Source of the DNA: Proteiniborus ethanoligenes
GTDB lineage: Bacteria; Bacillota; Clostridia; Tissierellales; Proteiniboraceae
Reading direction: 5' to 3'
DNA: 64,000 nt
Assembly: GCF_900107485.1 (NCBI RefSeq)
Contig: NZ_FNQE01000008.1
Span: 1-64,000 of the forward strand
Of the stretch, positions 1-64,000 are shown one piece after another (the first letter of the stretch is position 1; every line of letters begins with the position of its first letter). The notes beneath the pieces are model-generated. The model did no database searches. It was not told the origin of the DNA and saw nothing but the letters and a program-made list of their open reading frames with translations. The translations under genes were made by a program, and so were the position numbers.

Positions 1-340
1 TGATGAACAATTAGTAAAAGAGATATCCCAATCTTAACCGCTAACTGCAACCTCGCATTATTAGCATTCATCTTTGAAAACTACCTTGCTGTTGGTCTAA
101 TCAAAGAGATGCAGCAACTGAAGTAAGCAGAATATGACGAGTAAGTCAGGAAGCATGCTCTCTAAGCAATAACCAAATGGTTTTGCAAGGTGAGGAAGAA
201 TTATCCTTCGCTAACTATTCTTAATTCTATTTTAGCATTAGGATATCTCGATTAAACATTGTAATTAAAATTAAATAAAAATAAATATGCTTAGACACCT
301 GAAAATCTGGGTCTAAACATATTATACGAGGTGTAGAAAA
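1..340. other. Left-edge region without an intact gene
   Basis: I see no complete gene here. An open frame without a start codon runs from 7 to a TAA at 124-126, and another frame enters from the edge and stops at 35-37. Either could be the tail of a gene cut by the window or decayed DNA; I recognise neither. The rest is AT-rich filler, with a hairpin listed separately just before the first GNAT gene. Confidence 0.4.
284..323 (+). terminator. Hairpin upstream of the first GNAT gene
   Basis: Arms at 284-296 and 311-323 match at 12 of 13 positions. No T-run follows, so it is a weak terminator or a 5' leader hairpin. It ends six bases before the ribosome binding site of the acetyltransferase gene and could influence its translation. 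Confidence 0.4.
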
Positions 341-769
341 ATGAATTTCAGACATAAAATATCAATCCCGATAGAAGAGGAAGCTGAGTACATAGGTAAT
401 ATGTTACTCCAATTTAATCTAAAATCAAAACCGCTTACCCAAGAAAAGCCGTTCATTAGTATCAACAGATGTATAAAAGATGAAAACGGAGAAGTTATTG
501 GCGGGATTTTGGCATGTATGGCATTATGGCATACTTTATCTATTGATACATTATGGGTAAAAGAGGAATTTCGCAATCAAGGAATTGCTAATCAATTGTT
601 GATTATTGTAGAAGATAAGGCGATAAGTATGGGATGTTATATTGCATATCTGAGTACTTATGATTTTCAAGCTAAAGACTTTTATTTAAAAAAAGGATAT
701 GAAATTTTTGGTGTATTAGAGGATTGTCCTAAAGGACATAGGCTTTATCATTTATGTAAAAGATTATGA
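341..769 (+). CDS. GNAT family N-acetyltransferase
   Basis: A 142-residue single-domain GNAT protein that would transfer an acetyl group from acetyl-CoA to an amine. The acetyl-CoA loop is seen as RNQGIA (the family's Q/RxxGxG/A motif), preceded by the usual beta-strand LWVKEEF and followed by the motif B region ending FYLKKGYEIFG, a typical GNAT C-terminal signature. The ATG follows a GAGGTG ribosome binding site. It is a single-gene unit behind a hairpin. The substrate cannot be inferred. It is the first of four GNAT genes within 12 kb. Confidence 0.88.
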   Translation: MNFRHKISIPIEEEAEYIGNMLLQFNLKSKPLTQEKPFISINRCIKDENGEVIGGILACMALWHTLSIDTLWVKEEFRNQGIANQLLIIVEDKAISMGCYIAYLSTYDFQAKDFYLKKGYEIFGVLEDCPKGHRLYHLCKRL

Positions 770-957
770 ACTATATTAATAAGACATATCCTTTATATGC
801 ACACCAGAGGAGATTTGAGACTGTTGCAGATATACTGCTCTGATCTTAATAGGACACTATCCATTTACTGATTTGGCATGTTTGTCTCTTAACTGAAAGT
901 AACCTAATAAGAAAAGAAGTAGATGAATTTGATTGAAAATATAAAAGAAGAAAACAA

Positions 958-1191
958 TTGTATTTTACAAATAGTATTGCTATCTTTATTGCGAGGTTTA
1001 CCAGAAATGTAATCTTGTTTTCCTTCTATCACTTTTTTACACCATGGCAAAATGTTACACGAATTGTAATGCTTTTAACTATGGTATATGCGGGATGGTG
1101 GAAGCGAAGTATTTACATAGGAATTGTTACTCATTGTACGTTAAATTTAGTTAACATGTTAGCCATACTTCCATTGATTTTAAATGCTTAA
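958..1191 (+). pseudogene. C-terminal fragment of a CPBP family membrane protease
   Basis: This open frame encodes about 77 residues resembling only the last part of a CPBP (CAAX protease and bacteriocin-processing) family protein. A PWQNVTRI segment is followed by a hydrophobic stretch, then KRSIYIGIVTHCTLNLVN, which carries the last conserved His-xxx-Asn motif. The EExxxR and FxxxH motifs that complete the active site are absent. No ribosome binding site precedes the TTG. A separate short ATG frame (from 923) overlaps it in another phase, suggesting a frameshifted and truncated gene. Two intact paralogues follow at once. Confidence 0.6.
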
Positions 1192-1448
1192 TCATCATTA
1201 TCTAGCACGAATATTCCAGCATCAAAAAACACTGCAGAACTTGCATGTGTTTTGCTCTACCTATTGATTACGATAATATAATGCAACAGATTTCACTTGA
1301 TAAGGTCATTACCGTAGGAGATATACGAGATTTTTTAGCAAAATAATATTAAATTGATTGAAGGAATCGTTAGTAAGATTTGAATTGACCAGTAAGAGAA
1401 GATCATCTCTATGTAAAGAAGATTATTTTTTAAGAGGGGGTTATCATA
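1192..1448 (+). other. Spacer with an unrecognised 33-codon open frame
   Basis: Between the CPBP fragment and the next gene there is one short frame with an ATG at 1245 and a TAA at 1344-1346, starting MCFALPID and ending IRDFLAK. It has no convincing ribosome binding site and I do not recognise it. It may be a tiny gene or debris from the same decay that left the CPBP fragment. Confidence 0.25.
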
Positions 1449-2264
1449 ATTGCAAAAATAAAAATAACTAAAGAGCTAATGGTTTATACAAGTATCACAT
1501 TTATAGTTACATGGCTTTTATGGTTAATGGTGTTTATTCCATCTACCTCAAGAATTTTCCTATTAATCTCATCAGCCCGGATCATAAGGATCGGCACCCT
1601 TATTCCTTCTATTACAGGTCTGATTTGTGCTTATTTATTTGGCGGGATAAGTGACATAAAAGGGCTAATAAATTCTCTTTCAAATATAAAAATAGATTTA
1701 AAATGGGTGCTTTATACACTATTTCTATTTCCTTCTATTGCGTTCTTATCCTATATAGCCTTTAGACTGACGGGTGGCGATTTGCCAACATCTCATTTTC
1801 CAGTGTGGTTTATTCCGGTTGCATTCTTATATATTCTTGTTTTAATGGGACCTCTAGGTGAGGAACTTGGATGGAGGGGTTTTGCCCTAAAGAGAATGCT
1901 GTTAATATGCAGTCCATTAAAAGCAGGGTTGATCACAGGAATCCTATGGTCGATGTGGCATATACCTCTTTTTTTTATACAAGGAACAATCCAGAATGAG
2001 TTGGCTGAAAACGGCCTAATCATTGCAATTTTATGCTATTTTCTTTATACCACCTGTATATCATTGCTAATGACAATACTTTATATCAATACAAACTGCA
2101 GTTTATTAGCATGTATCTTATTTCATACAATATGTAATTTAACGTTAGGAATTGTCCCTTTAATATTAACAAAATCAGGAGCTATCATTCTTCTTTTATT
2201 TATATTTTTAATAACGACAGCAATAATATACAAATATATCCCTTCTTGGAGAAAACTCAATTAA
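1449..2264 (+). CDS. CPBP family intramembrane metalloprotease
   Basis: A polytopic membrane protein of the CPBP/Abi family, which cleaves prenylated or peptide substrates in the membrane or acts in bacteriocin self-immunity. Visible motifs are GEELGWRGFAL (the EExxxR metal-binding motif), WSMWHIPLFF (second motif, with the conserved His) and HTICN (third His). Hydrophobic segments fill the rest. Start choice is unusual: a strong AAGAGGGGG ribosome binding site (1432-1440) lies eight bases before an in-frame ATT at 1449, whereas the first ATG (1479) has none. The ATT start gives 271 residues. It is the middle member of a CPBP cluster; substrate unknown. Confidence 0.82.
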   Translation: MAKIKITKELMVYTSITFIVTWLLWLMVFIPSTSRIFLLISSARIIRIGTLIPSITGLICAYLFGGISDIKGLINSLSNIKIDLKWVLYTLFLFPSIAFLSYIAFRLTGGDLPTSHFPVWFIPVAFLYILVLMGPLGEELGWRGFALKRMLLICSPLKAGLITGILWSMWHIPLFFIQGTIQNELAENGLIIAILCYFLYTTCISLLMTILYINTNCSLLACILFHTICNLTLGIVPLILTKSGAIILLLFIFLITTAIIYKYIPSWRKLN

Positions 2265-2395
2265 TATTCAAATACGGGTTTAATTTTAAGAAAAATTAAA
2301 AATCTGCTGGTCTAGTCTAAAACGAAAGGGTTAATCAAATTATTTTCATTATAGTATTATAAGAAATTTAGTATGTAGGTAAGGGGGCAATAGAA

Positions 2396-3088
2396 GTGAA
2401 GTTTATATTTATGGTTATTTTATTAATTTTTCATTGGTTTGCAATGAAAAAAATAGGGGAGATAACTTCAAAGAAATTTAACATAAAGTATTTTAAAAAG
2501 AGTGTTTTTCTTGCACCAATTAGCATAATATTTTCTTTAATATTGATAAGAACTATCGGCCTATCTTCTCAAGAGGCAGGTTTCATTTTAGGGGATGTCA
2601 AAGAAGGATTTAGATCAGTATGTTTTATAGGTTTACCTTTAGCTATAATAAGTGGCGGATTGATATTTACTATACCAAAAGAAAATCTTAAGGAAGTTAA
2701 ATATGGAGAAAAACAGGTCAAATGGGAATTCATTTATGCATGGATATTTGTAGGAGTCGTAGAAGAAATTATATTCAGGGGATTTGTACAGGGAACATTG
2801 GATTCTATGATAGATGGGCATTTATTTACATTTACCTCTGCTACAATTATATCAAGTATGGTCTTCGTCCTTATTCATATAGGCAATGTTCTATATAAAC
2901 AAGAGACATGGAAAGCTTTTTTGAGCATGATACCAACTAGGTTAATTGCGGCATTAGTGTTGGGATACAGTTTTCAGGTTTCAAGAAGCATAATCTATTC
3001 GGTCATAATACACAATTTAATTGATGGTTTAAATATGAGTGCCTTATACTTTAGGAAAAAAGCCATAAGGGGTAAATACGAAGCTTAA
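2396..3088 (+). CDS. CPBP family intramembrane metalloprotease (second copy)
   Basis: A 230-residue membrane protein of the same family as its upstream neighbour but clearly diverged. Motifs are VEEIIFRGFVQ (EExxxR), FVLIHIGN (conserved His) and IHNLIDG (His-Asn pair with Asp). The first part is a hydrophobic leader with several membrane segments. Translation starts at GTG 2396 behind AAGGGGG. It lies 131 bases after the previous gene in the same direction and may be a separate unit. CPBP genes near accessory DNA often serve immunity or peptide processing, but no peptide precursor is seen here. Confidence 0.82.
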   Translation: MKFIFMVILLIFHWFAMKKIGEITSKKFNIKYFKKSVFLAPISIIFSLILIRTIGLSSQEAGFILGDVKEGFRSVCFIGLPLAIISGGLIFTIPKENLKEVKYGEKQVKWEFIYAWIFVGVVEEIIFRGFVQGTLDSMIDGHLFTFTSATIISSMVFVLIHIGNVLYKQETWKAFLSMIPTRLIAALVLGYSFQVSRSIIYSVIIHNLIDGLNMSALYFRKKAIRGKYEA

Positions 3089-3110
3089 AGATAAAACTTT
3101 TCTCAAGTGT

Positions 3111-3158
3111 AGTAGCTATAAATTCCATAAGACAAGTAGCTATAAATTCCATAAGACA
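3111..3158. repeat. Two tandem copies of a 24-bp direct repeat
   Basis: Positions 3111-3134 and 3135-3158 are identical 24-base units placed head to tail, just after the second CPBP gene and just before a palindrome cluster. They look like a slippage or insertion footprint at the edge of the repeat element. Confidence 0.8.
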
Positions 3159-3160
3159 TG

Positions 3161-3345
3161 GACAAGCTATGGGTTATAGGAAGACCTTTGGTCTCCTTTG
3201 TATGACTATAACAAATTGTTATTTAATGGTATAATACGTATAAGTAGATAAGTGTGCCGTAAGCGGGCCAGCAAGGCTAGCCCCTACAATAGGCATATCA
3301 ATGCGTAAGGGAGACCGTTGGTCTCCTGCATAATGACACATTCTT
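3161..3345. repeat. Cluster of REP-like palindromes
   Basis: Three small palindromes lie within 185 bases. One is AGACC/GGTCT near 3180-3195. One is GGGCCAGC paired with GCTAGCCC around 3265-3285, with one mismatch and a GTAGGGGC-type edge on the reverse strand. The third is a perfect GGAGACC-GTT-GGTCTCC near 3310-3326. The local base composition is richer in GC than the surroundings. This resembles the short palindromic REP-like elements scattered in many clostridial genomes; I cannot confirm copy number from one window. Confidence 0.6.
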
Positions 3346-3378
3346 TATTTTACATGTAGCAAATGGAGGTGCAAATAA

Positions 3379-3519
3379 GTGAAATATCCATTTGACTGTA
3401 TAAGCGAATTTATATTTGTTGAAACAGATGTTGAAAAATCAGATGTTATTTTAATTCCAGGGGCTAGTCAATTTTAAATTATGGAAAAAGCAAGAGAACT
3501 AAAGCATATAAGGCAATAA
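3379..3519 (+). pseudogene. YdcF/ElyC (DUF218) family remnant
   Basis: A GTG start behind a perfect GGAGGTG opens a frame beginning MKYPFDCISEF, the usual beginning of YdcF-type DUF218 proteins, and reading on to VILIPGASQF before a stop at 3475-3477. A second phase, just after, reads IMEKARELKHIRQ, which matches the family's next segment (PQLMEKAxEL). So a frameshift splits the gene and the remaining roughly 150 residues have been deleted. It is a relic of a DUF218 protein, a family linked to envelope or vancomycin-related functions. Confidence 0.7.
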
Positions 3520-3546
3520 CTATAATGACAAAAGGGGATTAAAATT

Positions 3547-4728
3547 ATGGAATATGAAATTATACATTTACCAAAAGAGAAATGGAAGGGAACTATAATT
3601 CCAATAAAGTATACGACAGATAAATATTACGATGTTATAGTAAATAAAACAGATAAAGGATTTGCTATTGAGATCGAAAAGAAAGAATTTATAGAGCCAG
3701 TAACCCATACACCAGAAGAATATGATTTCCCAGATAAATTATATGCAGATCACTGGGAGAATTCCTATGCTTGGGGAGTTTTAGTTAATGATGAATTAGT
3801 TGCTGCAATAGAAACTGAACAAGAATTATGGTCTAATCGTCTAAGAATTACAGAGCTTTGGGTAGCAGAGAAATATCAAAATCAAGGAATAGGTCATTCG
3901 TTAATTGAAGTGGCAAAGGAGCAAGCAAGAAGAGAGCGTCGTCGTGCTATTATATTAGAAACACAATCCTGTAATGTCAATGCAATAGATTTTTATCAGC
4001 ACGAAGGCTTTAGCTTGATTGGTATGGATACTTGTTGCTACAAGAACAATGACTTACAAAGAAAAGAAGTAAGATTAGAATTTGGATGGTTTCCAGAAGA
4101 AAAGAAAAGATTAAATCATAAAGAAATAGAAATTAGAATGGAAACAAAGGATGACTGGTACAATGTAGAGTTAATGACACAGCATGCATTTTGGAATAAA
4201 CATCATCTTGGCTGTGCCGAACATTACCTTGTGCATAAATTACGTCAACATAAAGACTATCTTCCAGAGTTAAGCAGAATAGCAGTAAAGGATGGAGAGG
4301 TAATAGGATGCATAATGTATTCAAAGGCACAAATTGTTGATGATGCAGATATACATGAAATTATAACCTTTGGACCTCTTTGTGTAGATCCTAAATGGCA
4401 AGGATGCGGAGTTGGTGAGTTATTATTAAGAGAAACAATGAACCTAGCTGCAAATAAAGGATATAAAGGGATTGTAATTTTTGGAGAACCAGACTATTAT
4501 CCTCGAATAGGATTTAAAACATGTAATAATTTTAATATTACAACTGCTAATGGTAAAAACTTTGATGCATTTATGGGAATTGAATTAACAGAAGGCAGTA
4601 TGAAAGGTATAAAAGGAAAGTTCTACGAATCGGAAGTTTTCAGAAATCTTCCAAAGGAAGAAGTGGAAAAATATAATAAAAATTTCCCACAACTTCAAAA
4701 ATTAAGATTCCCAGGACAGTGGGATTAA
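3547..4728 (+). CDS. Tandem-domain GNAT family N-acetyltransferase
   Basis: A 393-residue protein with two GNAT domains. After an N-terminal strand-rich segment (MEYEIIHLPKEKWKG), domain one (about residues 60-165) carries the acetyl-CoA loop QNQGIG near residue 110 and the FYQHEGF signature. Domain two (about 195-375) carries QGCGVG near residue 284 and FGEPDYYPRIGF, like YhbS-type acetyltransferases. The first half resembles antibiotic or small-amine acetyltransferases of clostridia. ATG start behind AAAGGGG. Either one domain is catalytic and the other structural, or both act; the substrate is unknown. Confidence 0.85.
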   Translation: MEYEIIHLPKEKWKGTIIPIKYTTDKYYDVIVNKTDKGFAIEIEKKEFIEPVTHTPEEYDFPDKLYADHWENSYAWGVLVNDELVAAIETEQELWSNRLRITELWVAEKYQNQGIGHSLIEVAKEQARRERRRAIILETQSCNVNAIDFYQHEGFSLIGMDTCCYKNNDLQRKEVRLEFGWFPEEKKRLNHKEIEIRMETKDDWYNVELMTQHAFWNKHHLGCAEHYLVHKLRQHKDYLPELSRIAVKDGEVIGCIMYSKAQIVDDADIHEIITFGPLCVDPKWQGCGVGELLLRETMNLAANKGYKGIVIFGEPDYYPRIGFKTCNNFNITTANGKNFDAFMGIELTEGSMKGIKGKFYESEVFRNLPKEEVEKYNKNFPQLQKLRFPGQWD

Positions 4729-4962
4729 ATAAAAAACCTATAGGAGACGGATTGATTCCATAAAGGTGTAACAATTTATGATTTACAACTATAAGGCTGG
4801 ATTGAAATTGAAATCTGGCTGTTATATTTTTGTGAAATATACCTAAAAAAGTCTACATTATACTCGTTTGTAGTGAAACAGTAAGTAATAACTCCTTTAC
4901 TGCTTTAGATGACATTGGAATAAGTGAAAAATCCTAAAAGAAATTATTTTGAGGTGAGGAAG

Positions 4963-5472
4963 TTGGAATATATTGAAAACAAGTTTATTTTGAATATAGT
5001 TACTGAGGATTTACTTAAAAATGTTTTAAATATTTATGATACAAATGAAGAGTATTTTAAAATTTCAATGAATGGAAAGCCTTCAATAGAAACTATTATT
5101 GAAGATAAAAATGATATACCACCAGGTTCAAATTTTCGAGACAAGAACTACAAACTAATATCTATAAATGGTCAAGACATTGGAATTATAGATTATATAA
5201 TGAACTATCCAGATGAAGATGCAGTATACATAGGATTATTAATAATTCATGGAGATTTTCATAGACAAGGATATGGAAGAGCATTTATTGAAGAGTTTAC
5301 AGCAGGTATGAGAGAAAAGGGGTATCACAGATTAAGACTGGGTGTACTAAAGCAAAATAAAAATGGATTAGAGTTTTGGACAAGAATGGGATTTAAAGTA
5401 GTAAAAGAAATAAATAGTACAATTCATCCTGAAAGGAACTGGGAAATTAAAGTTATGGAAAAAACAATTTAA
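4963..5472 (+). CDS. GNAT family N-acetyltransferase
   Basis: A GNAT protein with the acetyl-CoA loop RQGYGR, the preceding strand YIGLLIIHGDFH, and the C-terminal signature NGLEFWTRMGFKVVKE. I chose the TTG at 4963 because a GAGGTGAGG ribosome binding site lies directly upstream. An in-frame GTG at 4924 would add 13 residues but has no good site. Length is then 169 residues, normal for a single GNAT domain. A hairpin terminator follows, so it is monocistronic. Substrate not inferable. Confidence 0.82.
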   Translation: MEYIENKFILNIVTEDLLKNVLNIYDTNEEYFKISMNGKPSIETIIEDKNDIPPGSNFRDKNYKLISINGQDIGIIDYIMNYPDEDAVYIGLLIIHGDFHRQGYGRAFIEEFTAGMREKGYHRLRLGVLKQNKNGLEFWTRMGFKVVKEINSTIHPERNWEIKVMEKTI

Positions 5473-5483
5473 AGCAGTTAATA

Positions 5484-5520
5484 AAAAGCTTGGCATAGTA
5501 GGAACATACCAGGCTTTTCA
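5484..5520 (+). terminator. Terminator after the third GNAT gene
   Basis: Arms 5484-5493 (AAAAGCTTGG) and 5509-5518 pair at 9 of 10 positions and end in a T-rich stretch, twelve bases after the stop codon of the GNAT gene. Confidence 0.7.
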
Positions 5521-5551
5521 TATTTCCCATCTTCTTGTCCTACCATACACT

Positions 5552-5720
5552 CTAGCTGCTATTATCCTTTTTAAGCACTTGGAATATCTTATTCCAGATT
5601 TCTTTTTTTGCTTGATTAGATAATATGTGCCTAGACAAATCTTCATATAAGACTTGTTTCATTGTTTGGAATATAGATGTCAAACTTGAATCAGTATTAG
5701 AATCATCAAAAGCCTTTCAA
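5552..5720 (-). pseudogene. Small reverse-strand gene with a one-base frameshift
   Basis: On the reverse strand an AGGGGGTG ribosome binding site is followed by TTG (5720-5718) and MKGF, after which the frame breaks. With one base removed in the TTTT run near 5709-5712 it continues as DDSNTDSSLTSIFQTMKQVL and on to a TAG at 5554-5552, about 55 residues in all. I do not recognise the family. It is either a recently broken small gene or a coincidence helped by the good ribosome binding site. Confidence 0.35.
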
Positions 5721-5816
5721 GCTATCACCCCCTAAAAAATAGTTTCTAATAAAAGTTCATATAATAATAGGATAGAAAATAACTCCTTTTGGTTTTACTA
5801 ATATAATCAAACATAA

Positions 5817-5845
5817 TTGAAATGGGAATTTTGCCATGGTAATAT
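5817..5845 (+). promoter_or_regulatory. Likely sigma-A promoter of the sigma-LRR gene
   Basis: TTGAAA at 5817-5822 and TAATAT at 5840-5845 are separated by 17 bases. They lie about 80 bases before the start codon of the sigma-LRR fusion gene, leaving a short leader. Confidence 0.5.
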
Positions 5846-5925
5846 AGTACTGTATGAGAAAATTAAGGGTAATAAGCAGAACCATGTAAAATCAAGTAAA
5901 ATGTTATAGTAAAGGGGAAAAGACT

Positions 5926-7677
5926 ATGGTAGAGGAGTTATCGCTTGCTCAACTTGTAAGTAAGGCTCAAGGAGGAGAAGCTAGTGCATTTGAGAAGGTT
6001 TATTCTTTAACAAACAACAAAATATATTACTTAGCACTTAAAATGGTTAAAAATCCAGATGACGCATTAGACATTGTACAGGATAGCTATATTGCTGCAT
6101 TTTCTAAGATAAATACTTTGCAAAATCCAGAGGCTTTTCTATCATGGATGTATAGGATAACAGCAAATAACTGCAATAAGTTCTTTATAAATAACAAAAA
6201 AACTATTTTTTTTAATAATGAAGACGATAATCCGCTTGATAACATATCAGAAGAAAATTATGAGTTCTTGCCGCAAGATGCTATAGATAATGCAGAATCA
6301 CGTAGGCTTATTATGAATATTGTGGACAACCTACCAGATGCTCAGAGAACATGTATTATTTTATACTATTTTAGTGAAATGTCAGTCTCAGAAATTGCAG
6401 AGATTATGGAATGCAGCGAGGGTACAATAAAAAGCAGATTAAATTACGGACGAAAATATATTAAACAAGCGGTCCTAGATTTGGAAGAAAAGGAGGGTAC
6501 TAGGTTATATACATTTCTACCATTTGGTGCCATTGCTGCATTATTTCAAGATATTCCAGAGGACACATTTAGTAGTACGCAATACACAGGAAGAATGTGG
6601 GATGAAATAAGTTCTAGAATATCCAAGCCTGGTACTACAACAGTAAGCACTGTAGCAGGAAGTACAGCAAGTGGTGCAGCAAAAGCTGGTATTTTGGCTA
6701 CTATAAAGGCAAAAGTTATTGCAGGAATAATAGGAGTTACAGTGGCAGTGTCTGGAGCGACAATGATTGTTAATTCTTCTCCAGCCTTAAGCTTTGAAGA
6801 TCCAGCCTTCGAAGCAGGAATTAGAGCAGCAATAAACAGACCAACAGGAGAGATTTATAAGAAGGACTTAGAAAAAGTTTGGGGAATGGAAGTTACTGAG
6901 GAAGGATTTAAATTTGTTCAAGGTCATGAAGAACACCTTACTTGGCTTTCAGAAGAGCCATCTGGAAGCATAGAAAAAACCTATTCTCTAAAGGATGCAA
7001 TGTATTTAAATAAATTGGATTATTTTGCAATAAATAATGTTTCAATAGATACATTTGAACCACTTTCTGCTACAGGAGTTAAGAACTTAATATTATCTAA
7101 TGCAGATGCAGATGATTGGGACAGCTTGGGAAGTTTATCAGATTTAAATAATTTACATATTTCATACTCCTTAGAACCACCTTTCAACAAACTGCCAAGT
7201 ATGTCAGGATTAAAAGAGTTAAAAAGCTTTCGAATGTCACCAAATTATATGGATGATAATATTGTACCCATGGATATTTCATCAATTTCTGAGGCAGAGT
7301 CCTTAGTAATGTTAGAGCTTAGTGGAGTAATCATAAAGGATTTAAGTCCTTTATCAAAACTTAAGAAATTGAAGGCCTTGGAATTAAATAGTGTTACTAT
7401 ATACGATGTAACTCCACTTGCAGGGCTGAACCAACTAATGGCTATAAGCATAGGCAGTACTCAGCAAATAGAAGGCAGGGAAACCTTTAGAAGTTTACCA
7501 GCTCTTGAAATACTACAAGTTTATGATTCTCCAGGAATATCTCTTTCAGAAGATGAATGGGCAAAAAGACAGATGGATATTGAAGGTGTGGTAGTAAATT
7601 ACAATCATTTTGGAAGAAACATAGGAGAAGAATATAGAGCTGTAATGAATAAAATCCATGAGTCTATAAAACGTTAA
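5926..7677 (+). CDS. ECF-type sigma factor fused to a transmembrane helix and leucine-rich repeats
   Basis: A 583-residue fusion. Residues 1-92 are sigma region 2 (ALKMVKNPDDALDIVQDSYI and FLSWMYRITANN). Residues 138-190 are region 4 with a helix-turn-helix (MSVSEIAEIMECSEGTIKSR). A Gly/Ala/Ser/Thr-rich linker leads to one hydrophobic helix at about 264-283 (VIAGIIGVTVAVSGATMIV). Residues 366-545 hold LRR-like units such as LKKLKALELNSVTIYDVTPL. The layout predicts a DNA-binding N-terminus inside and the repeats outside, so sensing and promoter recognition would sit in one chain. No separate anti-sigma gene adjoins it; an SLH remnant lies just downstream. ATG start behind AAAGGGG. Domain calls are firm; the one-protein signalling role is inference. 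Confidence 0.85.
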   Translation: MVEELSLAQLVSKAQGGEASAFEKVYSLTNNKIYYLALKMVKNPDDALDIVQDSYIAAFSKINTLQNPEAFLSWMYRITANNCNKFFINNKKTIFFNNEDDNPLDNISEENYEFLPQDAIDNAESRRLIMNIVDNLPDAQRTCIILYYFSEMSVSEIAEIMECSEGTIKSRLNYGRKYIKQAVLDLEEKEGTRLYTFLPFGAIAALFQDIPEDTFSSTQYTGRMWDEISSRISKPGTTTVSTVAGSTASGAAKAGILATIKAKVIAGIIGVTVAVSGATMIVNSSPALSFEDPAFEAGIRAAINRPTGEIYKKDLEKVWGMEVTEEGFKFVQGHEEHLTWLSEEPSGSIEKTYSLKDAMYLNKLDYFAINNVSIDTFEPLSATGVKNLILSNADADDWDSLGSLSDLNNLHISYSLEPPFNKLPSMSGLKELKSFRMSPNYMDDNIVPMDISSISEAESLVMLELSGVIIKDLSPLSKLKKLKALELNSVTIYDVTPLAGLNQLMAISIGSTQQIEGRETFRSLPALEILQVYDSPGISLSEDEWAKRQMDIEGVVVNYNHFGRNIGEEYRAVMNKIHESIKR

Positions 7678-7775
7678 AAGACAATAGAATAAAAAAATTA
7701 AATTGTTTTCAGAAAATAAAACCTATAAGGCATTGCTAGTATCTAACATATAAGTAACAAAAACTAATCAAAAGA

Positions 7776-8006
7776 GTTAATGCTTTATAGGAAAAAGGTA
7801 AAGAATTTACGACTAAAAATGATAGCATTTAAGGATATACAGACAAAAACAGTGTATCTTCTTGGGCAAAACAAGGAGTAGGGGTATTAGCAAACAACAA
7901 CATTATGTCAGGAACTTCAAAGACCACGCTTTCACCTAAAAGCTCCGCTAATATTGAACAAAGTCTGTTGTTAGCTTACAGACGCTATAATATTGAATCA
8001 AAATAG
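7776..8006 (+). pseudogene. Remnant of an SLH-domain protein gene
   Basis: The translated stretch ending SVSSWAKQGVGVLANNNIMS then GTSKTTLSPKSSANIEQS closely matches the C-terminal SLH repeat encoded at about 58.2-58.36 kb (SVSSYAKQGVGILANNKIMS). Upstream, KEFTTKNDSI followed by an in-frame TAA matches KEYTTKDDSIE of the intact gene, where a GAA codon has become TAA. Farther upstream only broken pieces align. It has no start codon and no signal peptide, so it is a dead paralogue. Confidence 0.8.
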
Positions 8007-8007
8007 C

Positions 8008-8080
8008 AACTATTTTAGCAATTGCTGCTTTAGTTTTCGTTACTCAATGTTTCTTTGGTTATAAAGTCTTTAAGTTTTGA
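8008..8080 (+). other. Short hydrophobic open stretch
   Basis: Just after the SLH remnant, 23 codons read as a hydrophobic helix (ILAIAALVFVTQCFFGYKVF) to a TGA at 8078-8080. It has no start codon. It looks like the N-terminal membrane segment of another lost protein; family not identified. Confidence 0.25.
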
Positions 8081-8091
8081 ATTATGATTAT

Positions 8092-8952
8092 TTACGCAAG
8101 AGAAAGCGTAATAATTCCTATTGTCATTAGACATATACCAACTAGCTTTATCTTAGTCAATTTTTCTGAAAGAAATTTAACACCAAGAAATGTACCAATC
8201 AGTATGCTAAGCTCCCTTATAGGAGCCACGTAGTAAACAGGAATAGAGACCATAGCCGTAAGCACTAAAATATAAGATAAAGGGGATAATATTGCTACGG
8301 TAAGAACGCCCTTTTTATGATGAAGTATTAATTGTTTGAGCTTATCTTTTCTACCTAGTGCATAGGGTGTAAGAAGTAGGACTCTTCCTAAATTTGATAA
8401 CCAATCTAGAAGAATTGGCGGTAACATAAGCTTGCTCACGGCTATCTTATCAAAAATAGTATAAGAGGCAATTGCCAGACCACATAAAAAAGCATAAACT
8501 AGAGAGCTATCTTTATTTGAATTAATAATTAAGGCAGGATTTCCCGTAATTGAAACAATTCCTAATATGATTAAAAGGATACCAATTATTGCAACTAAAG
8601 ATGCACTTTCCTTTAAGAAAATAATTGCTATTATAGTTGAAAATAGTGGGCCTGTCCCACGAGCTAAAGGATATATTATAGATAGATTTCCAACACGATA
8701 GCCTCTGTTTAGCAATATGAAATAAACAGAATGTAATATTGTACTTCCCAGAATGAAAGGAATAAAATGAAATTGGAAATTGATATCATAAATAAATAAA
8801 GATGCTAAAACGAATGGGAAATAAATAATAGAAGAAGTAAGTGAAAATAACCAAATGAAGGTTGAATCACTTTTAATCTTTTTCGTAGCATAGTTCCATG
8901 TAGCATGACAAACTGCAGAAAAAATAATCAGTGAAAAGCCGATGATTGTCAT
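8092..8952 (-). CDS. EamA/DMT family transporter
   Basis: A 286-residue hydrophobic protein with about ten predicted membrane helices arranged as two EamA halves (roughly 1-140 and 145-286), the drug/metabolite transporter superfamily architecture. Recognisable features are ATWNYATKKI after the first helix, the motif near YPLARGTGPLFSTIIAI closing the first half, and PIRELSILIGTFLGVKFLSE in the second half. ATG start behind GGAGGG. It is transcribed alone on the reverse strand. Typical cargoes are amino acids or metabolites, exported; the specific one is not inferable. Confidence 0.88.
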   Translation of the reverse strand: MTIIGFSLIIFSAVCHATWNYATKKIKSDSTFIWLFSLTSSIIYFPFVLASLFIYDINFQFHFIPFILGSTILHSVYFILLNRGYRVGNLSIIYPLARGTGPLFSTIIAIIFLKESASLVAIIGILLIILGIVSITGNPALIINSNKDSSLVYAFLCGLAIASYTIFDKIAVSKLMLPPILLDWLSNLGRVLLLTPYALGRKDKLKQLILHHKKGVLTVAILSPLSYILVLTAMVSIPVYYVAPIRELSILIGTFLGVKFLSEKLTKIKLVGICLMTIGIITLSLA

Positions 8953-9399
8953 TAAAGCCCTCCATTGTGAGAGATATATTTTCCTTCATATGATATTATA
9001 TATATATAAACGATAGATGTTAAGTCCCAAATATAGATATTAAAAAATATAATAGGACAGCTAAACATTGAACTGATTCTGTCAAGTAGGCATTATGATT
9101 TTCAATATTTGAAGGATGAGGATGTTGAAGGGAGTTGTACTTTATCTTTTGTTAGGTCTTAATTAAATCAGATAATATTGTAATAATCTAATTTACTGAA
9201 ACAAATAATAAAATATTTAAAACCTAGTATGATAAAAAATATTTGGCATAAGAAGAAATAAACAGGTTAATACCATTAAAATACCGTATTATTCAGGAAT
9301 GAATTTTACGGTATTTTTTATACTAAATTATTAAGAACAAGATATTGGTGCAAGGATAGGTTATACAAAAAGTCATTTATAAAAAATCTTTAAAAAAGA
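8953..9399. other. Gene-free spacer with decayed coding traces
   Basis: This spacer contains no complete gene. A start-less open stretch around 9045-9162 reads on the forward strand as QLNIELILSSRHYDFQYLK and beyond, and ends SFVRS before a TAA. It looks like the tail of a lost gene of unknown family. An isolated terminator hairpin lies at 9279-9320 (separate entry), consistent with a deleted upstream gene. Confidence 0.35.
9279..9320 (+). terminator. Orphan rho-independent terminator
   Basis: Arms 9279-9288 (AAATACCGTA) and 9307-9316 pair perfectly and are followed by a T-run. No intact forward gene precedes it, so it probably belonged to the decayed gene in the spacer. It shields the padR promoter from read-through. 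Confidence 0.75.
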
Positions 9400-9455
9400 T
9401 TGACTTTTGTGGCAAATATTTATAAGATATATATCAATACGATACATATCTTATA
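9400..9455 (+). promoter_or_regulatory. Promoter and inverted-repeat operator of the PadR gene
   Basis: A TTGACT -35 box (9400-9405) is followed by an AT-rich -10 region that merges with a perfect 10-bp inverted repeat, TATAAGATAT at 9421-9430 and ATATCTTATA at 9446-9455. An inner TATC/GATA pair lies between them. PadR proteins commonly repress their own promoters through such dyads, so autoregulation is likely. Confidence 0.55.
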
Positions 9456-9478
9456 AATATATAAAAAGGAATGATAAA

Positions 9479-9991
9479 ATGATAAGATTTATAATTTTAG
9501 GTTTCCTAACTTGTGGGCAATTTACAGGCTATGATATTAGACAAATGATGACTTATAGCACTTCAAATTTTATGAGTGCCAGCTTTGGTAGCATATATCC
9601 TGCATTAAATAAATTAGAAAAAGAAGGGCTAATAAGCTCAACAAAAGTTATCGAAAATGGAAGATTTAAAAAGGTATATACTATTAATAAAACTGGAGAA
9701 GAAGAATTTATGACTTGGTTAGAAGAGCCTATAGATTTTATGAGATCTTATGAGGACATTCTTGCTAAGGTATTTTTTTATGGAAAGCTCCCAAAGGAAA
9801 AGATTAAAGAACTTTTAGAGCAATTAATCAATGATATCAATAAAAAAATAGAAGAACTCCAAAATCTTGAGACTATGATTAAGAACGGAGCAGGACATTT
9901 TGAAATATCAACCCTTTATTTTGGGATAGATCATTTAAAATTCATGGCTGACTGGTATAGAAAATTTGCAAATGATTTAAATAGTATATAA
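9479..9991 (+). CDS. PadR family transcriptional regulator
   Basis: A winged-helix repressor of about 170 residues. The N-terminal PadR domain is clear: ILGFLTCGQFTGYDIRQMM, then FGSIYPALNKLEKEGLISS, the recognition helix and start of the wing. The second half (about 95-170) is the helical Vir_act_alpha_C-type dimerisation domain. An ATG at 9479 follows AAAAGGA and aligns with the normal PadR N-terminus; a longer frame upstream would place the start inside the operator. It lies 15 bases before two flavodoxin-fold genes, which it probably controls together with itself. Confidence 0.88.
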   Translation: MIRFIILGFLTCGQFTGYDIRQMMTYSTSNFMSASFGSIYPALNKLEKEGLISSTKVIENGRFKKVYTINKTGEEEFMTWLEEPIDFMRSYEDILAKVFFYGKLPKEKIKELLEQLINDINKKIEELQNLETMIKNGAGHFEISTLYFGIDHLKFMADWYRKFANDLNSI

Positions 9992-10006
9992 AGGAGGCTG
10001 TGTAAA

Positions 10007-10579
10007 TTGAAGGCATTGATACTTAATGGGGAATTAAAAGAAGGAAATAGTATTGGAATAATAAACAAACTTACAGAAGAAATACTTGTTGAAAAAGGAT
10101 ATGAGGTGAAATCTGTTTTACTTCGTGAAAAACAAGTAGGCGAGTGTATAGGCTGCTTTGGCTGCTGGGTAAAGACACCAGGAATTTGTATAATAGATGA
10201 CTATGGTCGTTCTCTTACAGAAGCTATTATAAATATGGATACTGTAATATATCTTACTCCTGTTGTCTATGGAGGATATTCATCTGAACTCAAAAAAGCT
10301 GTAGATAGAATAATTCCACTGATCTTACCATTCTTTAAAAAAATTGAAGGTGAAATACATCATAAGGAAAGATATAAAAATTACCCAAAGATAGTAGTGC
10401 TTGGCGTGATGCCAGAAGAAGATAGTGAAATGGAAGAAATATTTAACAGCCTTATTAGGAGAAATTCTCTAAATTGGTATAATTCATTTACGGGAGGAAC
10501 AATAAAAAACGCATTAGAAGATGATATTATAAGCCAATTAAAGCAGAGGCTTATTGCTTTGGAGGTGGGAAAATGTTAA
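10007..10579 (+). CDS. Flavodoxin-fold NAD(P)H-dependent oxidoreductase with Cys motif
   Basis: A 190-residue flavodoxin-like protein of the NADPH-dependent FMN reductase/iron-sulfur flavoprotein group. The FMN phosphate loop follows the first strand (ALILNGELKEGNS). A CIGCFGCWVKTPGIC segment (CxxCxxC-x6-C) follows; in the family it binds a cluster or forms redox cysteines. LTPVVYGGYSSELKKAVDR matches the second FMN-binding region. TTG start behind AGGAGG. It overlaps the next gene by seven bases, so the two are translationally coupled, and both follow padR. It likely reduces quinones, nitro compounds or a redox signal; substrate unknown. Confidence 0.82.
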   Translation: MKALILNGELKEGNSIGIINKLTEEILVEKGYEVKSVLLREKQVGECIGCFGCWVKTPGICIIDDYGRSLTEAIINMDTVIYLTPVVYGGYSSELKKAVDRIIPLILPFFKKIEGEIHHKERYKNYPKIVVLGVMPEEDSEMEEIFNSLIRRNSLNWYNSFTGGTIKNALEDDIISQLKQRLIALEVGKC

Positions 10580-11250
10580 AGGAGAAGAAAGCTTTATTAT
10601 TAATTGGAAGCCCTAAGGTCAAAAATAGCACCTCAGAATCCTTAGGAGGTTATTTGCTTGAAGGGCTAATTAAAGTTGGATATACAAGTGAAAGGCTTCA
10701 TATACGTTCTATACTTAAAAGTAACGTAGAAGAACTTTTCAGTGGGGTAAATGCCGCAGATATAATTATAATTTCCTCTCCCTTATACGTAGATAGTTTA
10801 CCATCACCATTGATAAGAGCATTTGAACTTATAGCTAATAACAGAAATGAAAAGAAAATAGATAAAAAACAAAGTTTAATTGCTATAGTAAACAGTGGAT
10901 TTCCTGAATATTTTCATAATCACACTGCTCTTAGGATATGTGAAAACTTTGCATGTAGAAACAAATTTGAATGGCTAGGAGGTTTTGCATTAGGAGAAGG
11001 AGGAGCTATAAGTGGAAATCCTATTAAAAATCTAGGTGGAATGACTAGAAATATAGTAAAGGCTTTAGATATGGCAGCAGAAGCAATAAGCAATAATGAG
11101 AGTATTCCTATGGAGGCTATAGATTTGATGTCAAGAAAATTAATTCCCATAGGTATGTATACCTTTATTGCCAACAGAGGATGGGAAACCCAAGCTAAGA
11201 AGTTTGGTGTTAATAAGGATCTATATGCGAGGCCATATATTAAAGAATAA
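10573..11250 (+). CDS. Flavodoxin-fold NAD(P)H-dependent oxidoreductase
   Basis: A 225-residue protein of the same fold as its neighbour but without the cysteine cluster. LLLIGSPKVKNSTSESLG is the FMN phosphate-binding loop and IIISSPLYVDSLPSPLIRAF the second flavin-contact region. The C-terminal 60 residues are an extension seen in many clostridial NADPH-dependent FMN reductases. Its ATG lies within the end of the preceding gene. The pair may form a heteromeric or successive reductase under PadR control. Confidence 0.8.
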   Translation: MLKEKKALLLIGSPKVKNSTSESLGGYLLEGLIKVGYTSERLHIRSILKSNVEELFSGVNAADIIIISSPLYVDSLPSPLIRAFELIANNRNEKKIDKKQSLIAIVNSGFPEYFHNHTALRICENFACRNKFEWLGGFALGEGGAISGNPIKNLGGMTRNIVKALDMAAEAISNNESIPMEAIDLMSRKLIPIGMYTFIANRGWETQAKKFGVNKDLYARPYIKE

Positions 11251-11483
11251 TAGAATTTTTTATTGGATAATATTATTAATATATAGGATAACATTACAAT
11301 TTTCAAGCAACTGAATTTACAAAGCAAAAATGTGGTTTTTTGAGAATCTATGCTATAATATATACATCCATGCTGTAAATATTAAATAGCACTTAAAAAC
11401 TTTACTTTTACTAAGGAGTGAATAAGGTGTGTAGACTAAGAAATCATCTTCAAATTAAATAATAAAATTTGAGGAGGATAATA

Positions 11484-11897
11484 ATGAATAAAATAATAAT
11501 TAAAGAAGATGTTATGCCTAGTACTGAAGAATTGCTATATTTGTATAATGACGTAGAATGGCATGCTTATACAGCTGACAAGATAAATCTGAAAAAAGCT
11601 ATTGATAACTCGCTGAAGGTAGTAACTGCTTGGGATGATGAAAAGCTAGTTGGGTTAATTCGTGTAGTAGGAGATGGGCATACAATAATTTATATACAAG
11701 ATATTTTAATTCTAAAAAGCTATCAAGAACAAGGTATTGGCAGCAAACTATTAAAACTAATTCTAAAGAAATATAAATCAATTTGTCAGATCGTTTTAAT
11801 GACAGAGCAAACTGAAAAAACAGTAGGGTTTTATCAAAAAAATGGAATGGCAAAAGTTGATGATTACAACGGGGTTGCCTTTGTAAAATATAACTAG
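11484..11897 (+). CDS. GNAT family N-acetyltransferase
   Basis: A 137-residue GNAT protein. It begins with a typical NDVEWHAYTADKINLKKAI segment, has the strand IYIQDILIL followed by the acetyl-CoA loop QEQGIG, and ends with a KTVGFYQKNGM signature, close to YhfO-type acetyltransferases. ATG 11484 is preceded by an ideal GAGGAGG. An in-frame TTG 15 bases upstream overlaps that site and is unlikely to be used. A strong terminator follows. Confidence 0.87.
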   Translation: MNKIIIKEDVMPSTEELLYLYNDVEWHAYTADKINLKKAIDNSLKVVTAWDDEKLVGLIRVVGDGHTIIYIQDILILKSYQEQGIGSKLLKLILKKYKSICQIVLMTEQTEKTVGFYQKNGMAKVDDYNGVAFVKYN

Positions 11898-11976
11898 GGT
11901 ATATTATTTATATGCAATTTATATAAGTACTAAAAGCTGGAGATGAACTGTAGCAATGAGTTATCTTCTTGCTAAC

Positions 11977-12025
11977 AAAAAAACTAGTAGGCTTATTATA
12001 ATAGAAAGCCACTAGTTTTTTTATT
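11977..12025 (+). terminator. Rho-independent terminator
   Basis: Arms 11979-11988 (AAAAACTAGT) and 12011-12020 pair perfectly, with a further AGGCT/AGCC extension inside, and a T-run follows. It ends the GNAT transcript. Confidence 0.85.
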
Positions 12026-12126
12026 TTGATTATTTTTGCAACCCTTATATAAATCCTATAAGATTTAGAAAAAATATATAGTAGAAAATTACCATATTTA
12101 CACTGTAAATTATTTCAAATAATATC

Positions 12127-12182
12127 TTGATATATATTTTTTACAAATGTAGAATATATATAAAATGAAGCTCTACATTTGT
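12127..12182 (+). promoter_or_regulatory. Promoter with BlaI/MecI-like operator
   Basis: TTGATA (12127-12132) and TAGAAT (12150-12155) are 17 bases apart. TACAAATGTA, the BlaI/MecI core palindrome TACAnnTGTA, covers 12142-12151 and so overlaps the spacer and -10 box. A 10-bp inverted copy of the flank (ACAAATGTAG at 12141-12152, CTACATTTGT at 12173-12182) gives a second half-site. Repression by a BlaI-type protein encoded elsewhere is likely. Confidence 0.5.
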
Positions 12183-12198
12183 TTGAGGAGGAAAAAAT

Positions 12199-13425
12199 AT
12201 GCTTAGAAAAAGAATTGCTAGTTTATTTGATTTGCGTCATAAAAAGAAAGGTTTTACGTTTATTTTAATGATAATTCTACTTGCTAGCACTTTAGGATTA
12301 TGTATTAGCTGTACTCAGAGCACAGATTCTAAATCTAATGATATGATTATTTATGAAAACAAGGAACTTGGGTTTTCAATGGAACTTCCACAGGAATGGA
12401 AGGATAGATATATCATAGAAGAATTAGAGGATGGTATTGATATTTTTAGTAAAAAGAACTACCAAGGAGGATTACTTTTTAGTTTAAGACGAGTAATAGG
12501 AGAATTGATTACAGAAGAAGATATGAAGCAAGCACCTGTTGGGCAGAAAATTGTTCTACAAGATAATGGATACACCTATTTTATAAGAATGCCATCTGAT
12601 GTACAGTATCCGCCTGATAATGAAGAACTAAGTCAAGAATACACGTCTATGTCCGAGCAGGTTTCTGAAATCATCAAAAGTATATCAAGTGTTGGGAATC
12701 AAAAGCCTAAGGCATTAAACGAGGGATTTAAGGTAGTAGGAACCAGCTTTTTTACTTTAGAGATACCAAGTGACTGTGACATAAAAACCTTTGAGGATTC
12801 TGTGCTGTTATGGGATATTTATAAAGGCAATGACAGGATAGGATATATTGATATGGTTCCATATAAGGCTATAGAGTCAACAGAAGAAAATATAGGTGAT
12901 GAAAATATAATACATATGACAAATGATGAGATACAGCGAAAAGCGAGGATACAGCTGTTTACTGATGATTTAGATCAAACAGCAAAAGAAAAAATTAAAG
13001 AAAGTTTCTTATTCACAGATGGCCCCTATAATGTTGTAGATTTGCAATCTACAGCAGGATTATACCTTGATGGCGGAGGTAAAAAAATATTTGGGAAGAT
13101 AGAAGATATTCAGATGGAAAATGGAGTCCCTGTGGCTATTAATATTAAGGTAATGGAGTTCATATCTGATGGGCCAGATGGTGAAAAAAATCCTAATGGC
13201 TTTCATATTAAAGATTTAAATAAGATTGAAGGATATTCCCTAGAATCCAGTGTTTTAGTTGCACCACTTGTAGCACCAAACTATAGCACCTATAGCACTT
13301 ATGGAATATATCCCTTAGACGAAGTTTTTATTGAAAGCTACGAGCATCTAAAAGACTTTTTTTATGATTTTATCATAGGTAAAGACGGTCAATTAAAAAT
13401 CATCCTAGGACACTATGTACCTTAG
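12199..13425 (+). CDS. Lipoprotein with a BlaR1-like membrane lead
   Basis: A 408-residue exported protein. The N-terminus, MLRKRIASLFDLRHKKKG followed by one hydrophobic helix and CISC, resembles the membrane segment found after the protease domain in BlaR1/M56 proteins, and also gives a plausible lipobox (Cys near residue 38). The remainder is extracytoplasmic with two similar halves: IIYENKELGFSMELPQEWKD (about 52-70) and FKVVGTSFFTLEIPSDCDIK (about 178-200), both like PsbP/MOG1-type folds. A C-terminal unit near 270-408 ends in a YSTYSTYGIYPL segment. No M56 protease domain is present. Regulation by a BlaI-like repressor is suggested upstream, so it may belong to a wall-stress response. 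Function unknown. Confidence 0.65.
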   Translation: MLRKRIASLFDLRHKKKGFTFILMIILLASTLGLCISCTQSTDSKSNDMIIYENKELGFSMELPQEWKDRYIIEELEDGIDIFSKKNYQGGLLFSLRRVIGELITEEDMKQAPVGQKIVLQDNGYTYFIRMPSDVQYPPDNEELSQEYTSMSEQVSEIIKSISSVGNQKPKALNEGFKVVGTSFFTLEIPSDCDIKTFEDSVLLWDIYKGNDRIGYIDMVPYKAIESTEENIGDENIIHMTNDEIQRKARIQLFTDDLDQTAKEKIKESFLFTDGPYNVVDLQSTAGLYLDGGGKKIFGKIEDIQMENGVPVAINIKVMEFISDGPDGEKNPNGFHIKDLNKIEGYSLESSVLVAPLVAPNYSTYSTYGIYPLDEVFIESYEHLKDFFYDFIIGKDGQLKIILGHYVP

Positions 13426-13519
13426 AAGGTCGTTTATTTTAAAATAGTACTAAAGTTATATTTTCCTAATTAAAATATAGAAAAATAACGAAGATTTTCT
13501 CTTAAATCAATAAATTGTT

Positions 13520-13553
13520 GACGTGCTTTTATAAGTACGTCTTTTGTTTTTTT
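13520..13553 (+). terminator. Rho-independent terminator
   Basis: Arms 13520-13528 (GACGTGCTT) and 13533-13541 (AAGTACGTC) pair with one G-T wobble around a TTAT loop, and a long T-rich tract follows. It ends the lipoprotein transcript. Confidence 0.8.
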
Positions 13554-13680
13554 GTAATAAATATCAGAAATATACTGAAAATTTAAAATTTTTTTATTTA
13601 TTTTATTAATAGCTCTAAGGCTGATGTAGTATGGACTAAGTAAATTAGCTTCCATTTATGGGAACGATTTCCTGCATAAA

Positions 13681-13726
13681 CCTGTAAAAATACAGGCTTG
13701 ACATTTATTTAATAGTCATATACTAT
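13681..13726 (+). promoter_or_regulatory. Promoter of the oligopeptide transporter operon
   Basis: TTGACA at 13698-13703 is followed, after 17 bases, by TACTAT (13721-13726). A small perfect hairpin (CCTGTA-AAAA-TACAGG, 13681-13696) lies directly upstream and could be an operator. No further operon-specific signal is evident. Confidence 0.5.
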
Positions 13727-13801
13727 TGACAAAAGTCTTCCGGAATGGACTTATACAGAAAATACAGAAAATTCATGCATTAATTACGAGGGGGAATGGT
13801 G

Positions 13802-15460
13802 TTGAATAAAAAATTATTTATTATCTTATTACTTGTATTAATTTTAACACTGACAGCATGTGGCAAATCCGATAGCGGCAATGTTGTTAAATCAGATGAG
13901 AATATGGGAGAGATTGTACCATCCATAACAATTTTAAGTTCTCTGCCAGAAGCGAATATGGTGAACTATGAAATGGCTAATGAGGTTGCTGAGGAGCTAA
14001 GAAAGCTTGGTGTAGATATTAAGGCTGAACCTATTGATTTTGCAGTATTAATAGATCGTATTTATGGTGATGACGAAGACTATGATGCTTATACTATAGG
14101 ATGGTCTGGTAGAATAGAAAGACTAGATCCTGATATGTTTATCCATTCTATAAATCATTCAAGTAATGCTAAGCCAGGCGGTAATAATACAGATAGATAT
14201 AGAAGCGATGAGTTTGATGCAGTTGCTGATGCTCAAAGACAAGAAATGGATGTTATGAAAAGACGAGATCTAGTATTTGAAGCACAAGAAATATTAGGCG
14301 AAGATGTTCCTAGAATTACATTATACAGCCGTGCAAACGTGCAAGCTTATAATAAAGACAAGTACAAAGGAGTTATCAACATACCTGGTGAAGGATTGTT
14401 TAATGAATGGACACCAATGTTTATTGAACCAAAAACTAACGATAAAGTTTTAAAGGTAGCAAGTAATATTAACCTAGATTCATTAAATCCTATGAAGGCA
14501 AAAAGTGTTTACGAATGGAGAAACTTAAGACTTATATATGACAAGCTTATAAGATTGAGTCCGGAAATTGAACCACAACCATGGGCAGCAACAGGCTGGG
14601 ATGTAATAGATGATACTACTGTAGATGTTCATTTAAGAAAAGGAATGAGCTTCCACGACGGGAAACCTGTAACTGTAGAAGATATTAAATTTACGTATGA
14701 GTCCTTTATTGAAAACGAAGTAGAATACTTTATGTCATTCCTAGAGCCAATAGATACAATCGAAATAACAGGAGAGAATACAGTTAGATTTAATCTTAAA
14801 AATCCGTATGCTCCATTCATTACAAATACATTGACACAAATTCCTATACTACCTAAGCATATTTGGGAAAATATTGAAGACCCACGTAATTATGATAACA
14901 GTAATCCAATAGGAAGTGGACCATTTGTATTTAAAAACTTTAGACCAGGTGAAGAGCTAGTAGCAGAAACTAATAGAGACTATTTCCAAGATATCAATAT
15001 AGATGGATACATATTCCAGATATTTGGTTCTCCAGAAGGTGTCTTGACAGCCTTAGAGCTAGGGAGTACAGATTTATTATCCTTTGACCTAGTACCTTCA
15101 CATATAGAGCAATTAAGCAATAATGAAGGTGGAAAATTCAGTCATTTAGAAGTAACGTCAGTAAATGACATAGGATTTTTCTACTTAGGAATGAATTTAG
15201 ATAGAGCTCCTTTTAATAACAAGGCATTTAGAATAGCTACTGCACATTTAGTAGATTATGATTTAGCATTAGATGTACACTTAAATGGATATGGTGGACG
15301 TGGTGGTGCTGGTTTAGTTATAAGTCCTGTTAATGAATTCTGGCACAATCCAAATGCTATTAAATATGATAAATACGATCCTGAAAAAGCAAGAGAAATC
15401 TTAAAGGAAGCAGGATTTACTTGGGATAAAGATGGAAAACTACGCATGCCTCTAGAATAA
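13802..15460 (+). CDS. Circularly permuted family 5 peptide-binding lipoprotein
   Basis: A 552-residue ABC-importer substrate-binding protein (SBP_bac_5: OppA/DppA/AppA). The signal peptide ends in the lipobox LTAC (Cys20). Unusually, residues about 38-208 are the family's normal C-terminal part: ITILSS, ANEVAEELRKLGVDIKAE, YDAYTIGWSG, LDPDMFIHS and VFEAQEILGEDVPRITLYSR. Residues about 214-552 are its normal N-terminal part: KVLKVASNINLDSLNP, LRLIYDKLIRL, VHLRKGMSFHDGKPVTVEDI and NPIGSGPFVF, ending at AREILKEAGFTWDKDGKL where the C-terminal part would normally begin. So this is a natural circular permutation in one uninterrupted frame. The TTG at 13802 is best placed behind GAGGGGG. It is the only binding protein in the operon; the cargo is probably peptides. 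Confidence 0.9.
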   Translation: MNKKLFIILLLVLILTLTACGKSDSGNVVKSDENMGEIVPSITILSSLPEANMVNYEMANEVAEELRKLGVDIKAEPIDFAVLIDRIYGDDEDYDAYTIGWSGRIERLDPDMFIHSINHSSNAKPGGNNTDRYRSDEFDAVADAQRQEMDVMKRRDLVFEAQEILGEDVPRITLYSRANVQAYNKDKYKGVINIPGEGLFNEWTPMFIEPKTNDKVLKVASNINLDSLNPMKAKSVYEWRNLRLIYDKLIRLSPEIEPQPWAATGWDVIDDTTVDVHLRKGMSFHDGKPVTVEDIKFTYESFIENEVEYFMSFLEPIDTIEITGENTVRFNLKNPYAPFITNTLTQIPILPKHIWENIEDPRNYDNSNPIGSGPFVFKNFRPGEELVAETNRDYFQDINIDGYIFQIFGSPEGVLTALELGSTDLLSFDLVPSHIEQLSNNEGGKFSHLEVTSVNDIGFFYLGMNLDRAPFNNKAFRIATAHLVDYDLALDVHLNGYGGRGGAGLVISPVNEFWHNPNAIKYDKYDPEKAREILKEAGFTWDKDGKLRMPLE

Positions 15461-15489
15461 AAGATAATACTTTTAAAAATAAAGCTACA

Positions 15490-15523
15490 AACATAAAAGT
15501 CGATGAATTTCGACTTTTATGTT
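15490..15523 (+). terminator. Intra-operon hairpin after the binding-protein gene
   Basis: A perfect 14-bp stem (15490-15503 with 15510-15523). Only a weak T-stretch follows, so it probably acts as a processing or partial termination point that keeps binding-protein mRNA above permease mRNA, as in many Opp operons. Confidence 0.75.
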
Positions 15524-15601
15524 TATAGTGCATAGATAATTTAGATGCTTTATAGATTCTATATTATGTAAGACAATTGGAATAGGAAGGGCGGTGGCTC
15601 A

Positions 15602-16576
15602 GTGCTCAAATACATATTAAAACGAGTATCAATAATGATTATAATGATTTTATTAGTCTCTACGATGATTTTTTTCTTGTTTAGATCCATGCCAGGTGAC
15701 CCAACTGCATTTATAATTGATCCTTCAATATCACAGGAAGCAAGAGAATTAATGCTAGAGAGATATGGTTTGAATGATAGTAAGTGGAAGCAGTACACAA
15801 TATTCATCAAAGATTTAATTAAGCTGGATTTTGGAGATTCCTTTTTTTATGGAAAACCAGTTATTCAAATAATTAAGGAAAGAATGCCAGCTACACTAAT
15901 TTTGATGTTTACAGCCATGCTATTTGCCTATTTAATTGGTATTTTTGGTGGTGCATGGATGGCTTGGAAAAGAGGTAGTGTAGCTGAATCAACAGGAATA
16001 ACACTTGCACTGCTTTTTCGCTCTGCACCTACGTTTTGGGTAGGGTTAATGGCCATATTACTCTTTTCCGTACAATTAAAATGGCTGCCAGCTCAAGGGA
16101 TGAGGACATCAGGATATACAGGTGAGACCTTTAAAGAAATTTTTTTAACTTTAGATTTTCTAAAGCATTTAATTCTACCATCTCTAGTAGCAGGTTTATA
16201 TTTTATAGCTACACCACTACTGATTATGAGAAATAGTATGTTAGAGGTTTTATCAGAGGATTATATTGAAATGGCTCATGCTAAAGGTCTTAGAGAAAGA
16301 GCTATTCTTTATAAGCATGCTGCAAGAAATGCTCTATTACCAGTTGTTACTGCAGGGGCTCTATTCATAGGCTCTGCCATAGGGGGACAAGTTCTTATTG
16401 AAGTCGTTTTTAGCTGGCCTGGATTAGGTAGAGAAATAGTTCAAGCAGTTACAAGGCATGACTATCCTTTGGCACAAGGTGCATTTATTATTATCTCATC
16501 TATACTAATGATTATGAATCTAGTGGCAGACGTTTTATATGCAGTTCTAGATCCTAGAATTTCATATGACAAGTAG
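15602..16576 (+). CDS. Peptide ABC transporter permease, OppB/DppB type
   Basis: A 324-residue inner-membrane permease of the BPD_transp_1 family. The N-terminus MLKYILKRVSIMIIMIL is typical of DppB, the first periplasmic loop carries the conserved FRSMPGDP, and the last third has the EAA loop (YIEMAHAKGLRERAILYKHA) that docks the ATPases, then EVVFSWPGLGREIVQA. Six membrane helices are expected. GTG start at 15602. It pairs with the OppC gene just downstream. Confidence 0.93.
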   Translation: MLKYILKRVSIMIIMILLVSTMIFFLFRSMPGDPTAFIIDPSISQEARELMLERYGLNDSKWKQYTIFIKDLIKLDFGDSFFYGKPVIQIIKERMPATLILMFTAMLFAYLIGIFGGAWMAWKRGSVAESTGITLALLFRSAPTFWVGLMAILLFSVQLKWLPAQGMRTSGYTGETFKEIFLTLDFLKHLILPSLVAGLYFIATPLLIMRNSMLEVLSEDYIEMAHAKGLRERAILYKHAARNALLPVVTAGALFIGSAIGGQVLIEVVFSWPGLGREIVQAVTRHDYPLAQGAFIIISSILMIMNLVADVLYAVLDPRISYDK

Positions 16577-16607
16577 CAGTAAAGAATAGAGCAGAGAGGT
16601 GAAAAGT

Positions 16608-17528
16608 ATGAATAAGGTTATTAAAATTTTTAATAAAAAGAAATCAGCCTCAATTAAGAGAAATAGCCAAGGAATCGGAGGATTGTTTTTAAAAAACCTA
16701 AAGAGGGACAAGCTGGCTCTTATGGGTGTAGTATTGTTAATGTTTTTTTTAATAATAGGAGTTTTTAGCGAATCTATAGCTCCATATGAACCAAGGGAGC
16801 GTCATTATAATGAAGATGGAAAAATTAGAAGACTTGAGCCGCCTTCAAAAAATCATTGGTTTGGTACAACAGATGTAGGTAGAGATGTATTTACACAGGT
16901 AGTTTTAGGAACCAAAACTGCTCTAATAGTAGGAATATTAGCAGCTGTTTTAGTTACCTTTGTTGGTTCTACTGTTGGCATCATATCAGGGTATTATGGA
17001 GGAGCTATAGATATTGTACTAATGAGAGTTGTAGACTTTTTCTATTCTATACCCTTTATCCCTTTTGTTATTGTATTGGCAGCCGTATTAAGCCCAAGCA
17101 TTAAAAATATTATTCTAGCAGTAACTTTACTATCCTGGGGTACAGTGGCAAGGCTAGTCAGATCACAGGTATTATCCATATCTAAAAGACCTTTTATTAA
17201 GGCGGCTAAAGTAGCAGGTGCTGGAAATTTTAGAATTATGACTAAATACATTTTGCCTAATGTAATTCCTATAATATTGCTTGAAATGGCCTTCATGGTA
17301 AACTGGGCTATAATGGCAGAAGCAAGTGTAGCTTTTTTAGGATTTGGTGATCCAGATAAACCAAGTTGGGGGCAAATACTTCATATTAACTTTGTAACAG
17401 GAAACTCCAGAAATGCTTGGTGGTGGACTATACCCCCAGGATTATCTATAGTGCTACTGCTAATATCTATTTTCTTTGTAGCAAGGGCTTTAGAAGAAGT
17501 TATTGACCCTAGATTACGGAGGCGATGA
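16608..17528 (+). CDS. Peptide ABC transporter permease, OppC/DppC type
   Basis: The second permease of the transporter, about 306 residues. A short cytoplasmic N-terminus precedes LKNLKRDKLALMGVVLL. HWFGTTDVGRDVFTQVV is the diagnostic OppC motif, and the EAA loop reads FIKAAKVAGAGNFRIMTKYI. It ends WWTIPPGLSIVLLLISIFF. The ATG at 16608 lies six bases after GAGAGGTG; an in-frame GTG nine bases earlier would overlap that site. Its end overlaps the start region of the first ATPase gene. Confidence 0.93.
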   Translation: MNKVIKIFNKKKSASIKRNSQGIGGLFLKNLKRDKLALMGVVLLMFFLIIGVFSESIAPYEPRERHYNEDGKIRRLEPPSKNHWFGTTDVGRDVFTQVVLGTKTALIVGILAAVLVTFVGSTVGIISGYYGGAIDIVLMRVVDFFYSIPFIPFVIVLAAVLSPSIKNIILAVTLLSWGTVARLVRSQVLSISKRPFIKAAKVAGAGNFRIMTKYILPNVIPIILLEMAFMVNWAIMAEASVAFLGFGDPDKPSWGQILHINFVTGNSRNAWWWTIPPGLSIVLLLISIFFVARALEEVIDPRLRRR

Positions 17529-17530
17529 GG

Positions 17531-18574
17531 ATGAATTTATTAGAGGTTAAAAACTTAAACATAGAATATGTAACTCAAGAAGGAATTTTAAACGCTGTAG
17601 AAGACGTTTCATTTACATTAAAGCAGGGAGAAAGTCTTGGCCTAGTTGGAGAAAGCGGCTGTGGTAAAACTACCCTAGCTAAGTCAATCATGAGGCTTTT
17701 ACCTAAAAACGGGAGAATTAGCAGTGGAGAAATGATATTTAAGGGAGAAGACATAGTTAAAAAAAACAATGAGGAGATAAGAAAACTACGTCTAAAAGAA
17801 ATTGCAATGGTTTCCCAAAGTGCCATGAATGCATTAAATCCTGTATATACTGTGGGAGAACAGCTTATTGAAGGAATCCGCGCCCATAGTAACATGACCA
17901 AAGCAGAAGCTACTAAAAGGGCAGAGGAAGTATTTGAGATCATAGGACTTGAGGCAAAGCGTTTAAAGAGCTATCCACACCAAATGAGTGGAGGCATGAA
18001 GCAAAGAGCTATTATTGCTATGGCTTTAACTTTAAATCCTAGCTTGATTATAGCTGACGAACCAACGACTGCATTAGACGTAGTTGTACAAGATAAGATA
18101 TTAAATCAAATTCTTCAAATTCAAAAACAAATTAATAGCTCAATGGTATTTATAACTCACGATATTTCTGTCGTTTCAGAAATATGCGATACAATTATAG
18201 TTATGTATGGTGGGAAGATTATGGAAAAATCCAGTACAAAGACGTTTTTTAAAGCTCCATACCACCCTTATTCTCTAGGACTTCAAAATGCGTTTCCAAG
18301 TATATTAGAAATTAGTGATGAGTTGATTTCTATACCAGGTTCACCACCTAATTTAATGAAGGAGCAAAAGGGATGTAGATTTCAGGCTCGTTGTCCATTT
18401 AGAACAGAGCTTTGTCAAAATGAGCTACCTAAATTAAAGGAAGTAGACAAAGAGCATTTTGTTGCCTGCCATTATACTGAGGATATAAACACATTTAGAA
18501 GAAAAGCTAAAAAGAGAGAAACATGGAAGCATGTACAGGAAAGACTTATATTAGAAGATAGAGGTGATGAATAA
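17531..18574 (+). CDS. Peptide ABC transporter ATPase, OppD/DppD type
   Basis: The first ATPase subunit, about 347 residues. Walker A is GESGCGKTT, the signature MSGGMKQR, Walker B LIIADEPTTALD and the H-loop FITHDISVV. The C-terminal oligopeptide-transporter region has the cysteine-rich GCRFQARCPFRTELC characteristic of OppD/OppF. An ATG at 17525 also exists, but 17531 is better spaced from GGAGG. It powers uptake with the OppF subunit encoded next. Confidence 0.93.
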   Translation: MNLLEVKNLNIEYVTQEGILNAVEDVSFTLKQGESLGLVGESGCGKTTLAKSIMRLLPKNGRISSGEMIFKGEDIVKKNNEEIRKLRLKEIAMVSQSAMNALNPVYTVGEQLIEGIRAHSNMTKAEATKRAEEVFEIIGLEAKRLKSYPHQMSGGMKQRAIIAMALTLNPSLIIADEPTTALDVVVQDKILNQILQIQKQINSSMVFITHDISVVSEICDTIIVMYGGKIMEKSSTKTFFKAPYHPYSLGLQNAFPSILEISDELISIPGSPPNLMKEQKGCRFQARCPFRTELCQNELPKLKEVDKEHFVACHYTEDINTFRRKAKKRETWKHVQERLILEDRGDE

Positions 18575-19581
18575 TGAATAGCAAACCTTTAATTCAAATA
18601 GAGAATTTAAAAAAATATTACCCTATCAATAAAGGAATAAGAGATGTTTTCAGGAGAAAAAAATCCTATGTTAAAGCTATAGATGATATTTCATTTACAA
18701 TAAATAAAGGCGAAATTTTAGGTTTAGCTGGAGAAAGTGGTTCGGGAAAAACTACTACAGGAGAGATTTTAGTAAGACTTCAAGATATTACAGATGGAAA
18801 TATTGTTTTTGATGACCATGACTTTATAGCTAATTCAAAAGAAGAAGAGAAAAGATTTCGTAAAGAAGTACAAATGATATTCCAAGACCCCTATGAGACC
18901 TTAAATCCTAGGTTCACTATATTTGAAACTATTGCAGAGCCTCTTAAGATTCATGGCATTAAGGATAAGAAAGAAATATACAATAGAGTACTGGAAGTTC
19001 TTGAGATTGCGGAATTGAAGCCGGCAGAGCAATATGCTTTTAGATATCCACATGAGTTAAGTGGAGGACAGAGACAAAGAGTTGCTATTGCCAGAGGTAT
19101 CGCAACGGAGCCTAAGTTTTTAGTAGCTGATGAACCAGTATCTATGTTAGATGTTTCTATTAGAGCGGATATTTTAAATCTTTTAAAGCATTTAAGAGAT
19201 AATATGGGCTTAACTATGCTTTATGTATCCCACGACTTATCCACCATTAAATATTTGTGTGACCGTGTCATTATTATGTATTTAGGAAAGATAGTAGAAA
19301 TAGGAGATGCTAAAGAAGTAATAGAGAATCCACAACATCCCTATACTAAGGTGTTATTATCCTCTGTACCCGTACCCAATCCAGATCATAAGAGAGAACG
19401 TATAGAAATAGATGATGAACTACCAGATCAAATTAATCTACCAGAAGGTTGTAGATTTGGTCCACGTTGTCCTTTCGCTACAGAAGAATGTATAAGCTGT
19501 GACCATACATTAATAGAAAGAAGAAACAATCAGTGGAGTGCCTGTATTTATCATGATGAAGAACTTATAATTTCAAAATAG
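18574..19581 (+). CDS. Peptide ABC transporter ATPase, OppF/DppF type
   Basis: The second ATPase, 335 residues, starting on the last base of the preceding stop codon (translational coupling). Walker A is GESGSGKTT, the signature LSGGQRQR, Walker B FLVADEPVSMLD and the H-loop YVSHDLSTI. The C-terminus has GCRFGPRCPFATEEC as in OppF. It completes a five-gene operon with an unusual binding protein and entirely standard membrane and ATPase parts. Confidence 0.93.
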   Translation: MNSKPLIQIENLKKYYPINKGIRDVFRRKKSYVKAIDDISFTINKGEILGLAGESGSGKTTTGEILVRLQDITDGNIVFDDHDFIANSKEEEKRFRKEVQMIFQDPYETLNPRFTIFETIAEPLKIHGIKDKKEIYNRVLEVLEIAELKPAEQYAFRYPHELSGGQRQRVAIARGIATEPKFLVADEPVSMLDVSIRADILNLLKHLRDNMGLTMLYVSHDLSTIKYLCDRVIIMYLGKIVEIGDAKEVIENPQHPYTKVLLSSVPVPNPDHKRERIEIDDELPDQINLPEGCRFGPRCPFATEECISCDHTLIERRNNQWSACIYHDEELIISK

Positions 19582-19670
19582 CTATTAGAACTAAAGCTTC
19601 TTATCTTTTTTATAAGGAAAAAGAAAGTTTTACTTTTTATTTCTATTATAGAACTTACCTAGTTAGTTTC

Positions 19671-19729
19671 AATAAAGGCTGCTTAGCTAATGGGATCATA
19701 TAAGCTTTTGTTAGATAAGGGGCTTTATT
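19671..19729. terminator. Imperfect bidirectional terminator between convergent genes
   Basis: The segments 19671-19690 and 19711-19729 form an imperfect stem (AATAAAG paired with CTTTATT at the base). The second arm overlaps the last codons of the reverse-strand deacetylase gene. It likely separates the Opp and deacetylase transcripts. Confidence 0.5.
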
Positions 19730-20957
19730 GCAAACTCACAATCTCTAAGCCCATACCCTGTAAATGCTCAATTATTCTTGGCAGAGCATCAATAACAGCT
19801 TGAGATTCATGCAAAAGGATAATAGAGCCTGAAACATTTGAGCTTTTAATATGGTTAAATATTTTGTCAGCATCTAGAGTTTTCCAATCCTTTGGGTCGT
19901 TATTCCAAAGTACCATTCTATAGCCATTTTCATTCGCTAAATTTCTAGCCTGCTTATTAAAATAACCATAGGGTGGCCTAAATAAGTTTATTTTTCCATC
20001 TGTTATTTCTTCAAGCAATTTAATGGATTGTATAATCTCATATTCTTGCTTTTCATAAGAAAGAGTTCTCATATTAGCATGGGTCATTGAATGGCTACCT
20101 ATGGAATAACCCTTGGAATAAATATATTGAACATAATCTGGATACTTCTTGACATTGGTACCAGTGAAGAAAAATGTACCACCAACCTTGTATGACTTTA
20201 ATACATCCATTATCTCTTTTGAATACTGGGAAGGACCATCATCAAATGTAAGGGCCACTTTTCCCTTTGGAATACTATAGGTTAATGTATTATCAAGCTC
20301 TATAGCAGGAATAGTAGGTTGATTAAAGGAAAAATCCTCAATTATTATAACATTTTCTATTTCTAAGCTTTCTTTTTGCTCATGGATTATCTCATTATCT
20401 AGTTGTATTGCTTGAGCCAGTGCTTTTTCATTAAATGTAGTTTTGTTTAGATATATATGGCTTATATAGCTAAATAATATGACAAACACAATACTCATAA
20501 GGGTAACAGAACCAAATGTAAACTTAGGAATATATTTTTTATGTACTTTTTCTTTGATAATTACTTGTTCCTGCTTCTTTTCTTCTTCATAATTTTCAAA
20601 TACAAAAGGTATCTTATCCAAGTCCTTAATATCCTGACAATATTTAATAGCCATTAGTTTGTTTATATAATCTTCTGAGCATAAAAATGAAATATAGTTA
20701 CTTTGCTCGCAATATGTTGGTACTAAAAAACCCATATGTTGATTCTGGACAAAATCCAGAGAAGTGTTGAAGGATAATCTATATTTATGCTTTTCATCAA
20801 ATCGAGTAATGGATTTTAAATTTTCAGCTGTAGACTCATCTACTTCCCAAAGCATGTCAATATCTTGCTTAAATGAGAGCCTTACTTTCAGAAAATATTT
20901 GTTAGATTTATTTTCAATTGACTTTAGTTCAAGTAATTTTTCTTGGTAAACGGACAT
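19725..20957 (-). CDS. Membrane-anchored polysaccharide deacetylase (NodB domain)
   Basis: A 410-residue protein with a type II topology. Residues 1-145 form a cytoplasmic, strand-rich segment I do not recognise, ending at a Lys-rich stretch. A single helix lies near 150-172 (FGSVTLMSIVFVILFSYISH). A stalk leads to the NodB domain at about 225-410. Its motifs are TFDDGP (metal/catalytic), HSMTHAN (His ligands), RPPYG, DPKDW and ILLHE, so the metal-dependent catalytic set looks complete. It would N-deacetylate GlcNAc or MurNAc of peptidoglycan outside the membrane. ATG behind AAAGGGGGG. The upstream coiled-coil gene lies 44 bases away and probably forms an operon with it. Confidence 0.88.
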   Translation of the reverse strand: MSVYQEKLLELKSIENKSNKYFLKVRLSFKQDIDMLWEVDESTAENLKSITRFDEKHKYRLSFNTSLDFVQNQHMGFLVPTYCEQSNYISFLCSEDYINKLMAIKYCQDIKDLDKIPFVFENYEEEKKQEQVIIKEKVHKKYIPKFTFGSVTLMSIVFVILFSYISHIYLNKTTFNEKALAQAIQLDNEIIHEQKESLEIENVIIIEDFSFNQPTIPAIELDNTLTYSIPKGKVALTFDDGPSQYSKEIMDVLKSYKVGGTFFFTGTNVKKYPDYVQYIYSKGYSIGSHSMTHANMRTLSYEKQEYEIIQSIKLLEEITDGKINLFRPPYGYFNKQARNLANENGYRMVLWNNDPKDWKTLDADKIFNHIKSSNVSGSIILLHESQAVIDALPRIIEHLQGMGLEIVSLQ

Positions 20958-21001
20958 TGGCGGCCCCCCTTTCCATCTAGTAATAAGTGTTTTGTAGCTA
21001 T

Positions 21002-21745
21002 TTACTCTGAATCAGATGGAGCAGAAACTGTTGTCTTTTGAGAGAAGGAGAAGGACATTCTTTCTGTAAAATCATTTATGGTTTTCATTAATTCAGATTT
21101 CTCATCAAGAATCTTCTTGTACTGCTGAACATATTGTTGATTTTCCGTGGCTAGACTTCTAACTTTTTCTTCAAGCTCATTAATTTTCAGCATACTCTGA
21201 TATTGATTATTTATAGATTCCTCGTTCAGCTTATTGTATTTATTAATTTCCGTTTCAAGCTGGTTTGAAATCTTTTCATATTCAATTCTTGAATTGTTCT
21301 GATATTCTTTATAATCTTCAAGTAGTTGGTCATAGCTCATTTGTTTATTTGTTAAACTGCTTTCTAATCCTCGGATTTCTTTGCTTTTTTCTTGAAGTAG
21401 CTGGTCTTTTTTCATTAATTCCTGCTTAATGCGACTAATTGTTTCGTTTGCAGCAAATAATTGCTCTTCTAGCCCTTTGTTTTTATAGAGTATTAATTGG
21501 CGATCCTTTATCATATTTTCCAAAGAAACAATTACATCAAGTACCACCTTGTCTTGGTTATCTTTTGAAAAAATATGATTATTGTTTTGCTCATTTTCCT
21601 GTTCAATTTTTTTAATATTGAGCAGTTGCTCTTCTTCTGTAGCTTCTGCTATTGAAATTTGTTGCTCTACACTATCTTGTTCCTGGTTAATATTAGTAGA
21701 TTTAAACCAATCCATTACTCTTTTTTTCGTGTTTTCCATGGTCAC
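21002..21745 (-). CDS. Coiled-coil protein upstream of the deacetylase
   Basis: A 247-residue, charged, Glu/Lys/Gln-rich protein with no membrane segment or signal peptide. From about residue 60 to 225 it is predicted to be one long coiled coil (for example LFAANETISRIKQELMKKDQ). A short N-terminal segment (VMDWFKSTN) precedes a Gln/Glu-rich linker. It shares a transcript with the deacetylase, whose first 145 residues are cytoplasmic, so it could bind that part and position the enzyme, in the manner of cell-division or sporulation scaffolds. Start: GTG at 21745 behind GGGGG. Family not recognised. Confidence 0.6.
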   Translation of the reverse strand: MTMENTKKRVMDWFKSTNINQEQDSVEQQISIAEATEEEQLLNIKKIEQENEQNNNHIFSKDNQDKVVLDVIVSLENMIKDRQLILYKNKGLEEQLFAANETISRIKQELMKKDQLLQEKSKEIRGLESSLTNKQMSYDQLLEDYKEYQNNSRIEYEKISNQLETEINKYNKLNEESINNQYQSMLKINELEEKVRSLATENQQYVQQYKKILDEKSELMKTINDFTERMSFSFSQKTTVSAPSDSE

Positions 21746-22098
21746 GATATCATCCCCCTACAAGTAATATTATAAAAAACCTTATATATTTAAATATCGA
21801 CAAAAAATAGAAAAAATAAATAGTATAAAACTCCTATAATATTCATATTTCTGAATAATTATGTCGAAAAAAACAGTAAGAAAATAATCTATTAAGAAAA
21901 GATATTAGCAAACATTTAATTGCTTGTAACAAGGGCCTATATTAAGAGGTTTGTCACTATGAGGAAACTGTGATAATATATAAGCCTATAGGGAGTTGTT
22001 GTATATAGATTATAAAACCAAAAACATATTGTTTAAGAGCCCATAAGAAAAGTAAATTTAATATATTTAGATAAAAAAGAAATGGAGGAAATAATGTT
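21746..22098. other. Divergent intergenic region with two 0A-box-like sites
   Basis: No gene is visible. Sequences close to the Spo0A box (TGTCGAA) occur at 21862-21868 (forward) and, one base off, around 21797-21803 on the reverse strand, both upstream of the coiled-coil/deacetylase unit. Whether they are bound is unknown. The rest is AT-rich, with plausible divergent promoters. Confidence 0.3.
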
Positions 22099-22440
22099 AT
22101 GTTTAAATTGCCAAATTGTCCAAAATGTAATTCTGAGTATACTTATGAGGATAGAAATCTTATAATTTGCCCGGAATGTAGCTATGAATGGACTGCAGAG
22201 CTAGGAGCTGAAAACACTGAAAATGAAAAGGTTATCAAAGATGCAAATGGAAATGTATTGAGCGATGGTGATTCTGTAACTGTAATTAAAGACCTTAAAG
22301 TAAAAGGAAGCTCACTAGTCGTTAAAATAGGTACAAAAGTAAAAAATATACGTTTAGTTGATGGAGATCATGATATTGATTGTAAAATTGACGGTTTTGG
22401 GGCTATGAAGCTAAAATCAGAATTTGTAAAAAAGGTGTAG
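22099..22440 (+). CDS. yjdM: YjdM/PhnA-type zinc-ribbon protein
   Basis: A 113-residue protein with the complete YjdM layout: an N-terminal zinc ribbon, [20 protein letters not shown] with a final C (two CxxC pairs), then the KOW-like C-terminal domain containing [15 protein letters not shown] and [17 protein letters not shown]. The old name PhnA (phosphonoacetate hydrolase) is a misnomer for this group; the biochemical role is not established. It is a small separate unit. ATG behind GGAGGA. Confidence 0.92.
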
Positions 22441-22481
22441 TTAAGGTTTAAATGCAACATAACTGAAAGGAGAGTATGCAT

Positions 22482-23426
22482 ATGAACAAAGCTGATAACC
22501 TATTGTTTAAGGAAGGATTAAAAGAAGAAAGTTTATTGAAGCTAAGAAAGGTTTCTAAAGGAGATGTACATAATCACTGCAGCACAGGCATGAGGTTTAC
22601 CACCTTTAACCAGTGGGCAGGTGGGAATGCAAACAAAGCTCCTAGTAAAATGGATGGAGTTAAGGAATTAAATAGCTATATATTCAACGAAGTAAATAAA
22701 CGTGTTAGCAAGGAAGAAGATGTAGCATTTTTAATAGAGGCAACTGTAAAGGAAGCCATAGAAGACGGTGTAAAGATATTAGAAACTAGTATAGATTGTC
22801 ATGAGCTAATGCATTTCCCTGAGAATCAAAGATTTTTCAATACAATAATCCATATTAAAGAAAAATATAATAAATATATAGATTTTAGACCAGAAGTAGG
22901 AATGGCTATAAATACGTCTAGAGAGGATTTAGATAAGTTTTTAATTCCTTGTATAGAAAGCGGAGTTTTTATGTCTATAGACGCATATGGAGAGGAAACT
23001 TTAGATGGATACAATAGACTAAAGGAATATTATAAATATGCTAGAGAAAAAGGTCTTAAGCTTAAAGTTCATGCAGGACAATTCTTATCAGAGGAAAATG
23101 TAAAAAAAGCTATAGAGTTATTAGAGATAGACGAAATTCAGCACGGTATAGGGGCAGCATCTAGTGATTATATAATTGATCTTATAAAAGAAAGAAACAT
23201 TAGATTAAATATTTGTCCAAGCAGTAATTATATACTAGGAGCTGTTAAAGATATAAAAAATCACCCTGCTAGAAAACTTTTTGATAAAGGAATACGGATA
23301 ACAATAAACACAGATGATTTATTGCTGTTCCACAGCGGAGCTTCTGAAGAATTTTTAAAATTATTTAAATTAGGCTTATTTAATGAAGAAGAATTAAATG
23401 AAATTAGAAAGAATGCATTAGTTTAA
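22482..23426 (+). CDS. Adenosine deaminase-like amidohydrolase with altered catalytic residue
   Basis: A 314-residue TIM-barrel metalloprotein of the adenosine/AMP deaminase family. Metal ligands are present: H30-N-H32, H197, the His in EIQHGIGA, and D278-D279. NICPSSNYILG and NTDDLLLF are standard. In adenosine deaminases the third motif is HAGE, where Glu is the proton-shuttling catalytic residue; here it is HAGQ (H197-Q200). It may therefore be inactive, or act on another substrate. The first ATG (22476) sits too close to GGAGAG; the second gives good spacing. Gene length is slightly short for the family. Confidence 0.78.
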   Translation: MNKADNLLFKEGLKEESLLKLRKVSKGDVHNHCSTGMRFTTFNQWAGGNANKAPSKMDGVKELNSYIFNEVNKRVSKEEDVAFLIEATVKEAIEDGVKILETSIDCHELMHFPENQRFFNTIIHIKEKYNKYIDFRPEVGMAINTSREDLDKFLIPCIESGVFMSIDAYGEETLDGYNRLKEYYKYAREKGLKLKVHAGQFLSEENVKKAIELLEIDEIQHGIGAASSDYIIDLIKERNIRLNICPSSNYILGAVKDIKNHPARKLFDKGIRITINTDDLLLFHSGASEEFLKLFKLGLFNEEELNEIRKNALV

Positions 23427-23580
23427 ATCGTAATAATAAAGTAGCCTCTAGTTTAATTTGTAATAGAGCTATAATTGTATCCTCTAAAAGTCCTTTTAAA
23501 AATTTTATATAGATATTATGCTATTAATAAAGTATAATAACTTTAAAAGCATATATAAAATTTGGGAGTGTGATGAAACT

Positions 23581-24825
23581 TTGGACCCTGAGGCCATGTG
23601 GAAGTTTATTTTTTTAATCCTATTATTGTTTTTTTCAGCTTTTTTTTCCGCTTCAGAAACTGCTCTTATGACCTTAAGCAAAATTAGAATCAAAAAGATG
23701 TTAGAGGACAATATTAAAGGCGCGGAAACAATAGATAAGCTAGTTAAAAATCCAAGCAAGCTACTGAGTGCTATACTGATAGGAAACAATGTAGTTAATA
23801 TAGGAGCTTCTGCCCTAGCAACATCTCTAGCAATTGACTACTATGGCAGTACTGGTGTAGGTATATCAACAGGAATAATGACTTTATTAGTGCTTATATT
23901 TGGAGAAATAACTCCAAAATCCTTAGCTGCACAAAACTCTGAGAAAGTGTCTCTTAGGGTAGCTAAATTTATTCATATTGTAACGATTATATTGAATCCA
24001 ATAATTTTATTCTTAACGCGTATAACAAACTTATTAATTAGACTAATGGGGGGTAAGACAGATAGAAAGCAGCCCTTTATTACAGAAGAAGAATTAAGAA
24101 CAATAGTAAATGTAAGTCATGAAGAAGGAGTTTTAGAGGTTGAAGAGAAGGACATGATATACAACGTGTTTGAGTTTGGTGATTCTAAAGCTAAGGATGT
24201 TATGACCCCCAGAACTGATATGGTTGCAATCGAAATCAATTCTTCCTATGAAGAAATTATCCATATATTTAAGCAAGAACAATTCTCTAGAATTCCCATA
24301 TATGAAAGCACCACAGACAACATAGTTGGTATTTTACATGTTAAAGATTTATTGTTTTTAGAAAATAGCAAGGCAGAATTTGACCTTAAAAAATATATGA
24401 GAGAGCCATACTTTACTTATGAATTTAAACTAATCACTGAGCTTTTTGATGAGATGAGGACAAACAGAATTCATATGGTTATTGTATTAGATGAATATGG
24501 TGGAACAGAAGGTCTCATAACCATAGAAGATTTAATTGAGGAGATAGTTGGAGACATTGAAGATGAATATGACAAAGAAGTCAAAGAAATAGAAGTAATA
24601 AAAGAAGATGAATACCTTGTTTATGGAAATATTAAAATAGAAGATATTAATGATATGATAGGTACAAATATAGAATCAGAGGATTTCGACTCTATTGGCG
24701 GATTTGTAATGGGACTTTTAGGAAAAGTACCAGAATCAGGAGAAACCATAGAGCATGATAATATAAAATTTATTATTGAATATGTAGAAAAAAATAGAAT
24801 AGAAAGATTAAGAATAATTACCTAA
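23581..24825 (+). CDS. CNNM/CorC-HlyC family membrane protein with CBS pair
   Basis: About 414 residues. A DUF21 (CNNM) membrane domain comes first (FFSAFFSASETALMTLSKIR, then four helices including VFGEITPKSLAAQNSE). Two CBS domains follow at about 195-320 (DVMTPRTDMVAIE and VVEEYGG-like IVLDEYGGTEGLITIEDLIE). The C-terminal CorC_HlyC transporter-associated domain (about 330-410) closes it. The TTG at 23581 gives MDPEAMWKFIF, the usual N-terminus, behind GGGAGTG; 21 codons of frame upstream are unlikely to be translated. Family members act in Mg2+/Co2+ efflux or regulation; the haemolysin name is historic. A strong terminator follows. Confidence 0.88.
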   Translation: MDPEAMWKFIFLILLLFFSAFFSASETALMTLSKIRIKKMLEDNIKGAETIDKLVKNPSKLLSAILIGNNVVNIGASALATSLAIDYYGSTGVGISTGIMTLLVLIFGEITPKSLAAQNSEKVSLRVAKFIHIVTIILNPIILFLTRITNLLIRLMGGKTDRKQPFITEEELRTIVNVSHEEGVLEVEEKDMIYNVFEFGDSKAKDVMTPRTDMVAIEINSSYEEIIHIFKQEQFSRIPIYESTTDNIVGILHVKDLLFLENSKAEFDLKKYMREPYFTYEFKLITELFDEMRTNRIHMVIVLDEYGGTEGLITIEDLIEEIVGDIEDEYDKEVKEIEVIKEDEYLVYGNIKIEDINDMIGTNIESEDFDSIGGFVMGLLGKVPESGETIEHDNIKFIIEYVEKNRIERLRIIT

Positions 24826-24843
24826 ATATTTAGGATTATATCA

Positions 24844-24880
24844 AAAGCCCTTCAGCCAAATAATTTGAAGGGCTTTAATT
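24844..24880 (+). terminator. Rho-independent terminator
   Basis: Perfect 11-bp stem (24844-24854 with 24866-24876) followed by TTAATTTATT, just after the CorC-type gene. Confidence 0.88.
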
Positions 24881-24910
24881 TATTCGTTTGAAAAATATTT
24901 CCAGAATATA

Positions 24911-24957
24911 TTGACAAAAACTTTAAAAAGATATATACTTAGTTACATAGCTAACCA
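24911..24957 (+). promoter_or_regulatory. Strong promoter and dyad operator of the GntR-ABC unit
   Basis: TTGACA (24911-24916) and TATACT (24934-24939) at the ideal 17-base distance. Immediately downstream, GTTA-CATAGC-TAAC (about 24942-24955) is a dyad lying on the expected transcription start, a likely binding site for the YtrA-type repressor encoded by the first gene. Confidence 0.65.
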
Positions 24958-24992
24958 ACCAATGAACATTTGCATTAACAGGAGGTGGAAAC

Positions 24993-25361
24993 TTGCTTGA
25001 TTTAAATTCTGATAAATCAATTTATGTACAGATTGCTGAAATAATAGAAAATGAAATACTTTTAGGCAACTTAAAGGAGGAAGACCAGGCACCATCTACT
25101 AATCAATTTGCAAACGTATATCAAATAAATCCAGCCACTGCTAGAAAGGGTCTAAATATTTTAGTAGATGAAGGAATATTGTATAAGAAAAGAGGCCTAG
25201 GCATGTTTGTAGCAGAAGATGCAAAAAAGATAGTCCAAAAGAAAAGACAGGATTCGTTTTTCAAGGAGATATTGCCTGAAATAATTAATGAAGCCAGTAG
25301 GCTTGGAATACCTATGGAGGATATTGTTGAATATCTATTAAAGTATAAAGGGAGGGAATAG
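24993..25361 (+). CDS. GntR family (YtrA subfamily) regulator
   Basis: A 122-residue regulator with an N-terminal winged helix, SIYVQIAEIIENEILLGNLK and then PSTNQFANVYQINPATARKG (recognition helix), and a short C-terminal helical tail of about 45 residues rather than an effector domain. That is the YtrA subfamily, normally first gene of an ABC-transporter operon and repressor of it. TTG start behind AGGAGGTGG. It touches the ATPase gene start. Confidence 0.9.
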   Translation: MLDLNSDKSIYVQIAEIIENEILLGNLKEEDQAPSTNQFANVYQINPATARKGLNILVDEGILYKKRGLGMFVAEDAKKIVQKKRQDSFFKEILPEIINEASRLGIPMEDIVEYLLKYKGRE

Positions 25362-25362
25362 T

Positions 25363-26241
25363 ATGCTTGAAATAAAATATTTAAATAAATCTTATGGAGA
25401 TACAAAAGTTTTGACAGATTTAAGCTTAGAGCTAGAGGAAAATAAGGTTTATGGACTACTTGGAAGAAATGGTGTAGGAAAAACCACATTATTGAGCATA
25501 ATTGCTAATCAAATAAGTAAATCCAGCGGTGAAGTAAAATTATACGGTGAAGAAGTATTTGAAAATCCTAAAGCTCTAGAGAATATTTGTATGGTAAGAG
25601 AAAAAGGTATTGGAGTAGAGGATATTAAGGTAAAAAAAATATTCAACATGGCTAAGATCCTTTATAAGGATTGGGACGAGGATTATAAAAATTTTTTAAT
25701 AAAAGAATTTAATTTTAATACAAATAAAAAATACAATAAGCTATCACGAGGAAATCAAACTATTGTAGGGCTTATATTAGGCTTAGCCTCAAGATCAAAG
25801 CTAACCATATTTGATGAACCATCCCTTGGCTTAGATGCTGCTCATAGATATAAATTTTACAATTTACTCTTAAAAGATATAGAAAATTATCCAAGAACAA
25901 TAATTATTTCTACTCATTTAATTGATGAGGTGACAAATTTATTTGAAGAGGTAATTATATTAAAGGACGAGAGCGTTTATATAAAAGATGAGGTAAATAA
26001 TTTAATAGAGAAAGCATATTTTCTAAATGGAAAAGAGGAAAATATTGCCCCTATAATAGAGGGAAAAAGAGTAATCCATAAAGAAGAATTTGGTACATCT
26101 GTTATAGTAGGATTATTTCATAGATTAACAGGTGAAGAAAAGCAAAGACTAAAAGATAACAATATAGACATAAGCCCTATGCCGTTACAGAAGCTATTTG
26201 TATATCTTACAGAAAATTCCCATGTAAAGGAGGCTTTATAA
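25363..26241 (+). CDS. ABC transporter ATP-binding protein
   Basis: A 292-residue ATPase. Walker A is GRNGVGKTT, the signature LSRGNQTI (a variant with Arg-Gly-Asn rather than Gly-Gly-Gln), Walker B LTIFDEPSLGLD and the H-loop IISTHLIDE. The C-terminal 80 residues are an extension. The gene starts one base after the regulator gene and is followed at once by the permease gene, forming a YtrA-ABC module. Such modules export peptide antibiotics or respond to cell-wall stress, but no cargo can be named. Confidence 0.9.
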   Translation: MLEIKYLNKSYGDTKVLTDLSLELEENKVYGLLGRNGVGKTTLLSIIANQISKSSGEVKLYGEEVFENPKALENICMVREKGIGVEDIKVKKIFNMAKILYKDWDEDYKNFLIKEFNFNTNKKYNKLSRGNQTIVGLILGLASRSKLTIFDEPSLGLDAAHRYKFYNLLLKDIENYPRTIIISTHLIDEVTNLFEEVIILKDESVYIKDEVNNLIEKAYFLNGKEENIAPIIEGKRVIHKEEFGTSVIVGLFHRLTGEEKQRLKDNNIDISPMPLQKLFVYLTENSHVKEAL

Positions 26242-26976
26242 ATGGACAGTACTAGACGAGCAATTAGGTTTCAAAACTTAGATTCAAAAAAGTCTATTAT
26301 AGTATTTTGGCTAGTAGTATTAGCAGCTAATATTTTTTTCTATATAATGAATTTTTATAGTGACAATATGTATGCTGGCATTAGTAACGGAATAAACGGT
26401 ATAAGACAACTTTCTGTTGCAGGGTCTAATATGATGTCAATAATAGTATATTTTATAGTCTATAGCTACCTTATGTATTATGAAAGCTTTCCCATAGCTA
26501 TAGGCTTTAGTGTAACTCGTAAGGATTTTTTTAAATCATTAATAGTGAATAATATTCTAGTATCATTTATATTTGCCATTATACAAGGTATACTTTTAAA
26601 ATTAGATCCTATATTTGTTAGAATGATAGACAGGGAGCCCTTGCTAGATTTTATGCTATTCCATACAACTAAGGATAATCTTATATTTATAATATTCTCA
26701 TTGTTTTTCTTCTTTCTAGTAGTAGTATCAGCTACAAACTTGCTAGGGGCATTGAATTATAGGTTTGGATATAAAATATGGATAATCCTTGGTGCTATGT
26801 TAGTCTTTGGCGTAACCTTTAAAATGATAAAATCTATAGTATTCTTTTTAAATGAATTAATTATTTTTAGAATAAATGCATTTCAAGTTTTAATACTTAG
26901 TGTAGTTATATCCATATGCTATGCTTTAGGCTATTTCCTTACTATAAATACTAATATTAAGAACAAAATAGCTTAA
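26242..26976 (+). CDS. ABC transporter permease
   Basis: A 244-residue membrane protein with about six hydrophobic helices and no catalytic motif, beginning with a short cytoplasmic lead (MDSTRRAIRFQN). Its ATG directly follows the ATPase stop codon, behind AGGAGG located in the ATPase gene. SIVVYFIVYSYLMYYESFP-like helices match ABC-2-type permeases of GntR-linked operons. It forms the membrane pore for the upstream ATPase; substrate unknown. Confidence 0.82.
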   Translation: MDSTRRAIRFQNLDSKKSIIVFWLVVLAANIFFYIMNFYSDNMYAGISNGINGIRQLSVAGSNMMSIIVYFIVYSYLMYYESFPIAIGFSVTRKDFFKSLIVNNILVSFIFAIIQGILLKLDPIFVRMIDREPLLDFMLFHTTKDNLIFIIFSLFFFFLVVVSATNLLGALNYRFGYKIWIILGAMLVFGVTFKMIKSIVFFLNELIIFRINAFQVLILSVVISICYALGYFLTINTNIKNKIA

Positions 26977-26983
26977 TGACAAC

Positions 26984-27010
26984 AGGGGACAAATTTGTCC
27001 CCTATACTAT
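26984..27010. terminator. Perfect palindrome terminator between convergent genes
   Basis: A 20-bp perfect palindrome spans 26984-27003 (core GGGGACAAATTTGTCCCC). It can terminate the ABC operon and, on the other strand, the esterase-like gene. Confidence 0.7.
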
Positions 27011-27021
27011 TTTGCATTTAA

Positions 27022-28602
27022 TTACTGTGGAAAATTGTTATCTTCATTTTTATTCTTATTTCTCTTAATAATATAAAAGCCTAAAATGAGGATAAAGAGA
27101 GTAACTACAATAATAATTGGGTTAAATGATGAGCTACTTGCTTCTTCTACAGCTGTAGAAGCTTCTGTCTCGGAAGCGGGATTCTCCTCTTCAGTAGACT
27201 TCTGCACATTTGATTTTTTACCAAGAGACGTAGGCACAGGTCTTACGCTTGATAAAACATTTACATATATGCTTTCAGCAGCATTAGTGTCTTCAACATA
27301 GATTATTCCATCATAGCTTTCAATGGGTATAGTATTAGCGAACTCATAACCTTCATGAAGACTATCACCTATGGTATACATTAGCTGCTCACTAGATAAC
27401 CAAGCTTTTATATTACTATCTGCAGAAGCGGTCTTAAAATCTAGAAAGCTTATAGGATAGCCTGTTTCCTTAAAATAAGAAGAAAATATATCTCTTTTAG
27501 GCTCGCCAATATCTATTATTCCCAGGCGCATATCTGAGCGAGCCTGTCCATATGCAACAAAGCTACCCTTGTAAAAGTCGAAGCCTAAGGAATAGTATTC
27601 ATTCTTGAAGTTGTTTTTTAGAAGTTCTCCCATGCACAAATAATATGGGAAATGATTGCTTATATGTCCATTATGAGCCCATAGCATTATTTTATGGTTA
27701 TCATAGTTTTTTATTTCATAGTCATGTATCCATTTCACATTTTCAGCCATATAATAATCTCTAGCATTAAACATAGTAGAAAAGGACTCAGAGGAAACCT
27801 GTGAGTCAATAGAAAATTGAGCTGGGACTGAATCGGAATATTTTATATTTTGATTTATTGTATTCAAATCCTGTAGGATAAGTTCATATTCTTCTACAGA
27901 GGACTTAAGTATATATTCTTCCCTATTTTCTTTAAAAGAGTTTTCTGTCTGCTCTAATAAAGGGACAATAGTTGACTTATTTTCATCCGGTGCAGCAAAG
28001 TAAATTGATTTTGAAATTAATTCACTACTATCATCAACCTTTTCTAGGTATTTAATAAGATTTTGAAGACTATTATCAATACCTTGCATATCAAAGCCAT
28101 AAAATCTTATTTTTTCTTTATTATTAGGATCTTGATTATAATTCTTCATCCAATTTATCATATCTGCAACTTCTTGAGTTGACCAGGTCCAAAACTTCAT
28201 TGATTTTATAACCTTTTCAATATCACCTTCCCCATGAAGTATGTAATCATTTATGATTTTGTGACATCCAAACTCAGCCTCTATGGCAAATGCTTTGTAA
28301 TCCATTTCTTCAACTAAAAATTCAAACATTCTATGCTTCATTTCAAAAAACTCCTTAGTACCATGAGTAGCTTCACCCATTCCTAAGATATTAACATCCT
28401 TTAATATTTCTTTTAAAGGCTGCAAATCCTCAAAGCCATTGCCAGCTTTAGTAGTTGTCAAAGGATAAACCATTTCCTTTAGCTTAGAACTAATAGAGTC
28501 TATATCAAAGGCAGCATCAGCATTTGATATCTCAACGTTATATAATACCGTAGATAAAACTACTATAGACATTAAAATTAAAATAGTTTTATTTTTCTCC
28601 AT
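27022..28602 (-). CDS. Secreted, membrane-tethered erythromycin-esterase family protein
   Basis: A 526-residue protein. The ATG at 28602 follows a strong AGGAGGT and starts a typical signal peptide (MEKNKTILILMSIVVLSTVL). A TTG 63 bases upstream is not needed. The Ere domain (about 40-440) shows GEATHGTKEFFEMKHRMFEF, IEAEFGCHKIINDY, FYGFDMQGIDNS and WAHNGHIS, the motifs that carry the catalytic His/Glu set of EreA/EreB. A Ser/Glu-rich linker (about 450-495) leads to a C-terminal helix (NPIIIVVTLFILILGFYII) and a positive tail. So the enzyme should sit on the outer face of the membrane, unlike cytoplasmic macrolide esterases; its natural substrate is unknown. Confidence 0.85.
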   Translation of the reverse strand: MEKNKTILILMSIVVLSTVLYNVEISNADAAFDIDSISSKLKEMVYPLTTTKAGNGFEDLQPLKEILKDVNILGMGEATHGTKEFFEMKHRMFEFLVEEMDYKAFAIEAEFGCHKIINDYILHGEGDIEKVIKSMKFWTWSTQEVADMINWMKNYNQDPNNKEKIRFYGFDMQGIDNSLQNLIKYLEKVDDSSELISKSIYFAAPDENKSTIVPLLEQTENSFKENREEYILKSSVEEYELILQDLNTINQNIKYSDSVPAQFSIDSQVSSESFSTMFNARDYYMAENVKWIHDYEIKNYDNHKIMLWAHNGHISNHFPYYLCMGELLKNNFKNEYYSLGFDFYKGSFVAYGQARSDMRLGIIDIGEPKRDIFSSYFKETGYPISFLDFKTASADSNIKAWLSSEQLMYTIGDSLHEGYEFANTIPIESYDGIIYVEDTNAAESIYVNVLSSVRPVPTSLGKKSNVQKSTEEENPASETEASTAVEEASSSSFNPIIIVVTLFILILGFYIIKRNKNKNEDNNFPQ

Positions 28603-28802
28603 AAGGCTTGTACCTCCTGTGCGTATAATTACATCAATTATATATAAACTTAGTAAATATATCAAATAATTTACAAATTAGGAACAAGAGCCTTATTAGC
28701 TTTATACTGCATGTAATGATAAATAACTAATGAAGTTAAGAGTTTATGATATTTTGCAGTTTTTTCTTATAGATGAAATTGAAATATTTACAACAATCAT
28801 AC

Positions 28803-28831
28803 TTGCAAATAGCTGAAATGTGTAGTATAAT
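28803..28831 (+). promoter_or_regulatory. Promoter of the DUF2179 gene with long leader
   Basis: TTGCAA (28803-28808) and TATAAT (28826-28831) are 17 bases apart. Transcription would start near 28838, giving a 5' leader of about 260 bases that ends in a terminator-like hairpin (29037-29067). The rest of 28603-29100 has no visible gene. Confidence 0.55.
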
Positions 28832-29036
28832 AAAAAGGTTAGATTAATAGTTGAAAAGCAATTGAAGTATCACAAAATATTGTTTGTAATAATCCTATCA
28901 TTACTTTATGAATATGATGATGATTTTCATACTTATCGCTTATTTTATACATATAATCTCTAAAGAGATCAGATTTATTCAATCTTGAATTTTCAATACG
29001 GATTAATTTAAGTATGTATACGACTAATTAAATACT

Positions 29037-29067
29037 AACTAACATACAAATTGTATGTTAGTTTTTT
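29037..29067 (+). terminator. Leader terminator or attenuator before the DUF2179 gene
   Basis: Arms 29037-29049 and 29051-29063 form a perfect 13-bp stem and are followed by seven T. It lies only 34 bases before the start codon. With the promoter some 200 bases upstream, this is the layout of transcription attenuation. Confidence 0.75.
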
Positions 29068-29100
29068 TGATGACTAAAAATTCTAAAGGGAGGTGTTGAA

Positions 29101-29640
29101 ATGACAACAAATCTTATGTTTGCACTTATAGGTCTATTTTTGGTAACTGCTTTTACAAATGTTTTAGCGACCTTAAAAACAATATTAATGTCTAAAAAAA
29201 TTATGAATCCGGTTTATTTATTAGTTTTTGCAGATGCTATGATTTTTGCAACTATTCTTAGTAAGGTTACTAGTTCGGAAGGCCTTCAATTTACCATAGC
29301 ATATGCCTTAGGTAAGACTGTTGGGGTTTTCATTGGTAATAAAATTGAAGATAGGTTAGCCTTAGGTATTTTGGAAGTAGACTTATTTTTGAATGATAAA
29401 AGCAAGGTTATAGAAATATCAAAGAGACTTAGAGAGACAGGATATACAGTTAATAATTCTCTTGTTAGAGGAAATAATGAGGAGAAAAGATATCAAATTG
29501 AAGTTATTATCAAAAGAAAAGAATTCAAAATACTTGAGAGTATTATGAAAGAATTTGGAGTAGTAAATCCAACTTTAAAAGTTAAAACTTTAAGTAAAGT
29601 AGATGGCAAGATTACAATTACAAGACTTAAAGAGGCTTAG
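29101..29640 (+). CDS. UPF0316/DUF2179 (DUF5698) membrane protein
   Basis: A 179-residue protein with three membrane helices at the N-terminus (about 5-25, 40-57, 66-84; TLKTILMSKKIMNPVYLLVF lies between the first two) and a C-terminal DUF2179 domain (about 92-170; LAIGILEVDLFLNDK-like strand, then KRYQIEVIIKRKEFKILESI). This is the standard UPF0316 architecture. The C-terminal domain is ACT-like or PII-like and may bind a ligand; the role of the family is not established. ATG behind GGGAGGTG. Expression may be controlled by the leader hairpin. A strong terminator follows. Confidence 0.88.
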   Translation: MTTNLMFALIGLFLVTAFTNVLATLKTILMSKKIMNPVYLLVFADAMIFATILSKVTSSEGLQFTIAYALGKTVGVFIGNKIEDRLALGILEVDLFLNDKSKVIEISKRLRETGYTVNNSLVRGNNEEKRYQIEVIIKRKEFKILESIMKEFGVVNPTLKVKTLSKVDGKITITRLKEA

Positions 29641-29664
29641 AAAGTGTGTTAACTGTAGTAGGGC

Positions 29665-29703
29665 AACAAGGTAGATAGTGAAAAATGTCTACCTTGTTTT
29701 TTT
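29665..29703 (+). terminator. Rho-independent terminator
   Basis: Perfect 11-bp stem (29665-29675 with 29688-29698) followed by a T-run, ending the DUF2179 transcript. Confidence 0.88.
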
Positions 29704-29751
29704 ATAGATAAAATTAAGATTCTATAAGTTAATTATATTTGAAATATTATC

Positions 29752-29782
29752 TTGACCTGTAGTTAACTCAAGGGTATATACT
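29752..29782 (+). promoter_or_regulatory. MerR-type promoter with 19-base spacer
   Basis: TTGACC (29752-29757) and TATACT (29777-29782) are separated by 19 bases, the over-long spacing typical of MerR-activated promoters. A pseudo-dyad (ACCTGTAGTTAACTCAAGGGT, 21 bases at 29755-29775) fills the spacer. The MerR gene itself is first in the transcript. Confidence 0.65.
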
Positions 29783-29801
29783 ATTTATAGAGGTGATTAG
29801 T

Positions 29802-30194
29802 ATGCTAATTGGAGAAGTTTCAAAGGAATATGGCATTGGAATTGAAACGCTTAGATATTATGATAGGATTGGGCTTCTTACTATTGAAAGAAGAAAAAAC
29901 AATAGACATTATACTGAAAAAGATATTAAAAAACTACAAAACATCATGGCTATGAAGGAAATGATGTTTACATTGGAGGATATAAAGAAACTTTTAGAAA
30001 TTGATGAAAGGATTGATAGAGGATTAGAAAATAGAACCATAGACAATAAGGATATTAACACCTTGCTTGAGGGAGTAAAATCAAAGCATTTAGAAATTTT
30101 AGAGAAAGAAAAACAATTGAAGAAAGTAAAAATGCATTTAGAAAAAATTATTGGGAAAATAGAAAACCTTCAAAGGAGGAATAATAGTGACTAA
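29802..30194 (+). CDS. MerR family transcriptional regulator
   Basis: A 130-residue activator. The N-terminal MerR winged helix reads IGEVSKEYGIGIETLRYYDR then IGLLTIERRKNNRHYTEKDI, followed by the second helix-turn-helix and a long dimerisation helix (about 75-125). No cysteine ligand set for metals is present, so it is more like the MerR regulators tied to aldo-keto reductases or redox and aldehyde stress. ATG 29802 follows AGAGGTGA; a GTG nine bases earlier lies inside that site. It overlaps the reductase gene by eight bases. Confidence 0.9.
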   Translation: MLIGEVSKEYGIGIETLRYYDRIGLLTIERRKNNRHYTEKDIKKLQNIMAMKEMMFTLEDIKKLLEIDERIDRGLENRTIDNKDINTLLEGVKSKHLEILEKEKQLKKVKMHLEKIIGKIENLQRRNNSD

Positions 30195-31353
30195 AAAACA
30201 ATCTTTGTTAGACTTGCCTATTTCACCTCTCGGCTATGGCTGTTATGCATTAAGTGGAGCTTATGGAGCTAAACTTGAAGAAGCAGAAATGATAAGAATA
30301 TTAAAACATTCTTACGAACTAGGTATAAGATTTTATGATACTTCAAGCAGCTATCCGGACGCAGAAGAGATACTTGGTAAAGCTACTAAACCCTTTAGAA
30401 ATGAGATTACCATAGCATCTAAAGTCGGGCTCGCTGCAGGGAATAAGGTTAATCTATCCAAAGAATTTGTCAAAGCCTCCTGTGAAACAAGTCTAAAAAA
30501 ACTTAAAACTGATTATTTAGATGTCTATCAAGTTCATTACCATGATCCTAATACACCTGTAGATGAAACTCTTGAAGCTTTAGAATCCTTGAAACAAGAT
30601 GGAAAAATAAGATGCTACGGAGTTGGCCACTTACCTTTTGACAAAACTATAGAATATCTAGATTTAGGAGAAATATCTTTTGTCTTAGCTGAAATGAGTC
30701 CAGTTAGTACTTGTAGGTATAGAGAGCTTCATCAATTGCAAGCAAGATATGATTTTAAAATCATAGCATTTAGTATAACCGGTAGGGGTTTACTATCGGG
30801 GACAATTAACAGCAGCACACAATTTACAAATAATGATATTAGAAGCATTGATCCATTATTTAAGAAATCTAGATTGATTTCAGGTATGAGAATAGCAGAA
30901 AAACTAAGGGAGATAGGAAATAGACACGGAAAGACACCAGTTCAATTAGCCATTTCGTGGACAATTCAAAATCCTGGAGTTATTGTAGGTCTTACAGGGC
31001 CCACTGATATAAATCATTTAGAAGAAAACAGCTTAGCTTTAAATTGGTTTTTGGACAAAGAAAGCATAGAAGAGATTAATCAGTTTATAGAGGAAGAAGA
31101 AAACAAATTAAGGAAAATAATGTATGAAGAATTGGAAGGCATTTTAAACTCTAACCTTTCATTCGATTATGAGAAGACTTATAAAGATTTAATTTATGTC
31201 ATGGAATATTGTATTGAAAATAAACTGATGGAATACGAAACTGGAGTTAATATGTATATGGAGATATTAAAATGCAAAAATACGGATAATAACTCATTAA
31301 GCAGACTTAATGAAATTAAATCCAAGATCAAATCTTTAGTTAATCTAAATTAG
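30187..31353 (+). CDS. Aldo/keto reductase with C-terminal extension
   Basis: A 388-residue NADPH-dependent reductase. The (beta/alpha)8 domain covers about 1-310. The catalytic tetrad is visible: D51, Y56 (FYDTSSSYPD), K79 (ASKVG) and H117 (VYQVHYHD). The C-terminal cofactor region has TPVQLAISWTIQNPGVIVGL. A helical extension of about 80 residues (310-388) is beyond the usual length. It is co-transcribed with and overlaps the MerR gene, suggesting a carbonyl/aldehyde-stress response. GTG start behind AAAGGAGGA. Confidence 0.9.
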   Translation: MTKKQSLLDLPISPLGYGCYALSGAYGAKLEEAEMIRILKHSYELGIRFYDTSSSYPDAEEILGKATKPFRNEITIASKVGLAAGNKVNLSKEFVKASCETSLKKLKTDYLDVYQVHYHDPNTPVDETLEALESLKQDGKIRCYGVGHLPFDKTIEYLDLGEISFVLAEMSPVSTCRYRELHQLQARYDFKIIAFSITGRGLLSGTINSSTQFTNNDIRSIDPLFKKSRLISGMRIAEKLREIGNRHGKTPVQLAISWTIQNPGVIVGLTGPTDINHLEENSLALNWFLDKESIEEINQFIEEEENKLRKIMYEELEGILNSNLSFDYEKTYKDLIYVMEYCIENKLMEYETGVNMYMEILKCKNTDNNSLSRLNEIKSKIKSLVNLN

Positions 31354-31585
31354 GCTAAACTGTAAGGAAAGATTTGCTTTTGTATTTAGAAAGGAAGGCT
31401 TTCACACTAGAGTTTTTGTAGCAGTAGAGATTACAAGACCTTTTGAGAGCTACCCTGAGGAATTGGAGGAAATAGTTTTACTATCAGATGACTCACTAAT
31501 AAAAGTAATGATGTATTACTCCATTGAATGTCATGAATTTAAAAGGACAGACCTTAAACTATCAGGTCTGTCCTTGAAATACTAG
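31349..31585 (+). pseudogene. Start-less open frame, probable gene remnant
   Basis: Seventy-eight sense codons run without a start codon or ribosome binding site to a TAG at 31583-31585. They encode a realistic sequence such as FAFVFRKEGFHTRVFVAVEI, then YPEELEEIVLLSDDSLIKVM and HEFKRTDLKLSGLSLKY. The family is not recognised. It overlaps the end of the reductase gene in a different phase, and its last codons form the terminator hairpin. Most likely the tail of a lost gene. Confidence 0.35.
31543..31575. terminator. Bidirectional terminator between convergent genes
   Basis: A 12-bp perfect stem (31543-31554 with 31564-31575). On the reverse strand a T-run follows, so it best terminates the RsiV-like gene; it would also stop the reductase transcript. 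Confidence 0.75.
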
Positions 31586-31596
31586 TTAATTAGTAA

Positions 31597-32493
31597 TTAT
31601 CTCAAGCTAATATACTCATCACTAACCAATATGTCAGAAATTACATCAGTAGGAATTTCAAATTCTACTACTCCCATATAGCCTGGCGCCACGTCATATT
31701 TATTAAAGGAAATAACTAACTTGCCTTCTTCAGTTATATAAAAGTTTTGCTCCCCTGATATTTTTTCAAATACTTCTGTAAACCCTTCTTCTACATATCC
31801 TTCAATCCAATAAATTTTTTCTCCATCTAATTCCATTTGTTCTTTCATTTGATCTATAATATTTTCACTGATTATGTCAATATAGCTACTATCTTTAAAT
31901 AAACTTGGTAATGTAATTAAAACTTCATTTCTTTTATCAATAGTATCAAATTTGTATACTGTTGATGAAGAACCTACAGTATTTACTATATAACGACCTA
32001 TGGAGAGAATTCTATCATTGTCAGCTTTTATTTCATATCCACTATCTACACCTAGATGTCCTCCACCATTAGCCTTTAAATCTTCTATTTCAGACATAAA
32101 ATCCTCGTATAATTTTTTATTTTCCTGTAGATATTTTTCATTCAATTTATTTTCCAAATCCTTGTTTTCTAAACCTTCTATAGCAGGTATTTTAATGTTA
32201 GCATTATAGGTATCTTCATCTACTTTATACTCTCTAAAGGTAAGTACTTTAACTAAGCCTTTGATAACAGGAACCTCTGACAATGCATCTGCAAAGGTTG
32301 GACTAATATTAACACTTGCAGTAAATATTACAGCTACTGAAGCAGCTATACTAATCCATCTGTATTTATTATTTTTCTTCATAGTCTTTATTCCTCCGTC
32401 TTTTAAAGTTTTTCTTACTAAAAAATCTAATTCTTCGGGAATCGGTGTATTCATATATTGCTTTTTTAACTCCTCTATTTTCTTATCATTCAT
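31597..32493 (-). CDS. rsiV: RsiV-like anti-sigma factor (DUF4163/DUF3298)
   Basis: A 298-residue membrane protein. A short cytoplasmic part (IPEELDFLVRKTLKDGGIKT) should hold the sigma factor. One helix lies near residue 44-64 (YRWISIAASVAVIFTASVNI). An extracellular part follows, with a DUF4163-like domain (about 95-180, ending near RILSIGRYIVNTVGSSS) and a DUF3298 domain (about 190-295, YDVAPGYMGVVEFEIP). This is the layout of RsiV, which binds lysozyme in Bacillus subtilis and is then cleaved to free SigV. ATG at 32493 behind AGGAGG; an ATG 18 bases earlier overlaps the sigma gene end. Co-transcribed with the sigma gene. Confidence 0.85.
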   Translation of the reverse strand: MNDKKIEELKKQYMNTPIPEELDFLVRKTLKDGGIKTMKKNNKYRWISIAASVAVIFTASVNISPTFADALSEVPVIKGLVKVLTFREYKVDEDTYNANIKIPAIEGLENKDLENKLNEKYLQENKKLYEDFMSEIEDLKANGGGHLGVDSGYEIKADNDRILSIGRYIVNTVGSSSTVYKFDTIDKRNEVLITLPSLFKDSSYIDIISENIIDQMKEQMELDGEKIYWIEGYVEEGFTEVFEKISGEQNFYITEEGKLVISFNKYDVAPGYMGVVEFEIPTDVISDILVSDEYISLR

Positions 32494-32510
32494 ACTATGC
32501 CTCCTAAACA

Positions 32511-32996
32511 TTATTCTTCCATATTTAATCGTAGCTTTTTAAGTGCAGAATATAACCTGGTTTTTACTGTGTTAACATTTAGCTCTAAAATATCTGCTAT
32601 TTCTTCTATCTTCAAATCTTCAAAATATCTAAGCACTATAATACTACGATAATTAGGGGGCAAATTATCTAATGCCTTTTGCAAATCTAAATCCTTATAA
32701 TTGTCATTTGCCCCAGGGCTATAAAACTCCAAAGTTTCAGCATCTGCTATTACAATTTTCTTTTGTTTTCGCAAAAAATCTAATGAAGTATTAATTACAA
32801 TCCTATAAAACCAAGTTTTAATATATTCTGGGTTTTGGATTTTATCTAAGGATGTAATAGCTTTATATATAGATTCCTGCACTATGTCTAAAGCATCATC
32901 AGTATTTTTTACATAACTATATGCTAGCCTATAGTATTTTTCTTTATAGTTTAATATCTGTTCTGAAAGTACTTTTTCTAAATTTTTGTTTCTCAT
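32511..32996 (-). CDS. sigV: ECF sigma factor, SigV-like
   Basis: A 161-residue ECF sigma factor. Region 2 reads RLAYSYVKNTDDALDIVQES and YIKTWFYRIVINTSLDFLRK; region 4 reads LPPNYRSIIVLRYFEDLKIE, then EIADILELNVNTVKTRLY. It lies directly upstream of an RsiV-like anti-sigma gene. I start it at ATG 32996, ten bases after AAGGGGA, where the ECF N-terminus normally begins; the 37 upstream codons lie across the putative promoter. It probably directs its own transcription (see the ECF promoter at 33047-33076). In Bacillus its targets include O-acetylation and wall modification against lysozyme. Confidence 0.88.
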   Translation of the reverse strand: MRNKNLEKVLSEQILNYKEKYYRLAYSYVKNTDDALDIVQESIYKAITSLDKIQNPEYIKTWFYRIVINTSLDFLRKQKKIVIADAETLEFYSPGANDNYKDLDLQKALDNLPPNYRSIIVLRYFEDLKIEEIADILELNVNTVKTRLYSALKKLRLNMEE

Positions 32997-33046
32997 AAAG
33001 TCGAGGTCCCCTTTTTCGATACGTATCTTAATTGTCTTACAATACA

Positions 33047-33076
33047 TAGACGGATAAACAATATAAAAAGTTTTAA
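33047..33076 (-). promoter_or_regulatory. Likely autoregulatory ECF promoter
   Basis: On the reverse strand TTAAAAC (33076-33070) and CGTCTA (33052-33047) are 17 bases apart, close to the AAC...CGTC pattern of SigV/SigX/SigW-type promoters. They lie about 50 bases before the sigma gene start, which suggests positive autoregulation. Confidence 0.55.
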
Positions 33077-33129
33077 ATGTGCCTATAGTTTTATTTGTTA
33101 CAATCATTAGTATTAACTATAGTTTACAT

Positions 33130-33158
33130 TTGTATTTAGAGTGTCTAAATAATATAAT
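33130..33158 (+). promoter_or_regulatory. Promoter of the ABC exporter with dyad operator
   Basis: TTGTAT (33130-33135) and TATAAT (33153-33158), 17 bases apart. Inside the spacer lies the perfect dyad TATTTAGA-GTG-TCTAAATA (33133-33151), like MarR-type operators (TTAG...CTAA). No MarR gene is nearby, so a distant regulator is implied. Confidence 0.6.
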
Positions 33159-33190
33159 ATTATTGTATATCAAATTGAGGAGAGTCTAAT

Positions 33191-34933
33191 ATGAATATGA
33201 ACTATTTAAATAAATATATTAATAGATACAGAGGACAATTTCTAATTGCACTGACTTTTCTAATTCTTGAAACTGTTGGAGATTTAATTCAGCCTACTAT
33301 CATGTCAAAGATAATTGACAATGGTGTAAAAAGAGGAGATATGGACTATGTACTTAAACTAGGAGGTATTATGCTTTTAATGACTGGTTTAGGTGCTGTA
33401 TGTGCAGTTATTAGAAACATAGTATCTTCCAGAGTATCTCAAAGCTTTGGTGCAGACCTAAGAGAGGATTTGTATATAAAAATTCAGGGATTTTCCTTTG
33501 ACAATATAGATGAATTTCAGGATGCCTCATTGATTACTAGATTGACAAACGATATAAATCAAATACAGCATTTTGCTCATGGAATGATGAGAGTGTTTGT
33601 AAAAGCTCCTGTATTAGGCTTAGGAGCCATAGTAATGGCATTTTTATTAAATCCTAAAATGGCACTTATACTTTTAGGAGTAGTTCCTGTAGTAGGCTTA
33701 ATTATAGGTATAAATCTAAAGATTTCCTATCCTATATTTACAAAAATTCAAAAGGCCTTAGATAAAGTAAATGGTGTAATGAGAGAATACCTGGCTGGTA
33801 TTAGGGTGGTTAAGGCATTTAATAGGTTTGATTATGAAAAAGACCGCTTTAGAAAAGTAAATCAGGATTTAAAAGAGGTTACCTTAAAAGGTATGAGAAT
33901 AGTTGCAGTATTTAATCCTTTAGTTGCATTAACAGTTAATATAGGTATAGTAATGGTCCTATGGTTTGGTGGCTTAAGAGTTAATGTAGGTGATATGGAG
34001 GTAGGTAAAATAATGGCCTTTATAAACTACATGACTCAAGTTTTATTTGCTCTCATGATAATGACTAGGGTATTAAATATGTTTATCAGAGCAAGGGCTT
34101 CAGCAGAGAGGGTAGGAGAAGTATTTAGAGCAAAGGATACTATAGACGTAAAAGATGAGCCTACTCCAATAAAAGGCTTAAAGGGAAAAGTAGAATTTGA
34201 TGATGTGTATTTTAAATATAGCTCCAGTGGGAAATATGTATTAGAGAATATTAGCTTTTCCGTAAATCCCGGTGAGGCTCTTGCAATAATAGGCTCTACT
34301 GGCTCGGGGAAATCTACTCTAATAAATCTAATACCTAGATTTTATGATGTGGCTAAGGGTAAAGTAATGATTGATAATATAGATATAAGGGAGTTTAGTC
34401 TTAGCCAGTTAAGAGAACAAATAGCTATAGTCCCTCAAAAGGTTTTATTGTTTACAGGAAGCATAAAAGACAATATAAAATGGGGAGACGACAATGCAAC
34501 AGATGAAGAAGTGGAAATGGTAGCTAAAATAGCTCAAGCCCATGATTTTATTACATCATTTAATGATGGCTATAATACATATATAGGACAAGGCGGAGTG
34601 AACCTATCGGGTGGTCAAAAACAAAGAATATCCATCGCCAGAGCACTTATAAAAAAGCCTAAGGTCCTTATTTTAGATGATAGTACCTCTGCAGTAGACT
34701 TAATAACTGAAAGAAATATTAAAAAAGGATTAAATGAGTATTTGAAAAATACTACAACCATACTAATTGCCCAAAGAATTACATCTGTAATGAATGCAGA
34801 CAAAATTATTGTAATAGACAAAGGAAAAATAGTAGGCTTAGGGGTACATGAAGAGCTTATGAAAAGCTGTGAAGTATATGGTGATATATACCGTTCCCAA
34901 ATAGGTAAGGGGGTGCATAGTCTTGATTCCTAA
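33191..34933 (+). CDS. ABC exporter half-transporter, degenerate-site subunit
   Basis: A 580-residue fused membrane-ATPase protein. Six helices lie at about 1-310 (ABC_membrane), then the nucleotide-binding domain at about 330-570. Walker A is GSTGSGKST, the signature LSGGQKQR, and Walker B reads LILDDSTSAVD, with Asp in place of the catalytic Glu. Such a change marks the non-hydrolysing half of heterodimeric exporters (BmrC, TM287 type). ATG behind GAGGAG. The partner gene overlaps its end by 11 bases. Divergent to the sigV operon. Confidence 0.92.
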   Translation: MNMNYLNKYINRYRGQFLIALTFLILETVGDLIQPTIMSKIIDNGVKRGDMDYVLKLGGIMLLMTGLGAVCAVIRNIVSSRVSQSFGADLREDLYIKIQGFSFDNIDEFQDASLITRLTNDINQIQHFAHGMMRVFVKAPVLGLGAIVMAFLLNPKMALILLGVVPVVGLIIGINLKISYPIFTKIQKALDKVNGVMREYLAGIRVVKAFNRFDYEKDRFRKVNQDLKEVTLKGMRIVAVFNPLVALTVNIGIVMVLWFGGLRVNVGDMEVGKIMAFINYMTQVLFALMIMTRVLNMFIRARASAERVGEVFRAKDTIDVKDEPTPIKGLKGKVEFDDVYFKYSSSGKYVLENISFSVNPGEALAIIGSTGSGKSTLINLIPRFYDVAKGKVMIDNIDIREFSLSQLREQIAIVPQKVLLFTGSIKDNIKWGDDNATDEEVEMVAKIAQAHDFITSFNDGYNTYIGQGGVNLSGGQKQRISIARALIKKPKVLILDDSTSAVDLITERNIKKGLNEYLKNTTTILIAQRITSVMNADKIIVIDKGKIVGLGVHEELMKSCEVYGDIYRSQIGKGVHSLDS

Positions 34934-36749
34934 ACATGGACAAAGAGGGCCTGTAGGCATTGCAGGGGGACGAGGTGTTATTATGCCTGCAAAAAAGGCA
35001 AAGGATATTAGATACACCTTAAAAAGATTATGGCATTTCTTTAGAAACGAAAAGAAACAGCTGCTTATAGCTTTTCTATTTATAATGGTATCAGGGCTTT
35101 TAGGATTATTAGTTCCTTATTTTATTGGTAAAGCAATAGATGCCATATTTCCAGGGAAATATCTTGTCGAATTTCAAAAGCTAAGGCACATTATGTTAAT
35201 ATTATTATCAATATACATAGTAGATAATATGCTTACATTTTTACAGGAATATTTAGTGGCAGGTATTGCTCAAAGAGTGGTTTTCACATTAAGAGAAAAC
35301 CTATTTCAAAAGCTTCAATCCTTACCTATTATGTTTTTTGATACCCATACTCATGGAGAGATTATGAGTAGGCTATCTAATGACATTGACAATGTAAGCA
35401 CTACCATATCTCAATCTATTATACAGTTTATGGCATCTTCGGTTAGTATACTAGGTTCATTGGCCATGATGATTTATTTAAGCCCATTAATGACTGCTGC
35501 AAGCATGATTACTGTACCTATGGTATATTTCCTTACTAGATTTATAGCAAAAAAAACTAAGCTTTTATTTAGAGAGCAGCAAAAAACCTTAGGTAGATTA
35601 AATGGACATATTGAAGAAACCATAGCAGGAATACATGTGGTAAAGGCCTTTAACAATGAAGAAAAGGTAATAGATGAGTTTAAAGCTCAAAATCAGATAT
35701 TGAGAGAAGTGGGAGTAAGGGCACAGATTTGGTCTGGATTTATCATGCCTCTCATGAATGTGATAAACAATTTTGGCTTTGGGATTATAGCCATATTTGG
35801 TGGAAGCTTAGCCCTTAGAGGTGTTATTTCTGTGGGGGTTATTGCTAGTTTTATCTCTTATTCAAAGCAATTTACAAGACCATTAAATGAGCTTGCAAAT
35901 ACATTTAACACTTTACAATCAGGTATAGCAGGTGCAGAAAGGGTATTTGAGATATTAGACCAATCAGAAGAAAGAAAGGATAGTGATAATGCTATTATCA
36001 TAAAGGATATTAAGGGTAAGGTAGAATTTGAAAATGTAAGCTTTGAATATAAGAAGGACGAACCAGTTTTAAAGAATATATCATTTAAGGTAAATCCGGG
36101 AACTAATATAGCATTAGTTGGACCTACTGGAGCAGGAAAAACCACTATAGTAAATTTATTGACGGGCTTTTATGAAATAGATAAGGGCGATATAAAAATA
36201 GATGGAATCAATATAAAGGACTATGAAAAAAATAGCTTAAGAAAAATATTCGGCATGGTACTACAAGATACTTATTTGTTTTCGGGAACTATAAGGGAAA
36301 ACATTAAATATGGGAACTTAGGGGCTTCAGATGAGGATATAAAAAATGCCGCTGCCTTAGCTAGGGCTGAGGACTTTATAAACAAGCTACCTCAAGGCTA
36401 TGATACCTATATAAATGAAGGTGGAACCAATTTAAGCCAAGGACAACGACAGTTAATAGCCATATCAAGAGCAATCCTAGCTAATCCATATATATTAATA
36501 TTAGATGAGGCAACATCTTCAGTAGATACTAGGACAGAGCTTAAAATCCAAGAGGCTATGGTTAAGTTAATGGAAAATAGAACGACATTTATAATTGCCC
36601 ATAGGTTGTCCACTATAAAAGATGCAGATATTATTATGGTCATAGATCATGGAGAAATAGTAGAAAAAGGTAGTCATGAAGAGCTGTTAGACAAAGGTGG
36701 CCATTATTACAACCTTTATCAAAGTCAGTTTGCTAATATAGATATATAA
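34923..36749 (+). CDS. ABC exporter half-transporter, canonical-site subunit
   Basis: A 608-residue fused membrane-ATPase protein with a 30-residue Gly/Lys-rich N-terminal extension (HGQRGPVGIAGGRG), membrane domain at about 45-340 and ATPase domain at about 360-600. Walker A is GPTGAGKTT, the signature LSQGQRQL and Walker B LILDEATSSVD with the catalytic Glu. It thus complements the degenerate partner: its own Walker B with the partner's LSGGQ should form the active site. The TTG start lies behind AAGGGGG within the end of the first gene. A heterodimeric multidrug or lipid exporter (BmrCD/LmrCD type). Confidence 0.92.
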   Translation: MIPKHGQRGPVGIAGGRGVIMPAKKAKDIRYTLKRLWHFFRNEKKQLLIAFLFIMVSGLLGLLVPYFIGKAIDAIFPGKYLVEFQKLRHIMLILLSIYIVDNMLTFLQEYLVAGIAQRVVFTLRENLFQKLQSLPIMFFDTHTHGEIMSRLSNDIDNVSTTISQSIIQFMASSVSILGSLAMMIYLSPLMTAASMITVPMVYFLTRFIAKKTKLLFREQQKTLGRLNGHIEETIAGIHVVKAFNNEEKVIDEFKAQNQILREVGVRAQIWSGFIMPLMNVINNFGFGIIAIFGGSLALRGVISVGVIASFISYSKQFTRPLNELANTFNTLQSGIAGAERVFEILDQSEERKDSDNAIIIKDIKGKVEFENVSFEYKKDEPVLKNISFKVNPGTNIALVGPTGAGKTTIVNLLTGFYEIDKGDIKIDGINIKDYEKNSLRKIFGMVLQDTYLFSGTIRENIKYGNLGASDEDIKNAAALARAEDFINKLPQGYDTYINEGGTNLSQGQRQLIAISRAILANPYILILDEATSSVDTRTELKIQEAMVKLMENRTTFIIAHRLSTIKDADIIMVIDHGEIVEKGSHEELLDKGGHYYNLYQSQFANIDI

Positions 36750-36811
36750 AACTAAGTTTCAATCAAAGTGAAGGTTTTAAGATTACACAAAACTATAAAG
36801 GAGACAACAAT

Positions 36812-37882
36812 ATGAAGAAGAAATATTCTTTAACCATAGTTATCCTTATTGTGTCTATAATAATTTATATAGGAATAAGTAATGGCTTGTTAGGTGGAAA
36901 TAGGAGCAGCTTAATATCTGGTGAAAACAGCCATACAGAGTTGTCAAGTGATGTTGAAGCAGAAGGAGAGGCGGATTCAGACCTAAATAATAAAATAAAT
37001 GGAGTAGAATCACTAGATTTAGAAAAGCCATTAGAGCACACAGGGTCTATAGAAGAAGGAATTTTTTTATTTGAGGATAAGGAAAGTGGTTTTTTTGTTA
37101 AAGAAAGAAAAGGATATTACATATCTAAATATGGCAAAATCAAAGTTAGAGAATGGGAAAAATTTTCTCATGTAGAGCACAGGTATAAAGATGTAATAGA
37201 ATTTTTAACTGAAGTAGATTATTTAGTAGAATCTATTAGTCAATATCTAAATAAACCAAACTGGCTTGATGAATATAAAGAGAAGCAAGGAGAAGCTTTT
37301 GATGGTCTTATAAATTTTAAGTTTCTCTATGGAAATATTTCCTTTGTTGTTACGTATGATTATTTTATATTAGAAGTAAATATAAATGCAGATGATTTTA
37401 AGGAAGGTATTCCACCTTTGGCACATGAATTGGCCCATCTTATTGCACGAAATGGTAGCCATTTAGCTTTAACTGAAGGTTTAGCTCAAGTGATACAAGG
37501 GGAGTTCAGCAACATGGACCTATCAATTCATCTACACGAAATTATTATTCCTTATTCCAAGTTTTATCTAACAGAGGAAAACCAAATAGCAATCGATGCT
37601 ATTAGTAAACTGGAGGAATTGGAGCTAGACTTTTATGGAGATTCATTTGAACTTGTGGATTCATTCTATACATTAAGCTATTCCTTCGTAAAATATCTAA
37701 TCGATGAGTATGGAATAGATAAATTTATGGAGATATATTATGCAGAAGATCTCAATTCAAAATATGAGGAGATATATGGTAAAAATGCTGAGCAATTATG
37801 TGAGGAATGGACTGATTACGTAAACGAATATATTTTTGATTGGGAAGAATATTATAATAGGCAAGAGAAGAATCAGTCCTAG
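36812..37882 (+). CDS. Exported HExxH zinc-peptidase-like protein
   Basis: A 356-residue protein with a single N-terminal helix (residues 3-24) acting as signal anchor, then a Ser/Glu-rich linker (about 35-75) and an extracytoplasmic domain. Around residue 205 it reads LAHELAHLIARNGSH followed by LALTEGLAQV: HExxH with a downstream Glu, the gluzincin (peptidase MA-like) metal site. The C-terminus is helical. ATG behind AAAGGAGA. It lies 62 bases after the ABC exporter pair in the same direction and could share the transcript. Substrate unknown; anchoring and motif are clear. Confidence 0.75.
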   Translation: MKKKYSLTIVILIVSIIIYIGISNGLLGGNRSSLISGENSHTELSSDVEAEGEADSDLNNKINGVESLDLEKPLEHTGSIEEGIFLFEDKESGFFVKERKGYYISKYGKIKVREWEKFSHVEHRYKDVIEFLTEVDYLVESISQYLNKPNWLDEYKEKQGEAFDGLINFKFLYGNISFVVTYDYFILEVNINADDFKEGIPPLAHELAHLIARNGSHLALTEGLAQVIQGEFSNMDLSIHLHEIIIPYSKFYLTEENQIAIDAISKLEELELDFYGDSFELVDSFYTLSYSFVKYLIDEYGIDKFMEIYYAEDLNSKYEEIYGKNAEQLCEEWTDYVNEYIFDWEEYYNRQEKNQS

Positions 37883-37917
37883 GAAAAATAATATCCAATA
37901 AAAAAACCATATTGCAA

Positions 37918-37945
37918 ATGTTATGCTAATAACATATTCTATAAT
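37918..37945 (+). promoter_or_regulatory. Dyad operator and -10 box of the PhnDCE-type operon
   Basis: ATGTTAT-GCTA-ATAACAT (37918-37935) is a perfect 7-bp inverted repeat placed immediately before a TATAAT (37940-37945). The -35 box is poor, consistent with an activated or tightly regulated promoter. The regulator is not encoded nearby. Confidence 0.5.
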
Positions 37946-37971
37946 TGATATAATTACTAGGAGGTATGAAG

Positions 37972-38844
37972 ATGAAAAGAATAATTTTTGTAGCATTAAT
38001 TATAGCTTTAGTAATCTCAACATTTGGTTGTACAAAACAAGAGGAAAAGGTCATTAAGATGGGTTTTGTTCCTATGAGAGACGGAGACAAATTAATAGAA
38101 TCTGTAGAACCTTTAACTAATATGCTTTCTGAAGAGCTTGGAATAAAGGTAGAGGGATTTACAGCTACTAACTATGTTGGAGTTGTAGAGGGATTAGGCT
38201 CTGGTCAAGTTGATTTTGGATTTATACCGCCTTTTGCATATGTTTTAGCCAACAAAGAGAGCAATGCACAAGTTATACTTACAGCATTAAACAAAAGCGG
38301 TGAAGCTAAATACCGCTCACAGTTTTTAGTAAGAAAAGATGGAGAAATTAAAAGCTTTGAGGATATTAAAGGTAAGACAGTAGCTTTTGTAGATCCATCT
38401 TCAACATCAGGATATCTTTTCCCAGGAGCACATTTAATCAAGGAAGGAATAGATATTGAAAAGGATATAGATTATGTTTATAGTGGCGGGCATGACAAGT
38501 CATTACAGCTTCTTTTATATGGGGATGTGGACGTTGCAGTTACCTTTGTAGATGTTAGAGAAAGGTATGCAAATGAGTTTCCTGATGCAATGGAGAAAAC
38601 AGAGGTTCTAGATTATACAGATTATATTCCTAATATAAGCGTAACCGTAAGAGGAGATATGGATAAGGAGCTTCAAAATAAGATTAAGGCTGCATTATTA
38701 AAAATAGCAGGTACAGAGGAAGGCAGCTCACTTCTAAAGGAGCTGTTTAATATGTATGGCTTTGAAGAGGCTACAGATACAGATTATGATATTATAAGAA
38801 CTACTGCAGAAACCATGAATGTGGACTTAAAAGAAGGTCAATAG
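37972..38844 (+). CDS. phnD: PhnD-family ABC substrate-binding lipoprotein
   Basis: A 290-residue periplasmic-type binding protein. Signal peptide with lipobox TFGC at residue 19. VIKMGFVPMRDGDKLIESVEP opens the mature part, and FGFIPPFAYVLANKESNAQV, KGKTVAFVDPSSTSGYLFPG and YSGGHDKSLQLLLYGDVDVA are the PhnD family's ligand-binding motifs. The ATG at 37972 is well spaced from AGGAGGT; the ATG six bases upstream is not. Family members bind phosphonates, phosphite or other small anions; the downstream enzyme suggests a different cargo here. Confidence 0.85.
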   Translation: MKRIIFVALIIALVISTFGCTKQEEKVIKMGFVPMRDGDKLIESVEPLTNMLSEELGIKVEGFTATNYVGVVEGLGSGQVDFGFIPPFAYVLANKESNAQVILTALNKSGEAKYRSQFLVRKDGEIKSFEDIKGKTVAFVDPSSTSGYLFPGAHLIKEGIDIEKDIDYVYSGGHDKSLQLLLYGDVDVAVTFVDVRERYANEFPDAMEKTEVLDYTDYIPNISVTVRGDMDKELQNKIKAALLKIAGTEEGSSLLKELFNMYGFEEATDTDYDIIRTTAETMNVDLKEGQ

Positions 38845-38855
38845 GAGTTGATTGG

Positions 38856-39587
38856 ATGCTAAAGTTGGAGAACATTACTGTCCTGTATGATGGAAAGGTA
38901 TTAGCAGTAGACAATGTAAATCTAGAAGTAAAGCAAGGAGAATTTGTAGGCATAATAGGCTCAAGCGGCAGTGGGAAATCCAGTTTACTCAAAACAATAA
39001 ATTTATTAGTTAGACCATATAAGGGAAAAGTATTAGTTGACAATGTAGATGTTACAGGGTTGAGTAATTCTCAGTTAAGAAGTATTAGAAAAAGTATAGG
39101 CTTTGTTTTTCAAGACTATAATTTAATCGATAGATCTACTGTTATAGACAATGTTTTAGTAGGAAGGCTTGGCTACAAGTCTTCCTTTAAATCGATTTTT
39201 GGTATATTTAGTGATGAGGATTATGAACGAGCCAGTACCGCCTTAAGACAAGTAGGATTAAGTGAAAAAATGTTTGAAAGGGCAGATCAATTAAGTGGTG
39301 GCCAAAAGCAAAGAGTTGCTATAGCCAAGACTCTTTGCCAAAGACCTAAGATAATACTAGCAGATGAGCCAGTTTCTAGCTTAGATGTGTCTACTTCTCA
39401 AACTATAATGGATTATTTTAAAAAGGTAAATGAAAAAAAGAATATTACAATAATGATTAATCTTCATGATGTAAATTTAGCTAAGAAGTATTGTCGGAGG
39501 ATTATAGGGCTTAAAAATGGGAAGGTTGTCTATGATGGAAGTGCAGGTGACTTAAGGGATGAACTCCTTGAAGCAATATATCTTTAA
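38856..39587 (+). CDS. phnC: PhnC-type ABC transporter ATPase
   Basis: A 243-residue ATPase. Walker A is GSSGSGKSS, signature LSGGQKQR, Walker B IILADEPVSSLD and the H-loop INLHDVNLAKKYC. The internal DLV-like region TVIDNVLVGRLGYKSSFKS is typical of PhnC. ATG start at 38856. Its last 29 bases overlap the permease gene, so the two are translationally coupled. Confidence 0.9.
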   Translation: MLKLENITVLYDGKVLAVDNVNLEVKQGEFVGIIGSSGSGKSSLLKTINLLVRPYKGKVLVDNVDVTGLSNSQLRSIRKSIGFVFQDYNLIDRSTVIDNVLVGRLGYKSSFKSIFGIFSDEDYERASTALRQVGLSEKMFERADQLSGGQKQRVAIAKTLCQRPKIILADEPVSSLDVSTSQTIMDYFKKVNEKKNITIMINLHDVNLAKKYCRRIIGLKNGKVVYDGSAGDLRDELLEAIYL

Positions 39588-41136
39588 GAAGAAAGCATAT
39601 AAATATTTATGTATATTAGGAACTGCAGTAATCTTAATATTTCTTGGATACAAAGTTAATTTTAGCCTCATAAGATTATTTAAAGGGATCCCTAGTATGT
39701 TAAATCTTTTTGAAAGAATGTTAAGCCCAAATATGTCATATAGGAATGAAGTGTTCGGGAAGCTAATGGAAACTATACAAATTGCAATAATATCTTCTAT
39801 TACAGGTGTTTTTATTGCAGTACCCTTTTCATTACTTATTGCTAGCAATATTGCTCCAAACAAGCAATTTTCAGTATTGTTATCAGCTTTATTCTCATTT
39901 TTAAGAACTATTCCTAGCCTAATTTGGGCAGCACTTTTAGTGAGCGTGTTTAGCATAGGAAAATTTTCGGGAATTATAGCTCTTACTATTATTGCATTTT
40001 TAATGTCTTTAAAGCTATTTAGGGAATATATCCAGTCAATTAATGAAAACCAGCTAAATTCAACTATATCTGTAGGAGCAAGTTCTTTGCAGGTTTTAAG
40101 GTATTGCGTTTTACCACACATGTTTGAGCTGTCTATTTCAGTTTTTTTTATAGTTTTCGAAACTAATATTAGAAGTGCTACTATTTTAGGACTGGTAGGT
40201 GCTGGTGGTATAGGACAAATTATGTGGAGAGATTTAAATCATTTAAGATACGATAACTTATCAACCTTGATACTAATCTTATTCACAACAATTTTATTAA
40301 TAGATTTATCTAGTTTATTTATCAGAAGCTACCTAAAGAAATCATATATTAATTTTAAATCCATAAGCTCCTATAAAAAATATAAAGCCCTACAGAGTAT
40401 ATATATACCTCTAATAATAATTGGACTAATGTTTTTAGTTATTAAATCCTTAAATATATCCTATGACAGGTTTATCCTTGGATTAGGACAAGGTGGACAG
40501 ATATTAGGGAGAATGATAAAAATAGACCTTTCATATTTTCCTAAATTCATAGAGGGTATAAAAGAAAGCTTTTTCATAGCCATCTTTGCTACTATTGTTG
40601 GAGGCATTTTTGCATTAGCGCTTTCCTATTTAACTGCATATAATACAGCTCCAAACAAAGGAGTATCTTTGTTTTTAAAGGGCGCCATCAATGTTTTAAG
40701 AACATTCCCACCTATAATAACAGCAATAATTTTCTTTAGAGGAATAGGACCTGGACCCTTAGCTGGAGCCATGGCACTTAGCATATATACTACAGGTGTA
40801 CTTACAAAGATGTATAGTGAAGTACTAGAAAGCACACAAAAAAACATTCAAGATAGTGTAATAGTAACTGGTGCTACAAACCTTCAAAGCTATAGCAATG
40901 GACTATTACCACACACCTTTCCGACCTTTATAAGCCTTCTATTATATAGATTAGAATCTAATATTAGAAATTCTACTATTTTAGGTGTTATAGGAGCTGG
41001 AGGCATAGGAACCATATTATCTATGAACATTACATGGAGGAACTGGGAAAGAGTAGGCTTTTTGCTTTTAGGTATTTCTTTAATGATAATTATAATAGAC
41101 AAGATAAGCTATTATATAAGGAGACTGTTATCATAA
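39559..41136 (+). CDS. phnE: PhnE-type permease, two fused permease domains
   Basis: A 525-residue membrane protein made of two BPD_transp_1 halves in one chain. The first half (about 1-265) contains RTIPSLIWAALLVSVFSIGK and the EAA-loop end GLVGAGGIGQIMWRD. The second (about 285-525) contains RTFPPIITAIIFFRGIGPG and GVIGAGGIGTILSMN. PhnE is often two separate genes or a homodimer; here one polypeptide supplies the whole pore. ATG at 39559 lies inside the end of the ATPase gene. Confidence 0.9.
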   Translation: MNSLKQYIFKKKAYKYLCILGTAVILIFLGYKVNFSLIRLFKGIPSMLNLFERMLSPNMSYRNEVFGKLMETIQIAIISSITGVFIAVPFSLLIASNIAPNKQFSVLLSALFSFLRTIPSLIWAALLVSVFSIGKFSGIIALTIIAFLMSLKLFREYIQSINENQLNSTISVGASSLQVLRYCVLPHMFELSISVFFIVFETNIRSATILGLVGAGGIGQIMWRDLNHLRYDNLSTLILILFTTILLIDLSSLFIRSYLKKSYINFKSISSYKKYKALQSIYIPLIIIGLMFLVIKSLNISYDRFILGLGQGGQILGRMIKIDLSYFPKFIEGIKESFFIAIFATIVGGIFALALSYLTAYNTAPNKGVSLFLKGAINVLRTFPPIITAIIFFRGIGPGPLAGAMALSIYTTGVLTKMYSEVLESTQKNIQDSVIVTGATNLQSYSNGLLPHTFPTFISLLLYRLESNIRNSTILGVIGAGGIGTILSMNITWRNWERVGFLLLGISLMIIIIDKISYYIRRLLS

Positions 41137-41175
41137 GCTAATATAATACAAATAATATATAAAGTGAGGGATAAT

Positions 41176-42162
41176 ATGAGTTTACCTAGTGCTTTGAAGT
41201 TTGCGAATTTGCCTACAAAGATTGAAAAGCTAGACAGGTTGTCTAAAGAGCTAGGAGATGTAGAGATCTATATTAAAAGAGATGATCAGACAGGAACAGA
41301 AATATCGGGAAATAAAATAAGGAAGCTAGAGTTTGCAGTAAAAGAAGCTTTAGAGCAAAAATGCGACTACTTAATTACTTGTGGCGGAATCCAATCAAAT
41401 CATGCAAGAGCTACGGCTGCAATAGCTGCTAGATTAGGGTTAAAATCATACTTAGTACTTAGAGGGACTAGGGAAGATGATATAGAGGGAAATTACTTTC
41501 TAGATAAGATTTTAGGGGCAGATATTAAATTCATTGCACCGGAGGATTACAGGGAAAGAAGAACAGATATAATGCTAGAATTAGCAGATGAGCTGAATAG
41601 AAAAGGGCACAAGGCATATGTAATACCAGAGGGAGCATCTAATGGTATAGGCACATTTGGATACTATAGAGCAATGGAAGAAATATTGAAGCAGGAAGTT
41701 GATCTAGGTTTTAAATTTGATGCTATAGTTACGGCTGTAGGATCTGGAGGCACTTATGCAGGCTTGTTTTATGCAAATTTAGCATACAAAAACAGTGCAA
41801 AAATAATAGGATTTAATGTTTGTGATGATAGCAGCTATTTTAAAGAGAGAATAAAGAATATTCTAGAAGATAGCTTTAAATATACAGGAGAAAGAATAGA
41901 GTTTTCTAAGGATGATATTAATATTATGGATGGATATGTAGGCAAAGGATATGCTATAAGCAGTCCTGAGGAAATTAGATTCATACATAGATTTGCAAAG
42001 CTAGAGGGAATAATATTAGATCCTGTATATACTGGAAAAGCAATGCTTGGGTTAGTAGGGGAAATAGAAAAAGGAAAACTAAAGCATTATAGAAAAATAT
42101 TATTTATTCATACAGGTGGGATTTTTGGAGTTTTTTCTAAAAAAGATATGTTTTTCTTATAA
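41176..42162 (+). CDS. D-cysteine desulfhydrase/ACC deaminase family PLP enzyme
   Basis: A 328-residue PLP enzyme of fold type II. It begins SLPSALKFANLPTKIEKLD, the usual DcyD start. DDQTGTEISGNKIRKLEFAV contains the PLP Lys (SGNKxRK), and ITCGGIQSNHARATA, TAVGSGGTYAGLF and DPVYTGKAM complete the signature. Family members degrade D-cysteine (to pyruvate, H2S and ammonia) or 1-aminocyclopropane-1-carboxylate. ATG 41176 lies a few bases after GAGGG. It follows the PhnE gene by 39 bases in the same direction, so the importer probably feeds this enzyme with a small amino acid. Confidence 0.85.
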   Translation: MSLPSALKFANLPTKIEKLDRLSKELGDVEIYIKRDDQTGTEISGNKIRKLEFAVKEALEQKCDYLITCGGIQSNHARATAAIAARLGLKSYLVLRGTREDDIEGNYFLDKILGADIKFIAPEDYRERRTDIMLELADELNRKGHKAYVIPEGASNGIGTFGYYRAMEEILKQEVDLGFKFDAIVTAVGSGGTYAGLFYANLAYKNSAKIIGFNVCDDSSYFKERIKNILEDSFKYTGERIEFSKDDINIMDGYVGKGYAISSPEEIRFIHRFAKLEGIILDPVYTGKAMLGLVGEIEKGKLKHYRKILFIHTGGIFGVFSKKDMFFL

Positions 42163-42177
42163 AAATCAAAAAAACAC

Positions 42178-42363
42178 TTGTAATATTTTTTATATGGTAT
42201 ATACTAATAGAGAACCTTAATTCGGAAGTAAATTAATTATATATGAATATTTTTCGAAGTATCTAAGAACAAAGCTAAGTTAGAGTACAGATTTTCGGAA
42301 TTTTTATTTATTATTTAATATTACAGAGAATTAAAGGAATAAAAATTTCGGAGGTAATAAAGC
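42178..42363 (+). promoter_or_regulatory. Cold-shock gene promoter and leader with repeated TTCGG motif
   Basis: TTGTAA (42178-42183) and TATACT (42200-42205), 16 apart, start a leader of about 150 bases. Four copies of a TTCGGAAG-like motif lie in it (around 42221, 42253, 42294 and 42347); the last one runs into the GGAGG ribosome binding site. Such leaders fold differently in the cold and release translation of csp mRNA. Confidence 0.6.
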
Positions 42364-42561
42364 ATGACTGGTACAGTAAAATGGTTTAATTCAGAAAAAG
42401 GATTTGGATTTATCACTACAGAAGAAGGAAATGACGTTTTCGCTCATTTTTCACAAATCAACAAAGAAGGATTCAAAACTTTAGAAGAAGGTCAAAAAGT
42501 AAGCTTTAATGTTGTTGAAGGTGCAAAAGGCCCACAAGCTGAAAACATTACAATATTATAA
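42364..42561 (+). CDS. Cold shock protein (CspA family)
   Basis: A 65-residue nucleic-acid chaperone with the whole CSD fold: [16 protein letters not shown] (RNP1), DVFAHFSQI (RNP2) and the closing strand [15 protein letters not shown]. It melts mRNA structure in the cold and supports transcription and translation. Its long leader carries the repeated TTCGG motif. Monocistronic, with a good terminator downstream. Confidence 0.97.
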
Positions 42562-42577
42562 TTGACTAAGAAAAGAG

Positions 42578-42606
42578 AACCTGAAGAGTAAAATCTTCAG
42601 GTTTTT
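42578..42606 (+). terminator. Rho-independent terminator
   Basis: Stem 42578-42587 with 42594-42603 followed by a T-run, right after the csp gene. Confidence 0.9.
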
Positions 42607-42697
42607 AATTTTGGCCCTAAGATAAAAGGAAATTGGACAGCCACAAATTCATTCCTAATTTATAAGATATATTAAAAAGGGAAAAGGTGGAATGATA

Positions 42698-43969
42698 ATG
42701 GAAACTTTGACTTTAGGTTCAAGAGGTCCAAATGTCAAGCTGGTTCAAAGTCTTCTTAACAAGATAGGATATAATCCAGGAGCAGTAGATGGAATATTTG
42801 GTGCTCAAACTAGGCAGGCTGTCATAGCCTTCCAAGGAAATAATAGATTAACCCCTGATGGCATCGTAGGTCCTGCAACGTGGAAGGTATTCGACAGACT
42901 TTTATTAGGGCATGATACCTATACTATTAAATCAGGAGATACATTATACAGTATAGCTTCTAAGTTTTACACAACTGTAAGTGCAATATTAACTGCTAAT
43001 CCGGGAATTGCTCCTAATAATCTAGCTGTAGGTCAGAGAATAGTAGTGCCTTATGGGATTGATATTGTATTTACAGATATTGATTACACATATGATATTC
43101 TTGAAAGGCAAATAAGCGGATTAAAGGCGAGATATCCATTTATTGAAGTAAGCTCCATTGGAAATAGCTCTATGGGCAAAAATTTATATTGCATAAAGCT
43201 AGGTGATGGACCTAATGAGGTGACCTACAATGCAGCCCATCATGCAAATGAATGGATAACTACAACCCTACTAATGAAATTTATTGAAAACTTTTCTAAG
43301 GCATATGCAAACAAAGAGAATATTAGAGGGTATAATGTTCCTAATATTTGGAGCAGGAGTAGCATCTATATTATACCTATGGTCAATCCTGATGGGGTAG
43401 ATTTAGTAAACTATTGGCCCAACTACCCTAATGAAGAATATGAACAGGCTGCTAGGTTAAATACGACAGGCTTGCCATTACCAAGGGTATGGAAAGCGAA
43501 TATTAGAGGTACAGATCTAAACCTAAATTATCCAGCATTATGGGAAAAAGAAAAAGAATTAGAAATAAAGCAAGGAATAACAGGGCCTGCTCCTAGAGAC
43601 TACGGTGGGCCGTATCCCTTATCAGAGCCTGAATCTATTGCTATGGCAAGCTTCACTAGGCAGCATAATTTCAGGCTGGTAATTGCATATCATACACAGG
43701 GAGAGGTGATTTTTTATCAGTTTCAAAACCTAGCTCCCCCTGAGGCCTTAACTATTGGACGAATGCTTTCAAGAGCTAGTGGCTATCCTATATCTGAGAA
43801 CCCAGGAGAGGCAGCTTATGCAGGATATAAGGATTGGTTTATTCAAGAGTATAGAAGACCAGGATATACAATTGAAGTTGGGCGGGGAGTAAATCCTCTA
43901 CCTATTTCTCAATTTCCTACAATATATAATCAGAATGAAGAAGTGCTGTTGTTGGGTGCAGTAGTATAG
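42698..43969 (+). CDS. M14 peptidase with peptidoglycan-binding and LysM domains
   Basis: A 423-residue protein without a signal peptide. Residues about 1-65 are a PG_binding_1 domain (LGSRGPNVKLVQSLLNKIGY), residues about 75-120 a LysM domain (YTIKSGDTLYSIASKFY), and residues about 130-420 a carboxypeptidase-type M14 domain. The zinc site is H182-xx-E185 (HHANEW) and H332 (AYHTQG), and the catalytic Glu is E393 (TIEVGRG). This is the layout of gamma-D-glutamyl-(L)-meso-DAP endopeptidase I (ENP1), which cuts the stem peptide of peptidoglycan and in Bacillus acts in sporulation. The missing signal fits such a cytoplasmic or forespore role. ATG 42698 is better spaced from AGGTGG than the ATG six bases upstream. 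Confidence 0.88.
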   Translation: METLTLGSRGPNVKLVQSLLNKIGYNPGAVDGIFGAQTRQAVIAFQGNNRLTPDGIVGPATWKVFDRLLLGHDTYTIKSGDTLYSIASKFYTTVSAILTANPGIAPNNLAVGQRIVVPYGIDIVFTDIDYTYDILERQISGLKARYPFIEVSSIGNSSMGKNLYCIKLGDGPNEVTYNAAHHANEWITTTLLMKFIENFSKAYANKENIRGYNVPNIWSRSSIYIIPMVNPDGVDLVNYWPNYPNEEYEQAARLNTTGLPLPRVWKANIRGTDLNLNYPALWEKEKELEIKQGITGPAPRDYGGPYPLSEPESIAMASFTRQHNFRLVIAYHTQGEVIFYQFQNLAPPEALTIGRMLSRASGYPISENPGEAAYAGYKDWFIQEYRRPGYTIEVGRGVNPLPISQFPTIYNQNEEVLLLGAVV

Positions 43970-43977
43970 ATAATTAG

Positions 43978-44018
43978 GCAAAACAAAAGGAAAGGGGACC
44001 CCTTTCCTTTTGTTTTGC
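43978..44018. terminator. Very strong bidirectional terminator
   Basis: Arms of 20 bases (43978-43997 and 43999-44018) pair perfectly around a one-base loop. It separates the convergent M14 peptidase and codA transcripts. Confidence 0.9.
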
Positions 44019-44027
44019 TCTTATTTA

Positions 44028-45263
44028 TTAAAATAGAACTGATTTTTTAGCTGGTTCAGTTTTTGCTATTAATTTTCCTTTAGTGAAGTTATATAATACT
44101 TCTTTTTTCTCATTAAGCGCATTATAGAAGTTGTCAGAGTTAAGAACTATAAAGCTTGCTGGATTTCCTTCTTTAATTCCATAGCTTTCGCCTAGGTTAA
44201 GAGTTCTTGCAGCATTATGAGTAATTATCCTATAGGAATTAAGAATTTCTTCGTAGCCCATCATTTGACATACATGTAATCCCATATGAAGAGCATCTCT
44301 CATATTGCCATCTCCTAATGGATACCATGGGTCAAATATATCATCATGACCAAATGAAACGTTGATACCATCAGCTAATAGCTCTTTTACTCTAGTTACT
44401 CCTCTACGTTTTGGATAAGTATCAAAACGTCCTTGAAGGTGAGTATTTACTAATGGGTTAGCAATAAAATTCATTTTGCTCATACGTAATAACCTAAACA
44501 GCTTATATGTGTACGCGTTGTTATAGGAGTGCATTGCAGTAGTATGGCTTGCAGTAACTCTTTCTTTTAATCCAGATTCATAAGCTCTTGCTGCTAAAGT
44601 TTCAACAAAACGTGATTGTTCATCATCTATTTCATCACAGTGAACGTCTACTAATTTATCGTATTTTTCGGCTAATTTCATTATGAAGTTTAAGCTTTCA
44701 ACACCATATTCTCTAGTAAATTCAAAGTGTGGTATAGCACCTATAACGTCAGCACCCATTTTAACTGCATTTTCCATTAGTTGCTCACCATTAGGGAAGC
44801 TCATAATTCCCTCTTGAGGGAATGCAACTATTTGAACATTTACCTCATCTTTTAATTCATCCTTTAATTCCAATAGTCCTTCTAAAGCAACTAGTGTTGG
44901 GTCAGTTACGTCAACATGTGTACGAACATGACCGATACCATTTGATGCTTGCTTTCTTATAGCTTCTCTAGCTCTGTCTTTAACATCTTGTTTAGTTAAT
45001 TTTTCTTTTCTTTCAGACCAACAAGCTATACCTTCAAATAGTGTTCCTGATAAATTCCATCTTGGGTCTCCTGCAGTTAGTGCAGAGTCAAGGTGAACGT
45101 GAGACTCTATAAATTGTGGTAATACCATACAACCATCACAATCAATAACTTCTACCCCTTCTGGAGCTGTAATATTAGGAGCTATTTTTTCAAATTTACC
45201 ATCTTTAACAAGAATGTCTGTTTTTTCAGTGCTGTTTTCTAGAAATACATTTTTAATTAACAT
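44028..45263 (-). CDS. codA: Cytosine deaminase
   Basis: A 411-residue amidohydrolase (TIM barrel plus small sandwich). Metal-site motifs are [35 protein letters not shown] and [15 protein letters not shown]; the last is the E. coli CodA signature with the catalytic His-Asp-Asp. It converts cytosine to uracil and ammonia. It is the second gene of the operon, 56 bases after codB, with ATG behind AAGGAGA. A second, more diverged relative lies at 61987-63222. Confidence 0.93.
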
Positions 45264-45319
45264 ATTAATATCTCCTTTCTTAATTTGATTCGTGTTTTAG
45301 CATTTATGATAATTTTTAT

Positions 45320-46561
45320 TTATGCTCTTTTTTTATTCATAGTTTCAGCTATGAAGAATACTACTGCAGAAACTACAAGAGAGTTTACTGGTGCAATACC
45401 CCATTTAACGAATACTCCTGCCGCAGCCCCAACTACAACAGCTGCTATAGCACCAACATTTACAGAAACAGGCTTGAAACCTTCAGTTTCATATTGTTTT
45501 CTGTTCATAAAGAAGTGAATTATAATAACTACTCCAACTGGAGGTATCATACCACCAAGCAAGCTTAGATATGATACAAAGTTGTTATATAACCAAAGTG
45601 CTGCTGCTGTTCCAATTCCACCACCAACAAGTACCATTGGTTTACTTTGAATTTTAGTTATGTTTGCAAGTCCAAGTCCTGCCGTGTATAGTGCATTGTT
45701 ATTTGTAGTCCATATGTTTAATCCTAATACAATAATAGCAGGTATCATAAGTCCTTGAGTGATTAGTATATCAAATATGTCAGGAGTTCCTGTAACTGCT
45801 CCGCCTACTGCGCCGAATACAAACATGATACTATTTCCAATGAAGAAAGCTATTACAGTAGCCCATACTGCAATTTTAGAAGTTTTTGAAAAACGAGTGA
45901 AGTTAGGAGTACTAGTTCCACCACTAACAAAGCTTCCAATTACTATTGAAAGAGCTGCTGCCATAGTGATTGGCGCTGCAGGAACGTCTGCAAAAACGTT
46001 AGCAAAACCATTTACCTGATTAATACCATAATTTACTGAGTAAATTCCTAATGCAGCTATTAGAGGAACTGCTACAGAACCTAAAACTGCAAGTGCTTTG
46101 ATTCCATAATAAGCTGTTGCTGTCATTAATACTCCAGTTACTATAATTAGAAGAGTAGTATTAATACCTAGTAATATTCCTACGGGTAATGCAAACATAG
46201 CAACGCCCACGCCAAACCAACCTATTTGAGTAAAACTGATTAGGACGGAAGATAAATAAGAACCTTTTTCTCCAAATGAATAACGAGCAAGTAAGTCTAA
46301 TGTAAGACCTGTAGATTGACCAATATAAGCTAGGGCTCCAGTGTAAATACCTAAAAATGCATTACCTAAAATCATTGCGAGGAAGAAGTCTTTCATGTTA
46401 AGGCCTATTCCTAAGTTACCGCCAGCTGTCATACTAGGTGAAAAGAAAGTAAAGCCCACCATAACTACAAGTACTGCCCAGAAACCTTGTCTACTAGCAG
46501 CATCCACCGCTGATAGCGAGTGCTCAGTATCAACTGCCTTTTTTCTTGCTAAATCTGACAT
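45320..46561 (-). CDS. codB: Cytosine permease
   Basis: A 413-residue NCS1-family transporter with twelve predicted helices. Family features include AASRQGFWAVLVVMVGFTFF and ALAYIGQSTGLTLDLLARYS in the first third, and the NNALYTAGLGLANI segment of the centre. It is the first gene of codBA and brings cytosine into the cell for CodA. ATG behind AAAGGGGGA. Two palindromic operators precede it. Confidence 0.92.
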   Translation of the reverse strand: MSDLARKKAVDTEHSLSAVDAASRQGFWAVLVVMVGFTFFSPSMTAGGNLGIGLNMKDFFLAMILGNAFLGIYTGALAYIGQSTGLTLDLLARYSFGEKGSYLSSVLISFTQIGWFGVGVAMFALPVGILLGINTTLLIIVTGVLMTATAYYGIKALAVLGSVAVPLIAALGIYSVNYGINQVNGFANVFADVPAAPITMAAALSIVIGSFVSGGTSTPNFTRFSKTSKIAVWATVIAFFIGNSIMFVFGAVGGAVTGTPDIFDILITQGLMIPAIIVLGLNIWTTNNNALYTAGLGLANITKIQSKPMVLVGGGIGTAAALWLYNNFVSYLSLLGGMIPPVGVVIIIHFFMNRKQYETEGFKPVSVNVGAIAAVVVGAAAGVFVKWGIAPVNSLVVSAVVFFIAETMNKKRA

Positions 46562-46585
46562 TTAAAATCCCCCTTTAATTTATTT

Positions 46586-46601
46586 ATGTAACCAGTTACA
46601 T
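46586..46601 (-). promoter_or_regulatory. Operator palindrome 1 of codBA
   Basis: ATGTAAC-CA-GTTACAT at 46586-46601 is a perfect 7-bp inverted repeat, 24 bases upstream of the codB start, in the leader. It shares the TGTAA half-site with the second palindrome, suggesting the same regulator. Confidence 0.55.
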
Positions 46602-46670
46602 TTTAAGATAAAAAAATATAAAAAATCTTATATTTTTTCGTGCAGACTACTGATTTTTTAAAAATCTTAA

Positions 46671-46715
46671 AAATGTAAACGTTTACATTTGATTATATAT
46701 ATTTGACACAAAAAT
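46671..46715 (-). promoter_or_regulatory. codBA promoter and operator palindrome 2
   Basis: A perfect 20-bp palindrome (46671-46690, core TGTAAACGTTTACA) is like LacI/CcpA-family (cre) operators. On the reverse strand TATAAT lies directly upstream of it with a TTTTCA 17 bases before, so the operator covers the transcription start and a bound repressor would block the polymerase. Confidence 0.55.
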
Positions 46716-46756
46716 GAAAAATCCTTCTTTTTTAAAAAAATTTTTAAAAATTTTAT

Positions 46757-46790
46757 TATAAAAAAAGTTATCAGATTTAACTGATAACTT
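46757..46790 (-). terminator. Terminator of azoR
   Basis: Reverse-strand stem 46790-46781 with 46774-46765, followed by a run of seven T. It ends the azoreductase transcript before the codBA promoter. Confidence 0.88.
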
Positions 46791-46824
46791 AGATAAATTG
46801 AAAACAGTTTTATAATATTAATTA

Positions 46825-47433
46825 TCAAAAGTCTTTAGCCTTTTCCTGTAATTCTTTAACTCCTTTTTCTAATACTGCTTCAACATTTGTATCACTACGA
46901 TCCATATTTTCAACAGCAAATGTGCTAATATCATTTACACCATAAAAGCCTAATAGGACTCTTAAATACTTATCTCCCATTTCATATTCAGACATTGGCG
47001 GCTCTGAATATTCTCCACCTCTTGTCACAATGTGAATTGCTTTTTTATTTTCTAACAATCCAGCTACACCTCCGCCAGAAGTATAGTTAAATGTAATTCC
47101 TGTAGCAGTGACATAATCAAAATATAGCTTTAGTATGCCAGGAATACTTAAATTCCATAGAGGTGCTGCAATAACATATTTGTCCGCTTCTGCAAATTCA
47201 TATGCATACCTTAAGACAGGATGATTCCTGCTCTGGTCAGTTTTAGGGCTGTAAATAGCACTGATATCATCTTCTGTTAAAGGTTTTATATTTTCCTTAT
47301 ATAGGTCTAGAGTTATTACTTCATCATTTGGGTAACTGCTTTTATATGCTTCAATAAAACTATCTGAGAGCTTAAAGGTTCTTGAGATGCCCTCAGGCTT
47401 TGCATTTGCTTTGATATAAAGAACTTTACTCAT
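46825..47433 (-). CDS. azoR: FMN-dependent NADH-azoreductase
   Basis: A 202-residue flavodoxin-fold enzyme of the AzoR family. VLYIKANAKPEGISRTFKLSD is the FMN phosphate-binding start, APLWNLSIPGILKLYFDYV the conserved flavin and dimer region, and AGLLENKKAIHIVTRGGEYS the C-terminal substrate part. It reduces azo dyes and quinones with NADH and probably detoxifies quinones. ATG behind GGGAGGA. A terminator follows. Confidence 0.93.
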   Translation of the reverse strand: MSKVLYIKANAKPEGISRTFKLSDSFIEAYKSSYPNDEVITLDLYKENIKPLTEDDISAIYSPKTDQSRNHPVLRYAYEFAEADKYVIAAPLWNLSIPGILKLYFDYVTATGITFNYTSGGGVAGLLENKKAIHIVTRGGEYSEPPMSEYEMGDKYLRVLLGFYGVNDISTFAVENMDRSDTNVEAVLEKGVKELQEKAKDF

Positions 47434-47561
47434 TAATCTTCCTCCCTAGCACAAATTTTACTTATATGATAACTTCTAATACATTAATTATTTGCAAAAA
47501 TGGATTAAATTATTTACAAAACAAGGCTAGGGATAAAATATATAGAAAACGATTACATATT

Positions 47562-48605
47562 TTATACTTGTCCCACAGCCATTTGTACTAAGAAGGAAAC
47601 TATTACAACTAATGCAGATATAATAAATCCATGTAGCATTGGCGCAAAACCTGATTTCGCTAGTTTGTTAAAATTTGTTCTAAGACCTATAGCTCCTAGG
47701 GACATGACCATAAAATATTTGCTTATATTTGAAACAGAATAACTTATGGCCTGTGGTACTGTACCAGTACTTTTAATAGCTACCATAACCAGAAACATTA
47801 AAATAAACCAGGGGAAGATTTTCTTGAGATTAATTTTTTTTCTAGTATGAGTATTAATATTAATATTATTATCTAAAGAGCTTTTATCGCTTTTTCTAAG
47901 GAGCCTTTCATTAATATAAGAAAAAATTAGTACAATAGGCACAATAGATAAGGTTCTAGTAAGCTTCACAATGACAGAAAAGTTTCCAGCTATATCAGAA
48001 AAAGCATAGCCTGCTGCAACCACTGATGATGTGTCATTTACAGCAGTTCCTGTCCATAGTCCATAGCCTAGATCTGACATATTAAAGAACCTTCCCATTA
48101 TAGGGAAGAGAATTACCATAATAATATCAAATATAAAGGTTGCAGAAATTGCATAGGCGATTTGACTTTCTTCTGCATCAATGACTGGTGCAATAGCAGC
48201 AACTGCTGAACCTCCACATATACCTGTTCCAGCAGAAATAAGGCTTGATAATCTCCAATTCATATTAAAAAGCCTACCAAGTAAATATCCACCACCAAAT
48301 GCGGTAACTAGAGTAAATATCATAACGATTAAAGAAAATTTGCCTACTTCTACTACCTGTTTAAAGCTAAGACCTAGTCCCATAAGTATAATAGCAATGC
48401 GTAGTATTTTTTTAGATGTAAATTCAAAACCCTTATGCAATATTTTGTATTTAGAAACTATAGGATTTAATATCATACCTATTAATAAAGCAAAAACTCC
48501 CGCACCTATTAGGTTGTAGGGCATTAGTTTACTTATAAATACTGAAATATATGCAAGTATAGCTGTGAAGAATATTCCTAATGTATTTCTTTTTATAAAT
48601 GTCAT
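47562..48605 (-). CDS. YeiH-family putative sulfate exporter (UPF0324)
   Basis: A 347-residue membrane protein with about ten helices. Motifs of the family are MNPIVSKYKILHKGFEFTSK-like (GMILNPIVSKYKILHKGFEF), RIAIILMGLGLSFKQVVEVG, SAGTGICGGSAVAAIAPVI and WTGTAVNDTSSVVAAGYAF. It is transcribed divergently from a LysR gene (about 110 bases apart), the usual arrangement in which the LysR protein controls it. Family members have been linked to sulfonate or sulfur-compound handling; the transported species is unproven. Confidence 0.88.
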   Translation of the reverse strand: MTFIKRNTLGIFFTAILAYISVFISKLMPYNLIGAGVFALLIGMILNPIVSKYKILHKGFEFTSKKILRIAIILMGLGLSFKQVVEVGKFSLIVMIFTLVTAFGGGYLLGRLFNMNWRLSSLISAGTGICGGSAVAAIAPVIDAEESQIAYAISATFIFDIIMVILFPIMGRFFNMSDLGYGLWTGTAVNDTSSVVAAGYAFSDIAGNFSVIVKLTRTLSIVPIVLIFSYINERLLRKSDKSSLDNNININTHTRKKINLKKIFPWFILMFLVMVAIKSTGTVPQAISYSVSNISKYFMVMSLGAIGLRTNFNKLAKSGFAPMLHGFIISALVVIVSFLVQMAVGQV

Positions 48606-48718
48606 AAAATCAACTCCCTAAAATTAAACTCAATATTGATTTTAACATCTACTAATTATAAAATCTAATTATAAATAATTATATGTTTATAATATAAATT
48701 TATAAAGGTGTGAGAAAA

Positions 48719-49609
48719 ATGCTAGATATGAGAATAGATTCATTTTTAGCTGTATGTAAAAATAAAAGCTATACAAAAGCTTCAAAAGAGTTATCTATAA
48801 CCCAGCCTGCTATAACTCAGCATATTCAATCTTTGGAAAGGCATTATAACTGTAAATTTTTTGAGTATTCTAATAGACAGCTAAGATTCACAGCCGCAGG
48901 CGAACTTTTTTATAAGCATATATTAAATGCAAAAGCAAATGAGCAGGTTATTATGCAGAAGCTTCAAGAAATAAATAATGAGAAAAAGACATTAAAATTT
49001 GCAGCTACCTTGACGATTGGAGAATTCACTTTACCACCTATACTAGGTGAGTTTATGAACACCTTCAAAGAATACAATATAACCATGTATGTTGATAATA
49101 CAAGGACAGTGCTTCAAATGCTAGAAAATGGTGAAATATACTTTGCATTAATTGAAGGTCTCTTTAACAAAGCTGACTATGAAACTAGACTATGTAAAAG
49201 GGCTCCTTTTATATTGGTAGCACCTGTTACCCATCATTTAGTTAAGAAAAAGCCTGTTTTATTAGATGAGCTTAAGGATGAAACAGTAATCATTAGAGAA
49301 GCAGGCTCTGGTTCTAGAGAAGTCCTAGAAAGGGGACTTTTTGATAAAAATCATACCTTAAAGGATTTTAAAAAAACTATTGAAATAGGAAATGTTAATG
49401 TCATAAAGGAGATGATAAAAAAAGAAATAGGGATTAGCTTTATGTATGAGGATGCAGTCCGTGAAGAAATAAAAAGAGGAGAGTTAGCTGAAATTACTAT
49501 TCAGGATTTTGTTATCCAAAGAGAGTTTAACTTTATTCATTTAAAAAACGAAATAATGAGGTTAGAATTTGATGCTTTATTTTCCTTTTTCAAAAACAGT
49601 ATAAATTGA
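48719..49609 (+). CDS. LysR family transcriptional regulator
   Basis: A 296-residue regulator. The winged helix reads MRIDSFLAVCKNKSYTKASK then ELSITQPAITQHIQSLERHY. The effector domain (about 88-290) includes TLTIGEFTLPPILGEFMN and the final part REFNFIHLK. ATG 48719 is chosen over GTG 48710 because AAAGGTG is better spaced. It is divergent to the YeiH gene, which it likely controls; CysL-type regulators of this kind sense sulfur metabolites. It probably binds the AT-rich dyads between the two genes. Confidence 0.9.
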   Translation: MLDMRIDSFLAVCKNKSYTKASKELSITQPAITQHIQSLERHYNCKFFEYSNRQLRFTAAGELFYKHILNAKANEQVIMQKLQEINNEKKTLKFAATLTIGEFTLPPILGEFMNTFKEYNITMYVDNTRTVLQMLENGEIYFALIEGLFNKADYETRLCKRAPFILVAPVTHHLVKKKPVLLDELKDETVIIREAGSGSREVLERGLFDKNHTLKDFKKTIEIGNVNVIKEMIKKEIGISFMYEDAVREEIKRGELAEITIQDFVIQREFNFIHLKNEIMRLEFDALFSFFKNSIN

Positions 49610-49655
49610 TGGATGTAATAATGTTTTGAGTATATTAAATCAAAAGCACAGATAA

Positions 49656-49748
49656 TTGACAATTATAGATACAGAAGCTAAACTAACAGTAGCGCCTTGT
49701 CATATTAAGGAGGATGAGGTAATTATAAGCACAGATTTTACGACTTAA
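49656..49748 (+). promoter_or_regulatory. Promoter of the envelope cassette and a short leader ORF
   Basis: TTGACA (49656-49661) and TAAACT (49679-49684) are 17 bases apart. From the same TTG an open frame of 30 codons runs to a TAA at 49746-49748; it has no ribosome binding site and is probably chance or a relic. The MBOAT gene follows 14 bases later. Confidence 0.45.
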
Positions 49749-49761
49749 AGGGGGAGACAGA

Positions 49762-51180
49762 TTGGTTTTTTCAAGCTTAGTTTTTATTTATTTGTTTTTA
49801 CCTATTAGTTTAATATTATATTTTATTTCTAAAAATCAGACATACAGAAATGCAATACTAATAATTTTATCTTTAGCTTTTTATGCTTGGGGAGAGCCAG
49901 TATGGATAACTATAATGATTTTTAGTGCTACTATAGACTATTATCATGGTTTGATTGTAGAAAAGTATAGGGGTAAGTGGCAGAGTAAGGCAGCACTGAT
50001 ATCATCTATAACCATAAACCTTTTTATTTTAATCCTTTTCAAATACACAGGCTTTATTATCCAAAATATAGAGTACATAATGAACGTAAAAATCCCTTAC
50101 ACTGGCTTTAACTTACCAATAGGAATTTCATTCTATACATTTCAAACTATTTCCTATGTGGTTGATGTTTATAGAGGTGAAGTAGAAGCCCAAAAATCAC
50201 CCTTTAAAATGCTGCTGTTTGTGTCATTATTTCATCAACTGGTAGCAGGCCCCATAGTTAGATACAAGGATATTGCATACGATATAGACAATAGGAAGAT
50301 TACGGCTAAAACCTTTAATCAAGGAATCAACAGATTTCTCGTTGGATTAAGCAAAAAGGTTATAATAGCAAATAACGTAGGAGGAATATCAGAGCTATTT
50401 CTTAAATCAGAGCTAACAGACCTGACAGTTTTAGGCTCATGGCTAGGAATATTCCTTTTTGCACTTCAGATATATTTTGATTTTTCAGGCTACTCAGACA
50501 TGGCAATAGGCCTTGGAAAAATGTTTGGATTTAACTACAAAGAAAACTTCAACTATCCATATATATCTAAGTCTGCTACAGAATTTTGGAGAAGATGGCA
50601 TATGTCATTAGGTTCGTTTTTTAGGGACTATGTGTATATTCCTTTAGGAGGAAATAGAAAATACGAAGCTCGTAACCTTCTAATAGTATGGTTTTTGACT
50701 GGATTATGGCATGGAGCAAGCTGGAACTTTATAGCTTGGGGCTTGTATTATTTTGTCTTAATATTCTTTGAAAGGGCGGTATTCTCAAATATACTTAAAA
50801 GAATACCAAGCATATTTTCTCACATATATCTGGTTTTTGCAGTTACTGTAGGCTGGGTATTCTTCTATTTCACTGACTTAGGACATGCCTTCAAATATAT
50901 TGGAATAATGTTTGGATATGGGAATAGTCAGCTAGTAGATACATATTTTAAAATTAATTTTGCCAATAACATATATATTATTTTGCTGGCTACTATAGCC
51001 TGTACACCATTTTTAAAGAACGTACATAAATATATAAACTTATTGCTATCAAAAAAATCTATTTTGCATGATGGTTATATGCAAGTAGGACGGCCACTAC
51101 TTAATTTAACAATGCTAGCAATATCAACAATATTATTAATTGGTATGACATATAATCCATTTTTATATTTTAGGTTTTAG
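49762..51180 (+). CDS. MBOAT family O-acyltransferase (AlgI-like)
   Basis: A 472-residue membrane protein of the MBOAT family with about eleven helices. AlgI-type motifs are LPIGISFYTFQTISYVVDVY, VAGPIVRYKDIAYDI, YFDFSGYSDMAIGLGKMFGF and FNYPYISKSATEFWRRWHMS. The catalytic His lies in GLWHGASWNFIAWGLYYF. It passes acyl groups across the membrane to an extracellular acceptor. TTG start behind GGGGGAGA. The adjacent DHHW gene supplies the probable second half of an alginate-style acetylation pair. Acceptor could be a wall polymer or capsule. Confidence 0.93.
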   Translation: MVFSSLVFIYLFLPISLILYFISKNQTYRNAILIILSLAFYAWGEPVWITIMIFSATIDYYHGLIVEKYRGKWQSKAALISSITINLFILILFKYTGFIIQNIEYIMNVKIPYTGFNLPIGISFYTFQTISYVVDVYRGEVEAQKSPFKMLLFVSLFHQLVAGPIVRYKDIAYDIDNRKITAKTFNQGINRFLVGLSKKVIIANNVGGISELFLKSELTDLTVLGSWLGIFLFALQIYFDFSGYSDMAIGLGKMFGFNYKENFNYPYISKSATEFWRRWHMSLGSFFRDYVYIPLGGNRKYEARNLLIVWFLTGLWHGASWNFIAWGLYYFVLIFFERAVFSNILKRIPSIFSHIYLVFAVTVGWVFFYFTDLGHAFKYIGIMFGYGNSQLVDTYFKINFANNIYIILLATIACTPFLKNVHKYINLLLSKKSILHDGYMQVGRPLLNLTMLAISTILLIGMTYNPFLYFRF

Positions 51181-51202
51181 ATTACAGATTAGAGGTGAGC
51201 CT

Positions 51203-52612
51203 ATGAAAAAGCTTAACTTAGGAATAGTACTCTTTATTCTTCCCATAACCTTACTAGGATTTCTAAATATAACTATGCCAAAAACACAAACAATATCCGA
51301 GTTAGAAAATAGAAGTCTTAAATCAAAGCCGGAATTCACAATAAAGAATGTATTATCAGGAAACTATTTTAGAGATTTTGAAGATTATTTTACAGATAAC
51401 TTTATAATGAGAGAAAGCATGGTTAAATTAGGTATGGAGCTCAAGGATTTAAAAGGTATAGGGACAGGGGACGAAGTAAGTATAGTTACTTATGAAGGAG
51501 CCAATATTTTTGAAAGTCAATTCCCGATAGATACAGAGGAATTAACGGAGCCTTCTTATGAGGAAGGAGAGGGTGAAGAGCTAGTAGCAGATGCAGAGGA
51601 ATTAGAAAGCGAAAAATTAAGCTCTGATAGTGACATTGAGGAGAAAGAAAAGCTACCTGAAAAAGAAGAAGCACCTGAAGACAAAAAATCTTCCGAAGAA
51701 AATGTAACTCCTGCAGAAAAGGAAAATAATGTTGAGAGAAAAGTAGGTAGTGTTCTCATTGTGAACAACAAGATAATGGAAATATTTTATTCTAATGAAG
51801 CAGGTGGAAAGGCCTATGCTAATGTAATTAATGACTTTTCAGATAAGATGGATAGTGATGTAAAGATATACTCTGTGCTAGTTCCTACACAAATTGAATT
51901 CATAAAGAGTGAAAAATATAAAGATTTATCATCCTCTCAGAAAGATGCAATAAAGTTTGTCAATGACAACTTTAATGATAGAATAGAGCCTGTTAATGCA
52001 TATGATATTTTAGAAGAAAAGGCTGATGAATATATATACTTTAGAAGTGACCATCATTGGACAGCACTTGGAGCCTATTACGCATATACAGCCTTTGCAA
52101 AGCATATAGATGATGAGCCTGTTGCTCTTGACAAGTACGAGGTGGAAAAGGTAGAGAATTATCTGGGTTCCCTATATTCAATAACCTTAGACAAAAAAGT
52201 TAAAGAATCACCAGACACAATATATTTATATAAACCATTTATCCAAAATGAATATCATATTTACTATGAAGGGCCATTAAAGATGAATGTTTTAGATATG
52301 AGTCATGCATCAAAGGAGCGAAAGTATAGAATATTTATTAGTGGAGATAGACCTTGGGGCAGGATAAGAACGGAAGTTAAAAATGGTAAAAAAATAGTTG
52401 TAATTAAAGATTCATATGCAAATCCTTTTGTTCCATTTCTAATACCACATTATGAAGAAATATATATAGTAGACCCAAGACAGTTTAAACTAAACATTGA
52501 AACCTTTATAAAGGAAAAGGAAATAGATGAGGTTATGTTTTTAAACTATGCAATGGTAATTGGCGGAACAGGCTTTGCAGATACTTTAAGAGAGATGTTA
52601 AATAATAAATAG
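51203..52612 (+). CDS. DHHW family protein (AlgJ/AlgX-like O-acetylation partner)
   Basis: A 469-residue exported protein with an N-terminal helix (about 5-22). An ENRSLKSKPEFTIKNVLSGN segment and FEDYFTDNFIMRESMVKLG are family signatures. The SGNH-like catalytic part has FRSDHHWTALGAYYAYTAF and, near the end, VVIKDSYANPFVPFL (Ser nucleophile in DSYAN). A Glu/Ser/Lys-rich low-complexity insert (about 115-180) lies between the two parts. ATG behind AGAGGTG. Together with the MBOAT protein it would move acyl groups onto a surface polysaccharide. Confidence 0.9.
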   Translation: MKKLNLGIVLFILPITLLGFLNITMPKTQTISELENRSLKSKPEFTIKNVLSGNYFRDFEDYFTDNFIMRESMVKLGMELKDLKGIGTGDEVSIVTYEGANIFESQFPIDTEELTEPSYEEGEGEELVADAEELESEKLSSDSDIEEKEKLPEKEEAPEDKKSSEENVTPAEKENNVERKVGSVLIVNNKIMEIFYSNEAGGKAYANVINDFSDKMDSDVKIYSVLVPTQIEFIKSEKYKDLSSSQKDAIKFVNDNFNDRIEPVNAYDILEEKADEYIYFRSDHHWTALGAYYAYTAFAKHIDDEPVALDKYEVEKVENYLGSLYSITLDKKVKESPDTIYLYKPFIQNEYHIYYEGPLKMNVLDMSHASKERKYRIFISGDRPWGRIRTEVKNGKKIVVIKDSYANPFVPFLIPHYEEIYIVDPRQFKLNIETFIKEKEIDEVMFLNYAMVIGGTGFADTLREMLNNK

Positions 52613-52777
52613 AATATTATTATAAAAAATATTTTAATAAATAAAACCTAGAGGGCGTTATTTGTATCTTAATATATATACGACATAAAAATGATTAATA
52701 AGTAATGCTTTAAGGTTTTTTATTTTGTGCAGTTTAAAATTTTGAGAAGTATAATGTAGCTAAGGAGAGATAGAATT

Positions 52778-55648
52778 ATGAAAAAATTAATCAGTCTAGT
52801 ACTCGTTTTTTCTTTATTGATTTCTATAACATCAGTACCAGCAAAAGCTATGAATACTGAAAGGGGAGATAAAGTCTCACCACAAATGGCACAAGCATAT
52901 TTAGACGTTATTAAATCAAGTACAGATACACATGGAGTAGCTATTATTGAAGATTATCAAGTGGGAAATAGCGGAGGACTATATTATGCAGATTTAATAG
53001 ATTTTGATGGAGACGGACAGAAGGAATTATATTTACTTTATGCTGAGGATAGCTTCACACATAGAGACATAATATGGGGCTTTAATGGTTCAAAGGCATA
53101 TATAATAGGTGAAAATACATATTCTATTTATGGAACAATGAATAATGTAAGCATTGGTTTAAAACAAGAGGGAAACAAGACATATTTGTGTTATGAAGAC
53201 ATTACTTATCGCTCAGATATTCAAGATGATAAAGAAATGTTCATAGAGGACATTGTTTTTATAGTGAAGGAAGTAGAAGGAAAAGAATTAAAAGCTACCG
53301 CAAATTTATATAGCATATTGCATTATGATGAATCATATGAAAGACTAAAGTTTGAAGAATACTCTGAAGGAGAAAATTACGAAAATAGAAAGTTCATAAC
53401 TGCAGAGGAGTATAAAGAAATCTATAATAAATATTCTTTGAATGAAGGTGAGATTTTAATTAACAACTCAAGGGGTGCACCTTATATAGAGATATACGAC
53501 TATAGCTTAGATGATTTTATAAACAATTTAGAAAGCATGCTTATGTCTTCTAATATGAAAGACATATACAAAGATAAAAGTAGAGAAGAGAAAATGGATA
53601 TTATGGATTTCTTAAATAATTTTAGGTTCTTCTATCATGAAGAATTTGACATTAGTAACTTAGACCAGGAAGTCCTTGCATGGTTTATGATTGATTTGCT
53701 TTCGAGAGAGGAAACATTGCTTAAATATGAAGATGTTGACTTAGATGATGAAAAATATGAAGAGTGGGAAGAACAAAAGAAATATAAAGAAATAGATATT
53801 AATAAAAAAGCTGTGGAGTTATTTGGCGTAAATGTGGATTTTCAAAAACATTTACCAGAACGCTATAAAGACGGATATGTATATGTACATCAACCTTGGG
53901 ACGCATCATCATTATTTACTACAAAGATAAATAAAATCTATCCTTTAGGAGATAATTTGTTCTATATTCATATTCAAACCTTTGAAACATGGGATTATGA
54001 TAATATGGATCTTATATTAAACAGCTTATATGAAGAATTACCATATAATATAAGAGCAAATTTTTATCAAATGGGTCAGGGGCATGCCATCATCAAAGCA
54101 GTCAACAATGAGGGCAAAAAGTCTTATCAGCTTATAAAGTACAATAAAAATGGAGAGTATTTAACAGAGGAGCAGCTCAGTAAGTACATAACAAAGGTGA
54201 ATCCAGAACCTAACCTATCATTTGATTACTCTAAGGTTAAAGATTTTAAAGAGAGCAGAGAATTCATAAACTTTCTGAGAGATATAATAGCAGGATTAAA
54301 AGGCGAACAACCAAATGATAGAGCCAATAGTGAGCTTGTAACATATATTCAATATGCAATAGAAAATTCTAGTACTACTGCTTTGAAAAGCAGCAAGAAT
54401 AAAGTCATTATTGATAAGGTCACCTTAAAACAAGCATTAAACAGTGCAGAAAGTACAAAGTCAGAGTTCAATAAAATCCTAGAAAGTAATCATATTACCT
54501 TAAACAAGAATATTGAAATTGTACTTAGAGTAAGGGGTGAAAATCTAAACTCAAACAAGGTAATGTCTGTAATTATTGATAAATCAGCTGTTGACTCATT
54601 AGGAACAGCAAATGGCATACGTATCCTTTTGGGAGATAATCAGCATACAGTTTACATAAATAGTGAGGATGTAAGAAATCTTGGAAACAAAATAGGGAAT
54701 ATTACATTGCAAATACAAAAGGGTAAAGACAAAGGAATCTATACAATAGTATTTGTAGATAGCAATGGAAAAGAGATAAGTGAACTGCCATATCCTATTA
54801 GCTTTTCATTTCCAGCAGACAATGAGCTTGCAACCATATTTGTAAGCTATAAGGGTGGCAATGATAATTGGGGAGGTCAGTATAACAGTACTACAAAGTC
54901 TATTGAGTTTAGTACAAGGTATTCAGGAGAGTATAGTATAATAGAAAATAATATCAATATTAGTGATATAGGAGAACTGACAGAAAGTCAGCAAAAGGCA
55001 ATTAAGTTTATGGTGTCTAAGGGATACTTTGAGCTTGATGGAGATAAATTTAACGGACAAGCTCCTTTAAATCGCTATGACTTTACAATGGCCCTTGTAA
55101 AAATGTTCTTTGCATTAGATAGGGAGCTTGAAGCAACATTTACTGATATTGAAAAATTAAATCAATACTATCCTTATGTAGCTTCTGCTCAAAAAGACCA
55201 AATAGTAAAGGGCTTTACTGACAATACATTTAGAGGAGAAATCAATATATCTAAAGAGCAGCTTATTGCATTATGTGGTAGAACTCTTGTAGATAAAAAA
55301 GGGTATGTATATCCAGAAAACCCAAAGGACTATTTAGGTTTTGTAGACAGTGATTCAATTGCTGACTGGGCTATAGAAGACATAGCAATCGCGGTGCAAA
55401 ATGGATTAATAGATAATGGTGGTATTTTAATGCCACAAATGGAGATGAGTCGAAGGGAAGGCTTAGAAATACTATATAAGCTATTTATGCTACTATACGA
55501 AACTTCACCAATAGAAGTTGAGATGGAGGAAATAGAGCAGCAGCCTAATAGTCCTATAGGAATTATTATAGGGAGTGCAATAGCACTAGTTGCCTTATTT
55601 GGAGGTGCCTATGCATACTCAAGAAATAAAAAAAGCAAAAAAATTTAA
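52778..55648 (+). CDS. Large SLH-domain surface protein with C-terminal membrane helix
   Basis: A 956-residue exported protein. Signal peptide (MKKLISLVLVFSLLISITSV). Near residues 73-88 there is an FG-GAP/VCBS-like calcium-binding strand (ADLIDFDGDGQKELYLLY). The centre (about 100-720) is unrecognised, Lys/Glu-rich, with an Ig-like or beta-strand part near 600-720. Three SLH repeats follow at about 733-785, 788-840 (FTDIEKLNQYYPYVASAQKD) and 855-905 (FVDSDSIADWAIEDIAIAVQ). A last helix (SPIGIIIGSAIALVALFGGA, then YSRNKKSKK) is unusual for SLH proteins, which normally end without an anchor. It may link wall and membrane. ATG behind AGGAGAG. Confidence 0.82.
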   Translation: MKKLISLVLVFSLLISITSVPAKAMNTERGDKVSPQMAQAYLDVIKSSTDTHGVAIIEDYQVGNSGGLYYADLIDFDGDGQKELYLLYAEDSFTHRDIIWGFNGSKAYIIGENTYSIYGTMNNVSIGLKQEGNKTYLCYEDITYRSDIQDDKEMFIEDIVFIVKEVEGKELKATANLYSILHYDESYERLKFEEYSEGENYENRKFITAEEYKEIYNKYSLNEGEILINNSRGAPYIEIYDYSLDDFINNLESMLMSSNMKDIYKDKSREEKMDIMDFLNNFRFFYHEEFDISNLDQEVLAWFMIDLLSREETLLKYEDVDLDDEKYEEWEEQKKYKEIDINKKAVELFGVNVDFQKHLPERYKDGYVYVHQPWDASSLFTTKINKIYPLGDNLFYIHIQTFETWDYDNMDLILNSLYEELPYNIRANFYQMGQGHAIIKAVNNEGKKSYQLIKYNKNGEYLTEEQLSKYITKVNPEPNLSFDYSKVKDFKESREFINFLRDIIAGLKGEQPNDRANSELVTYIQYAIENSSTTALKSSKNKVIIDKVTLKQALNSAESTKSEFNKILESNHITLNKNIEIVLRVRGENLNSNKVMSVIIDKSAVDSLGTANGIRILLGDNQHTVYINSEDVRNLGNKIGNITLQIQKGKDKGIYTIVFVDSNGKEISELPYPISFSFPADNELATIFVSYKGGNDNWGGQYNSTTKSIEFSTRYSGEYSIIENNINISDIGELTESQQKAIKFMVSKGYFELDGDKFNGQAPLNRYDFTMALVKMFFALDRELEATFTDIEKLNQYYPYVASAQKDQIVKGFTDNTFRGEINISKEQLIALCGRTLVDKKGYVYPENPKDYLGFVDSDSIADWAIEDIAIAVQNGLIDNGGILMPQMEMSRREGLEILYKLFMLLYETSPIEVEMEEIEQQPNSPIGIIIGSAIALVALFGGAYAYSRNKKSKKI

Positions 55649-55817
55649 ATTAAATAGCAATGTATATTAACAATCTCCCGTGGGAGGTAGCTTGGATCTA
55701 CAAAATCATTGAATAATAACTTTGTTCAATACAATAATGAGTGAGAATGATTGATGTGAAAAGATTACCATAATATATGGTGTCTATATAAAAAATCAGC
55801 AATAGGAGGGCAAATTT

Positions 55818-57722
55818 ATGAAAAAAACATTTAAACAGAGCACAGCTGTGCTAGTAGCATTAGTAATTCTAAGCTTATCTATGTATTCTAATGCTTTTGC
55901 AGCAGGAACAGACAATGTTATTTGGTTAGGCAAAGGGTATAACATGGACGGGGAATATAGCTATTTTAACGAAGGCTTGGCAAACATTGAAAAAGATGGC
56001 AAATGGGGCTACATAAATATTAATGGTAAGATGGTAGTACCAGCTATTTATGATGAGGCCTATGCGTTTAGAGATGGCTTGGCTTTAGTTAAAAAAGGTG
56101 ACAAATGGGATTTTATAGACAAAACAGGAAAGGTAACTATAAATCTTAAGGGATATGCACATAGCTTTTCAAATGGACTTGCTAAAATAGAGGTAAATGG
56201 CAAATGGGGGATTATAGATAATAAGGGTAAAACAATTATACCTACTAATTTTGATAGTGTAGCTGATATATCCGAAGGCTTTTCAAGGATGACAATAGAT
56301 GGTAAATACGGTTTTGTGTCTGATACAGGTAAAGAGGTTGTACCTGCTATATATGACAGCGTATCTTATTTTAAAAATGGTTATGCAATTGTTAGTATAG
56401 AAGAGGTTAACCAGTATTACAATGTGAGCTACAAAAATGGATACATAGATACATCAGGTAAATTAGTTATTCCAATGATTTATGATGATGCGTTTTTCTT
56501 TAGTGAAGGATTAGCACATGTAGCCAAAGAGAAAAAACATGGATATATAGATAATACAGGTAAGGAAATTATACCTTTTATATATGACGATGCAGGAAAT
56601 TTTAATCAAGGATTGGCTAGGGTAGAAAAAGACGGCAAATGGGGCCTTATAGACAAGACGGGTAAAGTAGTTGCACCAATAGTATATGAATATATTTATT
56701 ACGACTATTCTCATAATGATCAAGAGGTAGTATTTATTAATGGAGTGGCACGAGTAAGAAAAGATGATAAATGGTTGTGCATAGATAAAACTGGTAAAGA
56801 GATAGTACCTACTATATACGATTATATAGAAATTATGGATGAAGAATTGATTTTGGTTATGAAAGACGAAAAATATGGGCTTATAGACAGAACTGGCAAA
56901 GCCATAGTACCTCTTATTTACGATTATATTTCAGATTATTATAAAACAGGCGTAATAAGTGTGAGCAAAGATGGTAAAGCAGGTTTTATAGATAAGACAG
57001 GTAAGGTTGTTATTCCTATGACTTATGATGGTGCCTCCGATTTTTACAATGGTATGGCAGTAGTATATAAAAATGATAAGGTTGGCTTAATAGATAAGAA
57101 GGGTAATGTCATCATGCCTATTATCTATGATGAAATATCCTTGTATGGGGGCAAAGATGTCATTTGGGTTAAAAAAGATGGGGTATTAGGAATAACTCCA
57201 AATCCACTTAACTATACAAACCTATCCAAGCTAGATTTTACTAGCTGGCAAGCATGGGATAGCGGGACAACCCTAAATTATAAAATAACAAATCCTACTG
57301 ATAAAGCTGATTCTGGTGCTTATGCTGTAATTATTTGCTCACCAGGTCATGATACTAGGAAAGATAGTTGGGAAGAAGATAGTAAAGTTTCTCGATATTC
57401 TAATACAGACTATTATCCTGTAGAAGGACATATTTTTGAATACACAACAAAACCAAGGGAAACTATTCGTGGCTATATTGTCTCACAAATAGGCGGTGAA
57501 GTAGGTATTGCAGAAGAAGACTTAGGGAAAGGCGACTTGAAATACATTGTTATCAAGCTTAGATCCGAAGCCCAAAAAGCACAACTACAAGGAGAGTTAG
57601 ATTCTCTTGGATTAGGTACATTTAAATGGTTTAGTAGGGAAGAAAACAATGCTCTTCAAAATTGGTTAAGAAATAATTTCAAACTGACAAAAGGAGGAAA
57701 TAACTATGAAGAATTTAAGTAA
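55818..57722 (+). CDS. WG-repeat surface protein
   Basis: A 634-residue exported protein. After a signal peptide (ends near AFAAG, residue 30) come about a dozen WG (beta-propeller-like) repeats through residue 460, each carrying KxGKWGxIDxTGKxVVPxIYD. Residues 465-634 are a different domain (TSWQAWDSGTTLNYKITNPT, LRSEAQKAQLQGELDSLGLG) that I do not recognise. WG repeats bind ligands or partners in the wall. Its final 17 bases overlap the start of the next SLH gene, so the two are co-translated. ATG behind AGGAGGG. Confidence 0.87.
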   Translation: MKKTFKQSTAVLVALVILSLSMYSNAFAAGTDNVIWLGKGYNMDGEYSYFNEGLANIEKDGKWGYININGKMVVPAIYDEAYAFRDGLALVKKGDKWDFIDKTGKVTINLKGYAHSFSNGLAKIEVNGKWGIIDNKGKTIIPTNFDSVADISEGFSRMTIDGKYGFVSDTGKEVVPAIYDSVSYFKNGYAIVSIEEVNQYYNVSYKNGYIDTSGKLVIPMIYDDAFFFSEGLAHVAKEKKHGYIDNTGKEIIPFIYDDAGNFNQGLARVEKDGKWGLIDKTGKVVAPIVYEYIYYDYSHNDQEVVFINGVARVRKDDKWLCIDKTGKEIVPTIYDYIEIMDEELILVMKDEKYGLIDRTGKAIVPLIYDYISDYYKTGVISVSKDGKAGFIDKTGKVVIPMTYDGASDFYNGMAVVYKNDKVGLIDKKGNVIMPIIYDEISLYGGKDVIWVKKDGVLGITPNPLNYTNLSKLDFTSWQAWDSGTTLNYKITNPTDKADSGAYAVIICSPGHDTRKDSWEEDSKVSRYSNTDYYPVEGHIFEYTTKPRETIRGYIVSQIGGEVGIAEEDLGKGDLKYIVIKLRSEAQKAQLQGELDSLGLGTFKWFSREENNALQNWLRNNFKLTKGGNNYEEFK

Positions 57723-58362
57723 GATATTAATAATAAGCCTTATATTGTCACTAACGCTTTCTACCGCTGTATTTGCAAATGATTATGATTTTGAAATCCT
57801 TGATGAATCTGAAATTAATGGTCCAAGTAACTGGGCAAAGCCTGAAATAGAGGCAGCAAGAAAAGCAGGACTGCTAACAGAAAATACAGATAATCACTTC
57901 AAAGAAGATATTACCCGTAGCCAGTTTGCAGAGCTAGTTGTAAATATGGTGGAAAAAGCTATTGGAAAAGAAATATCGCCAGCACCTGCTTCAACTTTTA
58001 CAGATACTTCTGAAACAAGTATTTTGAAAGCATACAGTGCGAATATTGTAAGCGGTGTAAGTAAAACCGAATTTGCACCAAAAAATTATATAACTAGAGA
58101 GCAAATAGCGACTATGCTTTACAGAGCTATCACTTATATTGAAAAAGAAAAGGGCAAAGAATATACGACTAAAGATGATAGCATTGAAAGCTATACAGAT
58201 AAGGGAAGTGTATCCTCCTATGCGAAGCAGGGAGTAGGCATATTAGCAAATAACAAAATAATGTCTGGAACTTCTGCAACTACACTTTCACCTAAAAGCT
58301 CTGCAACAATTGAACAAAGCGTTCTATTGGTTTATAGGCTTTATAATAAAGTTTCACAATAG
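57706..58362 (+). CDS. Small SLH-domain protein
   Basis: A 218-residue exported protein: signal peptide (ends near VFAN, residue 25) and three SLH repeats filling the rest (WAKPEIEAARKAGLLTENTD, FTDTSETSILKAYSANIVSG, VSSYAKQGVGILANNKIMSG). It has no other domain, so it may be an adaptor that displays its co-translated neighbour, the WG-repeat protein, on the wall polymer. A decayed paralogue lies at 7776-8006. ATG behind AAAGGAGG. Confidence 0.9.
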   Translation: MKNLSKILIISLILSLTLSTAVFANDYDFEILDESEINGPSNWAKPEIEAARKAGLLTENTDNHFKEDITRSQFAELVVNMVEKAIGKEISPAPASTFTDTSETSILKAYSANIVSGVSKTEFAPKNYITREQIATMLYRAITYIEKEKGKEYTTKDDSIESYTDKGSVSSYAKQGVGILANNKIMSGTSATTLSPKSSATIEQSVLLVYRLYNKVSQ

Positions 58363-58380
58363 AAAAACTTGATAAACACA

Positions 58381-58414
58381 AACAAGCGGCGAATTTTTCG
58401 CCGCTTGTTTTGTT
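58381..58414. terminator. Strong bidirectional terminator
   Basis: A 13-bp GC-rich stem (58381-58393 with 58397-58409) followed by TTTTG. It closes the envelope cassette and the convergent YwaF-like gene. Confidence 0.92.
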
Positions 58415-58418
58415 TGAA

Positions 58419-59171
58419 CTACAACTCAGAAGAAGCAAAAACGCCCTCTGAATAAGTTTTCAGTTTGCTTGCAAGGAAATAAAACAGTAATATTAATAAA
58501 TTGAATGCAAGGATAGCAACAAAAGAATAAACTAACTGTGGGACTAAAGCAAACATATTTTTAAATACTGGTGGCTCTACTAAGTAATCATAATTGGAGC
58601 CTGTATAAAAATCAAATATTAAGAGTAAAAGATGATACATATTAGTAAATATCAAAGTAGGCTTTAAATTATCTTTGCTTAATGTATATTCATCAACTAT
58701 TAATATGAAGAAAGAACCCCATAGTAATAATATATGCCCAACAAAAAAAGAGACCATAGTATAATGAGGAAATGAAAAGGGGTCGCCTTCAACAACTATA
58801 AGAGATAGGACAGCACCGTATATACCCCAGAATACACTTATATTTTTATACCTTTGCTTATCTGTGAGCAGGGCTAAAGCAGTACAAATAATGGCAACCC
58901 TACAGTTATACAAAGGTAAGCTTTCTGTAATATTAGAATAACCTGTAACGGCATACCAGAGGTAAAGAATAGCTTGCTGACTAAGCAAAATAATGGCCAT
59001 AGTCTTTTTTATTAATTTTGATAAATTATCTCTTTTAAGTTTATTTTTATTTTCATAGATTAAATAAACACCTAATAAGGCCACAGCAATAAGTATTAAA
59101 TGAATAAAGCCAAACATTTTAAAATTTATTTCATCAGGACTACCTCTAAAAAAATATTTAACACCCTCCAT
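58419..59171 (-). CDS. YwaF/TIGR02206 family membrane protein
   Basis: A 250-residue protein with seven predicted helices. The family signature is ESLPLYNCRVAIICTALALL (usually a SLPLxLC motif; here Tyr-Asn replaces part of it), with FSFPHYTMVSFFVGHILLLW later. Members are uncharacterised integral membrane proteins. ATG behind GGAGGG. Monocistronic and divergent from the GGDEF/EAL gene. Function unknown. Confidence 0.8.
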   Translation of the reverse strand: MEGVKYFFRGSPDEINFKMFGFIHLILIAVALLGVYLIYENKNKLKRDNLSKLIKKTMAIILLSQQAILYLWYAVTGYSNITESLPLYNCRVAIICTALALLTDKQRYKNISVFWGIYGAVLSLIVVEGDPFSFPHYTMVSFFVGHILLLWGSFFILIVDEYTLSKDNLKPTLIFTNMYHLLLLIFDFYTGSNYDYLVEPPVFKNMFALVPQLVYSFVAILAFNLLILLFYFLASKLKTYSEGVFASSEL

Positions 59172-59413
59172 TCTATCCCTCCAAAATATTATTTATAAAC
59201 TATTATTGTAATATATCAAAAAGTATTCTAAATGTAAATATGTTAACAATAACACTAATACTATATGGTAATGTTTTACATAAAAACTTAGGGGTATGTA
59301 TAAAAAACAAATATATTAATTTTCTTGCCTTTTTATACCTATATAATATATTATCTAATGAGAAGAGGAAATTTGATGAATTTTGTAGAATAAACAACAA
59401 GGGTGGCAATGCA

Positions 59414-61768
59414 ATGAAATCTATTAGAACACAAATTTTAATATATCTTGTGATAGGCACAATAGTATTAGCGGGGGTAGTTTTTTTTCTATCTGAACTA
59501 AAGCTAAATGAGCTGCCAGATCATATAAAAGCACAATATAGTGAAATAGTAAATGCTAGATCAGATGAGGTGAGCAAAGAGTTAAAGAGCTTTGTTGAAC
59601 AGATTACAATAATATCTAAGTCTCCTATTGTAAGGTCAATGGATCTAGAAAAAATAAAAGAATATCTACCTCATTTATTACTAGACCAAAAGTATAGGAA
59701 TATGACTATTGCTTATCCAGATGGTAGTGCTTGGTCAACAGTAATAGATGAATTTAATATTTCAGAGCAGGAGCAGTACCGAAAGATATTCATAGAAAAT
59801 AAAGAATATACTATTTCACAACCCTTTCGCAGCCCCTACATACATGAATCAGATGAGCCAATAGTAATAGTTGCTCATAGTGTTGTTAATGATAATGATG
59901 AAGTAATGGGACTAGTAAATGTTGTAGTTAAAATTGATTTTTTAAATCAAGTAGTTAAAGAGATGAGCTTAAAAGGGACAGGCTATGGCTGGATAGTCAA
60001 CAGAGAAGGCCTTGTAGTTGCACATCCAGATCCAAAAGCTTCCTTAGAAAAAAACATTAAAGACTATATAAGTAGCGATAGCAAAACATTAGATGAAATT
60101 CTAGATGCTGAATCTGGAACTTTAGAATACATAGATAAAAGCGGAGAAAGAATGCTGGCCTTTTTCAGCAGAATAAAAGGTTCACCAGACTGGACCTTCA
60201 TAGTTTCCGTTTCTGAAAATGAAATTTATAAAGAAATAAATGGGGTTAAAAACACAATCTTAGGGTCTATTATTATTGCATTAATATTATTAGTTTTATT
60301 TGGTGTTTATTATTCTAGTAGCTTATCAAGACCAATACTAGAGCTAAAGGAAGTCTTTGAAAAAGCTGCAAATGGCAATCTTAGTGTCAAAGCAAATGAA
60401 CAGGTATCAAATGAGCTAGGTGCAGCTGCTAAAAGCTTTAATATAATGCTAGAACGAATCAAACATTTAACCTATAAGGATGTAACTACAGGTTTGTATA
60501 ATTACAACGGATTCTTGCTAGAGATTCCGCATAAAATAAATAATCTTATCTCAAAAGGAGATGTGATATCTATAGCAATAATATCCATTGATGACTTTAA
60601 ACGAATAAATAGTATTTACGGCTATGATGTAGGCGATGAGGTGCTTCATGAGTTTTCTAAGCGTCTTTATAATTTTGTGAATACTAAAGAGCTTGTGGCA
60701 AGATTTTTGGGAGATGAATTTGTCTTATTATTATATGGAGATGATATTCTAACTATAGAAAAAAAAGTACGAAGCCTATGGCGATTATGCAGTGGAGTAA
60801 TTAAAATAAGAAATAATGAATTCATATTAAATACTAGCATAGGTGCCAGCATCATGGGGGGTAACGTCACGTCTATAGAAGAAACTATTAATCAGGCAAC
60901 TATAGCTAAACTTGTGGTTAAAAAAATGGGAGGCCATAATTATAAGTTTTATAATTATGAATTAGACGAATTCGTTAAAGAAGAGCAGGAAATGGAAAAG
61001 GCCCTATATCATGCTATTGAAAACCAAGAGCTAAAGCTTGTATATCAGCCTATCATAGATGTGAATACTAATGAGATTGTAGAGGTAGAAGCACTACTTA
61101 GGTGGACAAGCCCAGTTTATGGAAGTGTTTCCCCCCTAGTGCTAATACAAATAGCTGAACAAAGTGGTTTTATATACGAAATAGGAGAATGGGTTTTAAG
61201 AGAGGCTTGCAATCAAAACAAACAATGGCAGGAAGAAGGGTATCCACCTGTTGTAGTTTCAGTTAATGTATCTGCACTTCAATTTGACCAGCCTAATTTT
61301 GTAGAGATGGTTAATAAAATACTAGAAGATATAGATATGGATCCAAGCTATTTAGAATTAGAAATCACAGAAACAAATGCTATGGATAGAGTTGATGAAA
61401 AGCTAGAAAAGATGGAAAGTCTAAAAAGTATGGGAGTTCGTATTTCAATTGACGATTTTGGGACAGGATATTCTTCATTAGCATATTTTACTCGTTTTCC
61501 AATAGATACATTGAAGATAGACCGATCATTTATTAATGACATGTTAAATGATGAAAATGCTAAAACCATAGTAACTACTATTATTAATTTAGCTAAAACC
61601 ATAAAGATAAAAATTATAGCAGAAGGAGTAGAAACAGTAGAACAGTTAGAGTATTTAAAACAAAAAGGCTGTGACAAAATTCAGGGTTATTATTTTAGTA
61701 GACCTGTTGCTCCTGACCTTATAAGAGAAATGCTTAAAGAAGATAGTAAATTAACCCCTGAATCTTAA
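59414..61768 (+). CDS. Membrane Cache-HAMP-GGDEF-EAL cyclic-di-GMP phosphodiesterase
   Basis: A 784-residue signalling protein. First helix about 7-28, extracellular Cache domain about 30-265 (VVVKIDFLNQVVKEMSLKGT), second helix about 279-300, HAMP about 300-350, GGDEF about 360-520, EAL about 530-775. The GGDEF motif is LGDEF (residues 432-436), so diguanylate cyclase activity is doubtful. The EAL domain is intact: E559 in EALLRW, LELEITETNA, DDFGTGYSSLAYF, KIDRSFI and IIAEGVET. It most likely breaks down cyclic di-GMP in response to an external ligand. ATG 59414 follows AAGGGTGG; 58 upstream codons in frame are non-coding by contrast. Confidence 0.9.
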   Translation: MKSIRTQILIYLVIGTIVLAGVVFFLSELKLNELPDHIKAQYSEIVNARSDEVSKELKSFVEQITIISKSPIVRSMDLEKIKEYLPHLLLDQKYRNMTIAYPDGSAWSTVIDEFNISEQEQYRKIFIENKEYTISQPFRSPYIHESDEPIVIVAHSVVNDNDEVMGLVNVVVKIDFLNQVVKEMSLKGTGYGWIVNREGLVVAHPDPKASLEKNIKDYISSDSKTLDEILDAESGTLEYIDKSGERMLAFFSRIKGSPDWTFIVSVSENEIYKEINGVKNTILGSIIIALILLVLFGVYYSSSLSRPILELKEVFEKAANGNLSVKANEQVSNELGAAAKSFNIMLERIKHLTYKDVTTGLYNYNGFLLEIPHKINNLISKGDVISIAIISIDDFKRINSIYGYDVGDEVLHEFSKRLYNFVNTKELVARFLGDEFVLLLYGDDILTIEKKVRSLWRLCSGVIKIRNNEFILNTSIGASIMGGNVTSIEETINQATIAKLVVKKMGGHNYKFYNYELDEFVKEEQEMEKALYHAIENQELKLVYQPIIDVNTNEIVEVEALLRWTSPVYGSVSPLVLIQIAEQSGFIYEIGEWVLREACNQNKQWQEEGYPPVVVSVNVSALQFDQPNFVEMVNKILEDIDMDPSYLELEITETNAMDRVDEKLEKMESLKSMGVRISIDDFGTGYSSLAYFTRFPIDTLKIDRSFINDMLNDENAKTIVTTIINLAKTIKIKIIAEGVETVEQLEYLKQKGCDKIQGYYFSRPVAPDLIREMLKEDSKLTPES

Positions 61769-61821
61769 AAAATAAACAGCAACCTGTCAAATAGATGGTG
61801 AAAATAATAAAACAAGCTTAT

Positions 61822-61858
61822 AAGGTCAACCAAATTTTCGTATTGGTTGACCTTAATT
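61822..61858. terminator. Rho-independent terminator
   Basis: A 12-bp perfect stem (61822-61833 with 61843-61854) followed by AATTTA. It ends the GGDEF/EAL transcript. Confidence 0.85.
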
Positions 61859-61986
61859 TATGCTGACCTAATATTCCATATCCTACCTGGCTTAATATGC
61901 ACATTATTATAGTAAGCAGATTTATTAATCATCTGTTTGCATAAGGGGAGCATACCGCTAGCTCTAGGAGTTTTTATTTAATATAA

Positions 61987-63222
61987 TTAAAGAAATAATT
62001 CTTTAATGTATTGGGTTTTGGCAATAATTTTGCCGCCTTTTATTACGTATAATCTTTCAGGCTGCAAACGAATAGCATCCTTCACATTATTTGTGTTCAA
62101 TATGACTAAATCTGCATCATTTCCTTCTTTTATACCATAGTTTTGAACTCTTAATACTTTAGCAGCATCATAGGTAATCATATCAAAGACCTTTTCTATC
62201 TCATGAGGCAAGCTCATTTGAGCTGCATGAGCTGTAATTAAAGCTACTTGAAGCATATCAGCGCTTCCAAAGGGATAAAAAGTATCCTTTATACAATCCT
62301 GTCCAAAGCTCATATTTACACCTGCATTAAGAAGTTCCTTTACTCTTGTTATCCCCCTTCTTATAGGCTGTTTATCTTTTCTTCCTTGAAGCATTAGATT
62401 TGTTACAGGATTAGTTATGACATTAATTTCAGCACGCTTAACTTTTTCAATAACATAGGAAGCATAATGGTCATCGTAAGCTGCTAAAGCACAAGTATGA
62501 CCTGCAGTTACTCTTCCCTGCCATCCCCGTTTTATTGTCTCATCCGCAAGCATTTCAAGAGTTCTATAGAAAGGGTCGTCAGTTTCATCTATGTGCATAT
62601 CTACATTAGCATCATATTTTTGAGCTATATCAAAACATATTTCAATATGTCTTTTGCTATCCTCTGGAGAGTCTTCATGGGCTGGCATTCCACCTACTAT
62701 ATCTGCACCAGCCTCCATAGCATCCCACATAAGCTGCTCACAGCCCGCATCTTTAATTATTGCTTCCTGAGGAAAGGCTATTATTTGCAAATCCATTATA
62801 TCCTTATATTTTTCCTTAAGAGCCAATATACCATAGAGAGGCTTTAGACCTCCTATAGTATCTACATCTACATGAGTTCTCATTTTAAGGGTGCCATTAG
62901 ATATTGCCCTTTTAATTACTTCCTCAGAACGTGCTACAACATCTTCATTAGTGTAGGTAGGTTTTTTATCCCAGATAATCTCTATAGCTTCTTGGAGGGT
63001 GCCACTAACATTTGGCCTAACTACGTCAACTATGTTTACCTTATCAAGGTGAATGTGTGGGTCTATGAAAGGTGGAATTACTAAATTACCCCTTGCTTCA
63101 ATTTCTGTTACCCCTTTTTCTTCAATAAAATTAGATATAGTTTTTATTTTTCCATTGTATATTCCTATATCCCATAGTCCTTCCCTATTTCTAAGCCCTG
63201 CATTTCTTATTATTGTATCCAA
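61987..63222 (-). CDS. Amidohydrolase related to cytosine deaminase
   Basis: A 411-residue TIM-barrel amidohydrolase, paralogous to CodA at 44028-45263 with the same length and layout: DPHIHLDKVNI, KMRTHVDVD, ANVDMHIDETDD, RVTAGHTCALAAY. Where CodA has [15 protein letters not shown], this protein reads SFGQDCIKDTFYPFG, so the His and the second Asp are replaced by Gln and Cys while the metal-ligand Asp is kept. That change is typical of deaminases acting on other heterocycles. TTG start behind AAGGAGG. It lies upstream of an hbd gene in the same direction; no permease adjoins it. Cytosine is therefore not a safe call. Confidence 0.75.
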   Translation of the reverse strand: MDTIIRNAGLRNREGLWDIGIYNGKIKTISNFIEEKGVTEIEARGNLVIPPFIDPHIHLDKVNIVDVVRPNVSGTLQEAIEIIWDKKPTYTNEDVVARSEEVIKRAISNGTLKMRTHVDVDTIGGLKPLYGILALKEKYKDIMDLQIIAFPQEAIIKDAGCEQLMWDAMEAGADIVGGMPAHEDSPEDSKRHIEICFDIAQKYDANVDMHIDETDDPFYRTLEMLADETIKRGWQGRVTAGHTCALAAYDDHYASYVIEKVKRAEINVITNPVTNLMLQGRKDKQPIRRGITRVKELLNAGVNMSFGQDCIKDTFYPFGSADMLQVALITAHAAQMSLPHEIEKVFDMITYDAAKVLRVQNYGIKEGNDADLVILNTNNVKDAIRLQPERLYVIKGGKIIAKTQYIKELFL

Positions 63223-63274
63223 TTTACAACCTCCTTTTTGCTATGAAGGATAGTTAGCTTTTGATTTAAAAGTA

Positions 63275-64000
63275 TTATTTGCTATAATCATAAAAACCTT
63301 TACTGGATTTTCTTCCTAATAATCCACCTCTAACCATTTTCCTTAAAAGAGGATGAGGTCTATATTTAGAGTCGCCAAATTCATTATACAATACTTCCAT
63401 AATAGCTAAGCATACATCATTACCTATTAAATCAGCTAATGCCAATGGACCCATAGGATGGTTAGCACCTAGCTTCATAGCTTCATCTATATCCTTAGCA
63501 CTTGCTACTCCTTCTCCTAATATGCCTACTGCTTCATTTATCATAGGAATCAAAATTCTATTTACAACAAAACCAGGTGCTTCTTCTACTTCTACTGGTG
63601 TCTTCCCTAGTGCTTTAGCTAGTTCAATTACCTTTTCCTTAGTTTCGTTCGATGTTGCTATACCTTTTATTACCTCTACTAACTTCATCATTGGCACAGG
63701 ATTGAAGAAATGCATGCCTATAATCTTATCAGGTCTATTAGTAGCACTAGCTATTTCAGTAATTGAAAGAGAAGATGTATTTGTTGCAAGTATGGCTTCT
63801 GGTTTACATATTGTGTCTAGTTCTTTAAATATTACTTTTTTTATCTCCATATTTTCAACAGCAGCTTCTACAACAATATCTGCTTCTTTAGCTAAGCTGA
63901 TATCTGTAGTAGCTGTTATTCTAGATAATATTAAATCTCTTTCTTCTTCAGTCAACCTTTCTTTTTGAACATTTCTGTCTAGGTTTTTCTTTATACCATT
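63275..64000 (-). CDS. hbd: 3-hydroxyacyl-CoA dehydrogenase (Hbd type), C-terminal part
   Basis: The gene runs off the right edge: on the reverse strand the frame continues through 64000 without a stop, reading [20 protein letters not shown], the usual Hbd segment that follows the NAD-binding loop. Visible are [36 protein letters not shown] (active-site His), [20 protein letters not shown] and [20 protein letters not shown]. It oxidises or reduces 3-hydroxybutyryl-CoA in butyrate or fatty-acid metabolism. About 240 residues are seen and roughly 40 N-terminal ones lie outside. It likely belongs to a larger operon with acyl-CoA enzymes upstream. Confidence 0.93.

Follow-up and report, generated by a model that had tools for sequence, protein, structure and literature searches.

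Few bacterial receptors are as numerous or as well studied as the OppA/DppA-type proteins, whose parts are assumed to come in a fixed order. A gene in the first 64,000 nucleotides of contig NZ_FNQE01000008.1 of Proteiniborus ethanoligenes (this whole stretch is called the window below) raises the question of whether its product is such a protein with the chain circularly permuted, as a preliminary description of the DNA had claimed, and of what transporter and ligand such a protein would serve.

The gene and its product

The features of the gene and of the encoded protein are as follows.

13802..15460, + strand: permuted family-5 solute-binding lipoprotein gene, 552 aa, TTG start, stop at 15458-15460 (ORF and homology comparisons)
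13802..13861, + strand: signal peptide and lipobox LTAC (sequence; lipobox present in most clostridial relatives)
13922..14425, + strand: C part, residues 41-208, which ends ordinary family-5 proteins and here comes first (alignments)
14120..14122, + strand: Arg107, in the loop of DppA Asp436 (31 of 31 permuted against 0 of 21 ordinary proteins)
14426..14443, + strand: linker EPKTND, residues 209-214, from old C terminus to old N terminus (alignment with ordinary proteins; linkers of relatives)
14444..15457, + strand: N part, residues 215-552, which begins ordinary family-5 proteins and here comes last (alignments)

The TTG at 13802 is favoured as the probable start by its spacing from the ribosome-binding site GAGGGGG and by comparison with relatives; a rival ATG at 13796 lies almost on that site. 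The normal signal peptide and lipobox of the preliminary description were found, with Cys20 of LTAC (codon 13859-13861) as the predicted site of lipid attachment. The N part closes with the conserved tail AGFTWDKDGKLRMP.

Order of the two parts

SBP_bac_5 (PF00496) was the sole Pfam match (E 2.1e-68; 231.6 bits against a curated cut-off of 32.4). It fell into two stretches, the main one placing residues 257-548 on positions 1-287 of the 368-position profile. The best solved chain, Bacillus subtilis AppA (1xoc), was likewise matched in two places, query residues 272-540 on chain residues 80-345 and query residues 49-184 on 367-496. BLAST against nine ordinary proteins, drawn from the window's own genome and related genomes and including E. 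coli DppA, always returned two pieces in swapped order which jointly covered the whole protein. For the ordinary protein L036 these were 215-539 on 33-357 (E 3e-41) and 45-198 on 377-522 (E 7e-15), and for E. coli DppA 206-539 on 30-378 and 58-174 on 402-513. Permuted relatives used as a control gave a single end-to-end piece in three of four comparisons and one long piece for L049. Residues 215-548 correspond to the first two thirds of OppA/DppA and residues 45-198 to the last third. When separate models for the N part and the C part were used to order the frames, 33 were permuted and 21 other family-5 frames, paralogues from the window's genome included, were ordinary.

The plot obtained by aligning the two parts separately is non-collinear, as it should be if the end part precedes the beginning part, and the joint of the old termini, which had been proposed near 14430-14445, was placed at residues of about 209-214 (14426-14443). 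Since the canonical N-to-C order of the SBP_bac_5/cluster C fold is absent, the window protein is a permuted relative and not a canonical member. With the swap seen in comparisons with Pfam, with PDB chains and with nine ordinary relatives, its description as a natural circular permutant of an SBP_bac_5, cluster C binding protein is confirmed at the level of sequence. Part order is marked in neither Pfam nor NCBIfam.

The cut site and the predicted fold

In ordinary proteins a helix ending in EKAKALLKEAGL is followed by a loop and then by the strand SIDLWA. The chain of the permuted protein stops just past the same helix (EKAREILKEAGFTWDKDGKLRMPLE, stop) and, after the signal, opens with the strand (VPSITILSS). 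The cut point, which separates the helix ending AGFTWD.DG from the strand after it, is one conserved place in the C-lobe (about 369/370 of the E. coli DppA precursor, about 354-357 of mature OppA), so that the new termini sit in the C-lobe; the tail motif and the junction are conserved throughout the permuted group. The lipid anchor would thereby have shifted from domain I, which holds the ordinary N terminus, to the C-lobe. A lipobox is present in most clostridial and in the haloarchaeal members and missing from the alphaproteobacterial members, some of which carry twin-arginine motifs; lipid tethering alone therefore cannot explain the permutation in this family.

The AlphaFold2 model of the mature chain, built with ten sequences, had a pLDDT of 73.2 and a pTM of 0.76, with weak regions at residues ~100-131 and ~497-506; it was better than the model that included the signal peptide, which was poor (pLDDT 65). 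Its leading PDB matches were all of cluster C (NikZ, CtaP, DppA and AppA, E down to 3e-18), and they spanned only about 350 of about 500 residues at a TM of about 0.5, which by itself is no proof of the two-lobed, three-domain fold of cluster C. A partial match of this length is expected when a sequential aligner meets a permutant. Of the best 60 solved chains, not one gave a single match running the full length of the permuted profile.

In OppA the two natural termini belong to one domain, and a short linker should therefore suffice to join them without a domain swap. The permuted chain would fold like an ordinary cluster C protein. Alternatively, the leading C part might complete the lobe of a second molecule in a domain-swapped dimer; the linker between the old termini is indeed short, about 6 residues, and another binding protein, the arginine-binding protein of Thermotoga, is reported to swap domains (PMC4022495). 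We consider this arrangement improbable, given the common domain of the old termini and the monomeric behaviour of TpMglB-2, a permutant of another cluster (PMC4990184).

Distribution in other genomes

The search for homologues with the same order, which the preliminary description had called for, was productive. Patterns derived from the window protein, when run against 84,980 species genomes, picked out nine relatives, all matching end-to-end in one frame: seven from Bacillota of the Clostridia/Tissierellia type, one from a Spirochaetaceae bin and one from a Betaproteobacteria bin. Identity to the window protein was 65-77% in eight of the nine and 36% in the betaproteobacterium. A further 21 full-length permuted sequences came from Bacillota, Alphaproteobacteria and haloarchaea. 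At least one permuted gene was present in 8 of 399 Bacillota genomes, the window's own included. When the phyla of the betaproteobacterial and spirochaetal bins were sampled, no genome scored apart from those bins (1/299 and 1/198), values that are lower bounds because the threshold was strict and the profile was weighted towards clostridia. The spirochaetal copy, found on a contig of 9 kb, groups within Clostridia and may reflect misbinning or transfer.

On plasmids, 56 records contained a stretch that covered at least 80% of the query, and the 20 matches listed were all single-piece. The hosts among the matches listed included Nitratireductor, Neorhizobium, Microvirga, Roseomonas, Ketogulonicigenium, Maritalea, Halalkalicoccus, Haladaptatus and Halobaculum; matches in Alphaproteobacteria and haloarchaea ran in one piece at ~30-40% identity. 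A scan of viral contigs found no relatives. The permuted set was gathered by similarity to the window protein, so that independent permutations elsewhere would be missed.

Several side observations were made on this set. Two different permuted binding proteins were seen per genome in four cases (L029/L032 in Anoxynatronum buryatiense, L018/L026, L019/L025 and L024/L027). L023 (G212:C27:4874-5512) has one internal TGA and seems shortened, being either a broken gene or an assembly error. L049, L050 and L051 form a divergent haloarchaeal subgroup of longer proteins (about 640 aa).

The window's genome is a draft of 69 contigs, and the swapped order might in principle have come from two fragments joined wrongly in sequencing or assembly. 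The same order in one open frame was found, however, in independent assemblies, among them Alkaliphilus peptidifermentans DSM 18978, Anoxynatronum buryatiense and complete plasmids. Nine independent genomes with an uninterrupted match in this order exclude chance or misassembly, and the likelihood that the order is an artefact is negligible. An assembly join near the junction was ruled out by the unrelated assemblies, complete plasmids and named cultures included.

Phylogeny and origin

Trees were made separately for the N part, for the C part and for the partner permeases; L023 (interrupted) and L027 (cut by a contig end) were omitted, and the ordinary comparison set was small (21). In the N-part tree all permuted members fell on one side of one branch (31 against 21 rows; support 99/97). 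The C-part tree was one-sided in the same way with moderate support (SH-aLRT 85), and in the OppB+OppC tree the partners of permuted proteins were one-sided with support of 100/100 (27 against 12 operons). These three one-sided groups point to a probable single origin of the permutation and mark the transporter as a distinct lineage. The simplest reading is one origin followed by inheritance and by transfer of the whole transporter. Members of the lineage occur in Bacillota, Alpha- and Betaproteobacteria and haloarchaea, and almost all have BCDF partners.

An origin by fusion, in which the C part of another binding-protein gene was placed before a truncated N part, was weighed against permutation of a single chain. 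Both the lower similarity of the C part than of the N part to ordinary proteins and the moderate support of the C-part tree are in its favour. Against it, the N-part and C-part trees each group all permuted members, both halves find their best match, out of nine ordinary proteins, in L036, and together the halves cover an ordinary protein almost without gap or overlap, which is not expected from a chance fusion. Fusion is accordingly a poor prospect, if a slightly better one than the domain-swapped dimer. Tandem duplication, the putative route given in the preliminary description, is the standard model for the origin of circular permutation; no tandem intermediate was seen among the frames compared.

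The operon and its expression

The permuted chain had been described as the sole binding protein of an otherwise standard Opp operon. This description held good, with oppBCDF genes found downstream.

13698..13726, + strand: promoter-like site TTGACA-17-TACTAT, upstream of the operon (consensus match only)
15485..15528, + strand: stem-loop of 15 or more pairs in the gap between the binding-protein gene and oppB (z -5.45 against shuffles)
15602..16576, + strand: OppB-type permease (homology, gene context)
16599..17528, + strand: OppC-type permease (homology, gene context)
17525..18574, + strand: OppD-type ATPase (homology, gene context)
18574..19581, + strand: OppF-type ATPase (homology, gene context)

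In each of the nine genome relatives the genes B, C and D come after the permuted gene, joined by F where the contig extends that far. Genes of the OppB, OppC and OppD types (OppF where the contig allows) adjoin the permuted gene in 17 of 19 genome loci, window included. All ten plasmid loci opened with their flanks had oppBCD(F)-type neighbours, the two ATPases being fused in some. L085 and L087 carry a permuted gene without BCDF genes in the stretch examined and are possible orphan receptors. At L079 and L081 the BCDF genes come first and the permuted binding-protein gene after them.

Promoter-like sites in the region showed no excess over shuffles. A strong stem was present in the same gap in all five relatives that were folded, nearly the same in L009, L010 and L017 and different in L012 and L013. 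The probable effect of the stem-loop is to keep permease expression lower than that of the binding protein, which would fit the usual pattern of making more receptor than permease.

It is very unlikely that the protein is a specialised sensor or chemoreceptor instead of the transport receptor of its operon. TpMglB-2 has been discussed as a possible chemoreceptor (PMC4990184), and a gene for a methyl-accepting protein adjoins the relative L012, but BCDF genes accompany the protein in almost all of the lineages examined, and their permeases make up a lineage of their own that matches it. We conclude with high confidence that the gene encodes a functional, membrane-anchored binding protein of the OppA/DppA/NikA class (cluster C) with a circularly permuted chain. 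Such a protein would close on its ligand and deliver it to its own OppBC permease, with OppD and OppF driving transport.

The ligand

DppA grips its dipeptide at both ends, the carboxylate with Arg383 and the amine side with Asp436 (PMC12136057). This pair, a trait of dipeptide binding by DppA, is absent from the window protein. No Arg stands in the column of DppA 383 in the aligned permuted proteins; their residue at the Asp436 position varies, being E in most, and next to it is an invariant Arg. The Asp436 loop of the permuted proteins has two extra residues and this Arg (R107 in the window protein) in 31 of 31 cases, against 0 of 21 ordinary proteins. The label "peptide-binding" of the preliminary description is kept here as putative.

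Gene neighbours differ between lineages. In Alphaproteobacteria, haloarchaea and the betaproteobacterium they include genes for M20 and M28 peptidases, hydantoinase/oxoprolinase, creatininase and M24 creatinase-like proteins; clostridial neighbours have no common ligand theme (an ABC exporter, adenine deaminase, an amidohydrolase, a short-chain fatty-acid transporter, UvrB and others). The operon of L049 contains CoA transferase and CoA ester lyase genes, a hint of a different ligand class. As a weak conjecture, the ligand may have an acidic group held by Arg107 and be derived from an amino acid or peptide, perhaps with a blocked or cyclised amine, and not be a plain dipeptide.

Comparison with known systems

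The permuted protein appears to be an old, overlooked branch of a very well-studied family, present in bacteria and in salt-loving archaea. Annotation by the presence of domains alone hides this recognisable subfamily under "ABC transporter substrate-binding protein". A natural permutant that comes with its own transporter offers a ready-made test of how chain order, anchor and terminus position bear on ligand closing and permease docking. We put forward tentatively, as a possibility with the odds against it, that the group is an ancient importer lineage of bacteria and archaea ("cluster Cc") in which the permutation moved anchor and termini to the C-lobe and became fixed along with dedicated permeases and a new Arg that holds an anion; the mechanics of docking and closing would be altered, and the ligand would be a non-peptide or an amine-blocked amino acid.

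No report of a permuted family-5/cluster C protein was found in the open-licence literature. PMC2588589 was considered as a prior report and rejected; SBP_bac_5 and circular permutation appear there in unrelated places. Permutation is known in cluster B, and within the open-licence literature the cluster C case is apparently new.

The window protein is homologous to cluster C/SBP_bac_5 proteins (OppA, DppA, AppA, NikA/NikZ) over the whole chain if the parts are compared separately. It shares with them the lipoprotein signal, the OppBC-type permeases and the two OppDF-type ATPases, the combination of a secreted or lipid-anchored protein with Opp/Dpp transporter genes being a trait of the cluster. 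It differs from the ordinary proteins in its swapped parts, in having its termini in the C-lobe, and in having Arg107 and a two-residue insertion in the loop of DppA Asp436; it also lacks a counterpart of DppA Arg383. The closest named equivalog is NCBIfam Opp4A (NF045467), which covers the two parts as separate stretches; at 132 bits against a cut-off of 650 the window protein is not a member, and all scores against the Opp4A, DppA, OppA and NikA equivalogs (NCBIfam) were far below their cut-offs.

The nearest precedent is TpMglB-2 (Tp0684) of Treponema pallidum, a natural circular permutant in cluster B for which the name "Type Ic/Cluster Bc" was proposed (PMC4990184). As in the present group, the permutation there is phylogenetically spread, Gram-positive bacteria included, and the protein is lipidated and has its own importer genes (PMC4990184). 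TpMglB-2 nevertheless belongs to cluster B (MglB, sugar) and is cut in another fold and at another place. Homology to cluster B sugar-binding proteins, the trait of Cluster Bc, is absent from the window protein, which had SBP_bac_5 as its only Pfam family and cluster C chains as all its top PDB matches. In contrast to TpMglB-2, the permuted family-5 group also has alphaproteobacterial proteins without a lipobox.
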